Assembly: GCF_003049665.1 (NCBI RefSeq)
Contig: NZ_PYWM01000004.1
Location: forward strand, 124,001-188,000
Reading direction: 5' to 3'
Origin: Lysinibacillus mangiferihumi
Lineage (GTDB): Bacteria > Bacillota > Bacilli > Bacillales_A > Planococcaceae
DNA length: 64,000 nucleotides
Shown: positions 1 through 64,000 of the stretch, in pieces
How positions within the stretch are numbered: the first letter of the stretch is position 1
Layout of the letters: each line of letters begins with the position of its first letter
The notes under the pieces: model-generated
The model's database searches: none
What the model saw: the letters and a program-made list of their open reading frames with translations, nothing else
Told to the model about the DNA's origin: nothing
Made by a program: the position numbers and the translations under genes

Positions 1-130
1 GAACATGTGATGTAGCTATCATAGCTGTAATGCCTTCTGCAATGGCTTGTTCAAATAATTGGAATGTCTCCTCTACTGTTTCTGGACCATCATCAACATT
101 CACTAAAATATGGCTATGCATATCGACCAT
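1..130 (-). CDS. ywqE: Tyrosine-protein phosphatase of the CpsB/CapC (YwqE) PHP family, N-terminal fragment
   Basis: Only the first 43 codons lie in the window; the gene runs off the left edge. The start is an ATG at 130. The product begins MVDMHSHILVNVDDGPETVE, in which the D-x-H-x-H metal ligands near the N-terminus and the DDGP segment are typical of PHP-fold Mn-dependent phosphotyrosine phosphatases. In this family the enzyme dephosphorylates the BY-kinase that controls capsular or exopolysaccharide chain length. It lies 31 nt downstream of the kinase gene in the same orientation, so the three genes form a modulator-kinase-phosphatase operon. The family call is firm despite the truncation; the exact polysaccharide cannot be deduced. 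Confidence 0.85.
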   Translation of the reverse strand, partial: MVDMHSHILVNVDDGPETVEETFQLFEQAIAEGITAMIATSHV

Positions 131-161
131 TACGTTTCACTTCCCTATCTATGCCCATATA

Positions 162-866
162 CTAACGGTAATAGTGATCATAATATTCGCCTAGTGGTGT
201 TTTATAATTGTTTAAAACGACACCTAAAATATTCGCCTTTGACGCCTCAAGACTTAATTTTGCTTTTAGTACGCTTGTATTTTCCACTACACCACTATGG
301 ACAATTAATAGTGTGCCATGGCATTTATTAGCTAAAATTTGCGCATCCGTGACCGATAGCAATGGCGGAGCATCAAAAATAATAATGTCAAAATCTTTTA
401 TCAGTTGAACGATGACGCTATCCATCGTTTTAGAAGCTAAAAGTTCTGCTGGATTAGGGGGAATTGGTCCGCTTGTCATAACAAAAAGATTCGGAATCTC
501 TGTACTGTTTAACACTTCTGCCATTTCATATTGTCTAGTCAGTAAATTTGATAGTCCCCTTATATTGGCTAAGCGAAATGTATAATGCATAGTTGGCTTA
601 CGTAAATCTGCATCAACAATTAATATCTTTTTTCCTTCTTGTGCAAAGACAACGCCTAAATTAGCGACATTTGTGGACTTTCCTTCGCCCGGTGTGGCAG
701 ATGTCACTAAAATGGTTTTGATTTCTTGGTCGGGCATTGCAAAGGTAATGTTTGTTCGGATGGTACGAAATTGCTCTGAGACAAAGGAATTACTATTCGC
801 AACTGTCACAAGCTTCCTGCCCATTTTGGCTAGTTTTTTTTTATTTGCTCTTTTATGTTGAAACAC
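162..866 (-). CDS. ywqD: Bacterial tyrosine kinase of the CpsD/CapB (YwqD) family
   Basis: A 234-residue cytoplasmic P-loop kinase that autophosphorylates on tyrosine and regulates exopolysaccharide synthesis. Visible motifs are Walker A ATPGEGKS (about residues 57-64), Walker A' ILIVDADLRKP (about 81-91), Walker B DIIIFDAPP (about 160) and a C-terminal tyrosine cluster YYDHYYR that is the usual autophosphorylation site. It starts at GTG 866 behind AAGGAGGGAG. As in other Firmicutes the kinase lacks its own membrane part and depends on the separate Wzz-type adaptor encoded 27 nt upstream. The phosphatase gene follows. Length and motifs are normal for the family. Confidence 0.93.
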   Translation of the reverse strand: MFQHKRANKKKLAKMGRKLVTVANSNSFVSEQFRTIRTNITFAMPDQEIKTILVTSATPGEGKSTNVANLGVVFAQEGKKILIVDADLRKPTMHYTFRLANIRGLSNLLTRQYEMAEVLNSTEIPNLFVMTSGPIPPNPAELLASKTMDSVIVQLIKDFDIIIFDAPPLLSVTDAQILANKCHGTLLIVHSGVVENTSVLKAKLSLEASKANILGVVLNNYKTPLGEYYDHYYR

Positions 867-893
867 CGTTACTCCCTCCTTCTGTTATGGGAT

Positions 894-1592
894 TCATATG
901 TTTTTATAGGTTGCATCGTTTATTTTGCTAATGATGCCCATAATCGGCAAGCCAATGATTTCTTCAATATCTTGCTCTGTCTTAACTGTTGTATCCAAGC
1001 ATTCTAGTAATACAGCAAAGCCAGCGCTTACGATGAATCCTAGCATCGCAGCAGCCACAATATATAAATTTTTGTTTGGTGCTACTGGCTCAGGCTCGTC
1101 ATCTAATGTCGCTACTGACAAAATATTAATATTATCTATCGCCATTAACACTTGAATCTCCTCTTGAAATACCCCAGCTACTGTATTGGCAATATTAACT
1201 GCCATGTCAGCTTGCTTGTCTTGAACGGCAATATTCACAACTTGGGAATTACTCGCACTCGATACAGTAATCTGTTCTTTTAATTTTTCTGGTGTACTAT
1301 CTAAATGAAGCCGGCTAATCACTTTCGATAAAATAGCAGGGCTTTGAATAATGACATTATACGTATTAATTAAACGCAAATCCGTTTCCACCTGTTGTAC
1401 GCCTAAACGTGATTGTTGGTCGATATTTTTTTGATTTACTAACAGCTGCGTTTGCGCCTCATAAGTAGGCTTTATTATAAAAAAACTAAAGAACGCAGTG
1501 ACTAATGCTAAAAAAAGTGCAAAGCTCATAATATACAGCAATTGCTTCCGTACTATTTTTAATACATCCTGCAAGGTGATAGTTTCTTGCAA
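894..1592 (-). CDS. ywqC: Wzz-domain membrane adaptor of the tyrosine kinase (CapA/YwqC family)
   Basis: A 232-residue integral membrane protein with two transmembrane segments (about residues 17-38 and 172-195) flanking an extracellular Wzz/chain-length-determinant domain. The cytoplasmic tail after the second segment (TVKTEQDIEEIIGLPIMGII) is the part that activates the partner BY-kinase in this family. It sets polysaccharide chain length together with the kinase. The likely start is TTG 1592, preceded by AAGGAGTGAGGGG. It is the first gene of the module, downstream of the rny terminator and a second terminator-like hairpin at 1741-1764. Confidence 0.88.
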   Translation of the reverse strand: MQETITLQDVLKIVRKQLLYIMSFALFLALVTAFFSFFIIKPTYEAQTQLLVNQKNIDQQSRLGVQQVETDLRLINTYNVIIQSPAILSKVISRLHLDSTPEKLKEQITVSSASNSQVVNIAVQDKQADMAVNIANTVAGVFQEEIQVLMAIDNINILSVATLDDEPEPVAPNKNLYIVAAAMLGFIVSAGFAVLLECLDTTVKTEQDIEEIIGLPIMGIISKINDATYKNI

Positions 1593-1732
1593 CGCCCCTC
1601 ACTCCTTGACATTACATATACTTCGTTTCCTCTGATCTCAAAAAGTTTTATTGCCTATTATATTATTGATTTCCTTCTTTTATTCATCTTGAAAAAGAGC
1701 TAATACGAAGTGTTTCTTATATAAAATTGGAC

Positions 1733-1764
1733 ACAAAAAAAGTGTCCCCCTCTTTGGAAACACT
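1733..1764 (-). terminator. Terminator-like hairpin upstream of ywqC (possible attenuator)
   Basis: On the minus strand AGTGTTTCC, a short loop and GGGGGACACT pair and are followed by seven T residues, the form of a Rho-independent terminator. It lies about 90 nt after the rny terminator and 140 nt before ywqC, so it either backs up rny termination or attenuates a capsule leader RNA. Confidence 0.65.
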
Positions 1765-1851
1765 GAACATTGCAAGATGTTGTTGTGCATTTCTTACTTG
1801 AGCTAAATGTTAGCTCTTTTGAAAAGTGCACTGTTTGATGGCTCATATACA

Positions 1852-1889
1852 TAAAAAAGGCCCCCCTTGCTTGTAGTCAAGAGGAGCCT
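1852..1889 (-). terminator. Rho-independent terminator of rny
   Basis: On the minus strand a 12-bp stem (AGGCTCCTCTTG / CAAGGGGGGCCT, with G-U pairs) and 8-nt loop are followed by TTTTTT, starting 10 nt after the rny stop codon. Confidence 0.85.
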
Positions 1890-1898
1890 TTTATTTTA

Positions 1899-3458
1899 TT
1901 ATTTCGCGTACTCCACTGCACGTGTTTCGCGGATAACAGTTACTTTAATATGTCCTGGATAATCTAGTTCTTCTTCAATGCGCTTACGAATATCACGCGC
2001 AAGTCGATGAGAAGCTAAATCATCAATTTTTTCTGGTTGAACAATAATACGGATTTCACGCCCTGCTTGGATGGCATATGATTTTTCAACACCATCGTAA
2101 CTTTCAGAAATCTCTTCTAATTTTTCTAGTCTGCGAATATAGTTTTCCAGTGTCTCACTTCGAGCACCAGGACGCGCTGCAGATAATGCATCAGCTGCAG
2201 CTACTAATACTGCAATGACAGATGTTGCTTCTGTATCACCATGGTGAGAAGCGATACTGTTAATAACAACAGGATGTTCTTTATATTTCGTTGCTAACTC
2301 CACGCCGATTTCAACATGGCTTCCTTCAACTTCGTGGTCGATTGCTTTCCCTATATCATGCAATAAGCCAGCACGACGAGCTAACGCTACGTCTTCACCA
2401 AGTTCAGCAGCTAGTAAGCCTGCTAAATATGCGACCTCCACCGAATGTTTTAGGACGTTTTGCCCGTAGCTTGTACGATATTTCATGCGGCCCAAAATCT
2501 TCATTAAGTCAGGGTGTAGATTGTGGATGCCGATTTCAAATGTCGTTTGTTCCCCTGTTTCACGAATTTGTTCATCTACCTCGCGACGAGATTTTTCAAC
2601 CATTTCCTCGATGCGAGCAGGGTGAATACGACCATCCTGTACCAGCTTTTCAAGTGCAAGTCGAGCCGTTTCACGACGAATTGGATCAAAACCAGATAAA
2701 ATAACGGCTTCTGGCGTATCATCGATAATTAAATCGATACCTGTTAACGTTTCGAGTGTACGGATATTTCGACCCTCTCTACCAATAATACGGCCCTTCA
2801 TTTCATCATTTGGCAAGTTCACAACAGAAACAGTTGTTTCTGCTACGTGATCTGCAGCAAAGCGTTGTAGTGCCAATGATAAAATTTCACGCGCTTTTTT
2901 ATCAGATTCCTCTTTCACACGCGTCTCAGATTCCTTCGTCATCACAGCAATATCAGTTGCTAGCTCTTTTTCTACTTCACTTAAGATAATAGTCTTAGCT
3001 TCATCTCTTGTTAATGCAGAAATGCGCTCTAGCTCTGTTTTTTGCGCTGCAACGAGCTCGTCCACTTTGCTTTCCATCTGTTCAATATGCTGTTGTCTTT
3101 CAGCTAGAGCTTGTTCCTTACGCTCTAAGCCGGCTTCTCTCTTATTTAGAGCATCATCCTTGCGATCAAGATTCTCTTCTCTTTGCAATAAACGGTTCTC
3201 TTGTTTTTGAAGTTCTAAACGACGGTCACGAATGTCATTTTCTGCTTCAGTGCGAAATTTGTGAGTTTCATCTTTGGCTTCAAGTAGTGCTTCTTTCTTT
3301 AATGCCTCCGCTTCTCGTTTTCCTTCTTCAACGATTGTTTCAGCGACATGTTTAGCACCAGTGATTTTTGAGTCATTCACTTTTTTCATGTAGATATAGC
3401 TAACAGCGGCACCAACGATGAGTCCAAGCAAAGCGGAGATGATAGTAATTCCATCCAT
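1899..3458 (-). CDS. rny: Ribonuclease Y
   Basis: A 519-residue membrane-anchored endoribonuclease that initiates mRNA decay in Gram-positive bacteria (520 residues in B. subtilis). An N-terminal membrane helix (about residues 3-25) is followed by a long charged coiled coil (to about 200), a KH RNA-binding domain containing [13 protein letters not shown], and an HD domain with the catalytic pair in LLHDIGKA. It starts at ATG 3458 behind AGAGGAGGTG. It is monocistronic: a consensus SigA promoter lies upstream at 3562-3590 and a strong terminator follows. Its position directly after recA matches related Bacillales. Confidence 0.98.
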
Positions 3459-3561
3459 ATGAACACCTCCTCTTGCTATTTGGGTAATACAGTTTCAGTC
3501 GGCGCATACAAAAATTGTACTGCCTATTTTAAAGTCATAATTCAGAAATTATACATATTTA

Positions 3562-3590
3562 ATTGTATAGCTAGCCCCAAGCTCTGTCAA
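3562..3590 (-). promoter_or_regulatory. SigA promoter of rny
   Basis: On the minus strand TTGACA (3585-3590), a 17-nt spacer and TACAAT (3562-3567): perfect -35, one mismatch in -10. It gives an rny leader of roughly 95 nt. Confidence 0.85.
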
Positions 3591-3861
3591 GGATAGACGG
3601 GCATCTGTTCGCCTATCTGAAAGAAAAAAAGTAAGTCATATCCATAAGGTCTATAAATTTACTGTGCCTTTTGTGCTAGATAAAATACCTATGGTTCTTA
3701 AAAATTAATTTAATCATGACAAAGGTTATAATACAATTATTACCACAATTACGTACATCTTAATACAATTATTTTCTCTTTCTTAGACAAAACGAACATT
3801 TCTTTCTTAACGGCAATACTTTAACAGACGATCAATCGTTGTACATGCCTATCAATGAAAA

Positions 3862-3898
3862 CAAAAAATCGTCCTCACCCCTTTAGAGTGAGAACGAT
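3862..3898 (-). terminator. Rho-independent terminator of recA
   Basis: Minus-strand stem ATCGTTCTCAC / GTGAGGACGAT with a 9-nt loop, followed by TTTTTTG. It begins 6 nt after the recA stop. Confidence 0.88.
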
Positions 3899-3904
3899 GC
3901 ATTA

Positions 3905-4969
3905 TTATTTTTCATCTTCAAGAAGAAGCATTAACTCTTCATCTATTTCCTCGTCATCATGTGCAGCAATTGTATACGATTGTGCGGCAATACCGTAAGA
4001 CGAACGAATTTTATTTGCGATTTCATCTAAAACAGCAGGATTTTCTTTTAAATATTGTTTTGCGTTTTCACGTCCTTGGCCAAGACGCTCATCACCATAT
4101 GCATACCAAGATCCACTTTTTTGAACGATGTCTAATTCTACACCTAAATCCACCGTTTCGCCTTCTTTAGAAATCCCTTCACCGTACATAATATCAACTT
4201 CCGCTGTACGGAATGGTGGTGCTACTTTATTTTTGACAATTTTAATTTTCGTACGGTTACCCATAATGTCATTACCTTGTTTGATTGCTTCAGCACGACG
4301 TACTTCTAAACGGACTGAACTATAGAATTTTAGCGCACGACCACCAGGAGTTGTTTCTGGATTTCCGAACATAACACCAATTTTTTCACGAATTTGGTTA
4401 ATGAAAATAGCGATTGTTTTTGATTTATTGATAGCACCTGAAAGCTTACGTAATGCTTGTGACATTAAACGAGCTTGTAAACCAACGTGAGAGTCACCCA
4501 TATCGCCTTCGATTTCAGCTTTTGGTACGAGCGCTGCAACAGAGTCAATAACGATAATATCAATCGCACCACTACGCACTAATGCTTCTGCAATTTCAAG
4601 CGCTTGCTCACCTGTATCTGGTTGAGATAGTAATAGTTCATCAATATTTACGCCTAATTTTTGAGCGTAAATTGGATCTAATGCATGCTCAGCATCGATA
4701 AATGCAGCTTGTCCGCCCTTAGCTTGTACTTCCGCAATAGCATGAAGCGCAACTGTTGTTTTACCTGATGATTCTGGACCATACACTTCAATAATACGTC
4801 CACGTGGATAGCCACCAACACCTAATGCTGCATCTAGCGCTAGCGAACCACTTGAAGATGTAGCAATTTCTAAATCTGTTTTTTCGCCTAGCTTCATGAT
4901 AGAGCCTTTACCGAAATTCTTCTCAATTTGTTTTAACGCCTGTTCTAAGGCTGCTTTACGATCACTCAT
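3905..4969 (-). CDS. recA: DNA recombination and repair protein RecA
   Basis: A 354-residue recombinase that forms filaments on single-stranded DNA, drives strand exchange and triggers LexA self-cleavage. Walker A GPESSGKT lies at residues 64-71, the Walker B segment is [12 protein letters not shown], and the acidic C-terminal tail is [15 protein letters not shown] chose ATG 4969 (MSDRK) because GAAGGAGG sits at ideal distance upstream; a longer reading frame would put that ribosome site inside the gene. A LexA box and promoter lie upstream and a terminator downstream, so it is expressed alone. There is no intron or intein, although recA is a known site for both in other Bacillales. Confidence 0.99.
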
Positions 4970-5013
4970 TGTTTTTCCTCCTTCGAAACTGTTCACTGTT
5001 TTTATCTATCTCT

Positions 5014-5042
5014 ACTATACTTGTTTTTGAGAGAACACGCAA
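5014..5042 (-). promoter_or_regulatory. SigA promoter of recA
   Basis: Minus-strand TTGCGT (5037-5042), 17-nt spacer, TATAGT (5014-5019). The LexA box lies 8 nt upstream of the -35. Confidence 0.65.
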
Positions 5043-5050
5043 GAAAAAAG

Positions 5051-5064
5051 CGAACATTTATTCG
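5051..5064 (-). promoter_or_regulatory. LexA (DinR) SOS box of recA
   Basis: The minus strand reads CGAATAAATGTTCG, matching the Bacillus SOS consensus CGAAC-N4-GTTCG at nine of ten fixed positions. Its location beside the recA promoter supports damage-inducible repression by LexA. Confidence 0.78.
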
Positions 5065-5074
5065 ATTTTTGTGC

Positions 5075-5111
5075 AAAATAAAAATTTGGATAAGTTTTTC
5101 CTACCCAAATT
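5075..5111 (-). terminator. Terminator downstream of cinA
   Basis: Minus-strand stem AATTTGGGTAGG / CTTATCCAAATT (with G-U pairs) followed by a T-rich tract TTTATTTT. It separates the ymfF-cinA block from recA. Confidence 0.65.
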
Positions 5112-5210
5112 CCCATTTTGAACTATTATAATCTATGCTATTTCAGTGTAATAGCTTCACAACCTGTGCGTCCTAGCATGCTTCTTACACTTTTAGAAAT
5201 GATAGACTTG

Positions 5211-6470
5211 TTAAATACGTTTCTTGTAACCTCGTGCTTCCAATTGCTGCATTAAATAGTGACAAGTAAACTTCACGGCACGCAATCGGTTTGTATTGCG
5301 CATACCGGATAAGTGAAGTAAATACGTAATTGGCTCTTCATCACCTATTGCAATACCAATCCATACCGTTCCCACTGGCTGATGGTCATGTGCCGTAGGA
5401 CCGGCCGCACCTGTTAGTCCGATACCGATACTTGTACCAAATTTTTGACGTACTGCACTAGCCATTGCTGCTGCACATTCACTGCTCACAATACCATGCG
5501 CATCTAGTAATTGTTGAGAAATGCCAAGCTGCTTGACCTTCGCATCTTCGGTATAGGTCACTAGTCCTCCAATCAGCACATTGCCTACCCCTGCTATTTC
5601 AGCCAGCTCTGATTGAAATAAACCAGCTGTTAAACTTTCTGCCGCAGCAATCGTTAAGTTATTGTCCTGTAACATTTCCACCGTTTTTGAGGCGAGTGAA
5701 TCATCATTTATGCCATATTGATAGTCGCCAACAATAGCACGAATTTCTGCCACTTTTGCAGCAATCAACTGATGCGCTTCGTCCTCTGATTGGGCCTTTG
5801 CTGTTACGCGTAAAGTGACCTCTCCATCAGCTGCTAGCGGGGCAACCGTTGGATTGGTTTGTGTATCTAAAATATCCTGTACACGCACTTCTAACTCTGC
5901 TTCCCCAATACCATAAAAACGCATTACGTGAGACACGATTACTCCGCCATCGTTAAGCATTTTACCAAGCTTTGGCTTCGCTTCAAATTGGAACATTGGC
6001 TCTAATTCTTTTGGTGGGCCCGGAAGTAGAATATAAGTGCAATTATCTTTTGTTAAAATCATTCCTGGTGCCATACCATGATGATTAGCAAGCACCTCAC
6101 TACCTGCTAAAACTAGCGCCTGCTTGCGATTATTTTCCGTCATTGAACGACCTCGTTTAGCAAAAAACTCCTCAATGTATGTTAATGCAACTTGATCGAA
6201 TACAAGGTCTACTCCAAGATGACGAGCGATTGTCTCCTTCGTCAAATCATCCTTCGTTGGACCTAAGCCTCCTGAAAAAATAATGAGATTAGCGCGCGAT
6301 TCAGCTACGCTAATTGCTTCTTCTAACCGTTTTGAATTGTCGCCAACAACAGTATGATAAAACACATTAATTCCTAACTCAGATAGCTGATTTGAAATAA
6401 ATTTTGCATTTGTATTTGTAATCTGTCCAAGTAATAACTCTGAGCCAACTGCAAGGATTTCAGCATTCAT
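5211..6470 (-). CDS. cinA: CinA family protein (competence/damage-inducible; nicotinamide-nucleotide amidase domain)
   Basis: A 419-residue two-domain protein. The N-terminal molybdopterin-binding-like (MoCF) domain begins MNAEILAVGSELLLGQITN and contains SGGLGPTKDD. The C-terminal CinA/PncC domain contains AAESLTAGLFQSELAEIAG, the deamidase active-site region known to act on nicotinamide mononucleotide in pyridine nucleotide recycling. ATG 6470 was chosen over an upstream in-frame TTG at 6479 because that TTG lies almost on the AGAAAGG ribosome site. It follows pgsA by 17 nt and precedes recA, as in B. subtilis, where it takes part in competence. Confidence 0.95.
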   Translation of the reverse strand: MNAEILAVGSELLLGQITNTNAKFISNQLSELGINVFYHTVVGDNSKRLEEAISVAESRANLIIFSGGLGPTKDDLTKETIARHLGVDLVFDQVALTYIEEFFAKRGRSMTENNRKQALVLAGSEVLANHHGMAPGMILTKDNCTYILLPGPPKELEPMFQFEAKPKLGKMLNDGGVIVSHVMRFYGIGEAELEVRVQDILDTQTNPTVAPLAADGEVTLRVTAKAQSEDEAHQLIAAKVAEIRAIVGDYQYGINDDSLASKTVEMLQDNNLTIAAAESLTAGLFQSELAEIAGVGNVLIGGLVTYTEDAKVKQLGISQQLLDAHGIVSSECAAAMASAVRQKFGTSIGIGLTGAAGPTAHDHQPVGTVWIGIAIGDEEPITYLLHLSGMRNTNRLRAVKFTCHYLMQQLEARGYKKRI

Positions 6471-6487
6471 AATCCACAAGACCTTTC

Positions 6488-7066
6488 TTATTTAGACTCA
6501 AGTAACACACGTCGATTTAGATAGAAATAATCCCATCCAGACCATAGTGTAAAGAATAATGCAATATATAACATTATTTTATCAAATGGGATACCAAAAT
6601 ACACAAAAATTGTATTGTGTAAAAGGGCTGCTGCAATCGCAACAATTTGTGCCCATGTTTTTATCTTACCAAGCTGATTGGCTGCTACCACTTCTCCACC
6701 GCCTGCAAGAATTAGACGTAAGCCAGTTACAGCAAATTCACGGCTAATAATAACAATAATAACCCAAGCTGGTGCCATACCAAGCTCTACCATTAGAATA
6801 AACGCTGCAGAAACAAGTAATTTATCTGCTAATGGGTCTAAAAATTTACCAAACGTTGTTACAAGATTATACTTTCTCGCATAGTAACCATCTACCCAAT
6901 CCGTAGTCGATGCAATAATAAAAATAAGAGCTCCAACAAAATGATGGACTGGCATCTCTGCACTAAATAAGGTCATTGTTCCCCAGCCGAAATCAAACAT
7001 CATAACAATGACAAAAAACGGAATAAGTAAGATACGTGAAATGGTAATTTTATTTGGAATATTCAT
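6488..7066 (-). CDS. pgsA: Phosphatidylglycerophosphate synthase (CDP-diacylglycerol--glycerol-3-phosphate 3-phosphatidyltransferase)
   Basis: A 192-residue integral membrane enzyme making phosphatidylglycerophosphate, the first committed step to phosphatidylglycerol and cardiolipin. The CDP-alcohol phosphotransferase signature is complete: DWVDGYYAR, then G-KFLDPLADK, supplying the metal-binding aspartates. Four to five hydrophobic helices are visible. ATG 7066 (MNIPNKITISR) is preceded by AAAGGTG at 9 nt, better than the in-frame ATG 18 nt upstream. It sits between ymfM and cinA as in B. subtilis. Confidence 0.97.
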   Translation of the reverse strand: MNIPNKITISRILLIPFFVIVMMFDFGWGTMTLFSAEMPVHHFVGALIFIIASTTDWVDGYYARKYNLVTTFGKFLDPLADKLLVSAAFILMVELGMAPAWVIIVIISREFAVTGLRLILAGGGEVVAANQLGKIKTWAQIVAIAAALLHNTIFVYFGIPFDKIMLYIALFFTLWSGWDYFYLNRRVLLESK

Positions 7067-7113
7067 TTTTCTAACACCTTTCATGATGAAAGAAAGTAGT
7101 CATCATTGGATGA

Positions 7114-8016
7114 CTACTGTTCTTTATTGAAATTGACGACAATATTTTGCGTAACGATTTGTTGTGCGTACGTTAAAAGCTCGTCATTAATATAGACCTT
7201 AGCTTGTGTAGAATTACCTAAGCGAATACGTGCATAGCTTTGCGCTGTTGCATCGAACTCTACAATTTCACCTGCATTATATACACGTGTATCAGTCAAT
7301 AATTCTTGTTGCTGTTGGTCACGAATACCAATAAATGTAGGTCCTGATACTTCAATTCGTATTTTAAATGAATCAGTACCTGTTAAAGTGTAAGATGTTG
7401 TAGCGCCATCTGCTTCGATTGTACCTGCTGAAATCGTTTGCTTAACCTCATCGGTTTTACTATCATCTGGTGTTGCATCTTCTGTCTTCTCTTTTTCAGT
7501 ATTAGCTTGAGCTTTTTTATCTTCTTCCTCTTTTTCTTTCTCACTATCTATTGGTTTTGGTTTTTTATCGTACTCCATTACTGGAGGTGTGTCATTACTT
7601 TCACCCGTTCCTGAGTTGCTTTTAGATTGAAATAGAACCCAAATTGCCACGATAATAACGATAATAAATAAAGCAACAATGACTTTCGGCATAGCCTCCA
7701 TCATTTTGTTCGAAGGGCTTTTTGAAACCTTTCTTCTAGTTGAAGTTTGAGTCAATGATTGGCTAACTTGGTCGTTCGGTGTCCCTGGCAATTCGCTTTT
7801 ATATGTCTCTAAAATTTCCTCTGGATTTAACCCAACAGCCTCTGCATATTGTTTAATAAAAGCTCGTACATAAAACGAACCTGGCATAATTGAATAATTG
7901 CCTTCTTCAATACCTACTAAATAACGTTTTTGAATTTTTGTTATTTCTTGTAAATCGTCTAAGCTGTAGCCTTTAGACAGTCTCGCCTCTTTCAGTCGAG
8001 TCCCTAATTCCGCCAC
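7114..8016 (-). CDS. ymfM: RodZ-like helix-turn-helix membrane protein (YmfM)
   Basis: A 300-residue bitopic protein. An N-terminal xenobiotic-response-type helix-turn-helix (about residues 5-65: LGTRLKEARLSKGYSLDDLQ) and a linker lead to one membrane helix (about 107-127, VIVALFIIVIIVAIWVLF), a lysine/glutamate-rich extracellular stretch and a C-terminal DUF4115 beta domain. This is the RodZ architecture; RodZ couples MreB to the elongation machinery for rod-shape maintenance. The start is GTG 8016 (MAELGTRL) behind AGTAGGTG; an upstream in-frame start overlaps that ribosome site. It is 47 nt before pgsA and follows ymfK. Confidence 0.9.
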   Translation of the reverse strand: MAELGTRLKEARLSKGYSLDDLQEITKIQKRYLVGIEEGNYSIMPGSFYVRAFIKQYAEAVGLNPEEILETYKSELPGTPNDQVSQSLTQTSTRRKVSKSPSNKMMEAMPKVIVALFIIVIIVAIWVLFQSKSNSGTGESNDTPPVMEYDKKPKPIDSEKEKEEEDKKAQANTEKEKTEDATPDDSKTDEVKQTISAGTIEADGATTSYTLTGTDSFKIRIEVSGPTFIGIRDQQQQELLTDTRVYNAGEIVEFDATAQSYARIRLGNSTQAKVYINDELLTYAQQIVTQNIVVNFNKEQ

Positions 8017-8041
8017 TAATAACACCTACTTTAATATCAAA

Positions 8042-8836
8042 TTAAAAATTAAATCCTCCAAATGAATCGGATTCGGACATCATATGATTTTTTTCCATTA
8101 TTTCATAAGTGATTTCTTCATCTGGGTGATGACGTAGTTCAATGATATAATCAAAATCCTCAATCTTATATTCAGAATGCTGAACAAACATATCCGGATG
8201 CTCTACAACTTTAATTGAAGGCATATTCATCATTTCACGCACTAATTGTAAATGTCGCTCATCAGCGGAACGACGTGTTACAATGCCGTCCAATATAAAA
8301 ATATTATTGTCACTGAATTCATCGCCAGCAAGCTTATTACGAATAGTTTGTTTAATCATTGTAGATGATAAAAAAATCCACTTTTTATTGGCACAAACAC
8401 TTGCCGCAACAATAGATTCCGTTTTACCAACCCGAGGCATCCCACGTATTCCAATAAGTTTATGACCTTCCTTTTTAAAGAGTTCTGCCATAAAGTCCAC
8501 TAAAATACCTAGTTCATCTCTAACGAAGCGAAAGGTATTTTTTTCATCTGCATCTCGAGGAATATAATGACCATGCCTAATAGCTAAACGATCACGGAGT
8601 TTTGGTTGTCGAAATTTAGTAACGTGGATATGTTCCATTGTCGAAACAATTGTACGAAAACGCTCAATTGCTTCATCATTGTCTGTATGCACTAACATAC
8701 CACGCCGGTCTTCATCGACACCATTTATTGATATTATATTGACACGAAGCATCCCTAAAAGTGAAGCAATATCTCCTAATAATCCAGGGCGATTCACCTG
8801 AATTTCATATTCAAAGTACCAATCGCTCAAACACAC
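8042..8836 (-). CDS. ymfK: DUF3388 protein YmfK: ACT-like domain joined to a P-loop segment
   Basis: A 264-residue cytoplasmic protein of unknown function, conserved at this place in Bacillales. The first 75 residues look like an ACT ligand-binding domain (VNRPGLLGDIASLLGMLRVN). The rest contains a Walker A-like loop GMPRVGKTES (about 132-141) and a hydrophobic Walker B-like strand NNIFILDG (about 177-184), which suggests nucleotide binding. That inference comes from motifs only. The start is GTG 8836 after AGGAAGGGAACGA. The ymfJ terminator lies upstream, so ymfK may head a ymfK-ymfM-pgsA-cinA unit. Confidence 0.88.
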   Translation of the reverse strand: MCLSDWYFEYEIQVNRPGLLGDIASLLGMLRVNIISINGVDEDRRGMLVHTDNDEAIERFRTIVSTMEHIHVTKFRQPKLRDRLAIRHGHYIPRDADEKNTFRFVRDELGILVDFMAELFKKEGHKLIGIRGMPRVGKTESIVAASVCANKKWIFLSSTMIKQTIRNKLAGDEFSDNNIFILDGIVTRRSADERHLQLVREMMNMPSIKVVEHPDMFVQHSEYKIEDFDYIIELRHHPDEEITYEIMEKNHMMSESDSFGGFNF

Positions 8837-9027
8837 TCGTTCCCTTCCTATTAGTTAACGTAAAAAATCTTTTATAAGTTCCATCATAGCTGATTTTTTA
8901 TGTAATGGAAAGTTAGAATACATGGAATTATAGCGTTATTTTTAAATTCTTACTAAAATTTATTGTCCCACTGGAAATAGACCTACATACGTTCCCTTTT
9001 CCACGCAAATATCGATTTTTAATAGAG

Positions 9028-9057
9028 AAAAAAGAGGAGAGTAGCTCTCCTCTTTTT
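9028..9057 (-). terminator. Terminator directly after ymfJ
   Basis: Palindrome AAAAAAGAGGAGAG-CTA-CTCTCCTCTTTTTT, abutting the ymfJ stop codon. It separates ymfF-H-I-J from ymfK-M-pgsA-cinA and would work in either direction. Confidence 0.9.
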
Positions 9058-9315
9058 TTACTGTACATGTTTATTTTGCACAAGTTTTACGACACAATTC
9101 GCCAACGCTTGCTTTTCATCATCAGAGGCAACGCCCCATAAATCCGACAGCACTCGCTCTTGTTCATTTTTAGGGTCGATATTTGTCGCCAAATATTCGC
9201 CAATTTGTACAGCAGCTTGTTGAATCATTTTCTTTGGCATACCGCTTGATTCAGCCTGCATAACATTTTGTCCTAAAAAAGATGTCCATTTTTGCCAGTT
9301 TTCTAAAATGGTCAT
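9058..9315 (-). CDS. ymfJ: DUF3243 protein YmfJ
   Basis: An 85-residue, mostly helical cytoplasmic protein (MTILENWQKWTSFLGQNVMQ). DUF3243 proteins occur in Bacillales, usually in this gene cluster; no molecular function is established. ATG 9315 has a strong ribosome site AAAGGAGGAGG. It is 48 nt after ymfI and ends against a strong terminator, making it the last gene of the ymfF-ymfJ unit. No cysteine clusters, signal peptide or membrane helix are visible. Confidence 0.88.
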   Translation of the reverse strand: MTILENWQKWTSFLGQNVMQAESSGMPKKMIQQAAVQIGEYLATNIDPKNEQERVLSDLWGVASDDEKQALANCVVKLVQNKHVQ

Positions 9316-9363
9316 ATGTTTCCTCCTCCTTTACACATGTAGTATGTGCAAAAAGAAGAGATA

Positions 9364-10092
9364 TTATATGTACCAACCACCATTTAATCGAATTATTTGT
9401 CCTGTCACATAATTTGCTTTTCCTGACAGATAAAAACGAACCATTTCAGCTACATCTGTTGTATGACCGACTGAACCTAATGGAATATCTTCTAAAATGT
9501 ATTGCAGTTCTTCATTACTTAAATGATTATTCATTGAAGTATTGATAAAGCCTGGGGCAATTGCATTAACACGAATACCAGATAATGCAGCCTCTTTGGC
9601 ATAGGACTTCACAAAAGCATGCTGCGCGCCTTTCACCGTTGCATAAAGTGCTTCTCCAGCAGATCCTGCCTCGCCCCAAATAGAACCGATAAAAAGCACA
9701 TAACTGACATCATGAGTACGTAGTTTTGAAGATAATAAAGCAGTTAATTGCATCGGGTTTTGCACATGAACACGCCATAATGCATCCATTTCCTCCGCTG
9801 TTGTATCCTCCAACAAGGCATAATGTGCTTGCCCATTCGCAAAGACAATTGCTTGGACACTAAATATTTGTGAAGCCAATTTTTGCGCTGCATGTATATT
9901 TGTAAAATCTCCTTGTACAAGCATAAATTCCTGCGCTGGAAAATCGCCTGTGAGCGTATCACATAAATCTTGAGCCATTTGCTTGTTATGAGCATAATGC
10001 ACATAGAGAGACCAGCCGTCTTGTGCCAAACTTCGACAAATAGCACGACCGATCTCACCCGATGCACCTAATATTAGGGCAAAGTTTTTCAT
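9364..10092 (-). CDS. ymfI: SDR-family EF-P 5-aminopentanone reductase (YmfI)
   Basis: A 242-residue short-chain dehydrogenase/reductase with the N-terminal NAD(P)-binding motif GASGEIG (residues 9-15), the NAG-like segment ANGQAH and the catalytic Y-x-x-x-K in YATVK. In B. subtilis YmfI reduces the 5-aminopentanone adduct on translation factor EF-P to 5-aminopentanol, a modification tied to polyproline translation and swarming. It resembles FabG, but synteny with ymfH and ymfJ supports YmfI. The ATG shares one base with the ymfH stop codon (TAATG), indicating translational coupling. Confidence 0.9.
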   Translation of the reverse strand: MKNFALILGASGEIGRAICRSLAQDGWSLYVHYAHNKQMAQDLCDTLTGDFPAQEFMLVQGDFTNIHAAQKLASQIFSVQAIVFANGQAHYALLEDTTAEEMDALWRVHVQNPMQLTALLSSKLRTHDVSYVLFIGSIWGEAGSAGEALYATVKGAQHAFVKSYAKEAALSGIRVNAIAPGFINTSMNNHLSNEELQYILEDIPLGSVGHTTDVAEMVRFYLSGKANYVTGQIIRLNGGWYI

Positions 10093-11390
10093 TATGCACC
10101 CTTCTCTGTTGGTAAAACTTTGAATACAGTTTGTTGCGATTCACCTTGGATAGAAGCAAACGCTTTAGTTAAATCTTCAATTGTTAATTCTTCTAAGACA
10201 GGGACAACATCGAATAAATTCATATCATTAAAAGAATAACGTGTAAATTGATTCGCGATAAATTCGATTGAATTTAATGCACGTAAGAAAAAGCCAATTT
10301 TTTTACGCTTGATGCGTTCTAAATCTGCACTGGCAAATTGCGCACCTTTTTCGTATTTTTCTAATTCAGCTTTAATCGCTTTTGCTAATGCATCAGGTTC
10401 TGTAGAATCAGAGCCAATCAATGCAAAGCCAAAACCTTTTTCTAACGTAAAGTCAAACGCATAGGATTCATCAATCAAGCCTTCATCATAAACGCGTTCA
10501 TAAAAGCTTGAAGTTCGCCCAAAAATAAGCTCTAATGCAATTTGTACGGATAGCTCATGTTGTAACATTTCACGGCCAGACAAATTCGTGTCTTTCGCTT
10601 TTAAGCCCATGTAGACCTTTGGTTTTTGCACATCCATATGCAATGTGCGTTCTTTTACAGCAACATCTGTTGGCTCTTCCTCAAAGAAACGCTGAATTGG
10701 TGTAGGCTCTGGGAACTCTTTTTTGCCTTGATTTTCACGTATAAATGCCATCATTTCTTCAGGCTCCACGGCACCAATAGCAAATAATAGCATATTAGAT
10801 GGATGATAAAACGTATTGTAACATGTATATAGATGGTCAGCTGTAATGCCGTCAATTGATTCAATTGTCCCCGCAATATCAATTTTCACTGGGTGAGTAT
10901 GATACATATTTTCAATTGTGCCAAAGTATAGGCGCCAATCCGGTTGGTCATCATACATTGTAATTTCCTGACCAATGATCCCTTTTTCTTTATTAACCGT
11001 AGCCTCTGTAAAGTATGGCTCTTGAACAAAATTCAATAAAGTTTCAGTGCTTTTATAAATATTATCTGTTGATGAAAATAAATACGCAGTCCGTGTGAAA
11101 GAAGTAAAAGCATTGGCTGAAGCACCATATTCGCTAAATTTTTGGAACACATCGCCATCTTCTTTTTCAAACATCTTATGCTCTAAAAAGTGCGCAATGC
11201 CATCCGGTACTGTAATGCTTTGCGATTCTCCAAGCGGTACAAATGTGCGGTCAACAGAACCGTACTTCGTTGTGAACGTTACAAATGTTTTTGAGAAGCC
11301 TTTTTTCGGTAAAATATAGACATCTAAACCATTTTCTAGTTTTTCATAGTAAAGTGTTTCATCTAATTGTTTGAATTCAATTGTTTTCAT
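10092..11390 (-). CDS. ymfH: M16 family zinc metallopeptidase (YmfH), catalytic partner
   Basis: A 432-residue pitrilysin-family (M16) protease. The inverted zinc motif HFLEH (about residues 67-71) is intact, with downstream acidic residues in TVNKEKGIIGQEITMYDDQP as the likely third ligand. Homologous pairs elsewhere act as a two-subunit peptidase. ATG 11390 overlaps the ymfF stop as ATGA; the longer frame upstream lies inside ymfF and was rejected. Gene order ymfF-ymfH-ymfI matches B. subtilis. Natural substrates are unknown. Confidence 0.93.
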   Translation of the reverse strand: MKTIEFKQLDETLYYEKLENGLDVYILPKKGFSKTFVTFTTKYGSVDRTFVPLGESQSITVPDGIAHFLEHKMFEKEDGDVFQKFSEYGASANAFTSFTRTAYLFSSTDNIYKSTETLLNFVQEPYFTEATVNKEKGIIGQEITMYDDQPDWRLYFGTIENMYHTHPVKIDIAGTIESIDGITADHLYTCYNTFYHPSNMLLFAIGAVEPEEMMAFIRENQGKKEFPEPTPIQRFFEEEPTDVAVKERTLHMDVQKPKVYMGLKAKDTNLSGREMLQHELSVQIALELIFGRTSSFYERVYDEGLIDESYAFDFTLEKGFGFALIGSDSTEPDALAKAIKAELEKYEKGAQFASADLERIKRKKIGFFLRALNSIEFIANQFTRYSFNDMNLFDVVPVLEELTIEDLTKAFASIQGESQQTVFKVLPTEKGA

Positions 11391-12658
11391 TGTGCGGTTT
11401 GCTCCTTTCCACTTAAGAAATAGACCGCTTCTAACTTCACTTGCTTCGCAATGTCGACAACATCTTCTTTTGTTACAGCTTGCCACTTCGTTGCCCAAGC
11501 TTCGACAGAAAATTCCTCTGGTAAATCTTTGTATTGGTCAAAAATTTCAATTTGACCACGCGCAGAATCAAGCGATTCCTTTAACTGATTTGTCAACATC
11601 GCTTTCGTTTGGTCTAATTCTAAATCGGTAATATTCCCTGCTTGTATTGCCACAAGTTGTTCTTTAATCAAATTTAGTGCTTTTTCTTCATTTTTCGCCT
11701 CAATGCCAGACACCACAAATAATAAGCCATAATGTGATGCATATGAGCTAGAAGCATAGTAGGCCAAACTTTCTTTTTCACGAACATTCATAAATAATTT
11801 GGCATGTGGGTAACCACCGAAAACACCATTAAAGATTTGCATTTTAGCAAAATCTGCATCACCAAATCGCACTGGTGTACTAAAGCCAATATGCAGTTTC
11901 CCTTGCTTCATTTCCTGTTGTTCGCGTACATAATCATTTTGTGGGTGTTTTTGAGGCACAACAGTTGGAATTTCCTCTGGTATACGATCTTTAAAAGGTA
12001 GTGCCTTTTTAAGTTTTGCAACAAGCTCTTCTTCATTGATATCGCCTGCAACATAAATATCGATTTTGTCAGTAGTTAGCATTGATTCGTACGCTGCCAC
12101 TAAAGATGCTGGTGTAATACTTTGGATGTCTTCCACTGTCCCATTTGCTGAAATAGAGGCAGGCTCATTTGGACGTAAAATTTCTTGAAGACGCATCTGT
12201 GCAAAGCGAGATTTATCGTCAAAAATGGATTCAATACGTTGGATAACCATTTTCTTTTCGCGTTCTACTATTGATTCCTTAAATACACCGTTTTCTAAAT
12301 TCGGCTCAAAAATAGCTGTATGCATAATGCCTAGCACTTCATTTAATACACTTGTATTCGCCAAATATTGATCATTTACGGTCTCCATGTTCATCATTAC
12401 CGTATGCTCATTACCACGCTTTGATGTATCAAAATACAACACTGTCCCATAAAGGTCATCTAAAAAACTACGAAAAGCGGCAGTTGTTGTATATTTTGCA
12501 TTGCTGTGTTGCAATACATTGGTTAACACCGTACGTTCAGACGCACATTTGGCTGTTAATGCTCTTCTCCATTTTATCGAGAAATTTACTGTTTTAAATT
12601 GGGTCGTTTGTCGGATATGCAAATTGACACCTTTTGCAAAAGGTATTGTTTTAAACAT
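11387..12658 (-). CDS. ymfF: M16 family peptidase-like protein (YmfF), zinc motif missing
   Basis: A 423-residue M16-fold protein and first gene of its operon, starting at ATG 12658 behind AGGAGGG. Where active members carry HxxEH, this protein has a segment around VLQHSNAKYTTTAAF without that motif, so it is probably the non-catalytic partner of YmfH, as in other two-subunit M16 enzymes where one chain supplies substrate-binding residues. The overlapping stop/start with ymfH favours equal production of both chains. The missing motif is seen directly; the pairing is inference. Confidence 0.92.
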   Translation of the reverse strand: MFKTIPFAKGVNLHIRQTTQFKTVNFSIKWRRALTAKCASERTVLTNVLQHSNAKYTTTAAFRSFLDDLYGTVLYFDTSKRGNEHTVMMNMETVNDQYLANTSVLNEVLGIMHTAIFEPNLENGVFKESIVEREKKMVIQRIESIFDDKSRFAQMRLQEILRPNEPASISANGTVEDIQSITPASLVAAYESMLTTDKIDIYVAGDINEEELVAKLKKALPFKDRIPEEIPTVVPQKHPQNDYVREQQEMKQGKLHIGFSTPVRFGDADFAKMQIFNGVFGGYPHAKLFMNVREKESLAYYASSSYASHYGLLFVVSGIEAKNEEKALNLIKEQLVAIQAGNITDLELDQTKAMLTNQLKESLDSARGQIEIFDQYKDLPEEFSVEAWATKWQAVTKEDVVDIAKQVKLEAVYFLSGKEQTAQ

Positions 12659-12702
12659 ATGAAACCCTCCTATCTTTCTTAATATAACAATGTACTACAA
12701 AT

Positions 12703-12732
12703 ACTATACATGTCTATTGTCTATAATTGCAA
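12703..12732 (-). promoter_or_regulatory. Probable SigA promoter of ymfF operon
   Basis: Minus-strand TTGCAA (12727-12732), 18-nt spacer, TATAGT (12703-12708), about 45 nt before ymfF. Confidence 0.5.
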
Positions 12733-12784
12733 AAAGAATCCAAAGTATGTATGTGGAAAGGTAAAATAATTTACTGTATATGGC

Positions 12785-12816
12785 AAAAGACTGGGCTTGA
12801 TTTGCCCAGTCTTTTT
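12785..12816 (-). terminator. Terminator after nupQ
   Basis: Perfect 12-bp stem AAAAGACTGGGC / GCCCAGTCTTTT with a 7-nt loop, 64 nt after the nupQ stop. Both strands end in T runs, so it may act bidirectionally, although no plus-strand gene faces it. Confidence 0.85.
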
Positions 12817-12879
12817 ATTCGTTTCATTTCTTTCCAACCTCGTCCAGTCAATCAACGAATAAACTAAGCTGCCTGATAC

Positions 12880-13839
12880 TTATCGTTTGCCTTTAATGTA
12901 AGGTTGACCACTTGCTTTTGGTGCATTCGCTTTCCCAATAAATCCGGCTAACGCAAATATCGTTAATACATAAGGTAAAATTTGTAGATATACTGCTGGA
13001 ATATCTTGCACATACGGAATTTGATTCCCTGCAATACTTAATGTTTGGGCTAAACCAAAGAATAACGCTGCCCCAAGCGCTCCGATTGGATGCCATTTAC
13101 CAAAGATCATCGCCGCAAGTGCCATAAACCCTTGCCCAGCAATAGTTGCATGTGAGAAATTACTTGTAATTGTTTGTGCATAAACCGCACCACCCAGACC
13201 ACCAAGTGCACCTGAAATAACAACGGCGATATAGCGCATTTTATTAACTTTTACACCCATTGTATCAGCTGCCATTGGGTGTTCTCCTACTGAGCGTAGA
13301 CGTAAACCAAATGGTGTTTTATAAATGATAAACCAAGCACCAATTGCCACAGCAAAGGCTAAAATCGAAGTGCTATATACGTTATGGAATAATAATGGTC
13401 CAAAGAACGGAATATCCTCTAAGTAAGGAACAGCAAAACGACGAATTGGTTGTTCAATCATATCTGTCTGACCTTTATCATAAATCATTTTCACTAAGAA
13501 TACTGTAACCGCTAAACCAAGTAAGTTAATAGCTACCCCAGAAACCGTTTGATCGGCACGGAATGAGATCGCTGCGACGGCATGTAGCAAGGAGAAAATT
13601 CCTCCGATAACCACTGCTGCAAGCATTGCCACCCATACTGTTGCGGAACCTAATTGTGATGCATACTCTAAATTGACAAAAATACCAACAAATGCGCCGA
13701 CAATCATTAAACCTTCTAGCCCGATGTTAACAACACCTGAACGTTCAGAGAATACACCACCGATTGCAGTGAAAATTAATGGTGTCGCATAAAGGATTGC
13801 AGAAGGGATGATGAAATATAACATTTCTAAAAAGCTCAT
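12880..13839 (-). CDS. nupQ: Nucleoside ABC transporter permease (NupQ/YufQ family)
   Basis: A 319-residue polytopic membrane protein of the BPD_transp_2 family with eight or more hydrophobic helices; GVVNIGLEGLMIVGAF is the conserved segment near the N-terminus. It pairs with NupP to form the channel of a BmpA-type nucleoside importer, characterised for guanosine and other nucleosides in B. subtilis. It is the last gene of the operon; ATG 13839 lies one base after the nupP stop, with GGAGGGAC as ribosome site. Confidence 0.93.
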   Translation of the reverse strand: MSFLEMLYFIIPSAILYATPLIFTAIGGVFSERSGVVNIGLEGLMIVGAFVGIFVNLEYASQLGSATVWVAMLAAVVIGGIFSLLHAVAAISFRADQTVSGVAINLLGLAVTVFLVKMIYDKGQTDMIEQPIRRFAVPYLEDIPFFGPLLFHNVYSTSILAFAVAIGAWFIIYKTPFGLRLRSVGEHPMAADTMGVKVNKMRYIAVVISGALGGLGGAVYAQTITSNFSHATIAGQGFMALAAMIFGKWHPIGALGAALFFGLAQTLSIAGNQIPYVQDIPAVYLQILPYVLTIFALAGFIGKANAPKASGQPYIKGKR

Positions 13840-13840
13840 G

Positions 13841-14887
13841 TTATTGTCCCTCCTTTTTCTTACTTAACTTTTGTAATCCTACTCGAATAACGTAGCCTGA
13901 AGCTACAAAGAAAATAATCAAGGCGATAATAATTGATACGATTTCCTCTGGAATACCTGCAGCATTCGGCATATTAAGAGCACCATATTTTAACGAGCCA
14001 AATAAAGAAGCTCCGAATACAACGCCCAGTGGTGTATTTGCCCCAAGTAAGGCAACAGCGATACCATCAAAACCAATCCCTGTGAAGCCAGCTTTAATGG
14101 ATGCATTTTGGAAAGTACCAAGTGCCTCCATGGCACCACCAAGACCAGCAAACATACCTGAAATCGTCATAGCTAATATAACGTTTTTATTGACACTCAT
14201 ACCAGCATATTCTGCCGCATGTTGGTTAAAACCAACTGCTTTTAACTCATAACCACGCGTTGTTTTTTCTAAAATAAACCACATTACCACTACCATCAGA
14301 AGTGCAATTAGAATCCCATAGTGAAGACTTGAGTTGTCTGTTAGCTCTCTTAAAAACGGAGAACGTAATGAAGCCGATTCAAGAACACGTTCCGTTTTAA
14401 AGCTACCATCTGACAATTTTTTAATAACAGCGTTGGCAATATAAAGCGCTGTATAGTTTAACATAATTGTCGCAATTACTTCATGAACTTTAAATTTCGC
14501 TTTTAAGAAACCTGCAATAAAGGCCCAAAATGCACCTGCTGCTGCTGCAGCGAGTAATGCCAACGGCAAGTGAATAATTTTTGGTAGTTCAAAAGCATAG
14601 CCTACCCATGCTGCTGCAAGCCAACCTAAAATTAACTGACCTTCAACACCGATGTTGAATAAGCCAGTACGGAAGGCAAACGCTACCGCTAAACCTGCTA
14701 AAATATACGGTGTTATTTGACGAATTGTGTTCCCGATTGAATATGAATCTCCAAAAATACCTGTCCAAAGGGCGCTATAACCTTGGATTGGGTCATAGCC
14801 GCTGACTACCATTACGATAGCACCAACAATTAAACCGATAATGATTGAGATAATAGGAACGAGTATATTAATGACACGATTTGACAT
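13841..14887 (-). CDS. nupP: Nucleoside ABC transporter permease (NupP/YufP family)
   Basis: A 348-residue membrane permease, partner of NupQ, with the family segment FRTGLFNIGVEGQLILGWLAAAW and about nine predicted helices. The ATG shares its A with the nupO stop (TAATG) and has GAAGGAGGGG upstream, so it is translationally coupled to the ATPase. The family is the simple-sugar/nucleoside branch of ABC permeases, and the neighbouring BmpA-like binding protein makes nucleosides the likely substrate. Confidence 0.93.
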   Translation of the reverse strand: MSNRVINILVPIISIIIGLIVGAIVMVVSGYDPIQGYSALWTGIFGDSYSIGNTIRQITPYILAGLAVAFAFRTGLFNIGVEGQLILGWLAAAWVGYAFELPKIIHLPLALLAAAAAGAFWAFIAGFLKAKFKVHEVIATIMLNYTALYIANAVIKKLSDGSFKTERVLESASLRSPFLRELTDNSSLHYGILIALLMVVVMWFILEKTTRGYELKAVGFNQHAAEYAGMSVNKNVILAMTISGMFAGLGGAMEALGTFQNASIKAGFTGIGFDGIAVALLGANTPLGVVFGASLFGSLKYGALNMPNAAGIPEEIVSIIIALIIFFVASGYVIRVGLQKLSKKKEGQ

Positions 14888-16434
14888 TAGTCGTTCCCCT
14901 CCTTCAATATATTTGTGCTATTTTTTTTACTTTGTCCTGCCATTAATAGACCAAGCTCTTGCTCTGTTGTTTCTTTTGGATTTAACTCATCCACAATTTG
15001 ACCGTCATAAATAACAGCGATTCGGTCTGAAACATTCATTACTTCATCTAATTCAAACGAAATTAATAATACGGCTTTCCCTTTATCACGCTGCTCGATT
15101 AGTCGAGAGTGAATAAATTCAATTGCCCCTACGTCTAGCCCACGTGTTGGAAGTGCTGCAATCAGTAGATCCGGATCTCGGTCAATTTCACGACCAATAA
15201 TGGCTTTTTGCTGGTTACCACCTGAAAGAGCTCGTGCAGGCGTCATCTCGCCATTCCCTGTACGCACATCATATTCTTGAATAACTTGTTTCGCTTTTTC
15301 CGATACCTTTTTATAATCCATCACAAAGCCTTTAGCAATCGGTGGTTGGTAATATGTTTGGAGTGCAATATTGTGACCGATTGGGAAATCTAACACTAGT
15401 CCATGCTTATGACGGTCTTGTGGAATATGCCCTACACCTTGTTCAGTAATTTTACGTGGTTTCATGTTCGTTACATCTTTGCCGTTAAGCTTTACCGTAC
15501 CGCTTTTCACTTTACGTAAACCCGTAATTGCCTCGATTAACTCTGATTGACCATTACCATCAATACCAGCAATCCCGACAATTTCACCTTTACGAACATT
15601 AAGGTTAAGACCTTTTACTTTATCGATATTACGGTAGTCTGTTACGACTAACTGCTCAATCGTTAGTACTTCCTCGGTTGGATTAGCATCTATTTTTTCT
15701 GTTTTAAACTCAACCTGACGACCAACCATTAATTCAGCTAATTGGTCTGGGTTTGTTTCAGCCGTCACAACTGTACCAATCCCTTCCCCTTTACGAATAA
15801 TTGTCACTCGATCAGATACATCCATAATTTCTTTCAGCTTATGTGTAATTAAAATAATCGATTTACCTTCAGCGATTAATCGGCGCATAATTTGAATAAG
15901 CTCTGTAATTTCTTGTGGCGTTAAAGAAGCAGTCGGTTCATCGAAAATTAAAATTTCTGCACCACGAAATAGCGTTTTTAAAATCTCAACACGTTGCTGC
16001 ATTCCTACAGTGATGTCTTCGATTTTTGCATTTGGATCTACATCGAGCCCATACTTCTCAGAAAGCGCTTGCACCTTTTTCGCCGCATCTTTAATATTGA
16101 CTACACCCATTTTTGTAGGTTCTGAACCTAAAATAATGTTTTCTGTTACTGTAAAGTTTTCCACCAACATAAAGTGTTGATGCACCATGCCAATCCCCAA
16201 ATCATTGGCAACATTCGGATTTGTAATTTTAACAGCTTTCCCACGAACACGAATTTCTCCACCCTCTGGCTGATACAGACCAAAAAGGACGTTCATTAAA
16301 GTCGATTTACCTGCACCATTTTCTCCTAGCAGTGCATGAATCTCGCCTTTTTTTAGTTGGAGGGTGATGTTATTATTTGCTACGAATCCACCAAACTCTT
16401 TGCGGATTCCAAGCATCTCAATCACGTATTCCAA
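14887..16434 (-). CDS. nupO: Nucleoside ABC transporter ATP-binding protein (NupO/YufO family)
   Basis: A 515-residue double-cassette ATPase. The first half has Walker A GENGAGKS and DEPTASL; the second half has the altered loop IDGNGQS and signature ALSGGNQQK, as in ribose/nucleoside-type (RbsA-like) ATPases whose second site is degenerate. I place the start at TTG 16434 (reading MEYVIEM), which has AAGGGAG at 8 nt and matches the B. subtilis N-terminus; upstream codons lack a ribosome site. It is separated from nupN by 353 nt with a terminator, unlike the tight spacing to nupP. Confidence 0.92.
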   Translation of the reverse strand: MEYVIEMLGIRKEFGGFVANNNITLQLKKGEIHALLGENGAGKSTLMNVLFGLYQPEGGEIRVRGKAVKITNPNVANDLGIGMVHQHFMLVENFTVTENIILGSEPTKMGVVNIKDAAKKVQALSEKYGLDVDPNAKIEDITVGMQQRVEILKTLFRGAEILIFDEPTASLTPQEITELIQIMRRLIAEGKSIILITHKLKEIMDVSDRVTIIRKGEGIGTVVTAETNPDQLAELMVGRQVEFKTEKIDANPTEEVLTIEQLVVTDYRNIDKVKGLNLNVRKGEIVGIAGIDGNGQSELIEAITGLRKVKSGTVKLNGKDVTNMKPRKITEQGVGHIPQDRHKHGLVLDFPIGHNIALQTYYQPPIAKGFVMDYKKVSEKAKQVIQEYDVRTGNGEMTPARALSGGNQQKAIIGREIDRDPDLLIAALPTRGLDVGAIEFIHSRLIEQRDKGKAVLLISFELDEVMNVSDRIAVIYDGQIVDELNPKETTEQELGLLMAGQSKKNSTNILKEGND

Positions 16435-16787
16435 TATTGTCACTCCCTTATTAGGCAATTTTCTTTAAAATAATTTTATTCACTGGTGTATTTCTACCTG
16501 CCTCTATTGCAATACAGCACAACCCTCACCTAAAGATAAGGCATTATCTAAATGAAAAATAAATTAATACAGGAAAGGTCATCGTTAGAAACCTTTCTTC
16601 TATTAACTTGTTACCATTAGATCTTAAACTTACGATAATCTAATATAATAATTCTATTTTAATATGGAAAAATATATAAAAATAAAATATATCCAAACAG
16701 AGTATTACAAATAGTCGAAATATAACGATAGATTGAAAAATCATCATAAGGGCAGTTGTAAAGCCCTTATGATGATTAAGAGATGAA
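16435..16787 (-). other. nupN-nupO intergenic region
   Basis: 353 nt without a gene. It contains a strong terminator just after nupN (16739-16777) and a weaker 7-bp hairpin GAAAGGT/ACCTTTC near 16572-16600. The remainder is A/T-rich and I could not identify a confident promoter for nupO. Confidence 0.6.
16739..16777 (-). terminator. Terminator or processing hairpin after nupN
   Basis: Perfect 15-bp stem AATCATCATAAGGGC / GCCCTTATGATGATT with a 9-nt loop and a short T tail, 11 nt after the nupN stop. A partial terminator here would give more binding protein than transporter. Confidence 0.82.
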
Positions 16788-17870
16788 TTATTTTTCCACT
16801 TTTTCTGGAACTACGATTTCACCGCTAGAAATTTTTTGTTTATATTCGTCAATAACAGCTTGTACGTCTGCTGGGATTGCACCACGAGAATCAGCCAGTT
16901 TCACACCGTCTTCAGCAAGACCGTAAACAACTGTTGTACCGCCTGGGAATTCACCATTTTTCGCTTTGTTTGAGAAATCCACTACTGCAGAGTTAACACC
17001 TTTTAACATAGAAGTTAAAGTAACGTTAGTTTTATCATCTACTTTACCTTCATCGTATTGGTCAGCATCTACACCGATTACCCATACGTTTGCATTAGGG
17101 TCTTTTGCTTTACGCTCTTTTGCTTCAGAGAATACACCGTTACCAGTTGCACCAGCAGCGTGGAAAATAATATCTACGCCTGAAGAGTACATGCTGTTAG
17201 CAGCAATTTTACCAAGGTCCGCTTTATCAAATGCAGCTGTATAGTTGCGTTGAATTTCGATATCAGGGTTAACAGCTTTAGCACCTTCAACGAAACCAGC
17301 TTCAAAACGATTGATAACTGGAATATCTACGCCACCTACGAAGCCAATTTTACCTGTTTTAGACATTTTAGCAGCCGCTACACCTGCTAAAAATGCACCT
17401 TCTTGCTCTTTGAAAAGAATAGATACAACGTTGTCAGCTTTTACTTCAGCATCGATTAATGCAAAGTGTTTGTCTGGGTTGTCAGCCGCTACCGCTTCAA
17501 CAGCATCAGCCATCATGTAACCAATACCAAATACTAAGTCGAAGTCACGACGTAGTAAATTGTTTAAGTTTGTTTCGTAGTCAGCGTCAGATGCTGATTG
17601 TAAGTAGTCGAAACCACCTTTACCTTTTTTAAGGTTGTGTTCTTTACCATAAGCTTGAACACCTTCCCATGCTGATTGGTTGAATGATTTGTCGTCAACG
17701 CCACCTACATCAGTAACCATTGCTACTGAAAAAGTTTCTTCTGTGTTGTTATCGCCTGATGAAGCATTGTCTTTTGCAGGTTTTTCTTCGTCTTTCGTAC
17801 CACATGCACCTAAAATCGCACTTGCAGCTAAAACTGATGATAATACTAAACCAAATTTACGTTTTTTCAT
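16788..17870 (-). CDS. nupN: Nucleoside-binding lipoprotein (BmpA/NupN family)
   Basis: A 360-residue extracellular substrate-binding lipoprotein. The signal peptide MKKRKFGLVLSSVLAASAI ends in the lipobox LGAC, so Cys23 should be lipidated and anchor the protein to the outer face of the membrane. The body is a Bmp/periplasmic-binding type 1 domain (AMVTDVGGVDDKSFNQSAWEG). ATG 17870 was chosen for its GGGGG ribosome site. It precedes the NupOPQ transporter and follows a GntR regulator gene by 52 nt, which suggests shared control. Confidence 0.95.
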   Translation of the reverse strand: MKKRKFGLVLSSVLAASAILGACGTKDEEKPAKDNASSGDNNTEETFSVAMVTDVGGVDDKSFNQSAWEGVQAYGKEHNLKKGKGGFDYLQSASDADYETNLNNLLRRDFDLVFGIGYMMADAVEAVAADNPDKHFALIDAEVKADNVVSILFKEQEGAFLAGVAAAKMSKTGKIGFVGGVDIPVINRFEAGFVEGAKAVNPDIEIQRNYTAAFDKADLGKIAANSMYSSGVDIIFHAAGATGNGVFSEAKERKAKDPNANVWVIGVDADQYDEGKVDDKTNVTLTSMLKGVNSAVVDFSNKAKNGEFPGGTTVVYGLAEDGVKLADSRGAIPADVQAVIDEYKQKISSGEIVVPEKVEK

Positions 17871-17922
17871 TTTGATAACCCCCAAGGTATTGTAATTAGC
17901 AGGAAAATAATTTAGAAATGTT

Positions 17923-18651
17923 CTACACCCGTTTACGTACTACATGGAAGCTGAATTTATCAGCTCGGAAATAATTTTTTGAATACAGCACTACTTGATC
18001 ATTGTCATCGTAATGGAGCTGTTTCAATACTAAAAGAGCTGTTTCACGACCACAATTTAAAATCGGTGATGCTTGTTCATGATACCCAACCGGATCAATA
18101 TAAGTAACAGCATAGGCAACATGAATTTTACCCGATTGCTCAAGTGCCGAGAAAAGTGAAACTTCTTTTTTGTCAACAAAGTCAGTAGGCAGGAAGCTAG
18201 CTGGTAATTTGTCTATACAATAAACTACTGGCTCACCATCTGCTGTTCTGACGCGTTCAATCGTGAGTATTTTATCTTCGCCATCACATTGGAAGCGTTT
18301 TAAATCTTCATCAGAAGGGATATTTTCAGTTGCCTTTAAAAACTTAGACCCTGGTTCCATACCTGCTGTTTCGATCATAGAAGAAATACTGGATAAATGC
18401 TCGATGCCTGATGTAAACAACGGCTTAGGATTGACAAATGTACCAACCCCATGTCGACGCACAATCACATTTTCCTCTTCCAACAGTCGAAGCGCCTCTC
18501 TAAGAGTTGCTCGACTTACTCCTAGTGATTTCGATAATTCAAATTCTGATGGAAGTTTTTCATTTTCTTTGAAAACGCCCGTCTCGATGTCAGACTTTAA
18601 ACGATCAATTACTTGAAGATAGAGATGACGATGATCTGCTTTAATAGTCAC
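17923..18651 (-). CDS. ymfC: GntR family transcriptional regulator with UTRA domain (YmfC-like)
   Basis: A 242-residue regulator of the HutC subfamily. The N-terminal winged helix (about residues 5-72) includes [22 protein letters not shown]; the C-terminal UTRA domain (about 90-235) binds an effector, often a sugar or nucleotide-like compound. GTG 18651 ([13 protein letters not shown]) is placed 6 nt after GGTGGTG; other GTG/TTG codons lie within that ribosome site. A 6-2-6 palindrome at 18675-18688 just upstream suggests autoregulation, and nupN is immediately downstream, so it probably controls nucleoside uptake. That link is inferred from position. Confidence 0.88.
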
Positions 18652-18674
18652 ATTAATCACCACCAAAATCAGAG

Positions 18675-18688
18675 ATCAGACATCTGAT
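18675..18688 (-). promoter_or_regulatory. Candidate operator of the GntR regulator
   Basis: Inverted repeat ATCAGA-CA-TCTGAT, perfect 6-bp arms, 24 nt before the regulator start codon, in a position to block transcription. Confidence 0.45.
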
Positions 18689-18839
18689 GTACAACATTCC
18701 TACTAATCGTTCATAAATATAACATTTTTGCAGAATGAAATAAACTATTTTGAGCAAAATCAATAATAGAAATCATCCTTTCCTTACTTTCGGCGCAAAC
18801 ATTTGGACATAAATTCCTCAATACCCCCATGTTTTTTCC

Positions 18840-21134
18840 TTAATTATCATATTGATGAATAAGCACCTGTCGAGGCTTGCTTCCCTCTGGAGGTCCTACA
18901 ATACCGCGTTGTTCCATCTGATCGACAATGCGCGCAGCACGCGAATAGCCAATACGGAAGCGACGTTGTAGCATCGATACCGAGGCGGTCTGCATATTCA
19001 CTACTAATTGCACGGCCTCGTCAAATAATTCATCCGTTTCTTCTAAAACAGTCTCTTCTTCACTTGGAATCATCTCTTCCTGGTACTGTGCTTTTTGTTG
19101 TTCTATAACAAAATCAACAACCGCTTCTACTTCCTGATCAGATAAAAAGGCACCTTGCACGCGTTTCGGCTTCGATGCACCAGCAGGTAAAAATAACATA
19201 TCGCCACGTCCAAGCAGGCGCTCTGCTCCACCCATATCTAAAATCGTTCTCGAATCAATTGCAGATGATACTGCAAACGCGATTCGAGATGGGATATTCG
19301 CCTTAATAACACCCGTTAGAACGTCTACACTTGGTCTTTGTGTCGCTAATATTAAATGGATGCCCGCTGCTCGCGCCATTTGTGCTAAACGCGTAATGGA
19401 ATCTTCGACGTCATTTGAGGCAACCATCATTAGGTCTGCTAATTCATCTACAATAACTACGATGTATGGCAATTTAGGGTGCTTTTCCTCTGTTTGTTCA
19501 TTGACCTTTTGGACATGCCCATTATAACCTTCAATATTTCTTGTGCCCGTATGTGAAAATAAATCGTAGCGTCGTTCCATTTCTGAAACGACCTTTTTCA
19601 GTGCTTGTGACGCTTTGCGCGCATCGGTTACAACCGGTGCTAACAAATGAGGGATTCCATTATAAACATTCAATTCCACCATTTTCGGGTCAATCATCAT
19701 CAGCTTGACTTCATGTGGCTTTGTACGCATTAGTATGGATACGACAATGCCATTTATACACACACTTTTTCCGCTGCCCGTTGAACCTGCCACAAGTAAA
19801 TGCGGCATTTTATTGAGTTCTGCTAACACCGCTTGTCCTGTAATATCACGTCCTAAAGCTACTTGTAATAACGATTCCGGCTTTGCTCCGTCTTTTGACT
19901 CTAGTACTTCTCGCAATGTAACGATTGCTACCTCACTATTTGGAACTTCAATACCAATGGCAGACTTTCCAGGAATCGGCGCCTCCATCCGAATATCTTT
20001 CGCTGCAAGTGCCAATGCAAGATCATCTTGTAAGTTGACAATTTTACTGACTTTTACACCAATATCCGGTAAAATCTCATACTTTGTTACAGCAGGTCCC
20101 AAATGAACTTGTGTCACTTTGGCTTTTACACCAAAGCTTTGCAATGTTTGCTCTAGCTTTTTCGCATTTGCCTGAATAACGGAATATTCACCGCTTTGGT
20201 CATGTTGTGGAGGCATTTGTAATAGATTGAATGAAGGTAACTGATAATCTGCATTTTCCACAGCGTCTGCACTACCAATATGAACATCATCAATAAGCTC
20301 TCCGTCTTCAATCTCCACAGGCTCTACAGTCTGCAATGTTTCTACTCGCTCATGTGAAACGTTTTGCGTAAAGGCAGAAATAATTGGCTCATGAGGAACT
20401 TCCTCTTCTTCCTCATAGGCTGCTGGCGCGTGATTGACCGCTGCCACCTCGTCTGTACTTTCCGCTCTGGAACGGCGACTTTTCGGTTTCTTTGGCGTAT
20501 TTTTTTTCTTTTCTTGCTGTTTTTTTTGCCATTTTCCAAAGAGCACAGGCATTTTTTCAGCTAAATATGGAACGAGTGCTTTTCCTGTTACTAAAATTAA
20601 ACCGATAAAGAAAAGTACCCAAGCTACCACTTTAGCTCCTGTGGCTTCAAATAATACATGAAGACCGCTAAATAACAGTGCACCTACCATTCCACCGCCA
20701 AGTGCATTACTTCGATGGACTACACCATCCGTATCGATTAATATTCGCCATGACTCCCTCAAAACAGACTCCGATAATAAACCACCTGATTTTGTTAATT
20801 GCTCAAATAAAATACCATGACTAAAAATAGTCAAGCTCATAACAATGAGAACCATCCCTAACATAAGCCGGTCCTTTAGGCTTACTTTTTTCTGTCCAAT
20901 CATAAGAAGCAATGCGACAAATATAAGCATAAATGGCACTGCAAAATGTAAATTCCCTAAAAGAAACATGGCAATGGTTTGTAAAATACGCCCAATCATG
21001 CCATATTCAAAAATCATAATGACCGCAATCGCGATTAAGATGAGCCCTAAAATTTCGTACATGAGCGGATGCATTTCTTTTTTATCGGATGTTGGTTTTG
21101 CTTTCGTGACTTTTTTCCTTTTATTACTTGCCAT
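18840..21134 (-). CDS. spoIIIE: DNA translocase SpoIIIE/FtsK
   Basis: A 764-residue membrane-anchored DNA pump that moves the chromosome into the forespore and clears trapped DNA at septa. Four or five N-terminal membrane helices (about residues 20-170) are followed by a charged linker, the motor domain with Walker [14 protein letters not shown] and Walker [10 protein letters not shown], and a C-terminal winged-helix gamma domain ([20 protein letters not shown]) that reads oriented chromosomal sequences. ATG 21134 (MASNKRKK) has GAAGGTG at 7 nt. B. subtilis SpoIIIE is about 790 residues. It lies downstream of rnjB as in related genomes. Confidence 0.96.
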
Positions 21135-21176
21135 CTTTTTCACCTTCTTTTGCAATCCATTCTATATATGTAGCGA

Positions 21177-21206
21177 ATAATATCATGTAGAACTCGATTA
21201 TTTCAA
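21177..21206 (-). promoter_or_regulatory. Probable SigA promoter of spoIIIE
   Basis: Minus-strand TTGAAA (21201-21206), 18-nt spacer, TATTAT (21177-21182), overlapping the T-tract of the preceding terminator. Confidence 0.45.
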
Positions 21207-21246
21207 AAAAAGGATTTTCCACCGTTTTATCGGCAAGAAAATCCTT
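21204..21246 (-). terminator. Terminator downstream of rnjB
   Basis: Minus-strand AAGGATTTTC / GAAAATCCTT stem with an inner CCG-CGG pairing, followed by seven T residues; about 200 nt after the rnjB stop. Confidence 0.82.
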
Positions 21247-21444
21247 CCTCCTTCGCTACTTCTTCAAAGCTTGCTCTACTTTCGATTCTATCAAAAAAAC
21301 AAGCTTATTTTGAAGTGCTTGACTATGTCATGTCACATTTTCATGTAAGACATTTTCATCCTTTTGACATTCAATCGGTAACGCAACGCTGCAAAATGTG
21401 GCGTCACTCGTTAGCAACATGCGTTAAAGAAATCTTTTAAAATT

Positions 21445-23112
21445 TTAATACTCCATAATGATTGGGATAATCATTGGGCGGCGCTTCGTTTTTTGGAATA
21501 AATAAGTATTTAATGTATCACGAATTTCTTGCTTAATGTTTGTCCATTCGAAAGTATCTTTCCCAACATATTTTTCAATCACGTTTTTCGCAATTTCAGA
21601 TGCTTCCACCATTAGTTGTTCTGACTCACGCACATAGACGAAACCACGCGATAAAATTTCGGGACCTGAAGCAATTTTCTTTTGTGCACGGTTTAAAGTG
21701 ACAACAACAATGAATATACCATCTTGAGAAAGTAATTTACGATCACGTAAAACAATATTTCCAACATCGCCGACACCGATACCGTCTATTAATACATTTC
21801 CAGCTTGTACACGACCACTCATTCGCATTTTGCCATTTTTATATTCGACAATATCACCTTTATCAGCGATAAAAATTTGTGATTTTTGCATACCAAGCTG
21901 TTGTGCTAACTTAGAGTGTGCAATCAACATACGATATTCCCCTTGAACTGGAATAAAGTATTTCGGCTGCATTAAATTCAACATTAGTTTTAAATCTTCT
22001 TGGCTACCGTGACCTGATACATGGACATTTTTACTCGATGTCAAAATTTCAGCTCCAGCTTTTGCGATGGAGTTCATCGTATTGGCCATTTGCACTTCCA
22101 TCCCAGGAGACGGCGTAAACGTAATGAGTACTGTATCATTTTGTTTAATTTTAATGTCTCGATGATGCTTACGAACAATTTTCTCTAACGCATCTAACGG
22201 TTCGCCTCTATTACCCGTTGCGATAATAATAATTTCTTCTTCTTGATATTTTTGCATCTCAGAGATTGGAATAATCGTATCTTCTTCTACCGTTAAGTAC
22301 CCTAACTGTACACCTAAATCAACAGCTTTTTCTAAAGGTTTCCCCACAATAACCACTTTGCGGAACGATTTTTGCGCTTGCGTTAGGACTTGTTGAATAC
22401 GAATGAAATTAGACGCATAGACAGCTACTAAAATACGACCTGGTGCCGAATGGAATGTTTTTGATAATTGCTCTTCAATCACAATTTCAGATGTCGTATA
22501 GCCTGGTCGCTCTGCTTCACAAGACTCCGATAGTAAGATAAATACGCCTTCTTCACCTAACTGTGCCATTTTGGCTAAATCCGGTTTAAACTTACCTGTT
22601 GCCGATTGGTCGAATTTAAACTCTCCAGTATGAACAATCGCTCCTTCAGAAGTATGGAACACAACCCCTAACGAATCGGGAATACTATGTGTTGTATGGA
22701 AGAATGTCACATACGTAGAGTTGAAATTCATACGGCTACGATTTGTTACTTCAAAGAATTTCACCTGATGTGGTGCAGGTAATTCCTTTAAATGTTCTTT
22801 GGCAAGTGCAATCGTTAATTTTGATCCATACACTGGTGCCTTCACTTTTTGTAAAATATAAGCGATTGACCCAATGGCATCCTCATGACCATGTGTTAAG
22901 AAAATCCCTTTCACACGCTCTTTGTTTTCTTCTAAATACGTAATATCAGGTATTACGATGTCAATGCCCAACATCTCGTCTTCTGGGAACATTAAACCGC
23001 TATCTACTACAAATAGCTCTTCGTCAATTTCTACTACGCACATTGCTTTTCCAATTTCGCCCACACCGCCTAGTGGAATGATGCGAATTAATTCATTTTT
23101 CTTTTTTGTCAA
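21445..23112 (-). CDS. rnjB: Ribonuclease J2
   Basis: A metallo-beta-lactamase/beta-CASP ribonuclease that works with RNase J1 in 5'-end RNA decay and maturation. From TTG 23112 the product is 555 residues, the same length as B. subtilis RNase J2; this start has TTAGGAGG at 7 nt, whereas the longer frame begins in unrelated sequence. The metal motif reads THGHEDAIG: the second His of the usual HxHxDH is Ala, as in B. subtilis RNase J2 and unlike J1, so catalytic activity is probably weak. C-terminal residues end in RPMIIPIIMEY. Confidence 0.94.
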   Translation of the reverse strand: MTKKKNELIRIIPLGGVGEIGKAMCVVEIDEELFVVDSGLMFPEDEMLGIDIVIPDITYLEENKERVKGIFLTHGHEDAIGSIAYILQKVKAPVYGSKLTIALAKEHLKELPAPHQVKFFEVTNRSRMNFNSTYVTFFHTTHSIPDSLGVVFHTSEGAIVHTGEFKFDQSATGKFKPDLAKMAQLGEEGVFILLSESCEAERPGYTTSEIVIEEQLSKTFHSAPGRILVAVYASNFIRIQQVLTQAQKSFRKVVIVGKPLEKAVDLGVQLGYLTVEEDTIIPISEMQKYQEEEIIIIATGNRGEPLDALEKIVRKHHRDIKIKQNDTVLITFTPSPGMEVQMANTMNSIAKAGAEILTSSKNVHVSGHGSQEDLKLMLNLMQPKYFIPVQGEYRMLIAHSKLAQQLGMQKSQIFIADKGDIVEYKNGKMRMSGRVQAGNVLIDGIGVGDVGNIVLRDRKLLSQDGIFIVVVTLNRAQKKIASGPEILSRGFVYVRESEQLMVEASEIAKNVIEKYVGKDTFEWTNIKQEIRDTLNTYLFQKTKRRPMIIPIIMEY

Positions 23113-23197
23113 TTTGTTTCCTCCTAAAAAATATCCCGAACAGCAACCACTTATTTTCATTATACGGTTTGCAAGGCTTTTGCACAAATTATTTTAA

Positions 23198-23384
23198 GTG
23201 CCAGTCACCCAAACAATTCTAGCGTAAAAAACCACTACGCTTTCCGCGGGCACGGAGTAAGCCGAAACGCCTCGCTAACACGTGGTTTGTTGCGGCTTAC
23301 ACCTGCGCGTTTTCACTGGATTCTGCCTTGAATTTTTACCTAGCTTGTGATGAAATTGTTTGAAATTGTTTGAGTGTCTGGCAC
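23198..23384. repeat. Intergenic palindromic repeat element (MITE/REP-like)
   Basis: A 187-bp element bounded by inverted 21-bp arms (left GTGCCAGTCACCCAAACAATT, right AATTGTTTGAGTGTCTGGCAC after complementing, 19 of 21 positions match). Inside are further complementary parts around GCTTTCCGCGGGCACGGAGTAAGCC and CGGCTTACACCTGCGCG. It lies between dapA and rnjB and carries no ORF. The right end shows a 10-bp tandem duplication GAAATTGTTT. It resembles dispersed intergenic repeats of Bacillaceae; the family name is not known to me. Confidence 0.72.
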
Positions 23385-23393
23385 CGCAACAAT

Positions 23394-23439
23394 AAAAAAA
23401 CTATAGATAAACTCTTCTTGGCGAGTTTATCTATAGTTT
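23394..23439 (-). terminator. Terminator of dapA
   Basis: Minus-strand 17-bp perfect stem AAACTATAGATAAACTC / GAGTTTATCTATAGTTT, 8-nt loop, TTTTTTT tail; immediately after dapA. Confidence 0.92.
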
Positions 23440-23445
23440 CACTTA

Positions 23446-24345
23446 TTATCTAAAATTTTTAGCTTTTTCTTGGTACGTTTCCCATATTTGGTCGAAGTTA
23501 GCTTTTTCTTCATCTGTCATTTCTACCATTGGTAGTCGAACATTTAATGTGTCAAAGCCTAATTTTGTCATCGCATATTTGATTGGTGAAGGATTCGGTT
23601 GTGCAAACAGTGCACGCACTAAAGGTAATAATGCTCGATGAATTTTTGCAGCCTGTTCATGCTTTCCTTCTTCAAATAATTTTATCATTAACTGCATATC
23701 ATTTCCGACAACGTGTGAAGCAACTGAAATGACACCAGCCCCACCAATTGCCAGCAACGGTAATGTTAATCCGTCATCCCCGCTATAAACTAAAAAATCA
23801 TCTGCAGCGTCAACGTTTTCAATAATATCGCCCATTTGATCTAAATTCCCGCTCGCCTCTTTAATCCATGAGATATTAGGAATTTTACTTAAATCAACAG
23901 ACGTCTCATAGGCAACGTTTATACCTGTACGTCCTGGTACATTATAAAGCATCACAGGCAGCTTTGTTTCTTTTGCAATCGTCTCAAAGTGCGCGTAAAT
24001 ACCTCGTTGGTTTGGTTTATTGTAATAAGGTGCTACTAACATAATACCATCCGCACCATTTTCCTCAGCCTTATGCGTCATCGCGATGGAATAGGCTGTT
24101 TCATTGTCCCCTGTACCTGCAATAACTGGTACACGACCCGCTACTTTTTCTACCGTAAATCGTACAACTTCAATTTTTTCTTCTGTGGTCATCGTTGGGT
24201 TTTCAGAGGTTGTGCCACATGCAACAATGCAATCCGTACCATTATCTATTAAATAATTAATAATACGTTCTAGTTCTGGATAATTAATCGTGCCATCATC
24301 TTTAAACGGCGTAATCATCGCCGTTCCAATTCGACCTAAATTCAT
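23446..24345 (-). CDS. dapA: 4-hydroxy-tetrahydrodipicolinate synthase
   Basis: A 299-residue TIM-barrel aldolase condensing pyruvate with aspartate semialdehyde, the first step towards lysine, diaminopimelate and dipicolinate. Motifs: GTTSENPTM (pyruvate carboxylate binding), YNVPGRT (catalytic Tyr), and WIKEASG with the Schiff-base lysine. ATG 24345 follows AGAGGGGTG. It is 13 nt downstream of asd; the aspartokinase gene dapG usually found between asd and dapA is absent here. Its substrate comes from Asd and its product feeds DpaA/DpaB in the sporulating mother cell. Confidence 0.97.
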   Translation of the reverse strand: MNLGRIGTAMITPFKDDGTINYPELERIINYLIDNGTDCIVACGTTSENPTMTTEEKIEVVRFTVEKVAGRVPVIAGTGDNETAYSIAMTHKAEENGADGIMLVAPYYNKPNQRGIYAHFETIAKETKLPVMLYNVPGRTGINVAYETSVDLSKIPNISWIKEASGNLDQMGDIIENVDAADDFLVYSGDDGLTLPLLAIGGAGVISVASHVVGNDMQLMIKLFEEGKHEQAAKIHRALLPLVRALFAQPNPSPIKYAMTKLGFDTLNVRLPMVEMTDEEKANFDQIWETYQEKAKNFR

Positions 24346-24358
24346 CCTTACACCCCTC

Positions 24359-25396
24359 TTATAGTAAGTTATCCTCAAGCATTGCTTCTGCAATTTGGAT
24401 AGAGTTCAATGCAGCGCCTTTTAATAAATTATCTGATACGATCCATAGATGGAATCCTTTTTTATTGTCTAAGTCTTGACGGATACGTCCTACAAAAGTA
24501 GCATCTTCACCTTCAGCATAAATCGGCATTGGGTAAGTTTGTGTTGCGATATCATCCTGTAATACAATTCCAGGTGCATGACGTAATACTTCGAAAATCC
24601 CTTCAACTGAAGTTTCCTTCTCTACTTCAATATAAACAGATTCAGAGTGTCCTGAAACAACTGGTACACGTACGCAAGTAGCAGCAACTTTTAGTTCTGG
24701 TGCATGCATAATTTTCTTCGTTTCATTAATCATTTTCATTTCTTCGTATGTAAAGCCATTGTCTGTAAATTTATCAATTTGTGGAATGACATTACGAGCA
24801 ATCGGGAAATGACGTTTGTCGCCACCACTTGGTAAAATATTTGCTTCTACATCCTTACCTGCATCCCAGTTTGCGCTTTGTGCTTTTAGTTCTTCAATTG
24901 CTGAAATACCTGCACCAGAAACAGCTTGGTACGTCGATACCAATACTTTCGTTAAACCAAATGTTGCACGGATTGGTTCAAGTGCTGCAACCATTTGAAT
25001 AGTCGAGCAGTTTGGATTTGCAATAATGCCCTTATGTTTTGCAAGATCGCCGCGATTCACTTCAGGTACAACTAGTGGTACCTCTGGATCCATACGGAAA
25101 TGGCTCGTATTGTCAATGACTACTGCCCCGCGTTTTGCCGCTTCTGGCGCTAGCACTGCCGATACAGAACCACCCGCAGAGAATAAAGCGACATTGACGC
25201 CTTCAAAAGCTTCAGGTGTCGCTTCTTCAATTGTATACGTCTCACCATTAAATTCGATTGGTTTTCCTGCAGAACGTGCAGAAGCTAAAAACTTAATCTG
25301 TCCGATTGGAAATTTTCGTTTAATTAGCTGTTCCATCATTTTTGAACCTACTGCTCCTGTTGCACCTACAACCGCAACTGTTAACTGCTTAGTCAT
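24359..25396 (-). CDS. asd: Aspartate-semialdehyde dehydrogenase
   Basis: A 345-residue NADPH-dependent enzyme reducing aspartyl phosphate to aspartate semialdehyde. N-terminal VAVVGATGAVG is the nucleotide-binding loop and ANPNCSTIQ carries the catalytic Cys. A second motif GHSESV contains the catalytic His. It stands between dpaB and dapA and feeds lysine, threonine, methionine, peptidoglycan and dipicolinate synthesis. The 82-nt gap from dpaB shows no terminator, so read-through from the spoVF operon is possible. Confidence 0.97.
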   Translation of the reverse strand: MTKQLTVAVVGATGAVGSKMMEQLIKRKFPIGQIKFLASARSAGKPIEFNGETYTIEEATPEAFEGVNVALFSAGGSVSAVLAPEAAKRGAVVIDNTSHFRMDPEVPLVVPEVNRGDLAKHKGIIANPNCSTIQMVAALEPIRATFGLTKVLVSTYQAVSGAGISAIEELKAQSANWDAGKDVEANILPSGGDKRHFPIARNVIPQIDKFTDNGFTYEEMKMINETKKIMHAPELKVAATCVRVPVVSGHSESVYIEVEKETSVEGIFEVLRHAPGIVLQDDIATQTYPMPIYAEGEDATFVGRIRQDLDNKKGFHLWIVSDNLLKGAALNSIQIAEAMLEDNLL

Positions 25397-25478
25397 CTGT
25401 CATCTCTCCTTGAATACAAGTTCCATAATGTGTGCTATTGTATCATAAAAATACTGAAAATTGTGTGCAATTAATGAT

Positions 25479-26069
25479 TTATTTGAAATATTGTATCAAC
25501 AGTGGTTGTAATTGCTTTTTCTGCGTAATTGCTGCATGAACCGTGTCGACCATTTGGTCAAAATCAGCAATTAATGAATTGGGTTTTCCATGTGGTGAAT
25601 CCTGACCAAATGGAATAAAGTAGATGTTTTTCGCATTGAGCAGTTTCATAATATTGATGCCATTTAAGCCCAGCGCATCATTTGTAGAAATACCTAGAAC
25701 GACTGGGGAGCCATTTCGCAAAGTTGCCTTTGCAGCCATGAGCACAGGACTATCCGTCGCGGCATTGGCAAATTTACTAATACTATTGCCAGTCATTGGT
25801 GCTATGACCATTGCATCCAACGGATTGGAAGGCCCAAATGGTTCCGCTTCTTTTATAGAAGAAATGACCTTTTCCCCTGTCAAAGCCTCTATTTTCGCAA
25901 TCCATTCTTCCCCTGTTCCAAAACGTGTTGCGGCATGTAATACTGAATGCGTAATAATGGGGATAACGGTCGCCCCTGCATCAATAAAATTTTGAATCTT
26001 TGGTACAACATCTTCATACGTACAATGTGAAGCCGTAATGCCTAAACCAATTCGTTTACCCGTCAGCAA
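25479..26069 (-). CDS. dpaB: Dipicolinate synthase subunit B (SpoVFB)
   Basis: A 196-residue flavoprotein-like subunit (LTGKRIGLGITASHCTYEDV; flavin-binding fold, MVIAPMTGNSISKFA) that with DpaA oxidises dihydrodipicolinate to dipicolinic acid, the calcium-chelated spore-core solute. I place the start at TTG 26069, which has GGAGG at 7 nt and overlaps the end of dpaA by 7 nt, giving tight coupling. Expressed in the mother cell in B. subtilis. Confidence 0.94.
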   Translation of the reverse strand: MLTGKRIGLGITASHCTYEDVVPKIQNFIDAGATVIPIITHSVLHAATRFGTGEEWIAKIEALTGEKVISSIKEAEPFGPSNPLDAMVIAPMTGNSISKFANAATDSPVLMAAKATLRNGSPVVLGISTNDALGLNGINIMKLLNAKNIYFIPFGQDSPHGKPNSLIADFDQMVDTVHAAITQKKQLQPLLIQYFK

Positions 26070-26842
26070 TTTTCTTCCTCCTCTATTGCCTTGCACAAAA
26101 TTTCTGCCGCATCATGTGCAAAGTATTTCCCAGGTAATGATGGCAATAGTACATACGTTTGCAATTGGTCCGCATCAATATCTAAACAGCCTGGCTCCGA
26201 AGCTAAATCATATAACACGGCTGGCACATGATCCTGAAACGATTCTGTAATCCACTTAGCTGGAATCGTATTAATGAAAATCCCATCATGTATGGACCAT
26301 TTTCGATCGTCTAAATTCGAAGCTTTATAGCCATATGCTTTTGCTTCACTCACTTGTACCACTGAACGCGCAACAATATGCACATTAGCGCCCATCTTTA
26401 CGAGTAAAGATGCGAGCATTTTGGCGATGCGACCAAAGCCTGCGATAGTAAAGTTTTGTCCGTAAATACATTTCTGCTCGAGTCCGTAAAATGTGGCGAT
26501 AAATCCCTCCGCCGTCAACCTTGCATTTTGCCAAATAAAAGACTCCTGCTGCAAGTAACAATTCGTGTCATTTTTTTCTAGCAATTGCTTCCAATGCATC
26601 GTTAATCGACCCGTATAAAACTTCACTTGTGATATGCCATACAATTGCTCAACTTCTATCTTCAACGGAAGTATAGGGAGAACAATTTTATTAGGCTGGA
26701 ACTCTAAGACAAGTTTATTTAACTCCTCATTCCAAACAGAAGTTCTTTTATAAAATACTGTACGTGAAGGACTTCGCAACATCGTCGCTAATTCTTTTAA
26801 TCTTGAGTCCTCGCCGATTACCAGCCATTTTTCGTTTTCCAA
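26063..26842 (-). CDS. dpaA: Dipicolinate synthase subunit A (SpoVFA)
   Basis: A 259-residue NAD(P)-binding subunit. The Rossmann motif FTIAGFGRIAKMLASLL (about residues 131-147) and downstream INTIPAKWI and LYDLASEPG segments match the family. It is shorter than the roughly 297-residue B. subtilis protein, mainly in the N-terminal domain, which is also more divergent. ATG 26842 follows ymxH by 9 nt. With dpaB it forms the spoVF operon; a SigK-like promoter lies upstream of ymxH. Confidence 0.9.
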   Translation of the reverse strand: MENEKWLVIGEDSRLKELATMLRSPSRTVFYKRTSVWNEELNKLVLEFQPNKIVLPILPLKIEVEQLYGISQVKFYTGRLTMHWKQLLEKNDTNCYLQQESFIWQNARLTAEGFIATFYGLEQKCIYGQNFTIAGFGRIAKMLASLLVKMGANVHIVARSVVQVSEAKAYGYKASNLDDRKWSIHDGIFINTIPAKWITESFQDHVPAVLYDLASEPGCLDIDADQLQTYVLLPSLPGKYFAHDAAEILCKAIEEEENC

Positions 26843-26851
26843 AAGCTCACC

Positions 26852-27115
26852 TCACTGTAAAAATTCAGACTGTACTGTCGTCGTTTTGTTAAATAAAATA
26901 CGATCTTCTCCAATTAATATAATTTCATGCCACGGAATCATTTCACTAACTTTTACTTTCTTCTTTTGGAATGGCATTTTTTCTTTAATAATCTCAAATC
27001 CATGTATCTTTCCTGTCTGCACATCTAATAGGCATTCTGTGTGTGCCAGTATGCCAAAATGTACACCACCTTCAACTTGAATCAATTCTTTATCCACCAT
27101 TTCAGATAATAGCAT
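26852..27115 (-). CDS. ymxH: YlmC/YmxH family PRC-barrel sporulation protein
   Basis: An 87-residue protein (MLLSEMVDKELIQVEGG...) with a single PRC-barrel-like beta domain. Proteins of the YlmC/YmxH family are found in spore formers and are linked to sporulation, but no molecular role is settled. ATG 27115 follows AAGGAGGGAG. It is first in a ymxH-dpaA-dpaB unit, as in B. subtilis. Upstream lies a divergent ABC cassette instead of the usual mlpA. Confidence 0.88.
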   Translation of the reverse strand: MLLSEMVDKELIQVEGGVHFGILAHTECLLDVQTGKIHGFEIIKEKMPFQKKKVKVSEMIPWHEIILIGEDRILFNKTTTVQSEFLQ

Positions 27116-27144
27116 GCCTCATCTCCCTCCTTGAGCCGTTAACC

Positions 27145-27172
27145 CAATATATGCCGAGTTTTTGCAATTCGT
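27145..27172 (-). promoter_or_regulatory. Candidate SigK promoter of ymxH-dpaA-dpaB
   Basis: Minus-strand AC (27171-27172), 17-nt spacer and CATATATTG (27145-27153), compared with the SigK consensus AC-N16/17-CATANNNTA (last base differs). The spoVF operon is SigK-dependent in B. subtilis. Confidence 0.45.
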
Positions 27173-27196
27173 GCCCCATACAAAAGTACTTCTAGG

Positions 27197-27225
27197 TTGC
27201 AACTTTCATACATACTGTGTATAGT
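27197..27225 (+). promoter_or_regulatory. SigA promoter of the GntR-ABC cassette
   Basis: TTGCAA (27197-27202), 17-nt spacer, TATAGT (27220-27225), about 36 nt before the GTG start of the regulator gene. Confidence 0.65.
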
Positions 27226-27238
27226 GTGTATATACAGT
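27214..27238 (+). promoter_or_regulatory. Operator of the YtrA-type regulator
   Basis: Inverted repeat ACTGTGTATA-GTGTG-TATATACAGT, nine of ten arm positions complementary, overlapping the -10 box. This is the arrangement expected for repression by the adjacent GntR protein. Confidence 0.65.
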
Positions 27239-27260
27239 TATAATCAAGAGGTGAAAATAA

Positions 27261-27638
27261 GTGCGTATCCATTTAAGCAATGCGAGTGATAAACCAATCT
27301 ATGAACAAATTACTGTTCAGCTAAAAGAAGCCATTTTAGCCAATAAGCTTCACGCAGGCGATGCACTACCCTCTATACGTGCACTCGCCAAGGATCTCAA
27401 AATTAGCGTGATGACAACCAAACGAGCATATGCAGATTTAGAGCGAGACGGCTTTATTGAAACGGTAGCGGGAAAAGGTAGCTTTGTTACTGAACGTAAC
27501 CAAGATTTTTTACGTGAGGAGTTATTGCGCCAAGTAGAGGAGCATTTACAAAAAGCCGTCAGAATAGCTAAAACCGCAGGACTTGTAAAAGAGGAGTTAG
27601 TAGACTTACTTTCGTTAATTGTAGAGGAGGACAACTAA
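27261..27638 (+). CDS. GntR family regulator, YtrA subfamily
   Basis: A 125-residue repressor: a GntR winged helix (about residues 1-75, with DALPSIRALAKDLKISVMTT) followed by only a short helical dimerisation tail, the YtrA layout with no large effector domain. Start GTG 27261 with AAGAGGTG upstream. It is directly followed, without spacing, by an ABC ATPase gene; such regulators usually repress their own ABC exporter operon. A dyad on the -10 box supports this. The cue is unknown; relatives respond to cell-envelope-active compounds or, in staphylococcal PmtR, to exported peptides. Confidence 0.9.
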   Translation: MRIHLSNASDKPIYEQITVQLKEAILANKLHAGDALPSIRALAKDLKISVMTTKRAYADLERDGFIETVAGKGSFVTERNQDFLREELLRQVEEHLQKAVRIAKTAGLVKEELVDLLSLIVEEDN

Positions 27639-28487
27639 ATGAATGCCATTGAAATCCATGATTTACACAAAGGCTTTGAAGGCTTTTCACTAAAAGATAT
27701 TAGTTTTTCAGTCCCACAAGGTACAGTAATGGGCTTTGTTGGTGAAAACGGTGCAGGTAAATCCACTACCATAAAATGCATGCTTAATTTATTGAAAAAA
27801 GAATATGGCGAAATTTTGCTATTCGGTAAAGATATTGTCGAATATGAGCTTGCGATAAAAAACGACATCGGTGTCGTTTTCGACGAGCTGCATGTACCTG
27901 AAACGCTGAATGCGACGCAACTCGACAAATTTATGAAAAGGGTGTTTAAAACATGGGATTCTAATTATTATTTTGAGCGATTGACGCAATTTAAGGTGCC
28001 TAAGCGAAAAAAGGTAAAAGAGTTGTCTCGAGGCATGAGGATGAAGCTATCGATAGCGTTAGCATTGTCGCACCATCCGAAATTATTAATTTTAGATGAA
28101 CCAACAAGTGGATTAGACCCAATTATACGTGATGAAATTCTCGACTTATTTTTAGCGTTTATGCAGGATGAAACACATAGCATACTATTTTCATCACATA
28201 TAACAAGTGATTTAGAAAAGATAGCTGACTATATTACATTTATTCATAACGGTGAAATATTATTTAGTGAAAGCAAGGATGTCTTACTATATGATTACGG
28301 GATTTTTAAAGGGACGAATGAGGAAATAAGCGAATTACCTGAGCAAGCAATTATTCAAAAACGCGAAGGTACTTTCGGGCTTGAAGTACTTGTTCTAAAA
28401 AATGAAATAAGCGAAGCATTTACCGTTGAAAGACCGACTATTGAGGATATCATGCTATTTTTCGTGAAAGGTAGTGTTCAGCCATGA
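27639..28487 (+). CDS. ABC transporter ATP-binding protein
   Basis: A 282-residue cytoplasmic ATPase with Walker A GENGAGKS, signature ELSRGM (in place of LSGGQ), Walker B LLILDEPTSGLDP and switch His in FSSHIT. The N-terminus MNAIEIHDLHKGFEGF and the degenerate signature match ATPases of BcrA/YtrB/PmtA-type exporters. ATG 27639 follows the regulator stop immediately, with GAGGAGG overlapping the end of that gene. The two membrane genes downstream should be its partners. Substrate unknown. Confidence 0.93.
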   Translation: MNAIEIHDLHKGFEGFSLKDISFSVPQGTVMGFVGENGAGKSTTIKCMLNLLKKEYGEILLFGKDIVEYELAIKNDIGVVFDELHVPETLNATQLDKFMKRVFKTWDSNYYFERLTQFKVPKRKKVKELSRGMRMKLSIALALSHHPKLLILDEPTSGLDPIIRDEILDLFLAFMQDETHSILFSSHITSDLEKIADYITFIHNGEILFSESKDVLLYDYGIFKGTNEEISELPEQAIIQKREGTFGLEVLVLKNEISEAFTVERPTIEDIMLFFVKGSVQP

Positions 28488-29110
28488 CTGCTCTTCTAGT
28501 AAAAGATTTAATGACGATACAGCGTCAGCTAAAGACACAAGCTTTTATACTTATCCCAATGCTATTTTTTTCCATACTAATGGGGCAAGGATCTATTGTT
28601 TTTTCCTTTATATTATTTATCCTTGTTATTCAGGCCATTACGGCCCTTACCTACGATGAACTTTGCAGTTGGGACAAATATGTCAATACCTTACCCATTA
28701 CCAAAAGCGAAATTGTCCTTAGTAAATACATGCTTAGCCTTGTGTTAATGTTAATTGGTCTGATTATTGCATTACCTGTAGTTTTTCTCATAAATCATTT
28801 TACAAACGATTGGGAAACCGCTAATTTTTTCCTTACATTCAATCTTCTAATTGGGGCGGCATTTTGTTTGCTTGCTTTAATCTTACCGATTTATATCAAA
28901 TACGGCTCTATAAAAGGTCGAATCGTTCTGATTGTTTTATGCTTTATTCCTGGTTTACTCATTGGACTGTTAGAGGAGTATTTTGCAGATGTTGTGATTA
29001 CGATTTCTAAGCTACAACAGTTCAGCTATTTAGTACCATTTATTGGACTATTTATTTTATGGTTATCTTCTCTTATTGCAACAGCAATCTATAAACGCAA
29101 GGATTTTTAG
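28484..29110 (+). CDS. ABC-2 type membrane permease
   Basis: A 208-residue protein with six predicted membrane helices (for example FILIPMLFFSILMGQG, SFILFILVIQAITAL). The TYDELCSWDKYVNTLPITKSEIVLSKY segment after helix two is typical of the ABC2_membrane_5 family found in YtrC/PmtB-like exporters. It overlaps the ATPase gene by 4 nt (ATGA). It probably forms a heterodimeric channel with the next gene product. Confidence 0.85.
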   Translation: MTALLVKDLMTIQRQLKTQAFILIPMLFFSILMGQGSIVFSFILFILVIQAITALTYDELCSWDKYVNTLPITKSEIVLSKYMLSLVLMLIGLIIALPVVFLINHFTNDWETANFFLTFNLLIGAAFCLLALILPIYIKYGSIKGRIVLIVLCFIPGLLIGLLEEYFADVVITISKLQQFSYLVPFIGLFILWLSSLIATAIYKRKDF

Positions 29111-29124
29111 AAGGGGTGTGTACC

Positions 29125-29739
29125 ATGAAAGCTTTATTGTGGCATAGATTGTCCATGCAAAAAGGGCATATTTTTATAGTGATTATCATTAGCTTATTTA
29201 TAACTTTAATCAACTTCCGTTATTTTAGTAACGCTTCTATCGCCATGTTTGCGTTAATTTTATCTGCAACGATAGTTCAAAGCATGTATACGCAAGATCA
29301 TAAAGTGAAGTGGGAACTCTTTGTAAACAGTCTTCCTTTAACTAAAAAAACGCAGTTACTAGCGGATTATCTCTATTGCTACAGCTTTATTGCACTACTT
29401 TTTATCACATCTGCTCCTATTTACTTTTCATCGTTTTACGAACAAAGTAATCGTTTCGAGCATTTCGCTATTTATTTCGCTAATATTAGCTGTGCGATTT
29501 TGCTTATTTGTACGCAGTTTTATTTACATCATTTAGCGGAAACTAAAGGGACGCGTTCCTTTAAAATGTTCATTTATATAGTAGCTATTTTTTTTATTAA
29601 TTTTCCAATTCATTATTACTTAGCAATGCTAGCCGCTAATTTGTCCGTCATACTAATACCAACAGTTATTAGCGCAATTATTAGTGTTGTCGTTTTTCGA
29701 AAATGCCATGTGCTCTATAGAGAAAAAGAGATTTTTTAA
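29125..29739 (+). CDS. Second ABC-2 type membrane permease
   Basis: A 204-residue protein with about six membrane helices, similar in layout to the preceding permease; it carries the equivalent cytoplasmic segment QDHKVKWELFVNSLPLTKKTQLLADY, so the two are paralogous. I use ATG 29125 because AAGGGG lies 8 nt upstream; a GTG at 29116 is too close to it. It is the last gene of the cassette, converging on mlpA. Confidence 0.84.
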   Translation: MKALLWHRLSMQKGHIFIVIIISLFITLINFRYFSNASIAMFALILSATIVQSMYTQDHKVKWELFVNSLPLTKKTQLLADYLYCYSFIALLFITSAPIYFSSFYEQSNRFEHFAIYFANISCAILLICTQFYLHHLAETKGTRSFKMFIYIVAIFFINFPIHYYLAMLAANLSVILIPTVISAIISVVVFRKCHVLYREKEIF

Positions 29740-29778
29740 TGTTACCGCAATATGCAAAGCCTCATCATAAGTATCGTG

Positions 29779-29812
29779 ATTGGGCTTTGCTCAAATTTAA
29801 TTGAGGCCCAAT
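29779..29812 (+). terminator. Possible terminator of the ABC cassette
   Basis: ATTGGGC...CTCAA pairs with TTGAG-GCCCAAT, 40 nt after the last permease gene, with a short T-rich end (TTTCC). An overlapping alternative hairpin GCAAAGCC/GGCTTTGC also exists. Confidence 0.45.
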
Positions 29813-29925
29813 TTCCATTCCATGCGCTCGCTTTCTTGGAACATATCTCTCACACTTGTTCCATTTAGTCATCCCTCAATCAAGCTCATGAGGACAATCC
29901 CTCTTAAGTGTCAGTTTTTTCGCAA

Positions 29926-29960
29926 GAAAAGGCATCCAACATTTGAATCGATGGATGCCT
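29926..29960 (-). terminator. Terminator of mlpA
   Basis: Minus-strand AGGCATCCA / TTGGATGCCT stem followed by TTTTC, 34 nt after the mlpA stop. Confidence 0.78.
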
Positions 29961-29993
29961 CGCACTTTTTATATTAACGTTATCTGCTTTATG

Positions 29994-31217
29994 TTAAGCT
30001 TCAGGTCCGATGATGGAAATCGCTGGCTCAGCTTTTAATATTTTCGAGATAAGACGATCTACAGACTCCATCGTTACCGCATCGATGGACGCGAGCACTT
30101 CATCTACTGACCGATGTCTTCGGTGCACTAATTCACTAGTACCATTTCGGTTCATACGTGCGCCTGTTCCTTCAAGGCCAAGCACAAAGCTTCCTTTTAA
30201 CTGTTCCTTGGCATTATCTAACTCTTCCTCCGTCACGCCCCCCGCTACGATATCAAGTAATGTGGCATCAATGGTATGTTGCAATTGTGATAGTTGTTGA
30301 CGACTTGCACTGCCGTAAATTGTAAATGCCCCAACATCTGCGTAGCAAGATTGGTAGGAGAAAATTGTATATGCTAAGCCACGCTCTTCACGTACTTCTT
30401 GAAATAGTCGAGAACTCATATTGCCACCAATAATATTATTTAACGCAATAAAACTATACATATCCGGATCTTTGACGCCAATAGCTGGGTAAGAAAGGGC
30501 TAAATGCGCCTGCTCCGTATCTCGCGTTTTCGTTATTTCTCCTGGATGGAACTGAGGATTTGTTAGGACAGGCACAACAGCAAGTGGTGATGCTTCGTAA
30601 CGTCCGAATAAATCTTCAATCGTTGTTAATAGGGTTGGAGAAATATTGCCTGCCACAGAAATGACAATCGATTTTGGTCCATAATGTTTCGCCATATAAT
30701 TGCGAATCATATCTGCTGTAAATGTTTTTAACGTAGCGGCAGTCCCTAAAATCGGGCGACCTAGGGCATCATTTGGATACATGACTTGCCAAAGCTTTTC
30801 ATGCACATCATCATCTGGAGCATCTTCGCTCATTAATATTTCTTCTAGTACGACCTGGCGTTCCTTTTCTAATTCCTCTTCTGCAAATGTCGAATGAAAA
30901 AACATATCTGCAAGGATTGTAATAGCCAGCTCTGCATGATGGTCTAAAACTTTCGCATAGTAGCAAGTATTTTCTTTTGAAGTAAAGGCATTTAATTCGC
31001 CTCCAATACGGTCAAACTCTTCAGCGATTTGGCGAGCACTTCGCGTTGTTGTACCTTTAAAAAGCATATGTTCGATAAAGTGCGTAATCCCATTTTCCTC
31101 AGGTAATTCATAGCGTGAACCAGCATTGACAAATATGCCAAGAGCAACAGATCTAACATGATCAATTTGCTCTGACACAATACGCACACCGTTTTGACAT
31201 GTATGTACTTGTACCAA
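29994..31217 (-). CDS. mlpA: M16 family zinc peptidase MlpA (YmxG)
   Basis: A 407-residue processing-peptidase-like enzyme. The zinc motif HFIEH lies at residues 46-50 with the third ligand region around LEKERQVVLEEI. A single-chain catalytic M16 peptidase, unlike the YmfF/YmfH pair. Start TTG 31217 (reading MVQVHTCQNG) with GAGGAGG upstream. It follows pnp; in B. subtilis the ylxY gene stands between them and is absent here. A role in extracellular protease regulation has been reported for the B. subtilis homologue. Confidence 0.93.
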   Translation of the reverse strand: MVQVHTCQNGVRIVSEQIDHVRSVALGIFVNAGSRYELPEENGITHFIEHMLFKGTTTRSARQIAEEFDRIGGELNAFTSKENTCYYAKVLDHHAELAITILADMFFHSTFAEEELEKERQVVLEEILMSEDAPDDDVHEKLWQVMYPNDALGRPILGTAATLKTFTADMIRNYMAKHYGPKSIVISVAGNISPTLLTTIEDLFGRYEASPLAVVPVLTNPQFHPGEITKTRDTEQAHLALSYPAIGVKDPDMYSFIALNNIIGGNMSSRLFQEVREERGLAYTIFSYQSCYADVGAFTIYGSASRQQLSQLQHTIDATLLDIVAGGVTEEELDNAKEQLKGSFVLGLEGTGARMNRNGTSELVHRRHRSVDEVLASIDAVTMESVDRLISKILKAEPAISIIGPEA

Positions 31218-31250
31218 ATATTTTCCTCCTCTTATACATCCGTTTTATTT

Positions 31251-31284
31251 AAAAAAGGCTGCGCATCATACGCAGCCTTTTTTT
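31251..31284 (-). terminator. Terminator of pnp
   Basis: Minus-strand AAAGGCTGCG / CGCAGCC stem and TTTTTT tail, 7 nt after the pnp stop. Confidence 0.88.
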
Positions 31285-31290
31285 ATCAAA

Positions 31291-33405
31291 TTATTTACCT
31301 TGTTCTGCGCGTTCTTTTTCTTCTTGAATAACCACTTTACGAGATAAATTCACACGACCTTGTTTGTCGATTTCAATTACTTTTACAAGTAACTGATCGC
31401 CTAGTTTTAACACATCTTCCACTTGCTTTGTACGTTCCTCTTGAATTTCAGAGATGTGTAATAAGCCATCTTTCCCTGGGAAGATTTCACAGAATGCACC
31501 GAATTTTTCGATACGTTTTACAGTGGATAAGTAGTATTCGCCCACTTTTGCTTCACGTACGATGTCTTCGATAATTTGTTTTGCACGAGCGTTCATTTCT
31601 TCGTCTGCTGAAGAGATGTAAATTGTACCATCTTGTTCTGTATCAATTTTTACGCCAGTTTCTTCAATAATTTTATTAATTTGCTTACCGCCTGGTCCAA
31701 TAACATCGCGGATTTTATCTGGATTGATACGTACAATCACGATTTTTGGTGCATAAGCAGATAATTTTTCACGTGGTTGAGCCAATGTTGCAAGCATCGA
31801 TTCTAAAATATGCATACGGCCAATTTTAGCTTGAGTCAATGCTTCTTCTAAAATATTTCGTGATAGACCGTCAATTTTAATATCCATTTGAAGTGCTGTT
31901 ACGCCTTTAGCCGTACCTGCTACTTTAAAGTCCATATCGCCAAGATGGTCTTCCATACCTTGGATATCTGTTAAAATGGAATAATGCTCGCCTTTTTTAA
32001 TCAGCCCCATCGCGATACCTGCAACAGGTGCTTTTAACGGAACACCAGCATCCATCATAGCTAATGTAGAAGCACAAATTGACGCTTGTGATGTTGAACC
32101 GTTTGATTCAAGTACTTCTGATACACAACGGATTGTGTATGGGAATACAGATTCATCAGGAATGACTGCTTCTAGTGCACGCTCACCTAGAGCACCGTGA
32201 CCGATTTCACGACGACCTGGTCCACGAATTGGGCCTGTTTCCCCTACAGAGAATTGTGGGAAATTGTAGTGATGCATAAAGCGTTTAGATTCCTCAACAC
32301 CTAATCCGTCAATAATTTGAACATCACCAAGTGCACCTAATGTACAAATTGATAAGGCTTGAGTTTGTCCACGTGTAAATAATGCTGAACCGTGCGTACG
32401 TTGTAATAGGCCTGTTTCAGAAGAAAGTGGACGAATTTCATCCAACTTACGACCATCTGGACGGATTTTATCTTCTGTAATTTGACGACGTACTTCGTCT
32501 TTTACCATTTTATCTAAAATAGTATGCACTTGTTTCATTGTTGTTTCATCGGCTTCTTGCTCTTCATAAGAAGCAATGATACGATCTTTCACCGCAGTGA
32601 TTGCTTCATCACGTGCATGCTTTTCAGCTGTTTGAATAGCGTCATGCATATCAGTTTCACAAGCTGCTTTAATATCTGCTTGAATCGCTTCATCAATTTC
32701 AAATAATGTGACAGGTAATTTTTCTTTCCCTACTTCAGCAACAATTTGTTCTTGGAAAGCAATTATTTTTTTAATTTCTTCATGACCGAACATAATTGCT
32801 TCTAACATTACTTCTTCAGGCACTTCTAAAGCGCCCGCTTCAACCATGTTAATAGCATCCTTGTTACCCGCTACAGATAAATGGATTGTTGACATGTTCG
32901 CTTGCTCAACAGTTGGGTTCACGATGAATTCACCGTCAATATAACCAACTTGTACACCGGCAATTGGTCCATCGAATGGAATATCAGAAATTGCTAATGC
33001 TAATGATGAACCTACCATTGCTGCCATTTCAGATGTGCAATCAGGGTCATTAGACATAACCATAGAAATAACTTGTACTTCATTACGGAAACCGTCTGGG
33101 AACATCGGACGAATTGGACGGTCAATTAAACGGCTTGCTAGAATTGCTTTTTCAGATGGGCGTCCTTCACGTTTAATAAAGCCGCCAGGAATTTTACCTG
33201 CTGCATATAAACGTTCTTCGTAGTTTACTGTTAATGGGAAGAAATCAAGTGGTTTTGGTGATTTTGACATTGTTGCTGTTGCAAGTACAGAAGTATCACC
33301 GTAGCGTACTAATGCTGCTCCATTTGCTTGTTTTGCTAACTGTCCTACTTCAATTACAAGTGGACGGCCAGCCCATTCGTAGGAATAGACTTTCTTTTCG
33401 TTCAT
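31291..33405 (-). CDS. pnp: Polyribonucleotide nucleotidyltransferase (PNPase)
   Basis: A 704-residue phosphorolytic 3'-5' exoribonuclease (705 in B. subtilis) forming a trimer in the RNA degradosome-like network with RNase Y. Two RNase PH domains (about 1-215 and 310-540), a KH domain with [16 protein letters not shown] (about 555-615) and a C-terminal S1 domain (about 620-690). ATG 33405 has GAGAGGGG upstream. It lies downstream of rpsO with its own promoter and a leader hairpin. Confidence 0.98.
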
Positions 33406-33431
33406 TCAATGAACCCCTCTCTATTATAAAA

Positions 33432-33466
33432 ACACTTACTCGTCTGTATGTACTAATAGTAAGTGT
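33432..33466 (-). promoter_or_regulatory. Hairpin in the pnp leader
   Basis: Minus-strand ACACTTACT and AGTAAGTGT, perfect 9-bp arms with a 17-nt loop, followed by TTTTTATA and then the pnp ribosome site 15 nt on. It could act as an attenuator or as an RNase-sensitive autoregulatory element. Confidence 0.5.
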
Positions 33467-33506
33467 ACCAAAAATGCTTGTTCTATGCTAAATATTTCAT
33501 GAAATA

Positions 33507-33535
33507 ATCATACATTTAAATTCAGTTATTGCCAA
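33507..33535 (-). promoter_or_regulatory. SigA promoter of pnp
   Basis: Minus-strand TTGGCA (33530-33535), 17-nt spacer, TATGAT (33507-33512); leader about 95 nt. Confidence 0.65.
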
Positions 33536-33659
33536 TTTATTTAGGATTTATTGCTTTATTTGGTTTTAATGGCGTTTTTGCTTGTTTTCATCTTATATTT
33601 TTACTTACTATTCATTATCTGTTGCTATTCGTCGTTAGCTAGAAAGTTTATAAACATAA

Positions 33660-33688
33660 AGAAAAAGCGGGAATAATCCCGCTTTTCG
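33660..33688 (-). terminator. Terminator of rpsO
   Basis: Minus-strand stem AAAAGCGGGA / TCCCGCTTTT with a 4-nt loop and T tail, 10 nt after rpsO. Confidence 0.9.
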
Positions 33689-33696
33689 ATTGTCAA

Positions 33697-33966
33697 TTAG
33701 CGACGTAAGCCTAAACGATTGATTAGTTCACGGTAACGTTGAACGTCAGTTTCACGAAGATATTTAAGTAAGTGACGACGACGACCTACCATTTTAAGAA
33801 GACCACGCTCAGAGTGGAAATCTTTTTTGTGTGTACGTAAGTGAGTGTTTAAAGCGTTGATTTCAGCTGTTAAAACTGCAACTTGTACTTCTGGAGAACC
33901 AGTGTCACTTTCGTGAGTACGGTACTCAGCGATAATTTCGTTTTTACGTTCTTTTGTAATAGCCAT
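33697..33966 (-). CDS. rpsO: 30S ribosomal protein S15
   Basis: An 89-residue primary 16S rRNA-binding protein with the conserved GSPEVQVA and [26 protein letters not shown] segments. Normal length. ATG 33966 follows AGGAGG. It has its own promoter and a leader of about 95 nt containing the 12-bp palindrome TCGGTATACCGA (34026-34037), consistent with S15 autoregulation known in other bacteria. Confidence 0.98.
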
Positions 33967-34067
33967 TTGTATTGACCTCCTAAATAATTGTTAAATCCCC
34001 ATTAGCACAGTAAACGTTGGAGTCATCGGTATACCGAGCTAAGGTTAAGCACTTTATGCACTTATGA

Positions 34068-34096
34068 ATGTTACCATAAAACAATGGGGCAAGCAA
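34068..34096 (-). promoter_or_regulatory. Probable SigA promoter of rpsO
   Basis: Minus-strand TTGCTT (34091-34096), 17-nt spacer, TAACAT (34068-34073). Confidence 0.55.
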
Positions 34097-34136
34097 GTAA
34101 TAACATAGCTCATACCATATGGTGCTGCGGACAGCG

Positions 34137-35087
34137 CTATTTCATAACATGAAAAAATTGTATAGCCTCTTGCTTATCTTTCTCTATTTGAATTTTTAGC
34201 GCTTCAATTCCGTCAAACTTCCGCTCGCTTCGAATACGTTTATACCAAGCAACATGTACTTCTTCCCCATAGATGTTTTTCTCGAAGTTTAAAATATGTA
34301 CTTCGATAGATAATTGCTTGTCGTTTGGATCTTTAAATGTTGGTTTATAACCTACATTACATACACCATCATACCAATTATTTTGTACAAGCAATCGTAC
34401 TGCATACACACCACTTGCTGGAATGTAAGTACCCTCTAGTGCTTGTACATTTGCAGTAGGAAAGCCGATTGTACGTCCACGTTTATCGCCATGCACCACA
34501 ATACCCTTTATTTCAAATGGACGTCCTAGAAGCATACGAGCAGCCTCCATATCGCCCTCTTGTAATAATTTACGAATGCGTGTTGAGCTGATTTTCTCAA
34601 GCGAGTCAACTTTCTTATCGACCACCGTTACACCATATTCGCCATTGCTTAAGACACGCATATCTTCCATCGTGCCTTTACCAAATGCCCCAAATGAAAA
34701 ATCAAATCCTGCTGTAACATGTTGAATATTGAACCCTCGAATAAAGGTATCAATAAAAGCAGCCGGTGACAGCTTCGCAAAGTCTGATGTGAAGTGTACA
34801 ACAAATACCGTATCAACACCTAGTTCTTCAAACAGCTGTAATTTTTGCTGTAGTAATGTAATATAAAATACTTTTTCATTGCGTCCGCCTAGCACTAATG
34901 ATGGATGCGGATCAAATGTCATAACGGCAGTCGGGATTTGTCGCTTGTCCCCCTCTTGCTTGGCCGCTTCAATAACCGCCTGATGTCCAATATGTACACC
35001 ATCAAAAAAGCCAATTGCCAATGAGTACGGCTGTATACTTTCTCGCTGTTGTAATTGGTGTGGGTATTTTAAATGAATGACCTCCAT
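34137..35087 (-). CDS. ribC: Bifunctional riboflavin kinase / FAD synthetase
   Basis: A 316-residue enzyme making FMN and FAD. The N-terminal nucleotidyltransferase domain contains GFFDGVHIGHQAV (HxGH motif) and SSTRIRKLL; the C-terminal flavokinase domain contains GDKRGRTIGFPTAN. Length equals that of B. subtilis RibC. It is 13 nt downstream of truB, as in other Bacillales. Confidence 0.97.
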   Translation of the reverse strand: MEVIHLKYPHQLQQRESIQPYSLAIGFFDGVHIGHQAVIEAAKQEGDKRQIPTAVMTFDPHPSLVLGGRNEKVFYITLLQQKLQLFEELGVDTVFVVHFTSDFAKLSPAAFIDTFIRGFNIQHVTAGFDFSFGAFGKGTMEDMRVLSNGEYGVTVVDKKVDSLEKISSTRIRKLLQEGDMEAARMLLGRPFEIKGIVVHGDKRGRTIGFPTANVQALEGTYIPASGVYAVRLLVQNNWYDGVCNVGYKPTFKDPNDKQLSIEVHILNFEKNIYGEEVHVAWYKRIRSERKFDGIEALKIQIEKDKQEAIQFFHVMK

Positions 35088-35100
35088 ACAAAAAATCCTC

Positions 35101-36012
35101 CTACTCTATCGTTGGGAACATTTTATGTGGCTTCATCAACCCTTCTTTTGTCGGATGGGCTTGGTAAACCGCAAATGCTTTCCCTTTGATTCCAAACACA
35201 ATTTTATCATGCACCTTTAATAATGCATCTGCTGGAAGCACTTGTCCATTGAAAATTTCTTTTTCAATCGATGATGTTATTTCAATATATGGATAGTCTG
35301 ATAATGCATATTCTACTGGAAGAATGCATGTATGAATTTGTTCATTTTCCATTAATTCTGCAACTTGTGCTAGTGTAAAACAATTGTCTTGTGTAAATGT
35401 GCCAGAGGCAGTTCGCACAAGCTCTTGCATATGTGCAGGGTAGCCAAGCGCTTCACCAATTTGTACAGCTAATGTACGAATATATGTGCCTTTGCTACAT
35501 GAAATCCTTACAGGGAATGTAATTTCATGCCCTTCGTAAATTTCCTTATCATCAAGCAACTCTAACGCATAAATTGTTACCTGTCTTGTCGGTCTTTCCA
35601 CCGTTTCGCCTTTACGTGCATATTCATATAGCCGTTTCCCATTGACTTTAACAGCTGAAAACATCGGTGGTGTCTGATTAATAACACCCGTTAAGGAAGC
35701 TAAGACATCCAGCAACTCCGCACGCGTAAACGCCTTATTTGTAGTATCTTCCGCAACCGTTTCCCCTTCTGCATCTTCAGTCGTCGTTGTTCGCCCAATG
35801 GAAATGACTGCCTCATATGTCTTTCCTGCATCCGTTAAATATTCGGCAATGCGGGTTGCCTGTCCGATACAGATGGGCAGAACCCCTTCTACTCCTGGAT
35901 CTAAAGTGCCCGTATGGCCAACTTTTTTTGTTCGCAATATTTTTCGTAATTTAAAGACGCAATCATGACTCGTCATGCCACGTTCTTTCCAAAGCGGTAA
36001 AATACCGTTCAT
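35101..36012 (-). CDS. truB: tRNA pseudouridine(55) synthase TruB
   Basis: A 303-residue enzyme isomerising U55 in the T-loop of tRNAs. GILPLWKERGMTSHDCV and the catalytic Asp in GHTGTLDPGVEGVLP are present, with a PUA-like C-terminal region. ATG 36012. It lies between rbfA and ribC; a terminator-like hairpin just upstream could limit read-through from rbfA. Confidence 0.97.
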   Translation of the reverse strand: MNGILPLWKERGMTSHDCVFKLRKILRTKKVGHTGTLDPGVEGVLPICIGQATRIAEYLTDAGKTYEAVISIGRTTTTEDAEGETVAEDTTNKAFTRAELLDVLASLTGVINQTPPMFSAVKVNGKRLYEYARKGETVERPTRQVTIYALELLDDKEIYEGHEITFPVRISCSKGTYIRTLAVQIGEALGYPAHMQELVRTASGTFTQDNCFTLAQVAELMENEQIHTCILPVEYALSDYPYIEITSSIEKEIFNGQVLPADALLKVHDKIVFGIKGKAFAVYQAHPTKEGLMKPHKMFPTIE

Positions 36013-36039
36013 CTAAATCCCCCTTTAGCATCATCACAT

Positions 36040-36082
36040 GAAAAAAGCCTGCCTGCATGAAGATGCATGTGGCAGACTTTTA
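36040..36082 (-). terminator. Terminator-like hairpin between rbfA and truB
   Basis: Minus-strand AAAAGTCTGCC / GGCAGGCTTTT with a 17-nt loop and TTTTTTC tail, within the 76-nt gap. Since no separate truB promoter is evident, it is probably a partial terminator or attenuator. Confidence 0.7.
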
Positions 36083-36088
36083 CTGTTG

Positions 36089-36430
36089 TTATTCTTTGTG
36101 TAAACCACGTAGTAATGAATCAATGCGGTTACCATACTCAATCGATGAGTCAAATTCAAAGATTAATTCTGGTGTTCGACGTAAACGAATACGAGAACCG
36201 ATTTCAGAACGGATAAAACCAGCAGCTTTTACTAAAGCTTTTAGCGTTTCCTCACGTTCACGTTCATTGCCTAATGATGTAATATAAATTGTCGCTTGTT
36301 GTAAATCACCTGTTACATCTACACCAGTAACAGTAACGAAGCCAACACGCGGGTCTTTAATTTTACGGCCAATAATATCACCAAGCTCTTTTTTCATTTG
36401 CTCAGCAACACGGTTTGAGCGTAGAGACAT
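36089..36430 (-). CDS. rbfA: Ribosome-binding factor A
   Basis: A 113-residue KH-type protein needed for late 30S maturation and cold adaptation ([37 protein letters not shown]). Normal length. It follows ylxP by 131 nt in the infB operon and precedes truB. Confidence 0.96.
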
Positions 36431-36561
36431 AATTAGTCACCTCTATTTCGATGTTCAGCTATTTGCGTTAAGCGAATGACTATGTCAATAAAAGGTTTTA
36501 AAGAAACCTAACACTTTCATTGACAATAACCATCCTAAATCTCACAAATAACCTTTGCTGC

Positions 36562-36840
36562 TTATAAATAGTCTCGCCACACATTAAGTTGTTCCCAAGA
36601 CGGATTTGACTGCAAATAATGAAGGGCGTGATTGATTTCACGCTCTGCTGCGTCCTTCGAGGAAGAAACAGCAACAAGCGCTAATTTCGTACGCTGCCAT
36701 ACATTTTGATGGTCAACTTCGGCAATGGATACATTAAACTTCTGTTTTGTGCGCGTAATCATACGCTGTAATACAGCGCGTTTTTCCTTTAACGAATGGG
36801 CAGTTTGGATAATAAATTCTACCTCAACGTATACAATCAT
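36562..36840 (-). CDS. ylxP: DUF503 protein YlxP
   Basis: A 92-residue protein of the DUF503 family ([21 protein letters not shown]) always found between infB and rbfA in Bacillales. It is thought to aid ribosome assembly, but the role is not firmly set. Its ATG shares one base with the infB stop (TAATG), so it is translationally coupled. Confidence 0.94.
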   Translation of the reverse strand: MIVYVEVEFIIQTAHSLKEKRAVLQRMITRTKQKFNVSIAEVDHQNVWQRTKLALVAVSSSKDAAEREINHALHYLQSNPSWEQLNVWRDYL

Positions 36841-39125
36841 TATGCACGTTTAACTTCTTCCATAATGTAGGCTTCAATGATGTCGCCTTCTTTAATGTCA
36901 TTGAAGTTTGTAATCGTAATACCACATTCGTATCCTCTTGCCACTTCTTTTACTTCATCTTTGAAACGTTTTAATGTATCTAATTCGCCTTCGAAGATTA
37001 CCACGTTGTCACGAATTACACGGACACCAGAATCACGTGTTACTTTACCTTCTGTTACGTAAGAACCTGCAATTGTACCAACTTTAGATACTTTAATTGT
37101 TTGACGAACTTCCGCTTGACCGATGATTTTTTCTTCAAATTCTGGGTCTAGCATACCTTTCATCGCTTGCTCGATTTCTTCAATTACTTTATAAATAACA
37201 CGGTGTAGACGAATATCTACGCCTTCTTCCTCTGCTGCACGTTTTGCATTTGTATCTGGTCGTACGTTGAAACCAATTACGATTGCATTCGATGCTGCGG
37301 CAAGAGAAATATCTGATTCAGTAATTGCGCCAGCGCCAGTATGAATAATTTTCACATTTACGCCTTCTACATCAATTTTCATTAATGAAGCAGCCATTGC
37401 TTCTACAGTACCTTGAACGTCAGCTTTAACGATTAAGTTTAACTCTTTCATTTCGCCTTGACTCATTTGTTCAAATAAGTTATCAAGCGTGACACGTTGT
37501 TTTTCAGAACGTTGTGCTTGAATAGCTGTCATTGCACGAGTTTCCCCAACTTGACGAGCTGTTTTTTCGTCTTCGAAAACAACGAAGCGGTCCCCAGCTT
37601 GCGGTACATCGTTTAAACCTGTAATTTCTACTGGTGTTGATGGACCAGCTTCTTTTACGCGACGCCCTTTATCGTTAACCATTGCACGAACACGGCCATA
37701 AGCGTGACCAACTACGATTGGATCACCAACTTTTAATGTACCGTCTTGTACTAATAGTGTTGCAACAGAACCACGGCCTTTATCAAGCTGTGCTTCAATT
37801 ACAGTACCAAGTGCTAAACGATCTGGATTTGCTTTAAGCTCTCCCACTTCGGCAACAAGTAACACCATTTCTAGCAATGTATCAATACCTTCACCTTTTA
37901 ATGCTGAAATTGGCACGAAAATCGTATCGCCACCCCAAGCTTCAGGTACTAAGCCATGCTCAGTTAATTCTTGCATTACACGATCAGGGTTTGCTGAAGG
38001 TTTATCCATTTTGTTGACAGCAACAATAATTGGCACTTCTGCAGCTTTTGCATGGTTAATGGCTTCAACTGTTTGAGGCATCACACCGTCATCAGCTGCC
38101 ACTACTAGAATTGTTAAGTCCGTTACTTTTGCACCGCGCGCACGCATTGTTGTAAATGCAGCGTGCCCTGGTGTATCAAGGAACGTAATCTTTTTGTCGC
38201 CTTCTGTTACTTGATAAGCACCGATATGCTGTGTAATACCACCAGCTTCTCCAGCTGTCACTTTTGTATGACGGATTGAGTCAAGTAAAGTCGTTTTACC
38301 ATGGTCAACGTGACCCATAATTGTTACTACAGGTGGACGTTCTGATAATTCCGCTTCATTGACTTCTTCTGTTTGCTCGAAGTGAGTTTCTAAATCCGTA
38401 ATATCTACACGAATTTCTTCTTCAACTTCTACACCGTAGTCTGCGCAAATTAATTCAATTGCATCCTTATCTAATTCTTGGTTAATTGTCGCCATTACGC
38501 CAAGCATAAATAATTTTTTAATGATTTCAGATGGTTCACGGTATAATTTTTTTGCTAATTCAGCTACTGAAAGCGATTCAACAAAAGTAATTTTTTCTGG
38601 TAATTCTTTTTGTTTGATTGGTAATGTTGGTTGATGCGTTTTTGGATGACGGCGTTTACCACCGTGGATTCCTGGTTTTGGACGTTGGTTGTATCCACCA
38701 CCGCCTCTGCGATTATTATTATTATTGTTATTATTATTATTTTGTGTCATATTTCTATTTTGATTACCTTTAGTATTCTTAGATTTTTCGTTAGACGAAT
38801 TTGAGTTTTGTTGCGTATTATAATGATTTGCTTTCGGCGTCGATGTAGCAGATTGCTGCTTTTGTCCATCTTGTTTTTTCACCGATTGCTGTGGTTTTTG
38901 TTGTCCATTCGCTTGTGAACGTTGTGTTACATTTTGAGTAGCTTGCTTTGCCTCTCTTTTCTCTGTCGGTGCTTTAAATGATTGGTTTAACTTTGCCACA
39001 GTATCTTTTTCCAACATAGACATATGGTTCGTTACACTCACATTTAATTTACTTAGCGCTTCAATAACCTCTTTACTCGATTTATTCACTTGTTTGGCAT
39101 ATTCATGAACTCTGATTTTGGTCAT
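36840..39125 (-). CDS. infB: Translation initiation factor IF-2
   Basis: A 761-residue GTPase that positions initiator tRNA. Domains: N-terminal IF2_N (about 1-50), a low-complexity linker rich in Gln/Asn/Lys (50-165), a second IF2_N (about 178-230), the G domain with P-loop GHVDHGKT at 271-278, DTPGHAAF and NKMDKP, then domains II-IV. The linker holds ten consecutive Asn at 129-138 encoded by a nearly pure AAT array. ATG 39125 has GGGGGTGAG upstream. Central gene of the rimP-nusA-ylxR-ylxQ-infB-ylxP-rbfA operon. Confidence 0.98.
38712..38741 (-). repeat. AAT trinucleotide repeat in infB
   Basis: Ten Asn codons in a row, nine AAT and one AAC, in the low-complexity linker of IF-2. Such an array may vary in length by replication slippage without changing frame. 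Confidence 0.85.
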
Positions 39126-39139
39126 CTGCTCACCCCCGA

Positions 39140-39448
39140 TTATTTTTCGTTGAGTAGACTAGACAATTTACTTGCAAAACCTTTATCGGTAATAGCTAAA
39201 GCCACTCGGGCCTCCTTACCTGTAGCATGTCCTAGATCATAACGATCGCCAATTACATGATACTCAACGTTGTAATAAGTGCATTTATCTTGAATTTTTT
39301 TGCTAGAGTTTTTAGAAGCATCGTTTGCAAGCAGTACAAGCTTAGCATTACCATTGCGGACTTCCTTTACTACTAACTCTTCTCCTGAAATAACTTTACG
39401 AGCTCTTGCAGCTATACCAAGCAAATTAAACACTGCTTGATTGGTCAT
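39140..39448 (-). CDS. ylxQ: L7Ae-family ribosomal protein YlxQ
   Basis: A 102-residue RNA-binding protein of the L7Ae/L30e/YbxF family that recognises kink-turn RNA ([31 protein letters not shown]). Overlaps ylxR by 4 nt (ATGA). Conserved position between ylxR and infB. Confidence 0.94.
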
Positions 39449-39723
39449 AAAATAGCCTCCCTACGAATGAGCAATAGTAGCTCTTCGTATATCTCTTCAG
39501 GAATTTTTGCATCAAGTTGGTGCCCTAAAACATTTTTCTTACGCGCGATGTCAACCGCCTGTTCAGACTTTGAAACATAAGCGCCTCGTCCAGGCTTTTT
39601 CCCTGAAACATCTACGCTAACCTCGCCCTCTTTCGAGCGAACAACACGAATCATTGCTTTTTTCGGTAGCATTTCTCCAGTAGCTACACATTTTCGAAGT
39701 GGTACTTTTTTATTAACCGCCAT
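39445..39723 (-). CDS. rnpM: RNase P modulator RnpM (YlxR, DUF448)
   Basis: A 92-residue small basic protein (MAVNKKVPLRKCVATGEM ... GRGAYVSKS). The YlxR/RnpM family binds the RNase P RNA and modulates its activity in B. subtilis. ATG 39723 is preceded by AGGAAAGGTG at good distance; the frame extends upstream but without the family's N-terminus. A 16-bp inverted repeat lies in the gap from nusA. Confidence 0.93.
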   Translation of the reverse strand: MAVNKKVPLRKCVATGEMLPKKAMIRVVRSKEGEVSVDVSGKKPGRGAYVSKSEQAVDIARKKNVLGHQLDAKIPEEIYEELLLLIRREAIL

Positions 39724-39857
39724 AAGAATCACCTTTCCTCTCTGAAGCTTCGTAAGAGGTGGACCAGCCATAACCAAAACGCCAAGGTAGAATTTTGTGA
39801 TTTGAACATTGCGGAGTACAATCCCGTCTCTCAACACTCAAGACCTTCGCCACAGTT

Positions 39858-39904
39858 CCTGGCTTTATTCAGTCGGCCCAGGACGCCCACTGAATAAAGC
39901 CAGG
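39858..39904 (-). repeat. Perfect 16-bp inverted repeat between nusA and ylxR
   Basis: Arms CCTGGCTTTATTCAGT and ACTGAATAAAGCCAGG with a 15-nt G/C-rich loop. There is no T tract, so it is not a standard terminator; a stable intercistronic RNA hairpin is expected 26 nt after the nusA stop. Confidence 0.85.
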
Positions 39905-39929
39905 TGACCAGTCACACGGGCTTTCTTAC

Positions 39930-41063
39930 TTATTCTTCGTCGTCTTGATATAAGTCAACTGTAGCTTCTTCGTAGTCACTATCATCAGCAGGTACGAAAG
40001 TGCTTGTTGCAGATGGATAAATCCCTAACTCACGTGCATCTGTTTCACTTTTAATATCGATTTTCCATCCAGTTAATTTTGCAGCTAAACGAGCATTTTG
40101 ACCGCGTTTACCAATTGCAAGAGATAATTGGTAATCTGGTACTACAACAGTTGTTGATTTTTCTTCTTCATTTACTTGCACATCTAAAACTTTTGAAGGG
40201 CTTAATGCATTTGCTACAAATACAACAGGGTCTTCTGACCATTCAACGATATCAATTTTTTCACCATTTAATTCATTGACAATTGTTTGAACACGTGCAC
40301 CTTTCGCACCTACACATGAGCCTACAGGATCAACTTCTTCGTTATGTGCATGGACTGAAATTTTAGAACGGTCTCCCGCTTCACGAGCAATTGACTTGAT
40401 TTCTACAATGCCTTCATAAATTTCAGGCACTTCCATCTCAAATAATCGACGTAATAAGCCTGGATGTGTTCGTGAAACGATTACTTGTGGACCACGTGTC
40501 GTACGTTCAACCTTTGTAATATATACTTTAATACGATCATGTGGATGATACGTTTCACCTTGGATTTGTTCATTTTGTGGTAATGCAGCTTCTACTTTAC
40601 CAAGACCCACGTAAATATTACGCGCATCTAAACGCTCGACTACACCCGTTACAATGTCATCTTCACGATCTACGTATTGCTCATAAATTAAGCCACGTTC
40701 TGCTTCACGTACACGTTGTGTAACGACTTGCTTCGCTGTTTGTGCAGCGATACGCCCAAAATTACGAGGTGTTACTTCCTGTTCAACAATATCTTCTAAT
40801 TGGTAAGCAGGGTTGATGGCCTTCGCATCTTCTAAAGCAATTTGTAAACGGTCATCTTCTACTTCTTCAACAACATCTTTACGTGAAAATACACGAATTG
40901 AGCCTTTGTCTAAGTTTAAGTCAACACGAACATTTTGAGCTTGGTTAAAGTTGCGCTTGTAAGCTGTAACTAATGCCGCCTCTATCGCTTCGATTAACAC
41001 ATCTCTTGAAATTCCTTTTTGTTCTTCTAGCGCCGTTAGCGCATCTAACAAATCACTACTCAT
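39930..41063 (-). CDS. nusA: Transcription termination/antitermination factor NusA
   Basis: A 377-residue RNA polymerase-associated factor that stimulates pausing and termination. N-terminal polymerase-binding domain (1-125), S1 domain (DIVTGVVERLDARNIYV, about 130-200) and two KH domains (VDPVGSCVGAKGARVQTIV; LAIGKRGQNARLA). It lacks the extra acidic repeats of proteobacterial NusA, as usual in Firmicutes. ATG 41063, 24 nt after rimP. Confidence 0.97.
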   Translation of the reverse strand: MSSDLLDALTALEEQKGISRDVLIEAIEAALVTAYKRNFNQAQNVRVDLNLDKGSIRVFSRKDVVEEVEDDRLQIALEDAKAINPAYQLEDIVEQEVTPRNFGRIAAQTAKQVVTQRVREAERGLIYEQYVDREDDIVTGVVERLDARNIYVGLGKVEAALPQNEQIQGETYHPHDRIKVYITKVERTTRGPQVIVSRTHPGLLRRLFEMEVPEIYEGIVEIKSIAREAGDRSKISVHAHNEEVDPVGSCVGAKGARVQTIVNELNGEKIDIVEWSEDPVVFVANALSPSKVLDVQVNEEEKSTTVVVPDYQLSLAIGKRGQNARLAAKLTGWKIDIKSETDARELGIYPSATSTFVPADDSDYEEATVDLYQDDEE

Positions 41064-41087
41064 TTTATTTTCACTCCTAAATATGCA

Positions 41088-41564
41088 TTATGCTGAAAAA
41101 TCGATGGCAAGTCGTGCCAAAGCGATTTTTTCCTGTTCAATTGTTACGGTAATTTTGCGTGTTTTAATAGGTACTTCCATCACTAATGTATGTTCATCGT
41201 ATGACGTTAAGTAGCCTTGGAATTCCTTCATGTCCTTAATGGGTTCATAGGTTTTCACATAAATAAATTTGCCAACGGCTTTTTTAAAATCAGTATCTTT
41301 TTTTAATGGACGTTCTGCACCTGGTGAAGATACCTCTAAATAATAATTTTGTGTAATAGGATCTTTTTCATCCAACAGTAAACAAAGTCGTTCACTAACT
41401 TGAGCACATTGGCCAATGTCAATTCCACCCTCAGGTGTATCTACATAAACACGTAAAAACCAGTTACGTCCTTCTTTCACAAACTCGACATTCACCAACT
41501 CAAGATTTAACTCTTCGACAATCGGTGTAGCAAGTTCTTCAATTAAAGATGGTACTTTGCTCAT
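41088..41564 (-). CDS. rimP: Ribosome maturation factor RimP
   Basis: A 158-residue two-domain protein for 30S maturation (VNVEFVKEGRNWFLRVYVD; YYLEVSSPGAERPLK). First gene of the nusA-infB operon. ATG 41564 has AGGAGGAAAC upstream. Its leader of about 180 nt contains two hairpins. Confidence 0.96.
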   Translation of the reverse strand: MSKVPSLIEELATPIVEELNLELVNVEFVKEGRNWFLRVYVDTPEGGIDIGQCAQVSERLCLLLDEKDPITQNYYLEVSSPGAERPLKKDTDFKKAVGKFIYVKTYEPIKDMKEFQGYLTSYDEHTLVMEVPIKTRKITVTIEQEKIALARLAIDFSA

Positions 41565-41606
41565 TGTTTCCTCCTGCGTTTTTCAATTTCAGGCGTAATA
41601 AAACAG

Positions 41607-41635
41607 AAATTCCACCAGTAATGTTGGTGAAATTT
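41607..41635 (-). promoter_or_regulatory. Second hairpin in the rimP leader
   Basis: Minus-strand AAATTTCACCA / TGGTGGAATTT, ten of eleven pairs, 7-nt loop, about 40 nt before the rimP start. Not followed by a run of T, so not a terminator; possibly an antiterminator partner or protein-binding site. Confidence 0.4.
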
Positions 41636-41691
41636 GACGGTCTTACCTGCTGTTAGTCTAAAAAATTTGTTTTGCTTCGGTATAACAACAG

Positions 41692-41718
41692 AAAAGAGCG
41701 GGAATGCCCCACTCTTTT
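41692..41718 (-). terminator. Terminator-like hairpin in the rimP leader
   Basis: Minus-strand AAAAGAGTGGGG / TCCCGCTCTTTT, 11-12 pairs, ending in TTTTCTG. It lies about 30 nt downstream of the predicted rimP promoter, so it would terminate both polC read-through and new rimP transcripts, unless it is bypassed. Confidence 0.65.
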
Positions 41719-41749
41719 GCTGGAAAACTATCAACAAATTATTACCATA

Positions 41750-41778
41750 AGGATAGCACAATTTACGTCACAATGCAA
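41750..41778 (-). promoter_or_regulatory. Probable SigA promoter of the rimP-nusA-infB operon
   Basis: Minus-strand TTGCAT (41773-41778), 17-nt spacer, TATCCT (41750-41755), in the gap after polC. Confidence 0.55.
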
Positions 41779-41796
41779 ACTTCCTTATTTTAGACA

Positions 41797-43202
41797 TTAG
41801 AAGAGTGATAACTGATTCGCATCAGGCATACCTTCTAAACAACCTAATTGATCCATATACTCAATTAATGTTTTCGATACACGTCCACGTTGCTGTAAAT
41901 CTTCTTTCGATAAGAACTCGCCATTTTCACGTGCCGCTACAATGGTTTTGGCAACGTTCGTACCAAGTCCAGGAATCGCATCGAATGGCGGTATTAAAGA
42001 ATTGCCATCAATAATAAACTCACTAGCCTGTGAACGATATAAGTCCACCTTTTGGAAGCTCATGCCACGCTCGCACATCTCCAGTGCAAGTTCCATTACT
42101 GTCAGTAAGTTTTTCTCTTTCGTCGAAGCATCTAAGCCCTTCATATTAATTTCATCGATCCTTGCACGAATCATTTGGGAACCTTGCGTCATCGCGATTA
42201 AATCAAAATCATCTGCCCTTACGGTAAAGTAGGCAGCATAATACAAGATTGGGAAATGCACTTTAAACCAAGCAATACGTACTGCCATTAAAACGTAGGC
42301 AGCGGCATGGGCTTTAGGGAACATATATTTAATCTTTTTACATGATTCGATATACCAAGCAGGTACCTTATTTGCTAACATCTCTGCTTCAAATTCCTCT
42401 GATAAGCCCTTCCCTTTACGCACAGACTCCATAATTTTGAAGGCTAAAGATGGTTCAAGCCCTTGGTAGATTAAATACACCATAATGTCATCACGACAGC
42501 CGATTACTTCTTTTAACACACATGTACCATTTTGTATCAGCTCCTGTGCATTACCAAGCCAGACGTCTGTTCCGTGCGATAGACCAGAAATTTGCACCAG
42601 CTCCGAAAAGGTAGATGGTTTCGTATCTTCTAGCATTTGGCGAACAAATCGTGTACCAAATTCCGGAATCCCTAGTGTTCCTGTCTTACACCCAATTTGC
42701 TTTTCTGTCACACCTAGCGATTCAGGTGAACTAAAAATTTTCATAACAACCGGATCATCGGTCGGAATTGTTTTCGGATCAATGCCAGATAAATCTTGTA
42801 ACATACGAATAACAGTCGGATCATCGTGTCCAAGAATATCGAGTTTTAAAATATTGTCATGAATGGAGTGGAAATCAAAGTGTGTTGTTCGCCACTCCGA
42901 ATCTTGTGCATCCGCTGGGAACTGCACTGGTGAGAAATCATAAATATCCATATAATCTGGTACAACGATAATCCCACCTGGATGTTGACCTGTTGTTCGT
43001 TTTACACCTGTACAACCCTGTACTAAACGGTCTACTTCAGCACCTCGGAAATGAAGGTTATTGTCGCTCGCATAGCCTTTAACGTAACCATATGCTGTTT
43101 TCTCTGCAACAGTACCGATTGTTCCAGCACGGAACACATAATCTTCACCAAACAGTACTTTTGTATAGTTGTGGGCTTGCGGTTGGTATTCACCTGAGAA
43201 AT
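41797..43202 (-). CDS. polC: DNA polymerase III PolC-type, 3' exon (C-terminal third)
   Basis: Codes for the last 468 residues of PolC counting the Asn codon shared across the junction (A at 43970 plus AT at 43202-43201). It begins [15 protein letters not shown] and carries the rest of the palm with the third catalytic Asp region ([12 protein letters not shown]), the fingers ([12 protein letters not shown]) and the C-terminal OB/tau-binding end NQLSLF. An open frame continues upstream into intron domain VI to an ATG at 43230, but those ten residues do not belong to PolC. Joined to the 5' exon the protein is 1443 residues, near the 1437 of B. subtilis. Confidence 0.93.
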
Positions 43203-43969
43203 ATGACGATAGGTAAGCATTTGAAGTCATCGCTAGCTTTTCCCCCGTCCCACACCGTGCATGAGGCTTTCACACTCACACGGCGTTCCATCGTTAATAT
43301 TGTTGAAAGTTAGAGGCAACTAACATTAACGACTTGTGCCCTTCCCTCTGAAATGTTTTGTCCTCCGACTTATTGGATATTCAGTCATCTATGGCATTTC
43401 TTCACTGGTACTACGGCACTACTGCCACTCCTTTTAAGTAAGTTATAGCTAATAGCCTTTCCTTACACCGTCGTCAGCGGAATGCAACTTCCTCTTACGT
43501 TAGGAGCTTCACACGTTCCACTATTTCTATCTGTACATCTTTCCTTAGGTTCCCCCCTAAATTCCGCTAGGCCAGCATGTGCCTATAACACAAGATGGAT
43601 TTTCATAACCAAACGCTTACTCATCCACACCTAGAAGTCCTATTTGGACCCCGCAGCATTTCTACTACGTGACATTCACGAAAAGTCAGTCGAGGGTTCG
43701 TCCCAGTCATTCTACTGATTCTAACCATAGAAAGTTTATAGACGCCAGACCTATCATTCACAAGATTGCTCTCTTTCCACAGCCGTACTGTTTGGGTGAA
43801 CTTCAGCCTACTTTAACGAGCTTCATACAAGTTTCAATTTTGCAGTTATCCACTTGCATGTCGTAGCTTCAGCGAGTATGTTTCAGGGCGTTACTCCGTC
43901 ATTCCATACTTTGAAATAGTAGTTCTACCAAATTGGTGGCTAATCTTTTCAATTAGCAACGTGTCGCAC
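43203..43969 (-). mobile_element. ORF-less group II intron interrupting polC
   Basis: A 767-nt element. The 5' end is GTGCGAC (consensus GUGYG) at 43969 and the 3' end AT (consensus AY) at 43204-43203. Domain V is a 33-nt hairpin at 43253-43285: CGCCGUG pairs with CACGGUG, UGAG with CUCA, with a GAAA-containing loop. Domain VI follows, with an A at 43210, eight nucleotides from the end, as likely branch point. Loops in domain I offer CCAAAU (43637-43649) as EBS1 candidate for IBS1 ATTTGA (5 of 6 pairs) and AUGUC (43671-43675) as EBS2 candidate for GATAT. Excision joins GATTTGA to ATTTCTC, giving D-L-N-F-S in frame. No reverse transcriptase/maturase is encoded, so splicing is autocatalytic or uses a maturase from elsewhere. 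Confidence 0.9.
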
Positions 43970-46895
43970 TCAAATCGATATCAGGTACTTTATCTCCTTT
44001 AAAACCAAGGAAAGTTTCGAATGGAATATCTTGTCCGTCTTTTTTATAAGGTGTACCACATTCCGTACAATCTTTGTTCGGTAGGTCATAGCCCGAGCTA
44101 ACAGAACCGTCATTGAAAAACTCGGAATGCTTACAATTTGGACAAATATAATGCGGTGGTAACGGGTTTACCTCCGTAATTTCCATAAAGGTTGCCACTA
44201 ATGAAGAACCAACGGAACCACGAGAACCTACTAAATAGCCATCCGCAAGTGACTTTTTCACAAGCTTTGCAGAAATTAAGTAAATCACACCAAATCCATG
44301 CCCTAAAATCGACTTTAGCTCTTTCTCGATACGAGCTTTAACAATTTCTGGTAATTCTTCGCCATAGATACGATGGGCCATCTCATACGTTAAATTTGTT
44401 ACTTCATCATCAGAACCTTCAATTTTAGGTGTATATAAATCATCCTTAATCGGCTTTACATCGTCAATCATAGCCGCAATTTTTTGCGTGTTTGTAACGA
44501 CGATTTCTTTTGCAAGATCAGGGCCTAAAAAATCAAACTCTTGCAACATCTCGTCCGTCGTTCGAAAATGAACCGCTGGCAGCTTGGATCTATTTAAAAT
44601 ATTGGCGCCACCTTGAGAACCAATCAGTATCTGTCTAAACATAGCATCGTTCGGATCCAGGTAATGAACATTTCCTGTAGCAACTACAGGCTTATCCATC
44701 TTCTTGCCAAGTTTCACAAGCTTGCGAATAATATCCTCAATGGTCCATTCATCGCGCACGACATTACGTTCAATTAACGGAGCATATACAGCCTTCGGTT
44801 GTACTTCAATATAATCGTAAAACCTTGCGATTTGTTCTGCTTCCTCAGGTGATTTATTCATCATCGTCTCAAACAATTCACCATTACTACAGCCGGAACC
44901 AACTAACAGTCCTTGTCGATATTGTTCCAACGTCGCACGTGTTACACGAGGGACACGATAGAAAGTTTTTGTATGCGAATGAGACACAAGTTTAAATAGA
45001 TTTTTTAAACCGTCATTATTGACTGCTAAAATCGTACAATGCATCGGACGCGCTTTTTTATAGGCATCACCGCCGCCAATATGCTTATTGAAATCATCGT
45101 GATATTTAATGCCGAGTTCATCCGCTTCTTTTAACAGATGCAATAATAAATAACCTGTTGCTTCCGTATCATAAATGGCGCGGTGATGTTGCGTTAATTC
45201 AATGCCGAATTTTTTACATAATGTATTTAAGCGATGATTTTTCATCGTAGGATGGAGCAAACGAGCAAGTTCTAAAGTATCAATTACTGGGTGAATCGTA
45301 TCTTCCAGACCGTATTTTTTATAACCAGTATAGAGGAAGCCCATATCAAAAGAGGCATTGTGTGCCACTACGATTGCGTCTTCTATAAAGGCATGGAACT
45401 CATGAATCACTTGCTCCACTTCTGGCGCATTGCGAACCATCTCATCTGTGATGCCGGTCAGTTCGATTGTTGTTGCAGACAATGCATGATGTGGATTTGC
45501 AAAACTTTCGTATTTGTCAATCACATGTCCGCCTTTAATTTTGACTGCTGCAAGCTCTATGATTGTATCGTAAGCAGTAGAAAGCCCTGTCGTTTCGACG
45601 TCAAACACCACATAGGTCGCATCGTCTAATGCACGATGCTCAGAAGCATACGCAATCGGTACACCGTCATCGACTAAATTAGCTTCTAAACCGTAAATCA
45701 CTTTAATGCCGTGTTTTTTGCCTGCTCCATAAGCTTCAGGGAAAGACTGCACGACCGCATGATCCGTTATCGCAATCGCTGGATGACCCCATTTCGCCGC
45801 TTGAGCCACTAACCTATCTACCGGTGTAACTGCATCCATTTGACTCATCGGTGTGTGCAAATGGAGCTCTACTCGTTTTTCACCTTCTGGCGCCTTGTCT
45901 TGTCGTGTTTCTTTTTTAATTTCATTAATATCATTTGCCATCACAATTAAATCACGAATAAAGGTATCGGTTTGAACCGAGCCACGTACTTTCACCCACA
46001 TACCCTTTTTCAAATGCTGCATCAATTCCGCATCATCGTTATCCCGTGAGAACATTTTTACAACAATTGAATCCGTATAGTCCGTAATTTTAATTTGTAG
46101 AAGTGAGCGTCCACTTTTTAATTCTTTAATTTCGGTATCGAAAACAAACCCTTCAATAATAACGCGACGTTCTTCTTCCACTATGCGCTTAATTTCCATA
46201 ATTTCATCGTCTTTAATTTGCATACCAAGCTGAAATGGACGATCACCGAGGGCCGCCAATGCTGGATTGTCCTTTTTGTCCTGCTCACGTTTTTGGAAGT
46301 CTTGCATTGCTTGTTGAGCCATCGCTGCTTCTTCTAAGCGTTTTTGCTCGATAAATGCTTCTTGGGCTTCACGCATTTCTTCTGTTTCCTCTTGCAGCAT
46401 AAAATCAAAGGCAATTTGCGGAAATCCAAATTGACTGTAGCTAAGAGCTAGCTTTTCCGCATATTTCGTTTTCAGCATCATCAGTTCCATTTCCTGCACG
46501 CAGGATAACGTAATTTTTTGCCCATTCCACATCGGTATTTGCGATACAAGGCAATTTTTTAAGGTTGGTGCCATATCGTCGATTTGCTCAACAATGGTTA
46601 ACCAATACGCTTGAATCAGCTCTTCCGTAACATTTTTTTCAACTGTTTCAAAAGTTGTTTCGATTTGGGCTATAGCAGCGAATTTTTCAGCTAGATGTGT
46701 ACGAAATAGTTGATATAAGGGAAATGGAAGTATGCCACGTAATTTAATATTAAAATGCCAGAGTCTATTTTTTTTATGCACAGTAAGACGGGCTAATTCG
46801 CCTTCTTCAAAAAAGGACATATAAACATCTTCTGTTAACTCTAGTTGTTGCAAGAGCATTTGAAATCTTTGTCTTGCTTCTTGTTGCTGTTCCAA
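43970..46895 (-). CDS. polC: DNA polymerase III PolC-type, 5' exon (N-terminal two thirds)
   Basis: The essential leading-strand replicase of low-GC Gram-positives. This exon codes for 975 residues plus one base: N-terminal and OB domains (to about 330), PHP domain with VELHLHTPMSQMDAV, the inserted 3'-5' proofreading exonuclease (VVFDVETTGLS, about 425-590), the rest of PHP/palm with the zinc finger CPNC...CTEC, and the first two catalytic aspartates in VPDIDL (D972, D974). The start is TTG 46895 behind AGTAGGTG. Unspliced RNA would be read four or five codons into the intron to a TAA at 43953, giving an inactive polymerase. It follows proS, as in B. subtilis. Confidence 0.95.
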
Positions 46896-46923
46896 TCAAT
46901 GACACCTACTTTCACTTTAATGG

Positions 46924-46948
46924 GCAAGAGGCTCTAATCACCTCTTGC
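46924..46948 (-). promoter_or_regulatory. Hairpin just upstream of polC
   Basis: Minus-strand GCAAGAGG / CCTCTTGC, perfect 8-bp arms and a 9-nt loop, 10-15 nt before the polC ribosome site. No T tract; could affect translation or mRNA stability. Confidence 0.5.
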
Positions 46949-46991
46949 TCATTGTTATCTAGCAAATACTTTTTCAACTATGATGCAAAAA

Positions 46992-47085
46992 AATTCGCTC
47001 CCTTTCCACGGGCTATTCCAGCAAGCCTCACTTTACTTTTATAGCAGTGAGATTTGCTTGGTTTCCCGTAGGAGTGTCGCGAATT
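46992..47085. repeat. Intergenic imperfect palindrome (REP/MITE-like)
   Basis: A 94-bp element between proS and polC. Ends are AATTCGC and GCGAATT; the arms pair along most of their length (CACGGG with CCCGTA, CCAGCAAGCCTCACT with AGTGAGATTTGCTTGG) around a 13-nt loop. It has no coding capacity. The CCTACGGGAA and CCCGTGGAAAGGGAGCG segments recall dispersed intergenic repeats common in Bacillaceae. Confidence 0.7.
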
Positions 47086-47169
47086 CGTTTGCTTGTCCTC
47101 ATTCATCTTCCAAAAGATGTTGCTAGTAAGAACATCTATATCTTTTGGCTATTATGTTACCAAAGGATT

Positions 47170-48876
<1,707 letters not shown>

Positions 48877-48918
48877 TCAGTGTTCCACCTTTTTAATAAA
48901 TAAATTTATACTCTAATT

Positions 48919-48947
48919 AGCATAAACAAATTTAGCTTTGAACGCAA
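48919..48947 (-). promoter_or_regulatory. Possible SigA promoter of proS
   Basis: Minus-strand TTGCGT (48942-48947), 17-nt spacer, TATGCT (48919-48924); the -35 overlaps the preceding hairpin. Confidence 0.45.
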
Positions 48948-48975
48948 TGTTTCAAAATAATTGCGCTCAAAGCTA
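48933..48975 (-). terminator. Hairpin terminator between rasP and proS
   Basis: Minus-strand TAGCTTTGAGCGCAAT / ATTGCGTTCAAAGCTA, 16-position stem with one G-U pair and an 11-nt loop; tail AAATTTGTTT is only moderately T-rich. Confidence 0.65.
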
Positions 48976-49086
48976 TTTTACATTTTATTTTCACTTTAGC
49001 CTAACCATGTTTCGATTTTACGTTATAAACAGTCACGCATCATCCAAATATTAGGAATATAAAAGTCGATTGTCATTACGTACTTG

Positions 49087-50349
49087 CTAGAAGAAGAAAC
49101 GTTGGATATCGTTCCACGTCACAACCACCATTAATATCATCAGCAAGACGATACCTACAAAGTGCACCATACCTTCTTTTTGACGATCAATTGGTTTGCC
49201 TCTTAAAGCCTCAAAGCCAAAGAACAATAAGCGGCCTCCATCTAATGCTGGAAGAGGTAATAGGTTCATAATACCAAGGTTGATACTTAGCATGGCAGCA
49301 AAATTGATTAATGCGAAAATTCCCAATGTCGCAACTTCTTCAGTTGTTTTATAAATCCCTACAGGTCCTGATAATGCATCAATAGTAAATTGTCCTGTAA
49401 TAAGCATACCTAGTAATTCAAAGATTTTAACCGTCATATTATACGTTGCTTGTGCTCCGTATACCACTGCTTTTAATGGGTTATAAACACGCGGACTATC
49501 ATACTTTACACCAATTTGTCCAAGCGTCTCGCCTTCTCGCTTCACTGCCTTAACTGTTATATTTAAGTTTTCGATTTGTCCACCACGCTCAACCGTTACA
49601 TTAATCTCTTGATTAGGGCGATTCTGTACAATGGCAGCTAAATCCTGCCACTTTTCAACTGCTTGTCCATCAATCGAAGTCACCTTATCTCCTGCTAGCA
49701 TCCCAGCTTGTGCTGCCGGATCATTTGCTACTACTTCTGTAATAATCGGCTCATATGTTGGTACACCGTTTATTAAACCAATAAGCAAATAGATGAAAAA
49801 GGCTAATATAAAGTTAAATAATGGTCCGGCAAAAATGGTCATCGCACGTTGCCCAACTGTTTTTGCGTTAAATTGACGATCATATGGCGCAATTACTGTT
49901 TCTCTGCCATTTTCTACAACAACACAATCTCTTGCAACACTATAACGAACTAAATTTTCTTCCTCATCATAGCCTTCAATAAATAATTCTCGTTCTAAAT
50001 CAGCTCGTTCCACCTCTAAAAATAATAAATCTGGTAATTGTCTATTATTTTGATTGAAGATAATTTTTTTGGCGATATTATCTTCATCGACAATAAGCCC
50101 TACACGGTAGCCAGGCTGTAATTCAATACCATCCATATCTTCGCCTGCCATGCGGACATATCCACCGATTGGCAATAAACGGACTGTATAAATTGTTTCC
50201 CCATGCGTCTTGCCATAGATTTTCGGACCCATACCGATTGCAAATTCACGCACCATAATCCCCGCACGCTTTGCAAATAGGAAGTGGCCAAGTTCATGGA
50301 AGAACACGAGCAAGCCAAATATTAAAATAAATGCAATGGCTGTTTGCAT
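49087..50349 (-). CDS. rasP: Intramembrane site-2 zinc protease RasP (RseP family)
   Basis: A 420-residue membrane protease acting in regulated intramembrane proteolysis (anti-sigma factor RsiW and FtsL are B. subtilis substrates). The HELGH zinc motif is at residues 18-22 in the first helix; a PDZ domain (about 195-275, AQAGMLAGDKVTSIDGQ) precedes the LPLPALDGGRLL metal-binding segment in the third helix. ATG 50349. It lies between dxr and proS as in B. subtilis. Confidence 0.96.
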   Translation of the reverse strand: MQTAIAFILIFGLLVFFHELGHFLFAKRAGIMVREFAIGMGPKIYGKTHGETIYTVRLLPIGGYVRMAGEDMDGIELQPGYRVGLIVDEDNIAKKIIFNQNNRQLPDLLFLEVERADLERELFIEGYDEEENLVRYSVARDCVVVENGRETVIAPYDRQFNAKTVGQRAMTIFAGPLFNFILAFFIYLLIGLINGVPTYEPIITEVVANDPAAQAGMLAGDKVTSIDGQAVEKWQDLAAIVQNRPNQEINVTVERGGQIENLNITVKAVKREGETLGQIGVKYDSPRVYNPLKAVVYGAQATYNMTVKIFELLGMLITGQFTIDALSGPVGIYKTTEEVATLGIFALINFAAMLSINLGIMNLLPLPALDGGRLLFFGFEALRGKPIDRQKEGMVHFVGIVLLMILMVVVTWNDIQRFFF

Positions 50350-50395
50350 AATACCCCACCTTTAAAAGCGAATAGTTAACGAAAGCTTCCTGTCG

Positions 50396-51541
50396 TTATT
50401 TTACCATGTCTAACACTATTTTTCTTGTTTCTCTGTCCACATGTAAAATTGTTTGCAAATCTGGCACGAATACATTATTGTGTGCCTGCATGACACGTTC
50501 AATTGTTTCATCAATTTCAAGGAACGTTATTTTGCCTTGTAAAAATGCTGCAACTGCCGCTTCATTCGCAGCATTCATTGCCGTTAAAATGGTACCGCCT
50601 GTACGCCCTGCTTCGAATGCTAAGCGCAACGCTGGATACCGTTCAAAATCCATTTCTTTAAAATGCAGTTGACCAATTTGCGCTAAATTAAGACGTTGTC
50701 CATTTTGGAGCGGCATACGATCTGGATAGCTTAATGCATATTGGATTGGTACACGCATGTCCGGCGTACCAAGCTGAGCAATTACGCTAGTATCATGATA
50801 CTCAACAAGAGAGTGAATAATACTTTCTCTGTGTAAAAGTACATCAATTTTATCATAAGGCATATCAAATAAAACATGTGCTTCGATTACTTCAAGCCCT
50901 TTATTCATCATAGTAGCTGAATCTATCGTAATTTTTGCACCCATTGACCAGTTCGGATGATTAAGTGCATCGGCAACCGTGACATGTTTTAACTCCTCAC
51001 GTGTTTTGTCGCGGAAACTTCCTCCAGAAGCTGTAATGATTAAACGCTCAATATTTTTCGGATTTTCGCCATTCATTGATTGGAAAATAGCCGAATGCTC
51101 ACTATCCACTGGTAAAATTGTAGCATTGTATTTCTTTGCCTCTGCCATAACTAAATGACCTGCTGTGACAAGCGTTTCTTTATTGGCAATCGCAATCGTT
51201 TTGCCCATGCGAATAGCAGCTAGTGTCGATTCAAGTCCAACGCTACCAAGAACTGCATTCACGAGCACCGTCGAATCAGGATGTGTAGCAACCTCTACAA
51301 GCCCTTTTTCACCAAATGTAAAGTGTACTTGCGGGTAGTCTTTTGCGAGAATAAGTGCATCTTCCTCAAGCTGAACCGATACCAGTTCAGGCTTTAAAGT
51401 CTCTATCATTTCACGTGTTTTTTCTATGTTTTTTCCTGAAGAAAACGCTACAAGATGAAATGCATCACGTTGTTCTTTTAAAATATCATAGGTTTGCCAA
51501 CCGATAGAACCAGTTGCACCCAATAAACTAATTTTTTTCAC
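50396..51541 (-). CDS. dxr: 1-deoxy-D-xylulose-5-phosphate reductoisomerase
   Basis: A 381-residue NADPH enzyme forming methylerythritol phosphate in isoprenoid synthesis, which supplies the undecaprenyl pathway (UppS is nearby). [14 protein letters not shown] is the nucleotide loop; [12 protein letters not shown] and SGGSFRDK are active-site motifs. I place the start at GTG 51541 (reading MKKISLLG), which has AAGGGGA upstream and matches family N-termini; the frame extends 21 codons further without conservation. Confidence 0.96.
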
Positions 51542-51650
51542 GACAAAACGTCCCCTTTTTCTATCTAAGCGATCTATTTCATAATTCGCATTTTCATCCA
51601 TCATTCATCATTGCGTCCCGATTTTATTCGAGTTTGCTCGACAAGCAGCT

Positions 51651-51717
51651 GGCGGTCGCTCTTTGGTGAGTAAGTCGAGCTATTTACGGCTCGCTTTTCA
51701 AAGTGAGGTCGCCCGCC
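51651..51717. repeat. Intergenic imperfect palindrome in the dxr-cdsA gap
   Basis: Arms GGCGGTCGC... and ...GGTCGCCCGCC pair imperfectly around a TATTTAC loop flanked by GTCGAGC/GGCTCGC. The GC content is higher than in surrounding intergenic DNA. It resembles the other two intergenic palindromes in this window in size and GC-rich core. Confidence 0.5.
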
Positions 51718-51786
51718 TTGCGCCCATCGATATATCTTTTCCTAAAACTATAGGCAAATGACGCTTCCTAACAAGGTCTTACATAC

Positions 51787-52587
51787 TTAGCTACCGAATA
51801 AATGTAAAAAATGCAGTAGTGGCACGACAAATAATAAACTATCAAAGCGGTCTAGAATCCCGCCATGTCCTGGTAAAATATTGCCTGAATCTTTTACGTC
51901 AAAATGGCGCTTGATAGCTGATTCCACTAAATCGCCCATCTGACCAATTATCGAAGCAAAAATCGTGATCACAATAAGTGAAACATAACCGTTAGCAAAT
52001 GGATAAATCGCTTGCATAGCTATAGCAAAAATAACCGCTATAACAATCCCACCAACAAAGCCTTCAATCGTTTTCTTCGGTGATATTTCAGGCCAAAGCT
52101 TATTTTTACCTAGTTTTCTACCTACAAAATAGGCTCCTGAATCTGTTGTCCAAACAACAAGTAAACAATATACAACAAACTCAAGACCATAGTTTCGCGT
52201 TTCGATTAAATAATGGAAACCTAATCCTACATAAAACGCCCCAAGCAAAATAAAGCCAACTTCATCAAATGTAATTTTATTTTTCACTAGGACTACGTAG
52301 ATAAGTAACAGCATGACCAGTCCGTAAATAATCATTAGAATCGATGAGTAGCCGATTGCATGTACTACCTCATTTGCCCAATCTTTTGGTATGACAAGCA
52401 TAATAAGCGTTAGTAACCCGATAATACCAGGTACTGAAAAAATCGAAATACCTTTCATCTTCAGTATTTCATAAAAGCCTACAACAGCCATTGCTAGTAC
52501 AAGTAGTGTAAATGGCACCTTTCCATAAATAACAAATGGAATAAACAGTGCCGCGGCAATGATTGCTGTGATGATTCGTTGTTTCAA
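51787..52587 (-). CDS. cdsA: Phosphatidate cytidylyltransferase
   Basis: A 266-residue polytopic enzyme making CDP-diacylglycerol, the precursor used by PgsA and other lipid synthases. The C-terminal signature is complete: SAIKRHFDVKDSGNILPGHG followed by GILDRFD. About eight membrane helices. The start is TTG 52587, overlapping the uppS stop (TTGA), with GGGAGAAG upstream. Confidence 0.96.
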   Translation of the reverse strand: MKQRIITAIIAAALFIPFVIYGKVPFTLLVLAMAVVGFYEILKMKGISIFSVPGIIGLLTLIMLVIPKDWANEVVHAIGYSSILMIIYGLVMLLLIYVVLVKNKITFDEVGFILLGAFYVGLGFHYLIETRNYGLEFVVYCLLVVWTTDSGAYFVGRKLGKNKLWPEISPKKTIEGFVGGIVIAVIFAIAMQAIYPFANGYVSLIVITIFASIIGQMGDLVESAIKRHFDVKDSGNILPGHGGILDRFDSLLFVVPLLHFLHLFGS

Positions 52588-53378
52588 GATGTTTCTTCTC
52601 CCTTCAACCCACCGTAACGGCGATTACGTTTTTGATAGTTTTCCACCGCTTCCAGAAAGTTTTCCTCGCTAAAATCTGGCCACAATGTATCTGTAAACCA
52701 AAATTCTGTGTAGGCGAGCTGCCATAACATAAAGTTACTTAATCGCACTTCACCACTTGTACGAATGAGTAAGTCTGGCTCTGGTAGATGAGCTGTCATT
52801 AAATGAGCTGTCATACATTCCTCATTTATGTCTTGTATAGTTAATTGACCGTCCTGTACTTTTTGAAGCATCGTTTTCATGGCACTTACCATTTCTGAAC
52901 GACTACCATAATTTAATGCAAAGTTTAAAATTAACCCTGTATTATGCTTCGTCTCTTCCATTGCCTCATACAATGCTTTTTGTGTATGTGCTGGCAAGAG
53001 CGTCGGATCTCCAATCATTTCAACTCGCACATTGCGCTCCATCATTTCCGGTAAAAAAGATCCTAAAAATTCTACAGGTAGACGCATCAGAAAATCGACT
53101 TCAGGCTTTGGCCGTTTCCAATTTTCTGTAGAGAACGCATACACTGTTAATACTTTTATGCCAAGATCAGATGCAAATCTAGTTACCTTCCGTACCGTCT
53201 TCATACCTTCATGGTGCCCAGCAACACGTGGCATGGCACGTTTTTTAGCCCAACGTCCATTTCCGTCCATAATAATCGCTACATGGGCAGGAATCGGCTC
53301 GCTTTTCGCAAGGGCAACACGTTCCTCCAATGATAGTGTATCCATATTTACTTGTTTACCTAATAGCTTCTTAAACAT
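52584..53378 (-). CDS. uppS: Undecaprenyl pyrophosphate synthase
   Basis: A 264-residue cis-prenyltransferase producing the C55 lipid carrier for peptidoglycan and wall polymers. IMDGNGRWAKKR contains the catalytic Asp; HHEGM, FSTENWKRP and RTSGEVRLSNFM are conserved substrate-binding motifs. ATG 53378 with GGGGGAG upstream. Translationally coupled to cdsA. Confidence 0.97.
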   Translation of the reverse strand: MFKKLLGKQVNMDTLSLEERVALAKSEPIPAHVAIIMDGNGRWAKKRAMPRVAGHHEGMKTVRKVTRFASDLGIKVLTVYAFSTENWKRPKPEVDFLMRLPVEFLGSFLPEMMERNVRVEMIGDPTLLPAHTQKALYEAMEETKHNTGLILNFALNYGSRSEMVSAMKTMLQKVQDGQLTIQDINEECMTAHLMTAHLPEPDLLIRTSGEVRLSNFMLWQLAYTEFWFTDTLWPDFSEENFLEAVENYQKRNRRYGGLKGEETS

Positions 53379-53737
53379 GCTAACTCCCCCACTACAACTA
53401 ATCGGACGTATACTAACCTATCATAACAAACAAAAGTGCTTTTTGTCTTTTTTTTCCCTCTAATTGACTATGTATGAACTAGCTTATTTTAGAACAACAC
53501 ACATCTTAAAGAAAATTCTTGTCTTGCTACATTCAGCAACTGCTAGTAAGCCAGAACAATGTAACGCGTATACTACGTGTAAACGAGTTAACCATTACGG
53601 CTCATAGAGAGCAGGTGAAAATTGTAACACCGATAAGAAATGAATACTTTTACAATAAAAGAGAAAAGACGTCCTGTTATGTATAGGACGCCTTCATCTC
53701 ATCAAAAAGTTCCATCGTAGAAATGCAAAGCGCCTGC
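53379..53737 (-). other. frr-uppS intergenic region
   Basis: 359 nt with no supportable gene. The frr terminator lies at 53655-53692. The rest contains a TATGAT-like box near 53420 without a good -35, and a degenerate dyad TACACGTAGTATACGCGTTACA near 53560-53590; neither is convincing. Confidence 0.55.
53655..53692 (-). terminator. Terminator of frr
   Basis: Minus-strand GGCGTCCT / AGGACGTC stem with a 9-nt loop followed by TTTTCTCTTTT, 45 nt after frr. Confidence 0.82.
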
Positions 53738-54295
53738 TTACACTTCTAGAATTTCTTTTTCTTTTTCTTTCGCTACTTGGTCTACTTTCACGATGAACTC
53801 ATCTGTTAATTTTTGAATATCGTCACCGTATCCACGTAAATCGTCTTCTGTGATTTCGCCTGCTTTTTCAAGTTTTTTAAGATCATCATTCGCATCACGA
53901 CGAACATTACGTACTGCGATTTTTGCATCTTCAGCTTCTTTTTTCACTTGTTTTACAAGGTCTTTACGACGTTCTTCTGTTAACGCTGGAATCATTAAAC
54001 GAATAACAGAACCATCATTTGTCGGTGTAATACCGATATCTGACTTCATAATCGCTTTTTCAATTTCACCTAAAATGGATTTATCATAAGGTGTAATCAC
54101 TAGTAAACGAGCTTCCGGTACTGCAACACCTGCAAGTTGATTGATTGGTGTTGGCGCACCATAGTACTCTACAGAAATACGGTCTAGTAGAGATGCGTTT
54201 GCACGGCCTGCTCGGATTGATGCTAATTCACGTGAAAAAGCAGCAATTGATTTAGTCATTTTTTCTTTCGCTTGGTCTAATACTTGTTTAGTCAT
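53738..54295 (-). CDS. frr: Ribosome recycling factor
   Basis: A 185-residue three-helix-bundle protein that splits post-termination ribosomes with EF-G ([39 protein letters not shown]). Standard length. Its ATG overlaps the pyrH stop (ATGA). Confidence 0.98.
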
Positions 54296-55020
54296 TGTGC
54301 ATTCCTCCTAACAACAGTTCCAATTTTCTCGCCTAGTACGGCACGTTTAATATTACCTTGCTCCGTAATTGAGAAGACAATTAACGGAATATCGTTATCC
54401 ATACATAAAGTTGAAGCAGTTGAATCCATTACTTGTAACCCTTGCTGAATAACATCTAAGTATGTGAGTGTATCATATTTGATAGCAGTAGTGTCGACCT
54501 TTGGATCTGCAGAATAGACACCATCTACATTATTTTTCGCCATTAAAATCGCATCTGCGTCAATTTCTGCTGCACGTAATGCAGCTGTTGTATCTGTAGA
54601 GAAGAACGGGTTACCTGTACCTGCAGCAAAAATAACTACACGTTTTTTCTCTAAATGACGAACTGCTTTACGACGAATATATGGCTCTGCTACTTGTGTC
54701 ATCACAATAGAAGATTGCACGCGTGTTTCGATACCTAATTTTTCAAGAGCATCTTGTAATGCTAATGAATTCATAACCGTTGCTAGCATACCCATATAGT
54801 CAGCGGCTGCACGATCCATACCCATTTCACTACCGATTTTCCCACGCCATATATTACCGCCACCTACAACTACAGCAACTTCTACATCAAGATCTACTAC
54901 TTCCTTCACTTCTTCAGCAACAGACTTGATAATTTTTGGTGATAAACCGAAGCCAGCCTCTCCTGCTAACGCTTCACCACTTAGTTTAATAACTACTCGT
55001 TTATATTGTGGCACACTCAT
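54292..55020 (-). CDS. pyrH: Uridylate kinase
   Basis: A 242-residue amino-acid-kinase-fold enzyme phosphorylating UMP ([41 protein letters not shown]). ATG 55020 with CGGAGG upstream. Coupled to frr, as in most bacteria, and preceded by a tsf terminator. Confidence 0.98.
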
Positions 55021-55146
55021 TGTAAACCTCCGTCAGACATTTATTTAAAACTTTTCTTTTCCTTTTCCATTATAGTATATCTAACAATAATTGCTAGTTG
55101 TGAATAATGGTAATAGAAAATTCTATCCTTTTTTAGCTCATCTCGG

Positions 55147-55184
55147 AAAAATAGGGAACACGTTATGTTGTGTTCCCCATTTTT
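55147..55184 (-). terminator. Terminator between tsf and pyrH
   Basis: Minus-strand AAAAATGGGGAACAC / GTGTTCCCTATTTTT stem with a 7-8-nt loop, ending in a T run. Confidence 0.88.
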
Positions 55185-55256
55185 GTCTAGAAAATCTAGT
55201 TATTATTTGATTAGGATCAAATGCAAGCCAATCCATCAACTGAACTAGTCTACAAA

Positions 55257-56144
55257 TTAGTTACCTTTAACTTGGTTCATTACTTCTTCAGCAAAGTTAT
55301 CTTCGCGTTTTTCGATACCTTCACCAACAGCGTAGCGTACAAAACCAGTTACATTACCGCCAGTTGAAGCAACGAAGTCGCGAACTTTTTGATCTGAATT
55401 TTTAACGAATGATTGGTCAAGTAAACATACGTCTTCGAAGTATTTACCAAGACGACCTTCAACCATTTTTGCAACGATGTTTTCTGGTTTACCTTCGTTA
55501 AGTGCTTGTTCAGTTAACACTTTACGCTCACGGTCAACTTCTTCAGCAGAAACTTCTTCACGAGAAACGTAAGTTGGGTTAATCGCTGCGATATGCATAG
55601 CAATATCTTTAGCAGCAGAAGCATCTGTAGAACCTTCTAAAGATACTAATACACCAATTCGGCCACCCATGTGTAGGTAAGAACCGAAAGCATCTGCATC
55701 AGTTTTTGATTTTACTTCAAAACGACGAAGTGTGATTTTTTCACCGATAGTTGCTACAGCTGTTGAAATTTGGTCAGAGATTTTTACGCCTTCTGCATTT
55801 TCAAGCTCTAATGCAGCTTCTACTGATGCTGGTTTAGCAGCAAGTAATTGCTCAGCTAAAGAAGAAACTAATACTTGGAATTTATCGTTTTTCGCAACGA
55901 AGTCAGTTTCAGCGTTTACTTCAAGAATAATTGCTTCGTTACCTTTTTCTAAAATATAAGTTGTACCTTCTGCAGCGATACGGTCAGCTTTTTTAGCAGC
56001 TGAAGAAAGACCTTTTTCACGTAGGAAATCGATTGCAGCTTCTAAATCACCATCAGTTTGTACTAACGCTTTTTTACAATCCATCATACCAGCGCCAGTT
56101 TTTTCGCGTAATTCTTTTACTAATTGTGCAGTAATGTTTGCCAT
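55257..56144 (-). CDS. tsf: Elongation factor Ts
   Basis: A 295-residue guanine-nucleotide exchange factor for EF-Tu. N-terminal UBA-like domain ([19 protein letters not shown]) and the [10 protein letters not shown] motif that contacts EF-Tu are intact. ATG 56144. A terminator-like hairpin separates it from rpsB. Confidence 0.98.
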
Positions 56145-56193
56145 TTAGTGTTGCCTCCTCAAATTGGTTAAACTATTTATAGTGGTAGGTTCT

Positions 56194-56235
56194 AAAAAAG
56201 GTGATAAGGGTTCTGAGCCACTTATCACCTTTTTG
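56194..56235 (-). terminator. Terminator-like hairpin between rpsB and tsf
   Basis: Minus-strand AAAAAGGTGATAAG / CTTATCACCTTTTTT stem with a 12-nt loop in the rpsB-tsf gap. tsf has no clear separate promoter, so this is probably a partial terminator lowering tsf relative to rpsB. Confidence 0.82.
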
Positions 56236-56245
56236 TAAACGTGAA

Positions 56246-56965
56246 TTACTCAGCAGCAGCTTCAGTAGCTGGAGCTTCTTCTTCACCTTGTTTTGACTCG
56301 ATTAAAGCGTCAGCCATTTTAGCAGTTAAAAGTTTAACAGCGCGAATAGCATCGTCATTAGCAGGGATAACATAGTCGATTTCATCTGGATCACAGTTAG
56401 TATCAACAATACCTACTAGAGGGATGTTTAATTTACGAGCTTCAGCAACAGCGATACGTTCTTTGCGTGGGTCAACCACGAACATAACGTCTGGAAGATC
56501 GTGCATATCACGGATACCGCCTAAGAATTTAACTAGACGTTCGTGTTCTTTTTTAAGTTGGATTACTTCTTTTTTAGGTAGAACTTCGAAAGTTCCTTCT
56601 TCTTCCATTTTTTCGATAGCTTTCATACGTGCAACACGTTTTTGAATTGTACCGAAGTTAGTAAGAGTACCACCTAACCAACGTTGGTTGATATAGTAGT
56701 TGCCTGAACGTTCTGCTTCGTCTTTGATCGCTTCTTGTGCTTGTTTTTTCGTACCAACGAAAAGAACTTTACCACCGTCTTGACCAACTTGACGCATGAA
56801 GTCATAAGCTTCCTCTAATTTTTTAACAGTTTTTTGTAAGTCGATGATGTAGATCCCGTTACGCTCAACGAAGATAAATTTCTTCATTTTTGGGTTCCAA
56901 CGACGAGTTTGGTGACCGAAATGTACACCAGCTTCAAGTAATTGTTTCATAGAAATTACTGACAT
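56246..56965 (-). CDS. rpsB: 30S ribosomal protein S2
   Basis: A 239-residue ribosomal protein ([30 protein letters not shown]; acidic tail). ATG 56965 with TAGGAGG upstream; a second GGAGG about 25 nt earlier lies in the leader. The transcript leader is about 115 nt, long enough for S2 autoregulation known in other bacteria. Confidence 0.98.
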
Positions 56966-57088
56966 GTGAATTTCCTCCTAGAATGTTTGGTTTTTTTCCT
57001 CCGCATTTATCGCTTGCAACAAGCTACCCTAATCTTAGAGCACCACTTACTGCATCAAAATGCGTGTGTAGTAATAACACCATTTGCT

Positions 57089-57117
57089 ACTATATCACAG
57101 CTTTATGGCATTCGCAA
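57089..57117 (-). promoter_or_regulatory. SigA promoter of rpsB
   Basis: Minus-strand TTGCGA (57112-57117), 17-nt spacer, TATAGT (57089-57094), directly after the swrB-like gene. Confidence 0.68.
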
Positions 57118-57122
57118 CTGTT

Positions 57123-57698
57123 TTAGCTATGAAATTTCAATAAAAGCTCGATTTCTGTCTTTCCTTTTTGCAGCTTTTTCGCAATTTCTTCAGCAGTTTT
57201 TCCCTGCTCAGCCATTTGAACAATTTGTTGTTCCATCGTTAACGGCTTTGATTCTTCTTTTGGTAAACTATCAACCTTTGGCGCAGCCGTTTGCGCAGCC
57301 GTTGTTCCTCCCTGTTGTTGACGAGAATAGGCATTCGCTACGATATTTTTTGGCATTAAAATACGTGACTCACTATTAACAGTCACTGCCTTCTTCTCAC
57401 TATCGGTTTGTGACAAAGGCTGTCCTTGACTTTTAGGCACAGCTATTGGTTGTGCCTGTTGTCCAGTGTCAGGTGTCATAGTAGGTTTTGGTACCACTTG
57501 CAAAGCTTGAATTAGACGATTATTTTCATCCTTCATTTCAGCTAAATAGAGGCTAATCGTATCATCCATTTCTCGCATTAAGCGTTCCTGCTTTACTTCT
57601 AAATCTTTGAATTTCGCTAATTTCGTATTTAATATAATAATGAAATAAAATGATAGTAGCTGCAAAACAAAGAGAACAGCAATTAAAATGGTTGTCAT
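57123..57698 (-). CDS. SwrB-like membrane-anchored protein
   Basis: A 191-residue protein with one N-terminal membrane helix (about 3-23, ILIAVLFVLQLLSFYFIIIL), a coiled-coil region (KFKDLEVKQERLMREMDDT), a Gln/Pro/Thr-rich linker and a C-terminal helical motif (MAEQGKTAEEIAKKLQKGKTEIELLLKF) like a helix-turn-helix. Position after sigD and before rpsB, plus topology, match B. subtilis SwrB (YlxL, about 167 residues), which activates the flagellar export machine. The sequence relation is not proven here, so no symbol is given. Confidence 0.7.
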   Translation of the reverse strand: MTTILIAVLFVLQLLSFYFIIILNTKLAKFKDLEVKQERLMREMDDTISLYLAEMKDENNRLIQALQVVPKPTMTPDTGQQAQPIAVPKSQGQPLSQTDSEKKAVTVNSESRILMPKNIVANAYSRQQQGGTTAAQTAAPKVDSLPKEESKPLTMEQQIVQMAEQGKTAEEIAKKLQKGKTEIELLLKFHS

Positions 57699-57707
57699 AG
57701 TAAACTC

Positions 57708-58016
57708 CTATCCACTAAAATCCACGAAATTACCTTTGAACGGATGCTGAGCCTGTTTTTCTGGTTTTTCGTTATGGTTCTTTTTCTTTTTACGCGTTCC
57801 TTTTATATACTCGCCACCCGCTTCTTCCTCTTCGCTAATCTCCGCCATCCCCTCTGAAGTATTTACAGCTTTTTGCTTGCGCTCTAATTCCTTTTTTAAC
57901 GCTTCATTTGCATGTACTTGTTGAGCTAAAGTTTGTTGTTGTGCCTGATCTGCCATTTTACCCGCTTCAAACGTTTTTGGAATAGCTATTTGTAATTCGA
58001 CACCTTTTAAACTCAT
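57708..58016 (-). CDS. Uncharacterised protein of the sigD-swrB interval
   Basis: A 102-residue soluble, highly charged protein that I do not assign to a named family. N-terminus MSLKGVELQIAIPKTFEAGK, then a Gln/Glu/Lys-rich helix, a basic cluster GTRKKKKNHNEK and a C-terminus HPFKGNFVDFSG. Similar small proteins with this N- and C-terminal pattern occur beside sigD in other Bacillales flagellar loci, from memory. ATG 58016 has GGGAGG upstream; it ends 9 nt before the swrB-like gene, whose ribosome site overlaps its stop. It was kept because of the ribosome site and operon fit. Confidence 0.8.
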   Translation of the reverse strand: MSLKGVELQIAIPKTFEAGKMADQAQQQTLAQQVHANEALKKELERKQKAVNTSEGMAEISEEEEAGGEYIKGTRKKKKNHNEKPEKQAQHPFKGNFVDFSG

Positions 58017-58047
58017 TAAAATTCCTCCCTCAACAATCCGTTAGATA

Positions 58048-58818
58048 CTAGACATTAATCATTTCATTCGACAATAGCTTTCGCAACTTAAATAATGCTT
58101 TTGAGTGAATTTGAGAAATACGTGATGTTGATAATTCGAGCATTTCACCTATTTCAGTTAGTGTCAACTCTTCTGTATAAAATAAACTCAGTACGAGCTG
58201 CTCTTTATCATTAAGCTTTTGTATATTTACCGCTAAATCATCAAGTAACTCCGATTTTATTACGACTTGCTCTGGAGTCTTTGTCGTATCATCACGGATT
58301 ACAAATGACTTCCCCTCTGCTTCTTCCTGATCTTGTTGCTCATTGATGGAGAGTACATTTGAGAAGAAATGCTCCTGCACCGTTTGGTAAACCTCTTCCA
58401 CAGGTAACTCCATATGCTCTGCAAGCTCCTCAGGCGTCACATGGCGCATTAACTGTTGTTCTAATTGTTCAATCTTGGCATCCATCTTTTTGGCCTTTTC
58501 TCGTGCAGAACGAGGTAGCCAATCCTCTTTACGTAAGCCATCAATTATAGCGCCTCTCACCCTAAAAGAAGCATATGTATCAAACTTTAAGTCTCGATTT
58601 ATATCAAATTTATTTAAAGCATCAAATAGACCTAGCATGCCTAAGCTTGTTAAATCGTCACGCGATACACTCTTAGGTAAACCTGCACCAATTCGCTGCA
58701 CATGGTAAGTCACAAGAGAAGTATATTTTTTTATTAATAAATCACCCGCATCAGGATCACGTTCATTCACCCATCGATTCCACAGCTTTTGTTCATCGTT
58801 TAGAATTGGTTGTGTCAT
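58048..58818 (-). CDS. sigD: RNA polymerase sigma factor SigD (FliA/WhiG type)
   Basis: A 256-residue sigma-28 factor for late flagellar, chemotaxis and autolysin genes. Region 2 includes DLTSLGMLGLFDALNKFD and KFDTYASFRVRGAIID; region 3 VTPEELAEHME; region 4 LTLTEIGEMLELSTSRISQI. ATG 58818 has GAGAGGTGG upstream; a GTG three codons earlier lies in that site. Unlike B. subtilis, where sigD is inside the long fla/che operon, a terminator and a 365-nt gap separate it from the che genes. Confidence 0.96.
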   Translation of the reverse strand: MTQPILNDEQKLWNRWVNERDPDAGDLLIKKYTSLVTYHVQRIGAGLPKSVSRDDLTSLGMLGLFDALNKFDINRDLKFDTYASFRVRGAIIDGLRKEDWLPRSAREKAKKMDAKIEQLEQQLMRHVTPEELAEHMELPVEEVYQTVQEHFFSNVLSINEQQDQEEAEGKSFVIRDDTTKTPEQVVIKSELLDDLAVNIQKLNDKEQLVLSLFYTEELTLTEIGEMLELSTSRISQIHSKALFKLRKLLSNEMINV

Positions 58819-59041
58819 AAAATCCACCTCTCTACTTTGCGCCTGTTTGCACGGACTTTTTGCGCTTTCCTCTCAAATGCTCCAAGGCGCCAATAGTTCT
58901 GTCGCTTTGTTAACTCTGTACGCTTGAAAATTAAAAAACATACACATGTCTATCAAAAAGAGACTCACTTATCACATTTTGAGTATTTTGCTTACAATGA
59001 CTGACAGATTTAGATACAAACCTATGCCATTCTTTCCTTTT

Positions 59042-59070
59042 ATTATAACAACATTCCACTATAATTTCAT
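59042..59070 (-). promoter_or_regulatory. Possible SigA promoter of sigD
   Basis: Minus-strand ATGAAA (59065-59070), 17-nt spacer, TATAAT (59042-59047): perfect -10, weak -35. The transcript leader would be about 215 nt. Confidence 0.42.
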
Positions 59071-59121
59071 ATGATTCTCTAACACTATTCTATTATTAAT
59101 AGCTGTTCTATTTTAGGCAGA

Positions 59122-59170
59122 AGAAAACTGCCTCCAATAATTAGTCGACAGCTAACATTAGAGGCAGTTT
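59122..59170 (-). terminator. Terminator of the fla/che operon
   Basis: Minus-strand AAACTGCCTCTAAT / ATTGGAGGCAGTTT stem with an 18-nt loop followed by TTCTTC, 14 nt after the last gene. Confidence 0.85.
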
Positions 59171-59183
59171 AAAGTGTTCTGGC

Positions 59184-59555
59184 TTATGCATTTACTTGTT
59201 GTTCATCTTCACGATGCATCATCGTTCGAACGGCTTGTGCAATATCTTCTGTGCTTTCATCTTGAAACTCAACCGTTGAATTTGTCGTAGAAGTTTCTTT
59301 CCCTTTCTCATCGACGACAGAAGCACTATTTTCTTCTAGTCCACTGTCATCTAGCGACGGGTCGGCAGTTGGTGTAAATAACACATACGCAATTAAAAAC
59401 CTTACAATGTACATGACAAAAAATACGATAATTGCTGCTACAAATGAACCGATGATAATACGTAATGGTGTATAGGGCTGTTGCAGTGTCATAAAGAAAT
59501 AAAGGGAAAAGGCAATCAATGCCCCCCACAGGTTATAAAAAATAGAACCAAACAT
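59184..59555 (-). CDS. Uncharacterised membrane protein at the end of the che operon
   Basis: A 123-residue protein with two strong membrane helices (about 9-25 LWGALIAFSLYFFMTL and 31-59 RIIIGSFVAAIIVFFVMYIVRFLIAYVLF) and an acidic, Ser/Thr/Glu-rich cytoplasmic or external tail of 60 residues. I do not recognise a family. The ATG shares one base with the cheD stop (TAATG), so it is translationally coupled to cheD and belongs to the operon. A role in motility or sensing is inference from position only. Confidence 0.8.
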   Translation of the reverse strand: MFGSIFYNLWGALIAFSLYFFMTLQQPYTPLRIIIGSFVAAIIVFFVMYIVRFLIAYVLFTPTADPSLDDSGLEENSASVVDEKGKETSTTNSTVEFQDESTEDIAQAVRTMMHREDEQQVNA

Positions 59556-60061
59556 TATATTTCACTCACTCCTTGGTTAACCGTTCGAATATGTAACATC
59601 GACGTAGCAGGGTTAAATTCAATTGTTCGACCGCTATTACCGCCCGTATTTTCGGCTACTAAAGGAATTCCATGACGTTTTAATTCAAACTTTACAGCCT
59701 CTACATTACGAGGGCCGATGCGCATTGAATCTTTGTCTGACGTAAATTGAAACATTTGCGCACCCCCCGCAATTTTTGCCTTCAGTTTAAATTTTTGAAC
59801 ACCCTCTAGCTTTAATAAATCAATCATAGCTGAAATGCCCGTATCTGCAAATTTCGCTACATTTATTGACTCTGCTCTACCTAAACTTGAATCTGGTAGC
59901 ATGACATGTATTAAACCAGCTATTTTCTTTGACTCATCGTATAAAATAACGCCTACACAAGAACCAAGTCCTGAAGTTCTAATCGTATTCGGAAATTTCG
60001 CTACATCCATTTGAGCAATTCCAACTTTTATAACTTGTCCATTATTATTGTTGTTAAGCAT
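59555..60061 (-). CDS. cheD: Chemoreceptor glutamine deamidase CheD
   Basis: A 168-residue enzyme that deamidates receptor glutamines and partners with CheC. The catalytic Cys is in TSGLGSCVGVILYD and the His in GLIHVMLPDS; IAGGAQMF is also conserved. ATG 60061, 3 nt after the cheC stop, supporting the CheC-CheD adaptation complex. Confidence 0.96.
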   Translation of the reverse strand: MLNNNNNGQVIKVGIAQMDVAKFPNTIRTSGLGSCVGVILYDESKKIAGLIHVMLPDSSLGRAESINVAKFADTGISAMIDLLKLEGVQKFKLKAKIAGGAQMFQFTSDKDSMRIGPRNVEAVKFELKRHGIPLVAENTGGNSGRTIEFNPATSMLHIRTVNQGVSEI

Positions 60062-60064
60062 AGG

Positions 60065-60697
60065 CTATGAAACTCCCAATGATTTAAAAATAGCATCAAA
60101 AGAATCTGGATCAGGCAGTAAGAAGAAATGTCCCCTCACTGTTTCATGATCCTCCACACCGTCTTCAAAAATGGATGTATTAATTACGATGACATTATCA
60201 CTCACGTGCGATAATTCAATTAAGCCAATACTAATAATAGCACCAAACATATCTACACTTAGACCAGGCACAGTTGGATAAATTTTTAAATTTGTAAAAT
60301 CTGATAACGCGGATAAATATGAACCAGATAAAATATTCCCCATTTCCTGCATGGCAGATAAACCTAACTCCGAAACAGGTGGGTTTTTAAAGTCGAATGA
60401 TTCATCCTGTATTAGACGTCGGATAAAGCGATTAGCTTGTTCAATCGGAAGTATGAAAAACATGCTTCCTTCAGCATCTCCCTCGATGCGTAAAAAAATC
60501 CCAACTACAACGTTTTCGGAGCCACCAGCAAGCTCCATCATGTCATTAAACGACACCATTTCAACCTTTGGGACACGCATATCGATTTTTTTACCAAGTA
60601 AATTGGAAAGAGCTGTTGCAGCATGAGCAGCTCCAATATTTCCAATTTCCTTTAATACGTCTAAATGTAGTGATGTAATCTTTTGATTAAGTGTCAT
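60065..60697 (-). CDS. cheC: CheY-P phosphatase CheC
   Basis: A 210-residue chemotaxis phosphatase with two phosphatase consensus helices: DVLKEIGNIGAAHAATALSN near the N-terminus and SELGLSAMQEMGNILSGSYL at about residues 110-130, each with the E-x2-N pair. It dephosphorylates CheY-P and is stimulated by CheD. Located between cheW and cheD as in B. subtilis. Confidence 0.96.
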   Translation of the reverse strand: MTLNQKITSLHLDVLKEIGNIGAAHAATALSNLLGKKIDMRVPKVEMVSFNDMMELAGGSENVVVGIFLRIEGDAEGSMFFILPIEQANRFIRRLIQDESFDFKNPPVSELGLSAMQEMGNILSGSYLSALSDFTNLKIYPTVPGLSVDMFGAIISIGLIELSHVSDNVIVINTSIFEDGVEDHETVRGHFFLLPDPDSFDAIFKSLGVS

Positions 60698-60707
60698 AAT
60701 CGAATCC

Positions 60708-61154
60708 CTACTTTAGTGGATTTAATACTTTCTCTAAATGTAATAATATTAATAATCGTTTACCTATTTTGGCTACGCCAGAAATAAACTCTTCTTCAAG
60801 AGATCCTACTACCTCTGGTTGAGGCTCGATTGAGCTTGCTGGAATATCCAACACATCGTTCGCTGAATCTACAACAAAGCCTACTTCCATGTCTTCTAAA
60901 GAGATAATGATAATACGAGTCGTTTCTTCGTGCTCAGAGATTGGTAATTCAAAACGTTCACGTAAATCAATAATTGGTGTTACGACACCTCGTAAATTGA
61001 TGACACCTTTTACATATTTCTCCGTTTTAGGTACACGTGTAATATGCATAAGTTTCTCGATACCTTGGACGTGTGATACTGGAATCGCATATTCCTTATC
61101 TGCTAATTGGAAGACAATTACTTTAATATTTTCTTGTTCAACTGCATTTGTCAT
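60708..61154 (-). CDS. cheW: Chemotaxis coupling protein CheW
   Basis: A 148-residue SH3-like adaptor linking receptors to CheA (VIVFQLADKEYAIPVSHVQGIE; VKGVINLRGVVTPIIDLRERF). ATG 61154 (MTNAVEQEN) has GAGAGGTG upstream; the in-frame codon three positions earlier lies too close to it. It lies 27 nt from cheA and 10 nt from cheC. Confidence 0.96.
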   Translation of the reverse strand: MTNAVEQENIKVIVFQLADKEYAIPVSHVQGIEKLMHITRVPKTEKYVKGVINLRGVVTPIIDLRERFELPISEHEETTRIIIISLEDMEVGFVVDSANDVLDIPASSIEPQPEVVGSLEEEFISGVAKIGKRLLILLHLEKVLNPLK

Positions 61155-61181
61155 AGTAAACACCTCTCTTATTCATTCACC

Positions 61182-63248
61182 TTATTTTATAAGTGCATTG
61201 CAATCCACAATTAGGGCTACTTTACCATTTCCTAAAATTGTTGCACCTGAAATTGCAAAGATATTCGTTAAGTAGTTTCCTAATGATTTCAGTACAATTT
61301 CTTGTTGGCCAATGAATGAATCTACAACTAAACCAGCAAGTTTCTCGCCTTTACGAACAATTACTACTGAATGGAATTCATCATCTTGTAGCTCTTTACG
61401 AGGTACTTCGAAGATTTCTTCTAGGAATACAAGTGGAACCACTTTACCACGGAAGTCAATCACCTTTTGGTTATGCGCATTCATAATATCTGATGAACGG
61501 ATAATCGAAGTTTCAATAATTGATGATAGTGGTATCGCATAAATTTCTTTTTCTATTTCCACAAGCATTACCGAAATAATAGATAATGTTAATGGCAATT
61601 GGATGGAGAAAATAGAGCCTACATCTTGTGTAGATTCAATCGAAATGTTTCCACCTAACGATTCAATCGTTGTTTTGACAACGTCTAGCCCTACACCACG
61701 ACCTGATACATCTGAAATAACATCTGCCGTTGAGAAACCAGAAGCTAAAATGAGCTCATTAATTTGATTGTCTGACATGGCAAGAGATTGTTCACGCGTA
61801 ACAACTCCTTTTGAAATCGCTTTTGCCAACACTTTTTCACGATTAATACCCGCTCCATCATCTTCAATTTCGATAAAGACGTAGTTACCACTGTGATAAG
61901 CACGTAACACTACTGTGCCCTCTTCTGGCTTTCCTTTTGCACGGCGTGTAGTAGGGTTTTCAATACCGTGATCGACAGAGTTACGGATTAAGTGAACGAG
62001 TGGATCTCCAATTTCATCGATTACTGTTCGATCAAGCTCTGTTTCTGCGCCAATAATCTCAAGGTTTATTTTCTTATTAAGATCACGAGATAACTGACGA
62101 ATCATTTTAGGGAAGCGGTTGAATACTGTTTCCACTGGGACCATTCGCATTGTTAAAATAATCGTTTGTAGGTCACCCATAACACGGCTCATTCGTTCAA
62201 CAGTTTCGTTTAACTCCCCATGATTGACTTCAGTTGCAATGGATTGTAAACGTCCACGATCAATCACAAGCTCCTCAAAGAGATTCATTAAAATATCCAG
62301 ACGTTCGATATTTACACGAATTGTTTTGTTTCCTACAGGTGCATGACTTTTATCTGCTTTAGCAGGTGTTGATTTTGCTGGTGCAGGCTTAGCTGGAGCT
62401 TCAACTGGTGTATCTACTATCTCTACTGGTGTTGTTGCTGTAGCCGTTGCTGTAGCCGCTACCTCTTCATTTGCTTCATATTGTTTTTCACTGAATTGCT
62501 CTTGATTAATCTTTGCAACACTTACTTCATCAACTTCAGAAACCTTCATTAACTTCTTCTGCATATCTTCTGCAGATTCTTTTGTTACGAACGCTACATA
62601 AAATTGTTGATCGAATTGTTCATCTTCAAGCTTCTCAACAGATGGCGTTGATTTAATAACGTCCCCATCTTTTTCAAGAATCTCGAATACCATAAATACA
62701 CGTGCTGCTTTTAATAGACAATCTTCACGCAGTCTTACTGAAATTTCAAAAGCATTAAATCCTTGTTCCGCAGATTGCGTTATAACTGTTTGCTCGAAGC
62801 CGTCATATTCTAATACGCTTGGTACTTCAGGTGTAGCTACAGTTGCTACTACTTCTGGAAGAGCTTCCTCACCAGATTCAATGCGCTTTAACTGTGCGAC
62901 AGTGGAAGAAACATCTCTTTTACCGTCTCCGCCATTAGCAATATCCATGACCATTTCTTCTAAATGATCCACAGATTCAAATACAATATCTAAAATTTCT
63001 GGTGACACATGAATTTTTTCATTTCGAATTGCATCAAGGACATTTTCCATTTTATGCGTTAAATCTGCTAAGTCTTCGAAGCCCATAGTCGCTGACATAC
63101 CTTTTAATGTATGAGCAGAACGGAAAATTTCTCCAACGATAGCCAAATCATCTGGGTTTTTTTCTAGCTCTAATAAATGCTCACTACAAGCTTGTAAATG
63201 CTCTTTACTTTCTTCGATAAACATCTCTAAATATTGATTGACTTCCAT
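61182..63248 (-). CDS. cheA: Chemotaxis histidine kinase CheA
   Basis: A 688-residue sensor kinase. P1 Hpt domain with phosphorylated His46 in SAHTLKG, P2 CheY/CheB-binding domain (about 155-255), Ala/Pro/Thr linker, P3 dimerisation (about 300-370), P4 kinase domain with N-box HLIRNSVDHGIE and G-box DVSGRGVGLDVV, and C-terminal P5 CheW-like domain (about 550-688). ATG 63248 follows AAAAGGGGTG. All kinase motifs are intact. Confidence 0.97.
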   Translation of the reverse strand: MEVNQYLEMFIEESKEHLQACSEHLLELEKNPDDLAIVGEIFRSAHTLKGMSATMGFEDLADLTHKMENVLDAIRNEKIHVSPEILDIVFESVDHLEEMVMDIANGGDGKRDVSSTVAQLKRIESGEEALPEVVATVATPEVPSVLEYDGFEQTVITQSAEQGFNAFEISVRLREDCLLKAARVFMVFEILEKDGDVIKSTPSVEKLEDEQFDQQFYVAFVTKESAEDMQKKLMKVSEVDEVSVAKINQEQFSEKQYEANEEVAATATATATTPVEIVDTPVEAPAKPAPAKSTPAKADKSHAPVGNKTIRVNIERLDILMNLFEELVIDRGRLQSIATEVNHGELNETVERMSRVMGDLQTIILTMRMVPVETVFNRFPKMIRQLSRDLNKKINLEIIGAETELDRTVIDEIGDPLVHLIRNSVDHGIENPTTRRAKGKPEEGTVVLRAYHSGNYVFIEIEDDGAGINREKVLAKAISKGVVTREQSLAMSDNQINELILASGFSTADVISDVSGRGVGLDVVKTTIESLGGNISIESTQDVGSIFSIQLPLTLSIISVMLVEIEKEIYAIPLSSIIETSIIRSSDIMNAHNQKVIDFRGKVVPLVFLEEIFEVPRKELQDDEFHSVVIVRKGEKLAGLVVDSFIGQQEIVLKSLGNYLTNIFAISGATILGNGKVALIVDCNALIK

Positions 63249-63264
63249 TAAGAGGACACCCCTT

Positions 63265-64000
63265 TTAAGGCAAATATTTCATAATTGTTTGTGCAATATC
63301 ATCTACATCAGCGACTTCATCGACAAGCTGCGTTTCCACCGCAGCTTTCGGCATACCATACACTATGCAAGTTTCAGCTGACTCTGCAATAGCGACCACA
63401 TTTCCGGTATTTTTTAATGCTTTCAGTCCCTTCGAACCATCATAGCCCATACCCGTCATAATGACTGCTACCTTATCAAAATCTTTAAATTGACTTACAT
63501 CTTCAAACATCACATCTACAGATGGGCGATGACCAGAACGTGGTGGTTCGTGATTATCTAGCACGATGCCAAATGAGGTACCAACTTTTCTTAACCTTAA
63601 ATGGTATCCTCCAGGCGCGATATAGGCCACGCCATTTTGTAAAATATCGCCTTGCTCTGCTTCTTTTACCGTAATCTCGCTCAATTGGTCTAAGCGGGAA
63701 GCCAGCGATTTTGTAAAGCCCGCTGGCATATGTTGAACAATAAGAATTGGCGCTTGAATTGTTTTTGGAATTTTAGTAATTACTTCTTGTAGTGCACGCG
63801 GCCCACCAGTAGATGTACCAATCAACACAATTTTTTTACTCGCTTTACTCCATTCAATATTTCCCTTAGTGACATTCGTGCCTGTTGCGTTCACATTGAC
63901 TGGAGGCATGACTTTACGTTCTTTCGACAATTCTTTTCTTATTGAAGTAGGCGATACAATTGGTTCTTGTTGTCTTTTGCTAATTGATGGTTTTTTCAAT
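63265..64000 (-). CDS. cheB: Chemotaxis methylesterase CheB, C-terminal part
   Basis: The gene is cut by the right window edge; 244 in-window codons cover the linker and the catalytic methylesterase domain. The N-terminal receiver domain lies outside. The Ser-His-Asp triad is visible in LIGTSTGGPRALQ, LIVQHMPAGFT and VIMTGMGYDGSKG. It demethylates (and may deamidate) chemoreceptors. It is 16 nt upstream of cheA, the usual B. subtilis order. The first in-window Met is not the true start. Confidence 0.95.
   Translation of the reverse strand, partial: LKKPSISKRQQEPIVSPTSIRKELSKERKVMPPVNVNATGTNVTKGNIEWSKASKKIVLIGTSTGGPRALQEVITKIPKTIQAPILIVQHMPAGFTKSLASRLDQLSEITVKEAEQGDILQNGVAYIAPGGYHLRLRKVGTSFGIVLDNHEPPRSGHRPSVDVMFEDVSQFKDFDKVAVIMTGMGYDGSKGLKALKNTGNVVAIAESAETCIVYGMPKAAVETQLVDEVADVDDIAQTIMKYLP

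Follow-up and report, generated by a model that had tools for sequence, protein, structure and literature searches.

The window, a stretch of 64,000 nucleotides from the 5.31-Mb draft genome of Lysinibacillus mangiferihumi (G000, 138 contigs; window at G000:C87:124001-188000), carries on its minus strand a run of housekeeping genes encoding, in this order, an M50 peptidase, a class II tRNA synthetase with an editing domain, PolC, a short ORF taken from its position to be rimP, NusA and IF-2. The polC gene is divided into two exons by a group II intron (Table 1), the sense strand of which starts GTGCGACACG and ends with CGTCAT. Its termini, GTGCGAC and AT, lie exactly at the exon junction, as the preliminary description had it, and agree with 5′ GUGYG / 3′ AY. 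Rfam models match at gathering level at both ends, confirming to the nucleotide the intron that had been placed at 43203-43969: RF02004 matches 43927-43735 (E 8e-33), a match that alone does not decide the subclass (IIB, for example), and RF00029 matches 43288-43203 (48.9 bits) and terminates at the intron 3′ end.

When the exons are joined without the intron, they form a single PolC frame of 1443 amino acids that reads VPDIDLNFSGEYQP across the junction, a product of the length predicted beforehand, and the two halves abut in NCBIfam NF001688 (PolC-type DNA polymerase III), aligning with profile positions 3-976 and 978-1444 of 1445. The exons have no other defect. The cut falls one codon past two of the three aspartates, as was originally noted, in agreement with a position after the Leu of PDID-L-N; the aspartates of the PDID motif are assumed here to be the catalytic ones of PolC. 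An unspliced message would reach a stop after five intron-coded residues and yield a 980-aa fragment. The longest open stretch on the sense strand within the intron is 63 codons, and it encodes no RT or maturase. A search of the L. mangiferihumi genome with the 3′ half of PolC found no second polC, the sole other match being 41 residues of a 1032-codon frame. Two of the three findings that the preliminary description had named as counting against its reading, a lack of covariance-model matches and a second intact polC, were thus looked for and did not turn up.

Table 1. Features of the split polC gene in the window and of the other introns of its clan in the L. mangiferihumi genome
Feature	Position	Strand	Remarks
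Group II intron without maturase gene, 767 nt	43969 (5′) to 43203 (3′)	−	Rfam and frame restoration
polC 5′ exon (PHP, exonuclease, palm start; open to ...VPDIDL + A)	43970..46895	−	
polC 3′ exon (remaining palm, fingers, HhH)	41797..43202	−	
Domain I region, RF02004 (group-II-D1D4-5)	43735..43927	−	148 bits
IBS1, final six bases of 5′ exon	43970..43975	−	
EBS1 loop	43608..43613	−	5/6 pairs with IBS1, three of them G-U; one U-U mismatch
Domain IV, bare hairpin, read by eye from the sequence	43292..43331	−	IEP gene sits here in relatives
Domain V (RF00029)	43252..43288	−	
Domain VI stem	43205..43249	−	
Predicted branch-point A, bulged, 8 nt from 3′ end	43210	−	
recJ intron with IEP	G000:C54 (L026:4088-6858)		
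addA intron, 1071 nt, no IEP	G000:C22 (L027:4458-5528)		
pcrA motif VI intron with IEP	G000:C62 (L344), 3′ end 4705	−	

The minimum free energy (MFE) fold of the last 86 nucleotides consists of domain V and domain VI with the A at position -8 bulged (z -2.7; 2 of 200 shuffles as low), and this A is invariant in all 24 aligned 3′ ends, so that both the domain V hairpin and the domain VI A eight nucleotides from the end, which had been recognised by eye, hold up. In 24 introns of the clan, 23 of them distinct, 99.8% of 581 cells of the domain V-VI structure are paired. Both partners of a pair have changed in 70 instances, against 20.1 for shuffled and no more than 8 for slid controls, and several domain V pairs are altered on both sides simultaneously in some copies, whereas further pair types (22 versus 21.3) are not above shuffles. 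Covariation in domains V-VI is strong.

A homologous intron occupies the identical polC codon in 24 verified species, comprising 21 of 261 family genomes plus Priestia abyssalis, Domibacillus antri and Bacillus marasmi. A pattern spanning exon and intron matched in 22 of the family genomes, 21 of them in polC, with no PolC found upstream of the match in the other (G191), and the reversed control pattern gave 0 matches. The carriers of the family span eight genera, including Caryophanon, Kurthia, Metalysinibacillus and Metasolibacillus. A scan of 84,980 species (one genome each) produced 69 matches, of which 14 have PolC upstream and one more is that of Kurthia huakuii (G052), cut by the end of the locus; no PolC was found within up to 300 upstream bases (about 100 in a few) of the remaining 54. 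Because the patterns demand exact ends, 24 species is a lower bound. Within the genus, the intron is present in seven of 32 genomes; the uninterrupted polC motif was read directly in 24 of the remaining 25, and the last of these (G016) has an open frame of 1480 codons. The flanks of the L. mangiferihumi intron are 96-100% identical, up to the junction, to the intron-less sister genomes G027 and G029. All 24 introns at the site bring an in-frame stop five residues into the intron, and the PolC exons of the carriers are under strong purifying selection (L. mangiferihumi and Lysinibacillus macroides, G012: 96% identity in amino acids, 56% at codon position 3).

In one carrier (G021), the 3′ exon of polC (L020, G021:C1 about 1369100) is frameshifted around residues 1039-1051, which may reflect a sequencing error, and a second PolC-like match in that genome (L249) is 37% identical and lies within a 1362-codon frame. 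The polC gene of another carrier (G017) is bracketed by two Bacillaceae-1 RNAs (RF01690; L023:2434-2500 and 10067-10133).

The copies at the polC site differ in the state of the RT-HNH frame, which is open with 607-608 codons in 10 of 22 complete introns (G017, G051, G052, G053, G065, G159, G217, G234, G237 and B. marasmi) and broken or deleted in 12. The open frames encode IEPs under purifying selection (G051-G053: 92% identity in amino acids, 70% at third codon positions), and the product of the one open copy that was scanned with Pfam and NCBIfam (G017) matches RVT_1, HNH and the group II maturase family. The frame is interrupted by one stop in G031 and by a frameshift in G021; ten introns with deletions span 767-1674 nt (767 in G000 and G067, 785 in G163, 793 in G153, 847 in G042, 909 in G040, 921 in G012, 1265 in G024, 1327 in G062 and 1674 in G001). 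In the seven shortest, neither the deletion ends nor the leftovers are alike: domain IV retains C-terminal IEP codons in G012, the 5′ part in G042 and only a hairpin in G000. The tree of 24 introns, two of which are cut, rejects a grouping of all deleted copies in one clade (p 3e-75), and its starred branches require at least five switches between the deleted and the full-length state. The IEP gene has been lost repeatedly among the introns at the polC site. The deleted IEP region of two of them (G001, L025; G024, L022) is partly filled by repeats, with open frames containing KAKRQ/ESKAAATN-like repeats.

When 21 introns are compared between genera, the ribozyme parts are more alike than the PolC exons in every one of the 180 pairs (83-96% versus 68-78%; the far more divergent G217 was left out of this matrix), and the 14 closest introns are 90-96% identical between genera, against 70-78% for their exons. 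The greater similarity of the introns is not by itself proof of transfer, the ribozyme core being constrained, and third codon positions are therefore a better gauge. The introns of Kurthia gibsonii and K. huakuii are 99.6% identical over 2653 nt, with IEP third positions 99.7% identical and PolC (3′ exon) third positions 56%; the corresponding values for IEP and PolC are 73% versus 49% for G065-G159 and only 59% versus 55% for G017-G065. Intron clades that follow the host genus are rejected in all three cases (Lysinibacillus p 0.0013, Metasolibacillus 0.0007, Caryophanon 0.0006). The rejection of these clades, together with introns more alike than exons, indicates that the clan moves horizontally, and at the level of sequence comparison its spread between several genera is established. 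On the exon tree, into which only carriers were entered from outside the genus and from which G016 is absent, the distribution of the intron requires seven changes of state, at least five of them by starred branches. L. mangiferihumi shares a starred clade with G020, G026, G027 and G029, and with stricter filters no RF02004 match in any of these four is among the matches listed. The simplest reading is that its intron is a recent precise insertion without foreign flanking DNA, the alternative being loss in the relatives; the change count for this clade fits a gain in L. mangiferihumi and losses in its sisters alike.

If the intron were ancestral at the polC site and inherited vertically with many losses, rather than having homed there repeatedly, the roughly parallel divergence of intron (97-98%) and exon (92-94%) in the Lysinibacillus group G001, G017, G024 and G031 would be accounted for, and the change counts do not separate gain from loss; but the excess of intron over exon similarity between genera, the rejection of single-clade trees for Lysinibacillus, Metasolibacillus and Caryophanon, the 99.6% identity of the two Kurthia introns and the four sister genomes that, with the stricter filters, show no RF02004 among the matches listed make such a history improbable. 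It is far less probable still that PolC is made as two unspliced polypeptides, the 980-aa 5′ ORF and a 477-aa 3′ ORF beginning at ATG 43230 inside domain VI. That ATG and its open frame exist in L. mangiferihumi, and an in-frame ATG, GTG or TTG is found there in 13 of the 22 complete introns, but nine have none between the last stop and the 3′ exon, and the pairing of the ribozyme is conserved; a split of this kind would also, presumably, part the catalytic aspartates. The 3′ part in the carriers (490-492 open codons, in two frames in G021) was likewise rejected as an independent gene because nine of 22 have no start. That polC might be dead in L. mangiferihumi, with another polymerase replicating the chromosome, is scarcely conceivable: the reading frame is interrupted and Firmicutes also have DnaE, but polC is present in 32 of 32 genus genomes, occurs once in L. 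mangiferihumi, and has exons that are otherwise free of defects and under purifying selection. It is instead highly probable that the polC intron is excised as a ribozyme and that it derives by decay from a retroelement with an active-site codon of PolC as its homing site.

Excision of the polC intron may be helped by a maturase acting in trans, namely the IEP of the recJ intron, or may proceed with no such help, and the chances that the L. mangiferihumi intron relies on the former are evenly balanced. L. mangiferihumi has two related IEP genes, one in the recJ intron and one in the pcrA intron, and the former, with 634 codons counted from its first start codon, shares 43% identity with the IEP that the polC intron of G017 encodes. 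Bacterial ORF-less introns are rare and nearly always accompany related IEPs, with C.te.I1 as the sole exception, according to the sections consulted of one review (PMC4424553). However, Caryophanon tenue (G042) retains an ORF-less polC intron of 847 nt, and its draft genome (100% complete, about 40 contigs) contains no match to a group II maturase model or to RVT_1; its domain V matches, from 150 of 245 first-look candidates scored, are the one in polC and a weak one (33.5 bits, below the cut-off), both inside contigs. In L. macroides, polC and recJ each contain an ORF-less intron (921 and 801 nt, respectively), and there are three RT-like ORFs, two of which lie away from domain V matches; the one that adjoins a domain V match belongs to an intron of another type (RF02001 and RF01998, taken here to be IIC). 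An initial description of L. macroides as lacking any IEP was rejected on account of these three ORFs, and only the lack of a related IEP is retained. Also at odds with help in trans is domain IV of the L. mangiferihumi intron, the place where such maturases bind, which is pared to a 40-nt hairpin. Should a finished genome bear out the absence of a maturase, C. tenue would add another exception to the rule, and one in an essential gene. Contigs C57, C58, C76, C84 and C117 of L. mangiferihumi begin with equal-scoring domain V matches (positions 55-126), probably a multicopy intron collapsed in the draft, which calls for caution because the absence in C. tenue likewise rests on a draft.

The clan is found in other genes of DNA metabolism. 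Twenty-nine introns were picked for their similarity to the L. mangiferihumi polC intron, and 15 lie in recognisable genes: five in recJ (GDYDA/D, the slash marking the insertion), five in addA and two in pcrA (DEYQD/), two in radC (HNH/) and one in pcrA motif VI (L. mangiferihumi); at the other 14 junctions no long ORF was seen. A broader selection with RF02004 reached at least 90 of 261 genomes, and 64 loci were picked among the matches listed, of which 17 (three of them strong) were dropped for want of a strict GTGYGNC start. Of the 38 strong loci (at least 125 bits) that remained among the matches listed, 35 end in recJ (14), DEYQD helicases (11), radC (7), topB (2) and dnaE (1), and every one of these 35 motif-placed introns follows the first base of a codon; the remaining three lie in a hydrolase-like gene, a 38-codon ORF and a 27-codon ORF. 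Nine weaker loci (107-123 bits), also among the matches listed, include one in recJ, three in unnamed ORFs of 139-278 codons and five with none longer than 35 codons. NCBIfam identified recJ, addA, pcrA, radC, topB and dnaE among ten gene pieces and one piece only as a UvrD/RecB-like helicase. The sites are PolC PDIDL/N, RecJ GDYDA/D, AddA/PcrA DEYQD/, RadC HNH/, DnaE YQEQI/ and TopB DWLVGM/. Four DNA-metabolism genes are split in L. mangiferihumi itself (polC, recJ, addA and pcrA), and its best pcrA match is the split copy. Two other genomes, G031 (L342, C10) and G001 (L343, C1), have an addA gene with two introns (DEYQD/ and GDVKQSI/) at about 920-925 kb, the second with an RT match in both. 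In K. huakuii (G052; L304, C7:351911-352106), a copy with the addA/pcrA guide lies inside a hydrolase-like gene with a 5/6 guide match, an apparent off-target retrotransposition.

The guide that would direct these introns, EBS1, was taken as the six bases before the conserved TATGAAA (TTCGAAA in radC). It forms six of six pairs with IBS1 in addA, pcrA and radC, a mean of 5.17 in polC and a mean of 4.33 in recJ, the last from three of five rows after two without the anchor were dropped, and the correct assignment of guides to targets ranks first of 24 permutations. Among the 24 polC copies, pairing is 6/6 in five, 5/6 in 18 (L. mangiferihumi included) and 4/6 in one (P. abyssalis). A column scan without the anchor had given 0.79 for polC and 0.5 for recJ on account of alignment gaps, and anchoring on TATGAAA raised polC to 5.17 of 6; recJ pairing is imperfect even after anchoring, which weakens the claim of a guide. 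Of the candidate EBS1 and EBS2 loops proposed in the preliminary description, EBS1 stands, in the loop at 43608-43613. The pairing of EBS2 with IBS2 was dropped: a column scan found no site common to all targets, and the candidate loop varies among polC copies. The loop CCAAAT (within 43635-43660) was rejected as EBS1, since it varies among copies with the same IBS1.

The insertion sites have one codon phase in common, which places positions -2 and -5 of IBS1 at the third base of a codon. Base pairing there was examined in 85 intron rows, minus 19 without a readable EBS1, leaving out 'other' targets, skipping mismatched positions and keeping to positions where the exon base leaves the guide a choice. 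Among distinct guides, third codon positions have 17 wobble and 2 Watson-Crick pairs, versus 7 and 13 at other positions (p 0.0008), a pattern that was noticed post hoc in rows that share ancestry. With the DEYQD rows (addA, pcrA, other) merged by hand, the counts are 15/2 versus 7/11 (p 0.0045), and with one row for each of six targets, they are 7/0 versus 2/6 (p 0.007). The base at -2 in topB belongs to a Met codon, treated as non-degenerate, and there the guide uses a Watson-Crick pair. Two distinct guides have a Watson-Crick A at a third position (radC GATGGT and polC TTTGAT), and the recJ guide is often mismatched at a four-fold Ala position. Wobble in the guide has a parallel in homing endonucleases of the kind that tolerate synonymous change in their targets.

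In the proposed mechanism, the IEP-less intron would be transcribed inside the polC mRNA and fold as a ribozyme, which would carry out two transesterifications: the bulged A43210 would attack the 5′ splice site, and the exons would then be joined to encode intact PolC. EBS1 would pair with IBS1 across the Asp-Leu active-site codons. The intron would be a decayed homing retroelement, which in relatives would be inserted and copied by the RT-HNH protein encoded in domain IV. The intron presumably splices in vivo, and retrohoming is its presumed route of entry. As the preliminary description suggested, the rate of replication may be sensitive to the conditions of splicing. It is proposed that, because the target encodes a catalytic motif and can hardly change, the element keeps finding its sites, and that, because polC is essential, the host goes on splicing. 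There is about an even chance that the observations fit together as follows: among the codons of replication and repair genes, a lineage of introns has come to specialise in the most highly conserved, where, inserted after the first base of a codon, it has the third positions of IBS1 mostly facing G or U, so that the guide reads through synonymous variation; in essential genes it has repeatedly lost the maturase gene; and in C. tenue it may be spliced without any intron maturase in the cell. If this is true, it would be a bacterial parallel to the domestication behind organellar and perhaps spliceosomal introns.

Group II introns have been described in essential genes of bacteria, although such cases are rare. 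The preliminary description stated that bacterial introns normally avoid essential coding sequence, and reviews concur in the portions seen (PMC4424553, PMC3522654), but the clan of the polC intron is an exception; PMC8919778, in the portion seen, refers to Waldern et al. 2020 on the subject of introns in essential genes. No polC intron was found in the literature searched, and an earlier mention in Waldern et al. 2020 or in the group II intron database is possible. Four features go beyond the literature found: the recurrence of the intron at one polC site, its repeated shedding of the maturase gene within an essential gene, a host that may have no maturase, and the targeting of conserved codons. 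The prevailing view is that group II introns of bacteria stay out of housekeeping genes and need their maturase. In many species, however, polC, an essential gene of replication, contains one. The copies range from an open retroelement to a bare ribozyme, sister genomes that lack the intron are available for comparison, and the bacteria are culturable, so that the level of splicing required for an intron to be tolerated in an essential gene, the need for a maturase, and the loss of mobility and fixation can all be tested.

One of the closest known systems is the recA intron of Geobacillus kaustophilus (Chee and Takami 2005, as cited in the part seen of PMC3522654), likewise a group II intron that interrupts an essential gene of DNA metabolism in the Bacillales and is compatible with life; as far as that source goes, it is one case in another gene, whereas the polC site is occupied in 24 species, with movement between genera and decay to ORF-less forms. 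C.te.I1 of Clostridium tetani resembles what is apparently the situation in C. tenue, an ORF-less intron with no related IEP in the genome (PMC4424553 and PMC3919590, in the parts seen), but it lies in a surface-layer gene with alternative splicing, whereas the polC introns interrupt an essential gene of replication. L. mangiferihumi differs from the host of C.te.I1 in having two related IEPs in its genome. Inteins and homing-endonuclease introns in catalytic motifs also occupy invariant codons of replication genes. Unlike them, the polC intron is a retroelement ribozyme that would read its target by the pairing of an RNA guide. Group II introns of phages, to judge from the part seen of PMC12350094, share with the polC clan their placement in conserved coding sequence and the occurrence of ORF-less beside IEP-bearing copies, but they lie in phage genes, and a match to the L. 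mangiferihumi polC intron occurs in five of 50,697 phage records, confined to the last 13% of the intron. The ORF-less introns of plant organelles are, like the polC introns, confined to splicing in essential genes after loss of the IEP and of mobility (PMC4424553, in the sections consulted); they are vertically stable and depend on host factors, whereas the polC introns are bacterial, with mobile and decayed copies side by side at one site.
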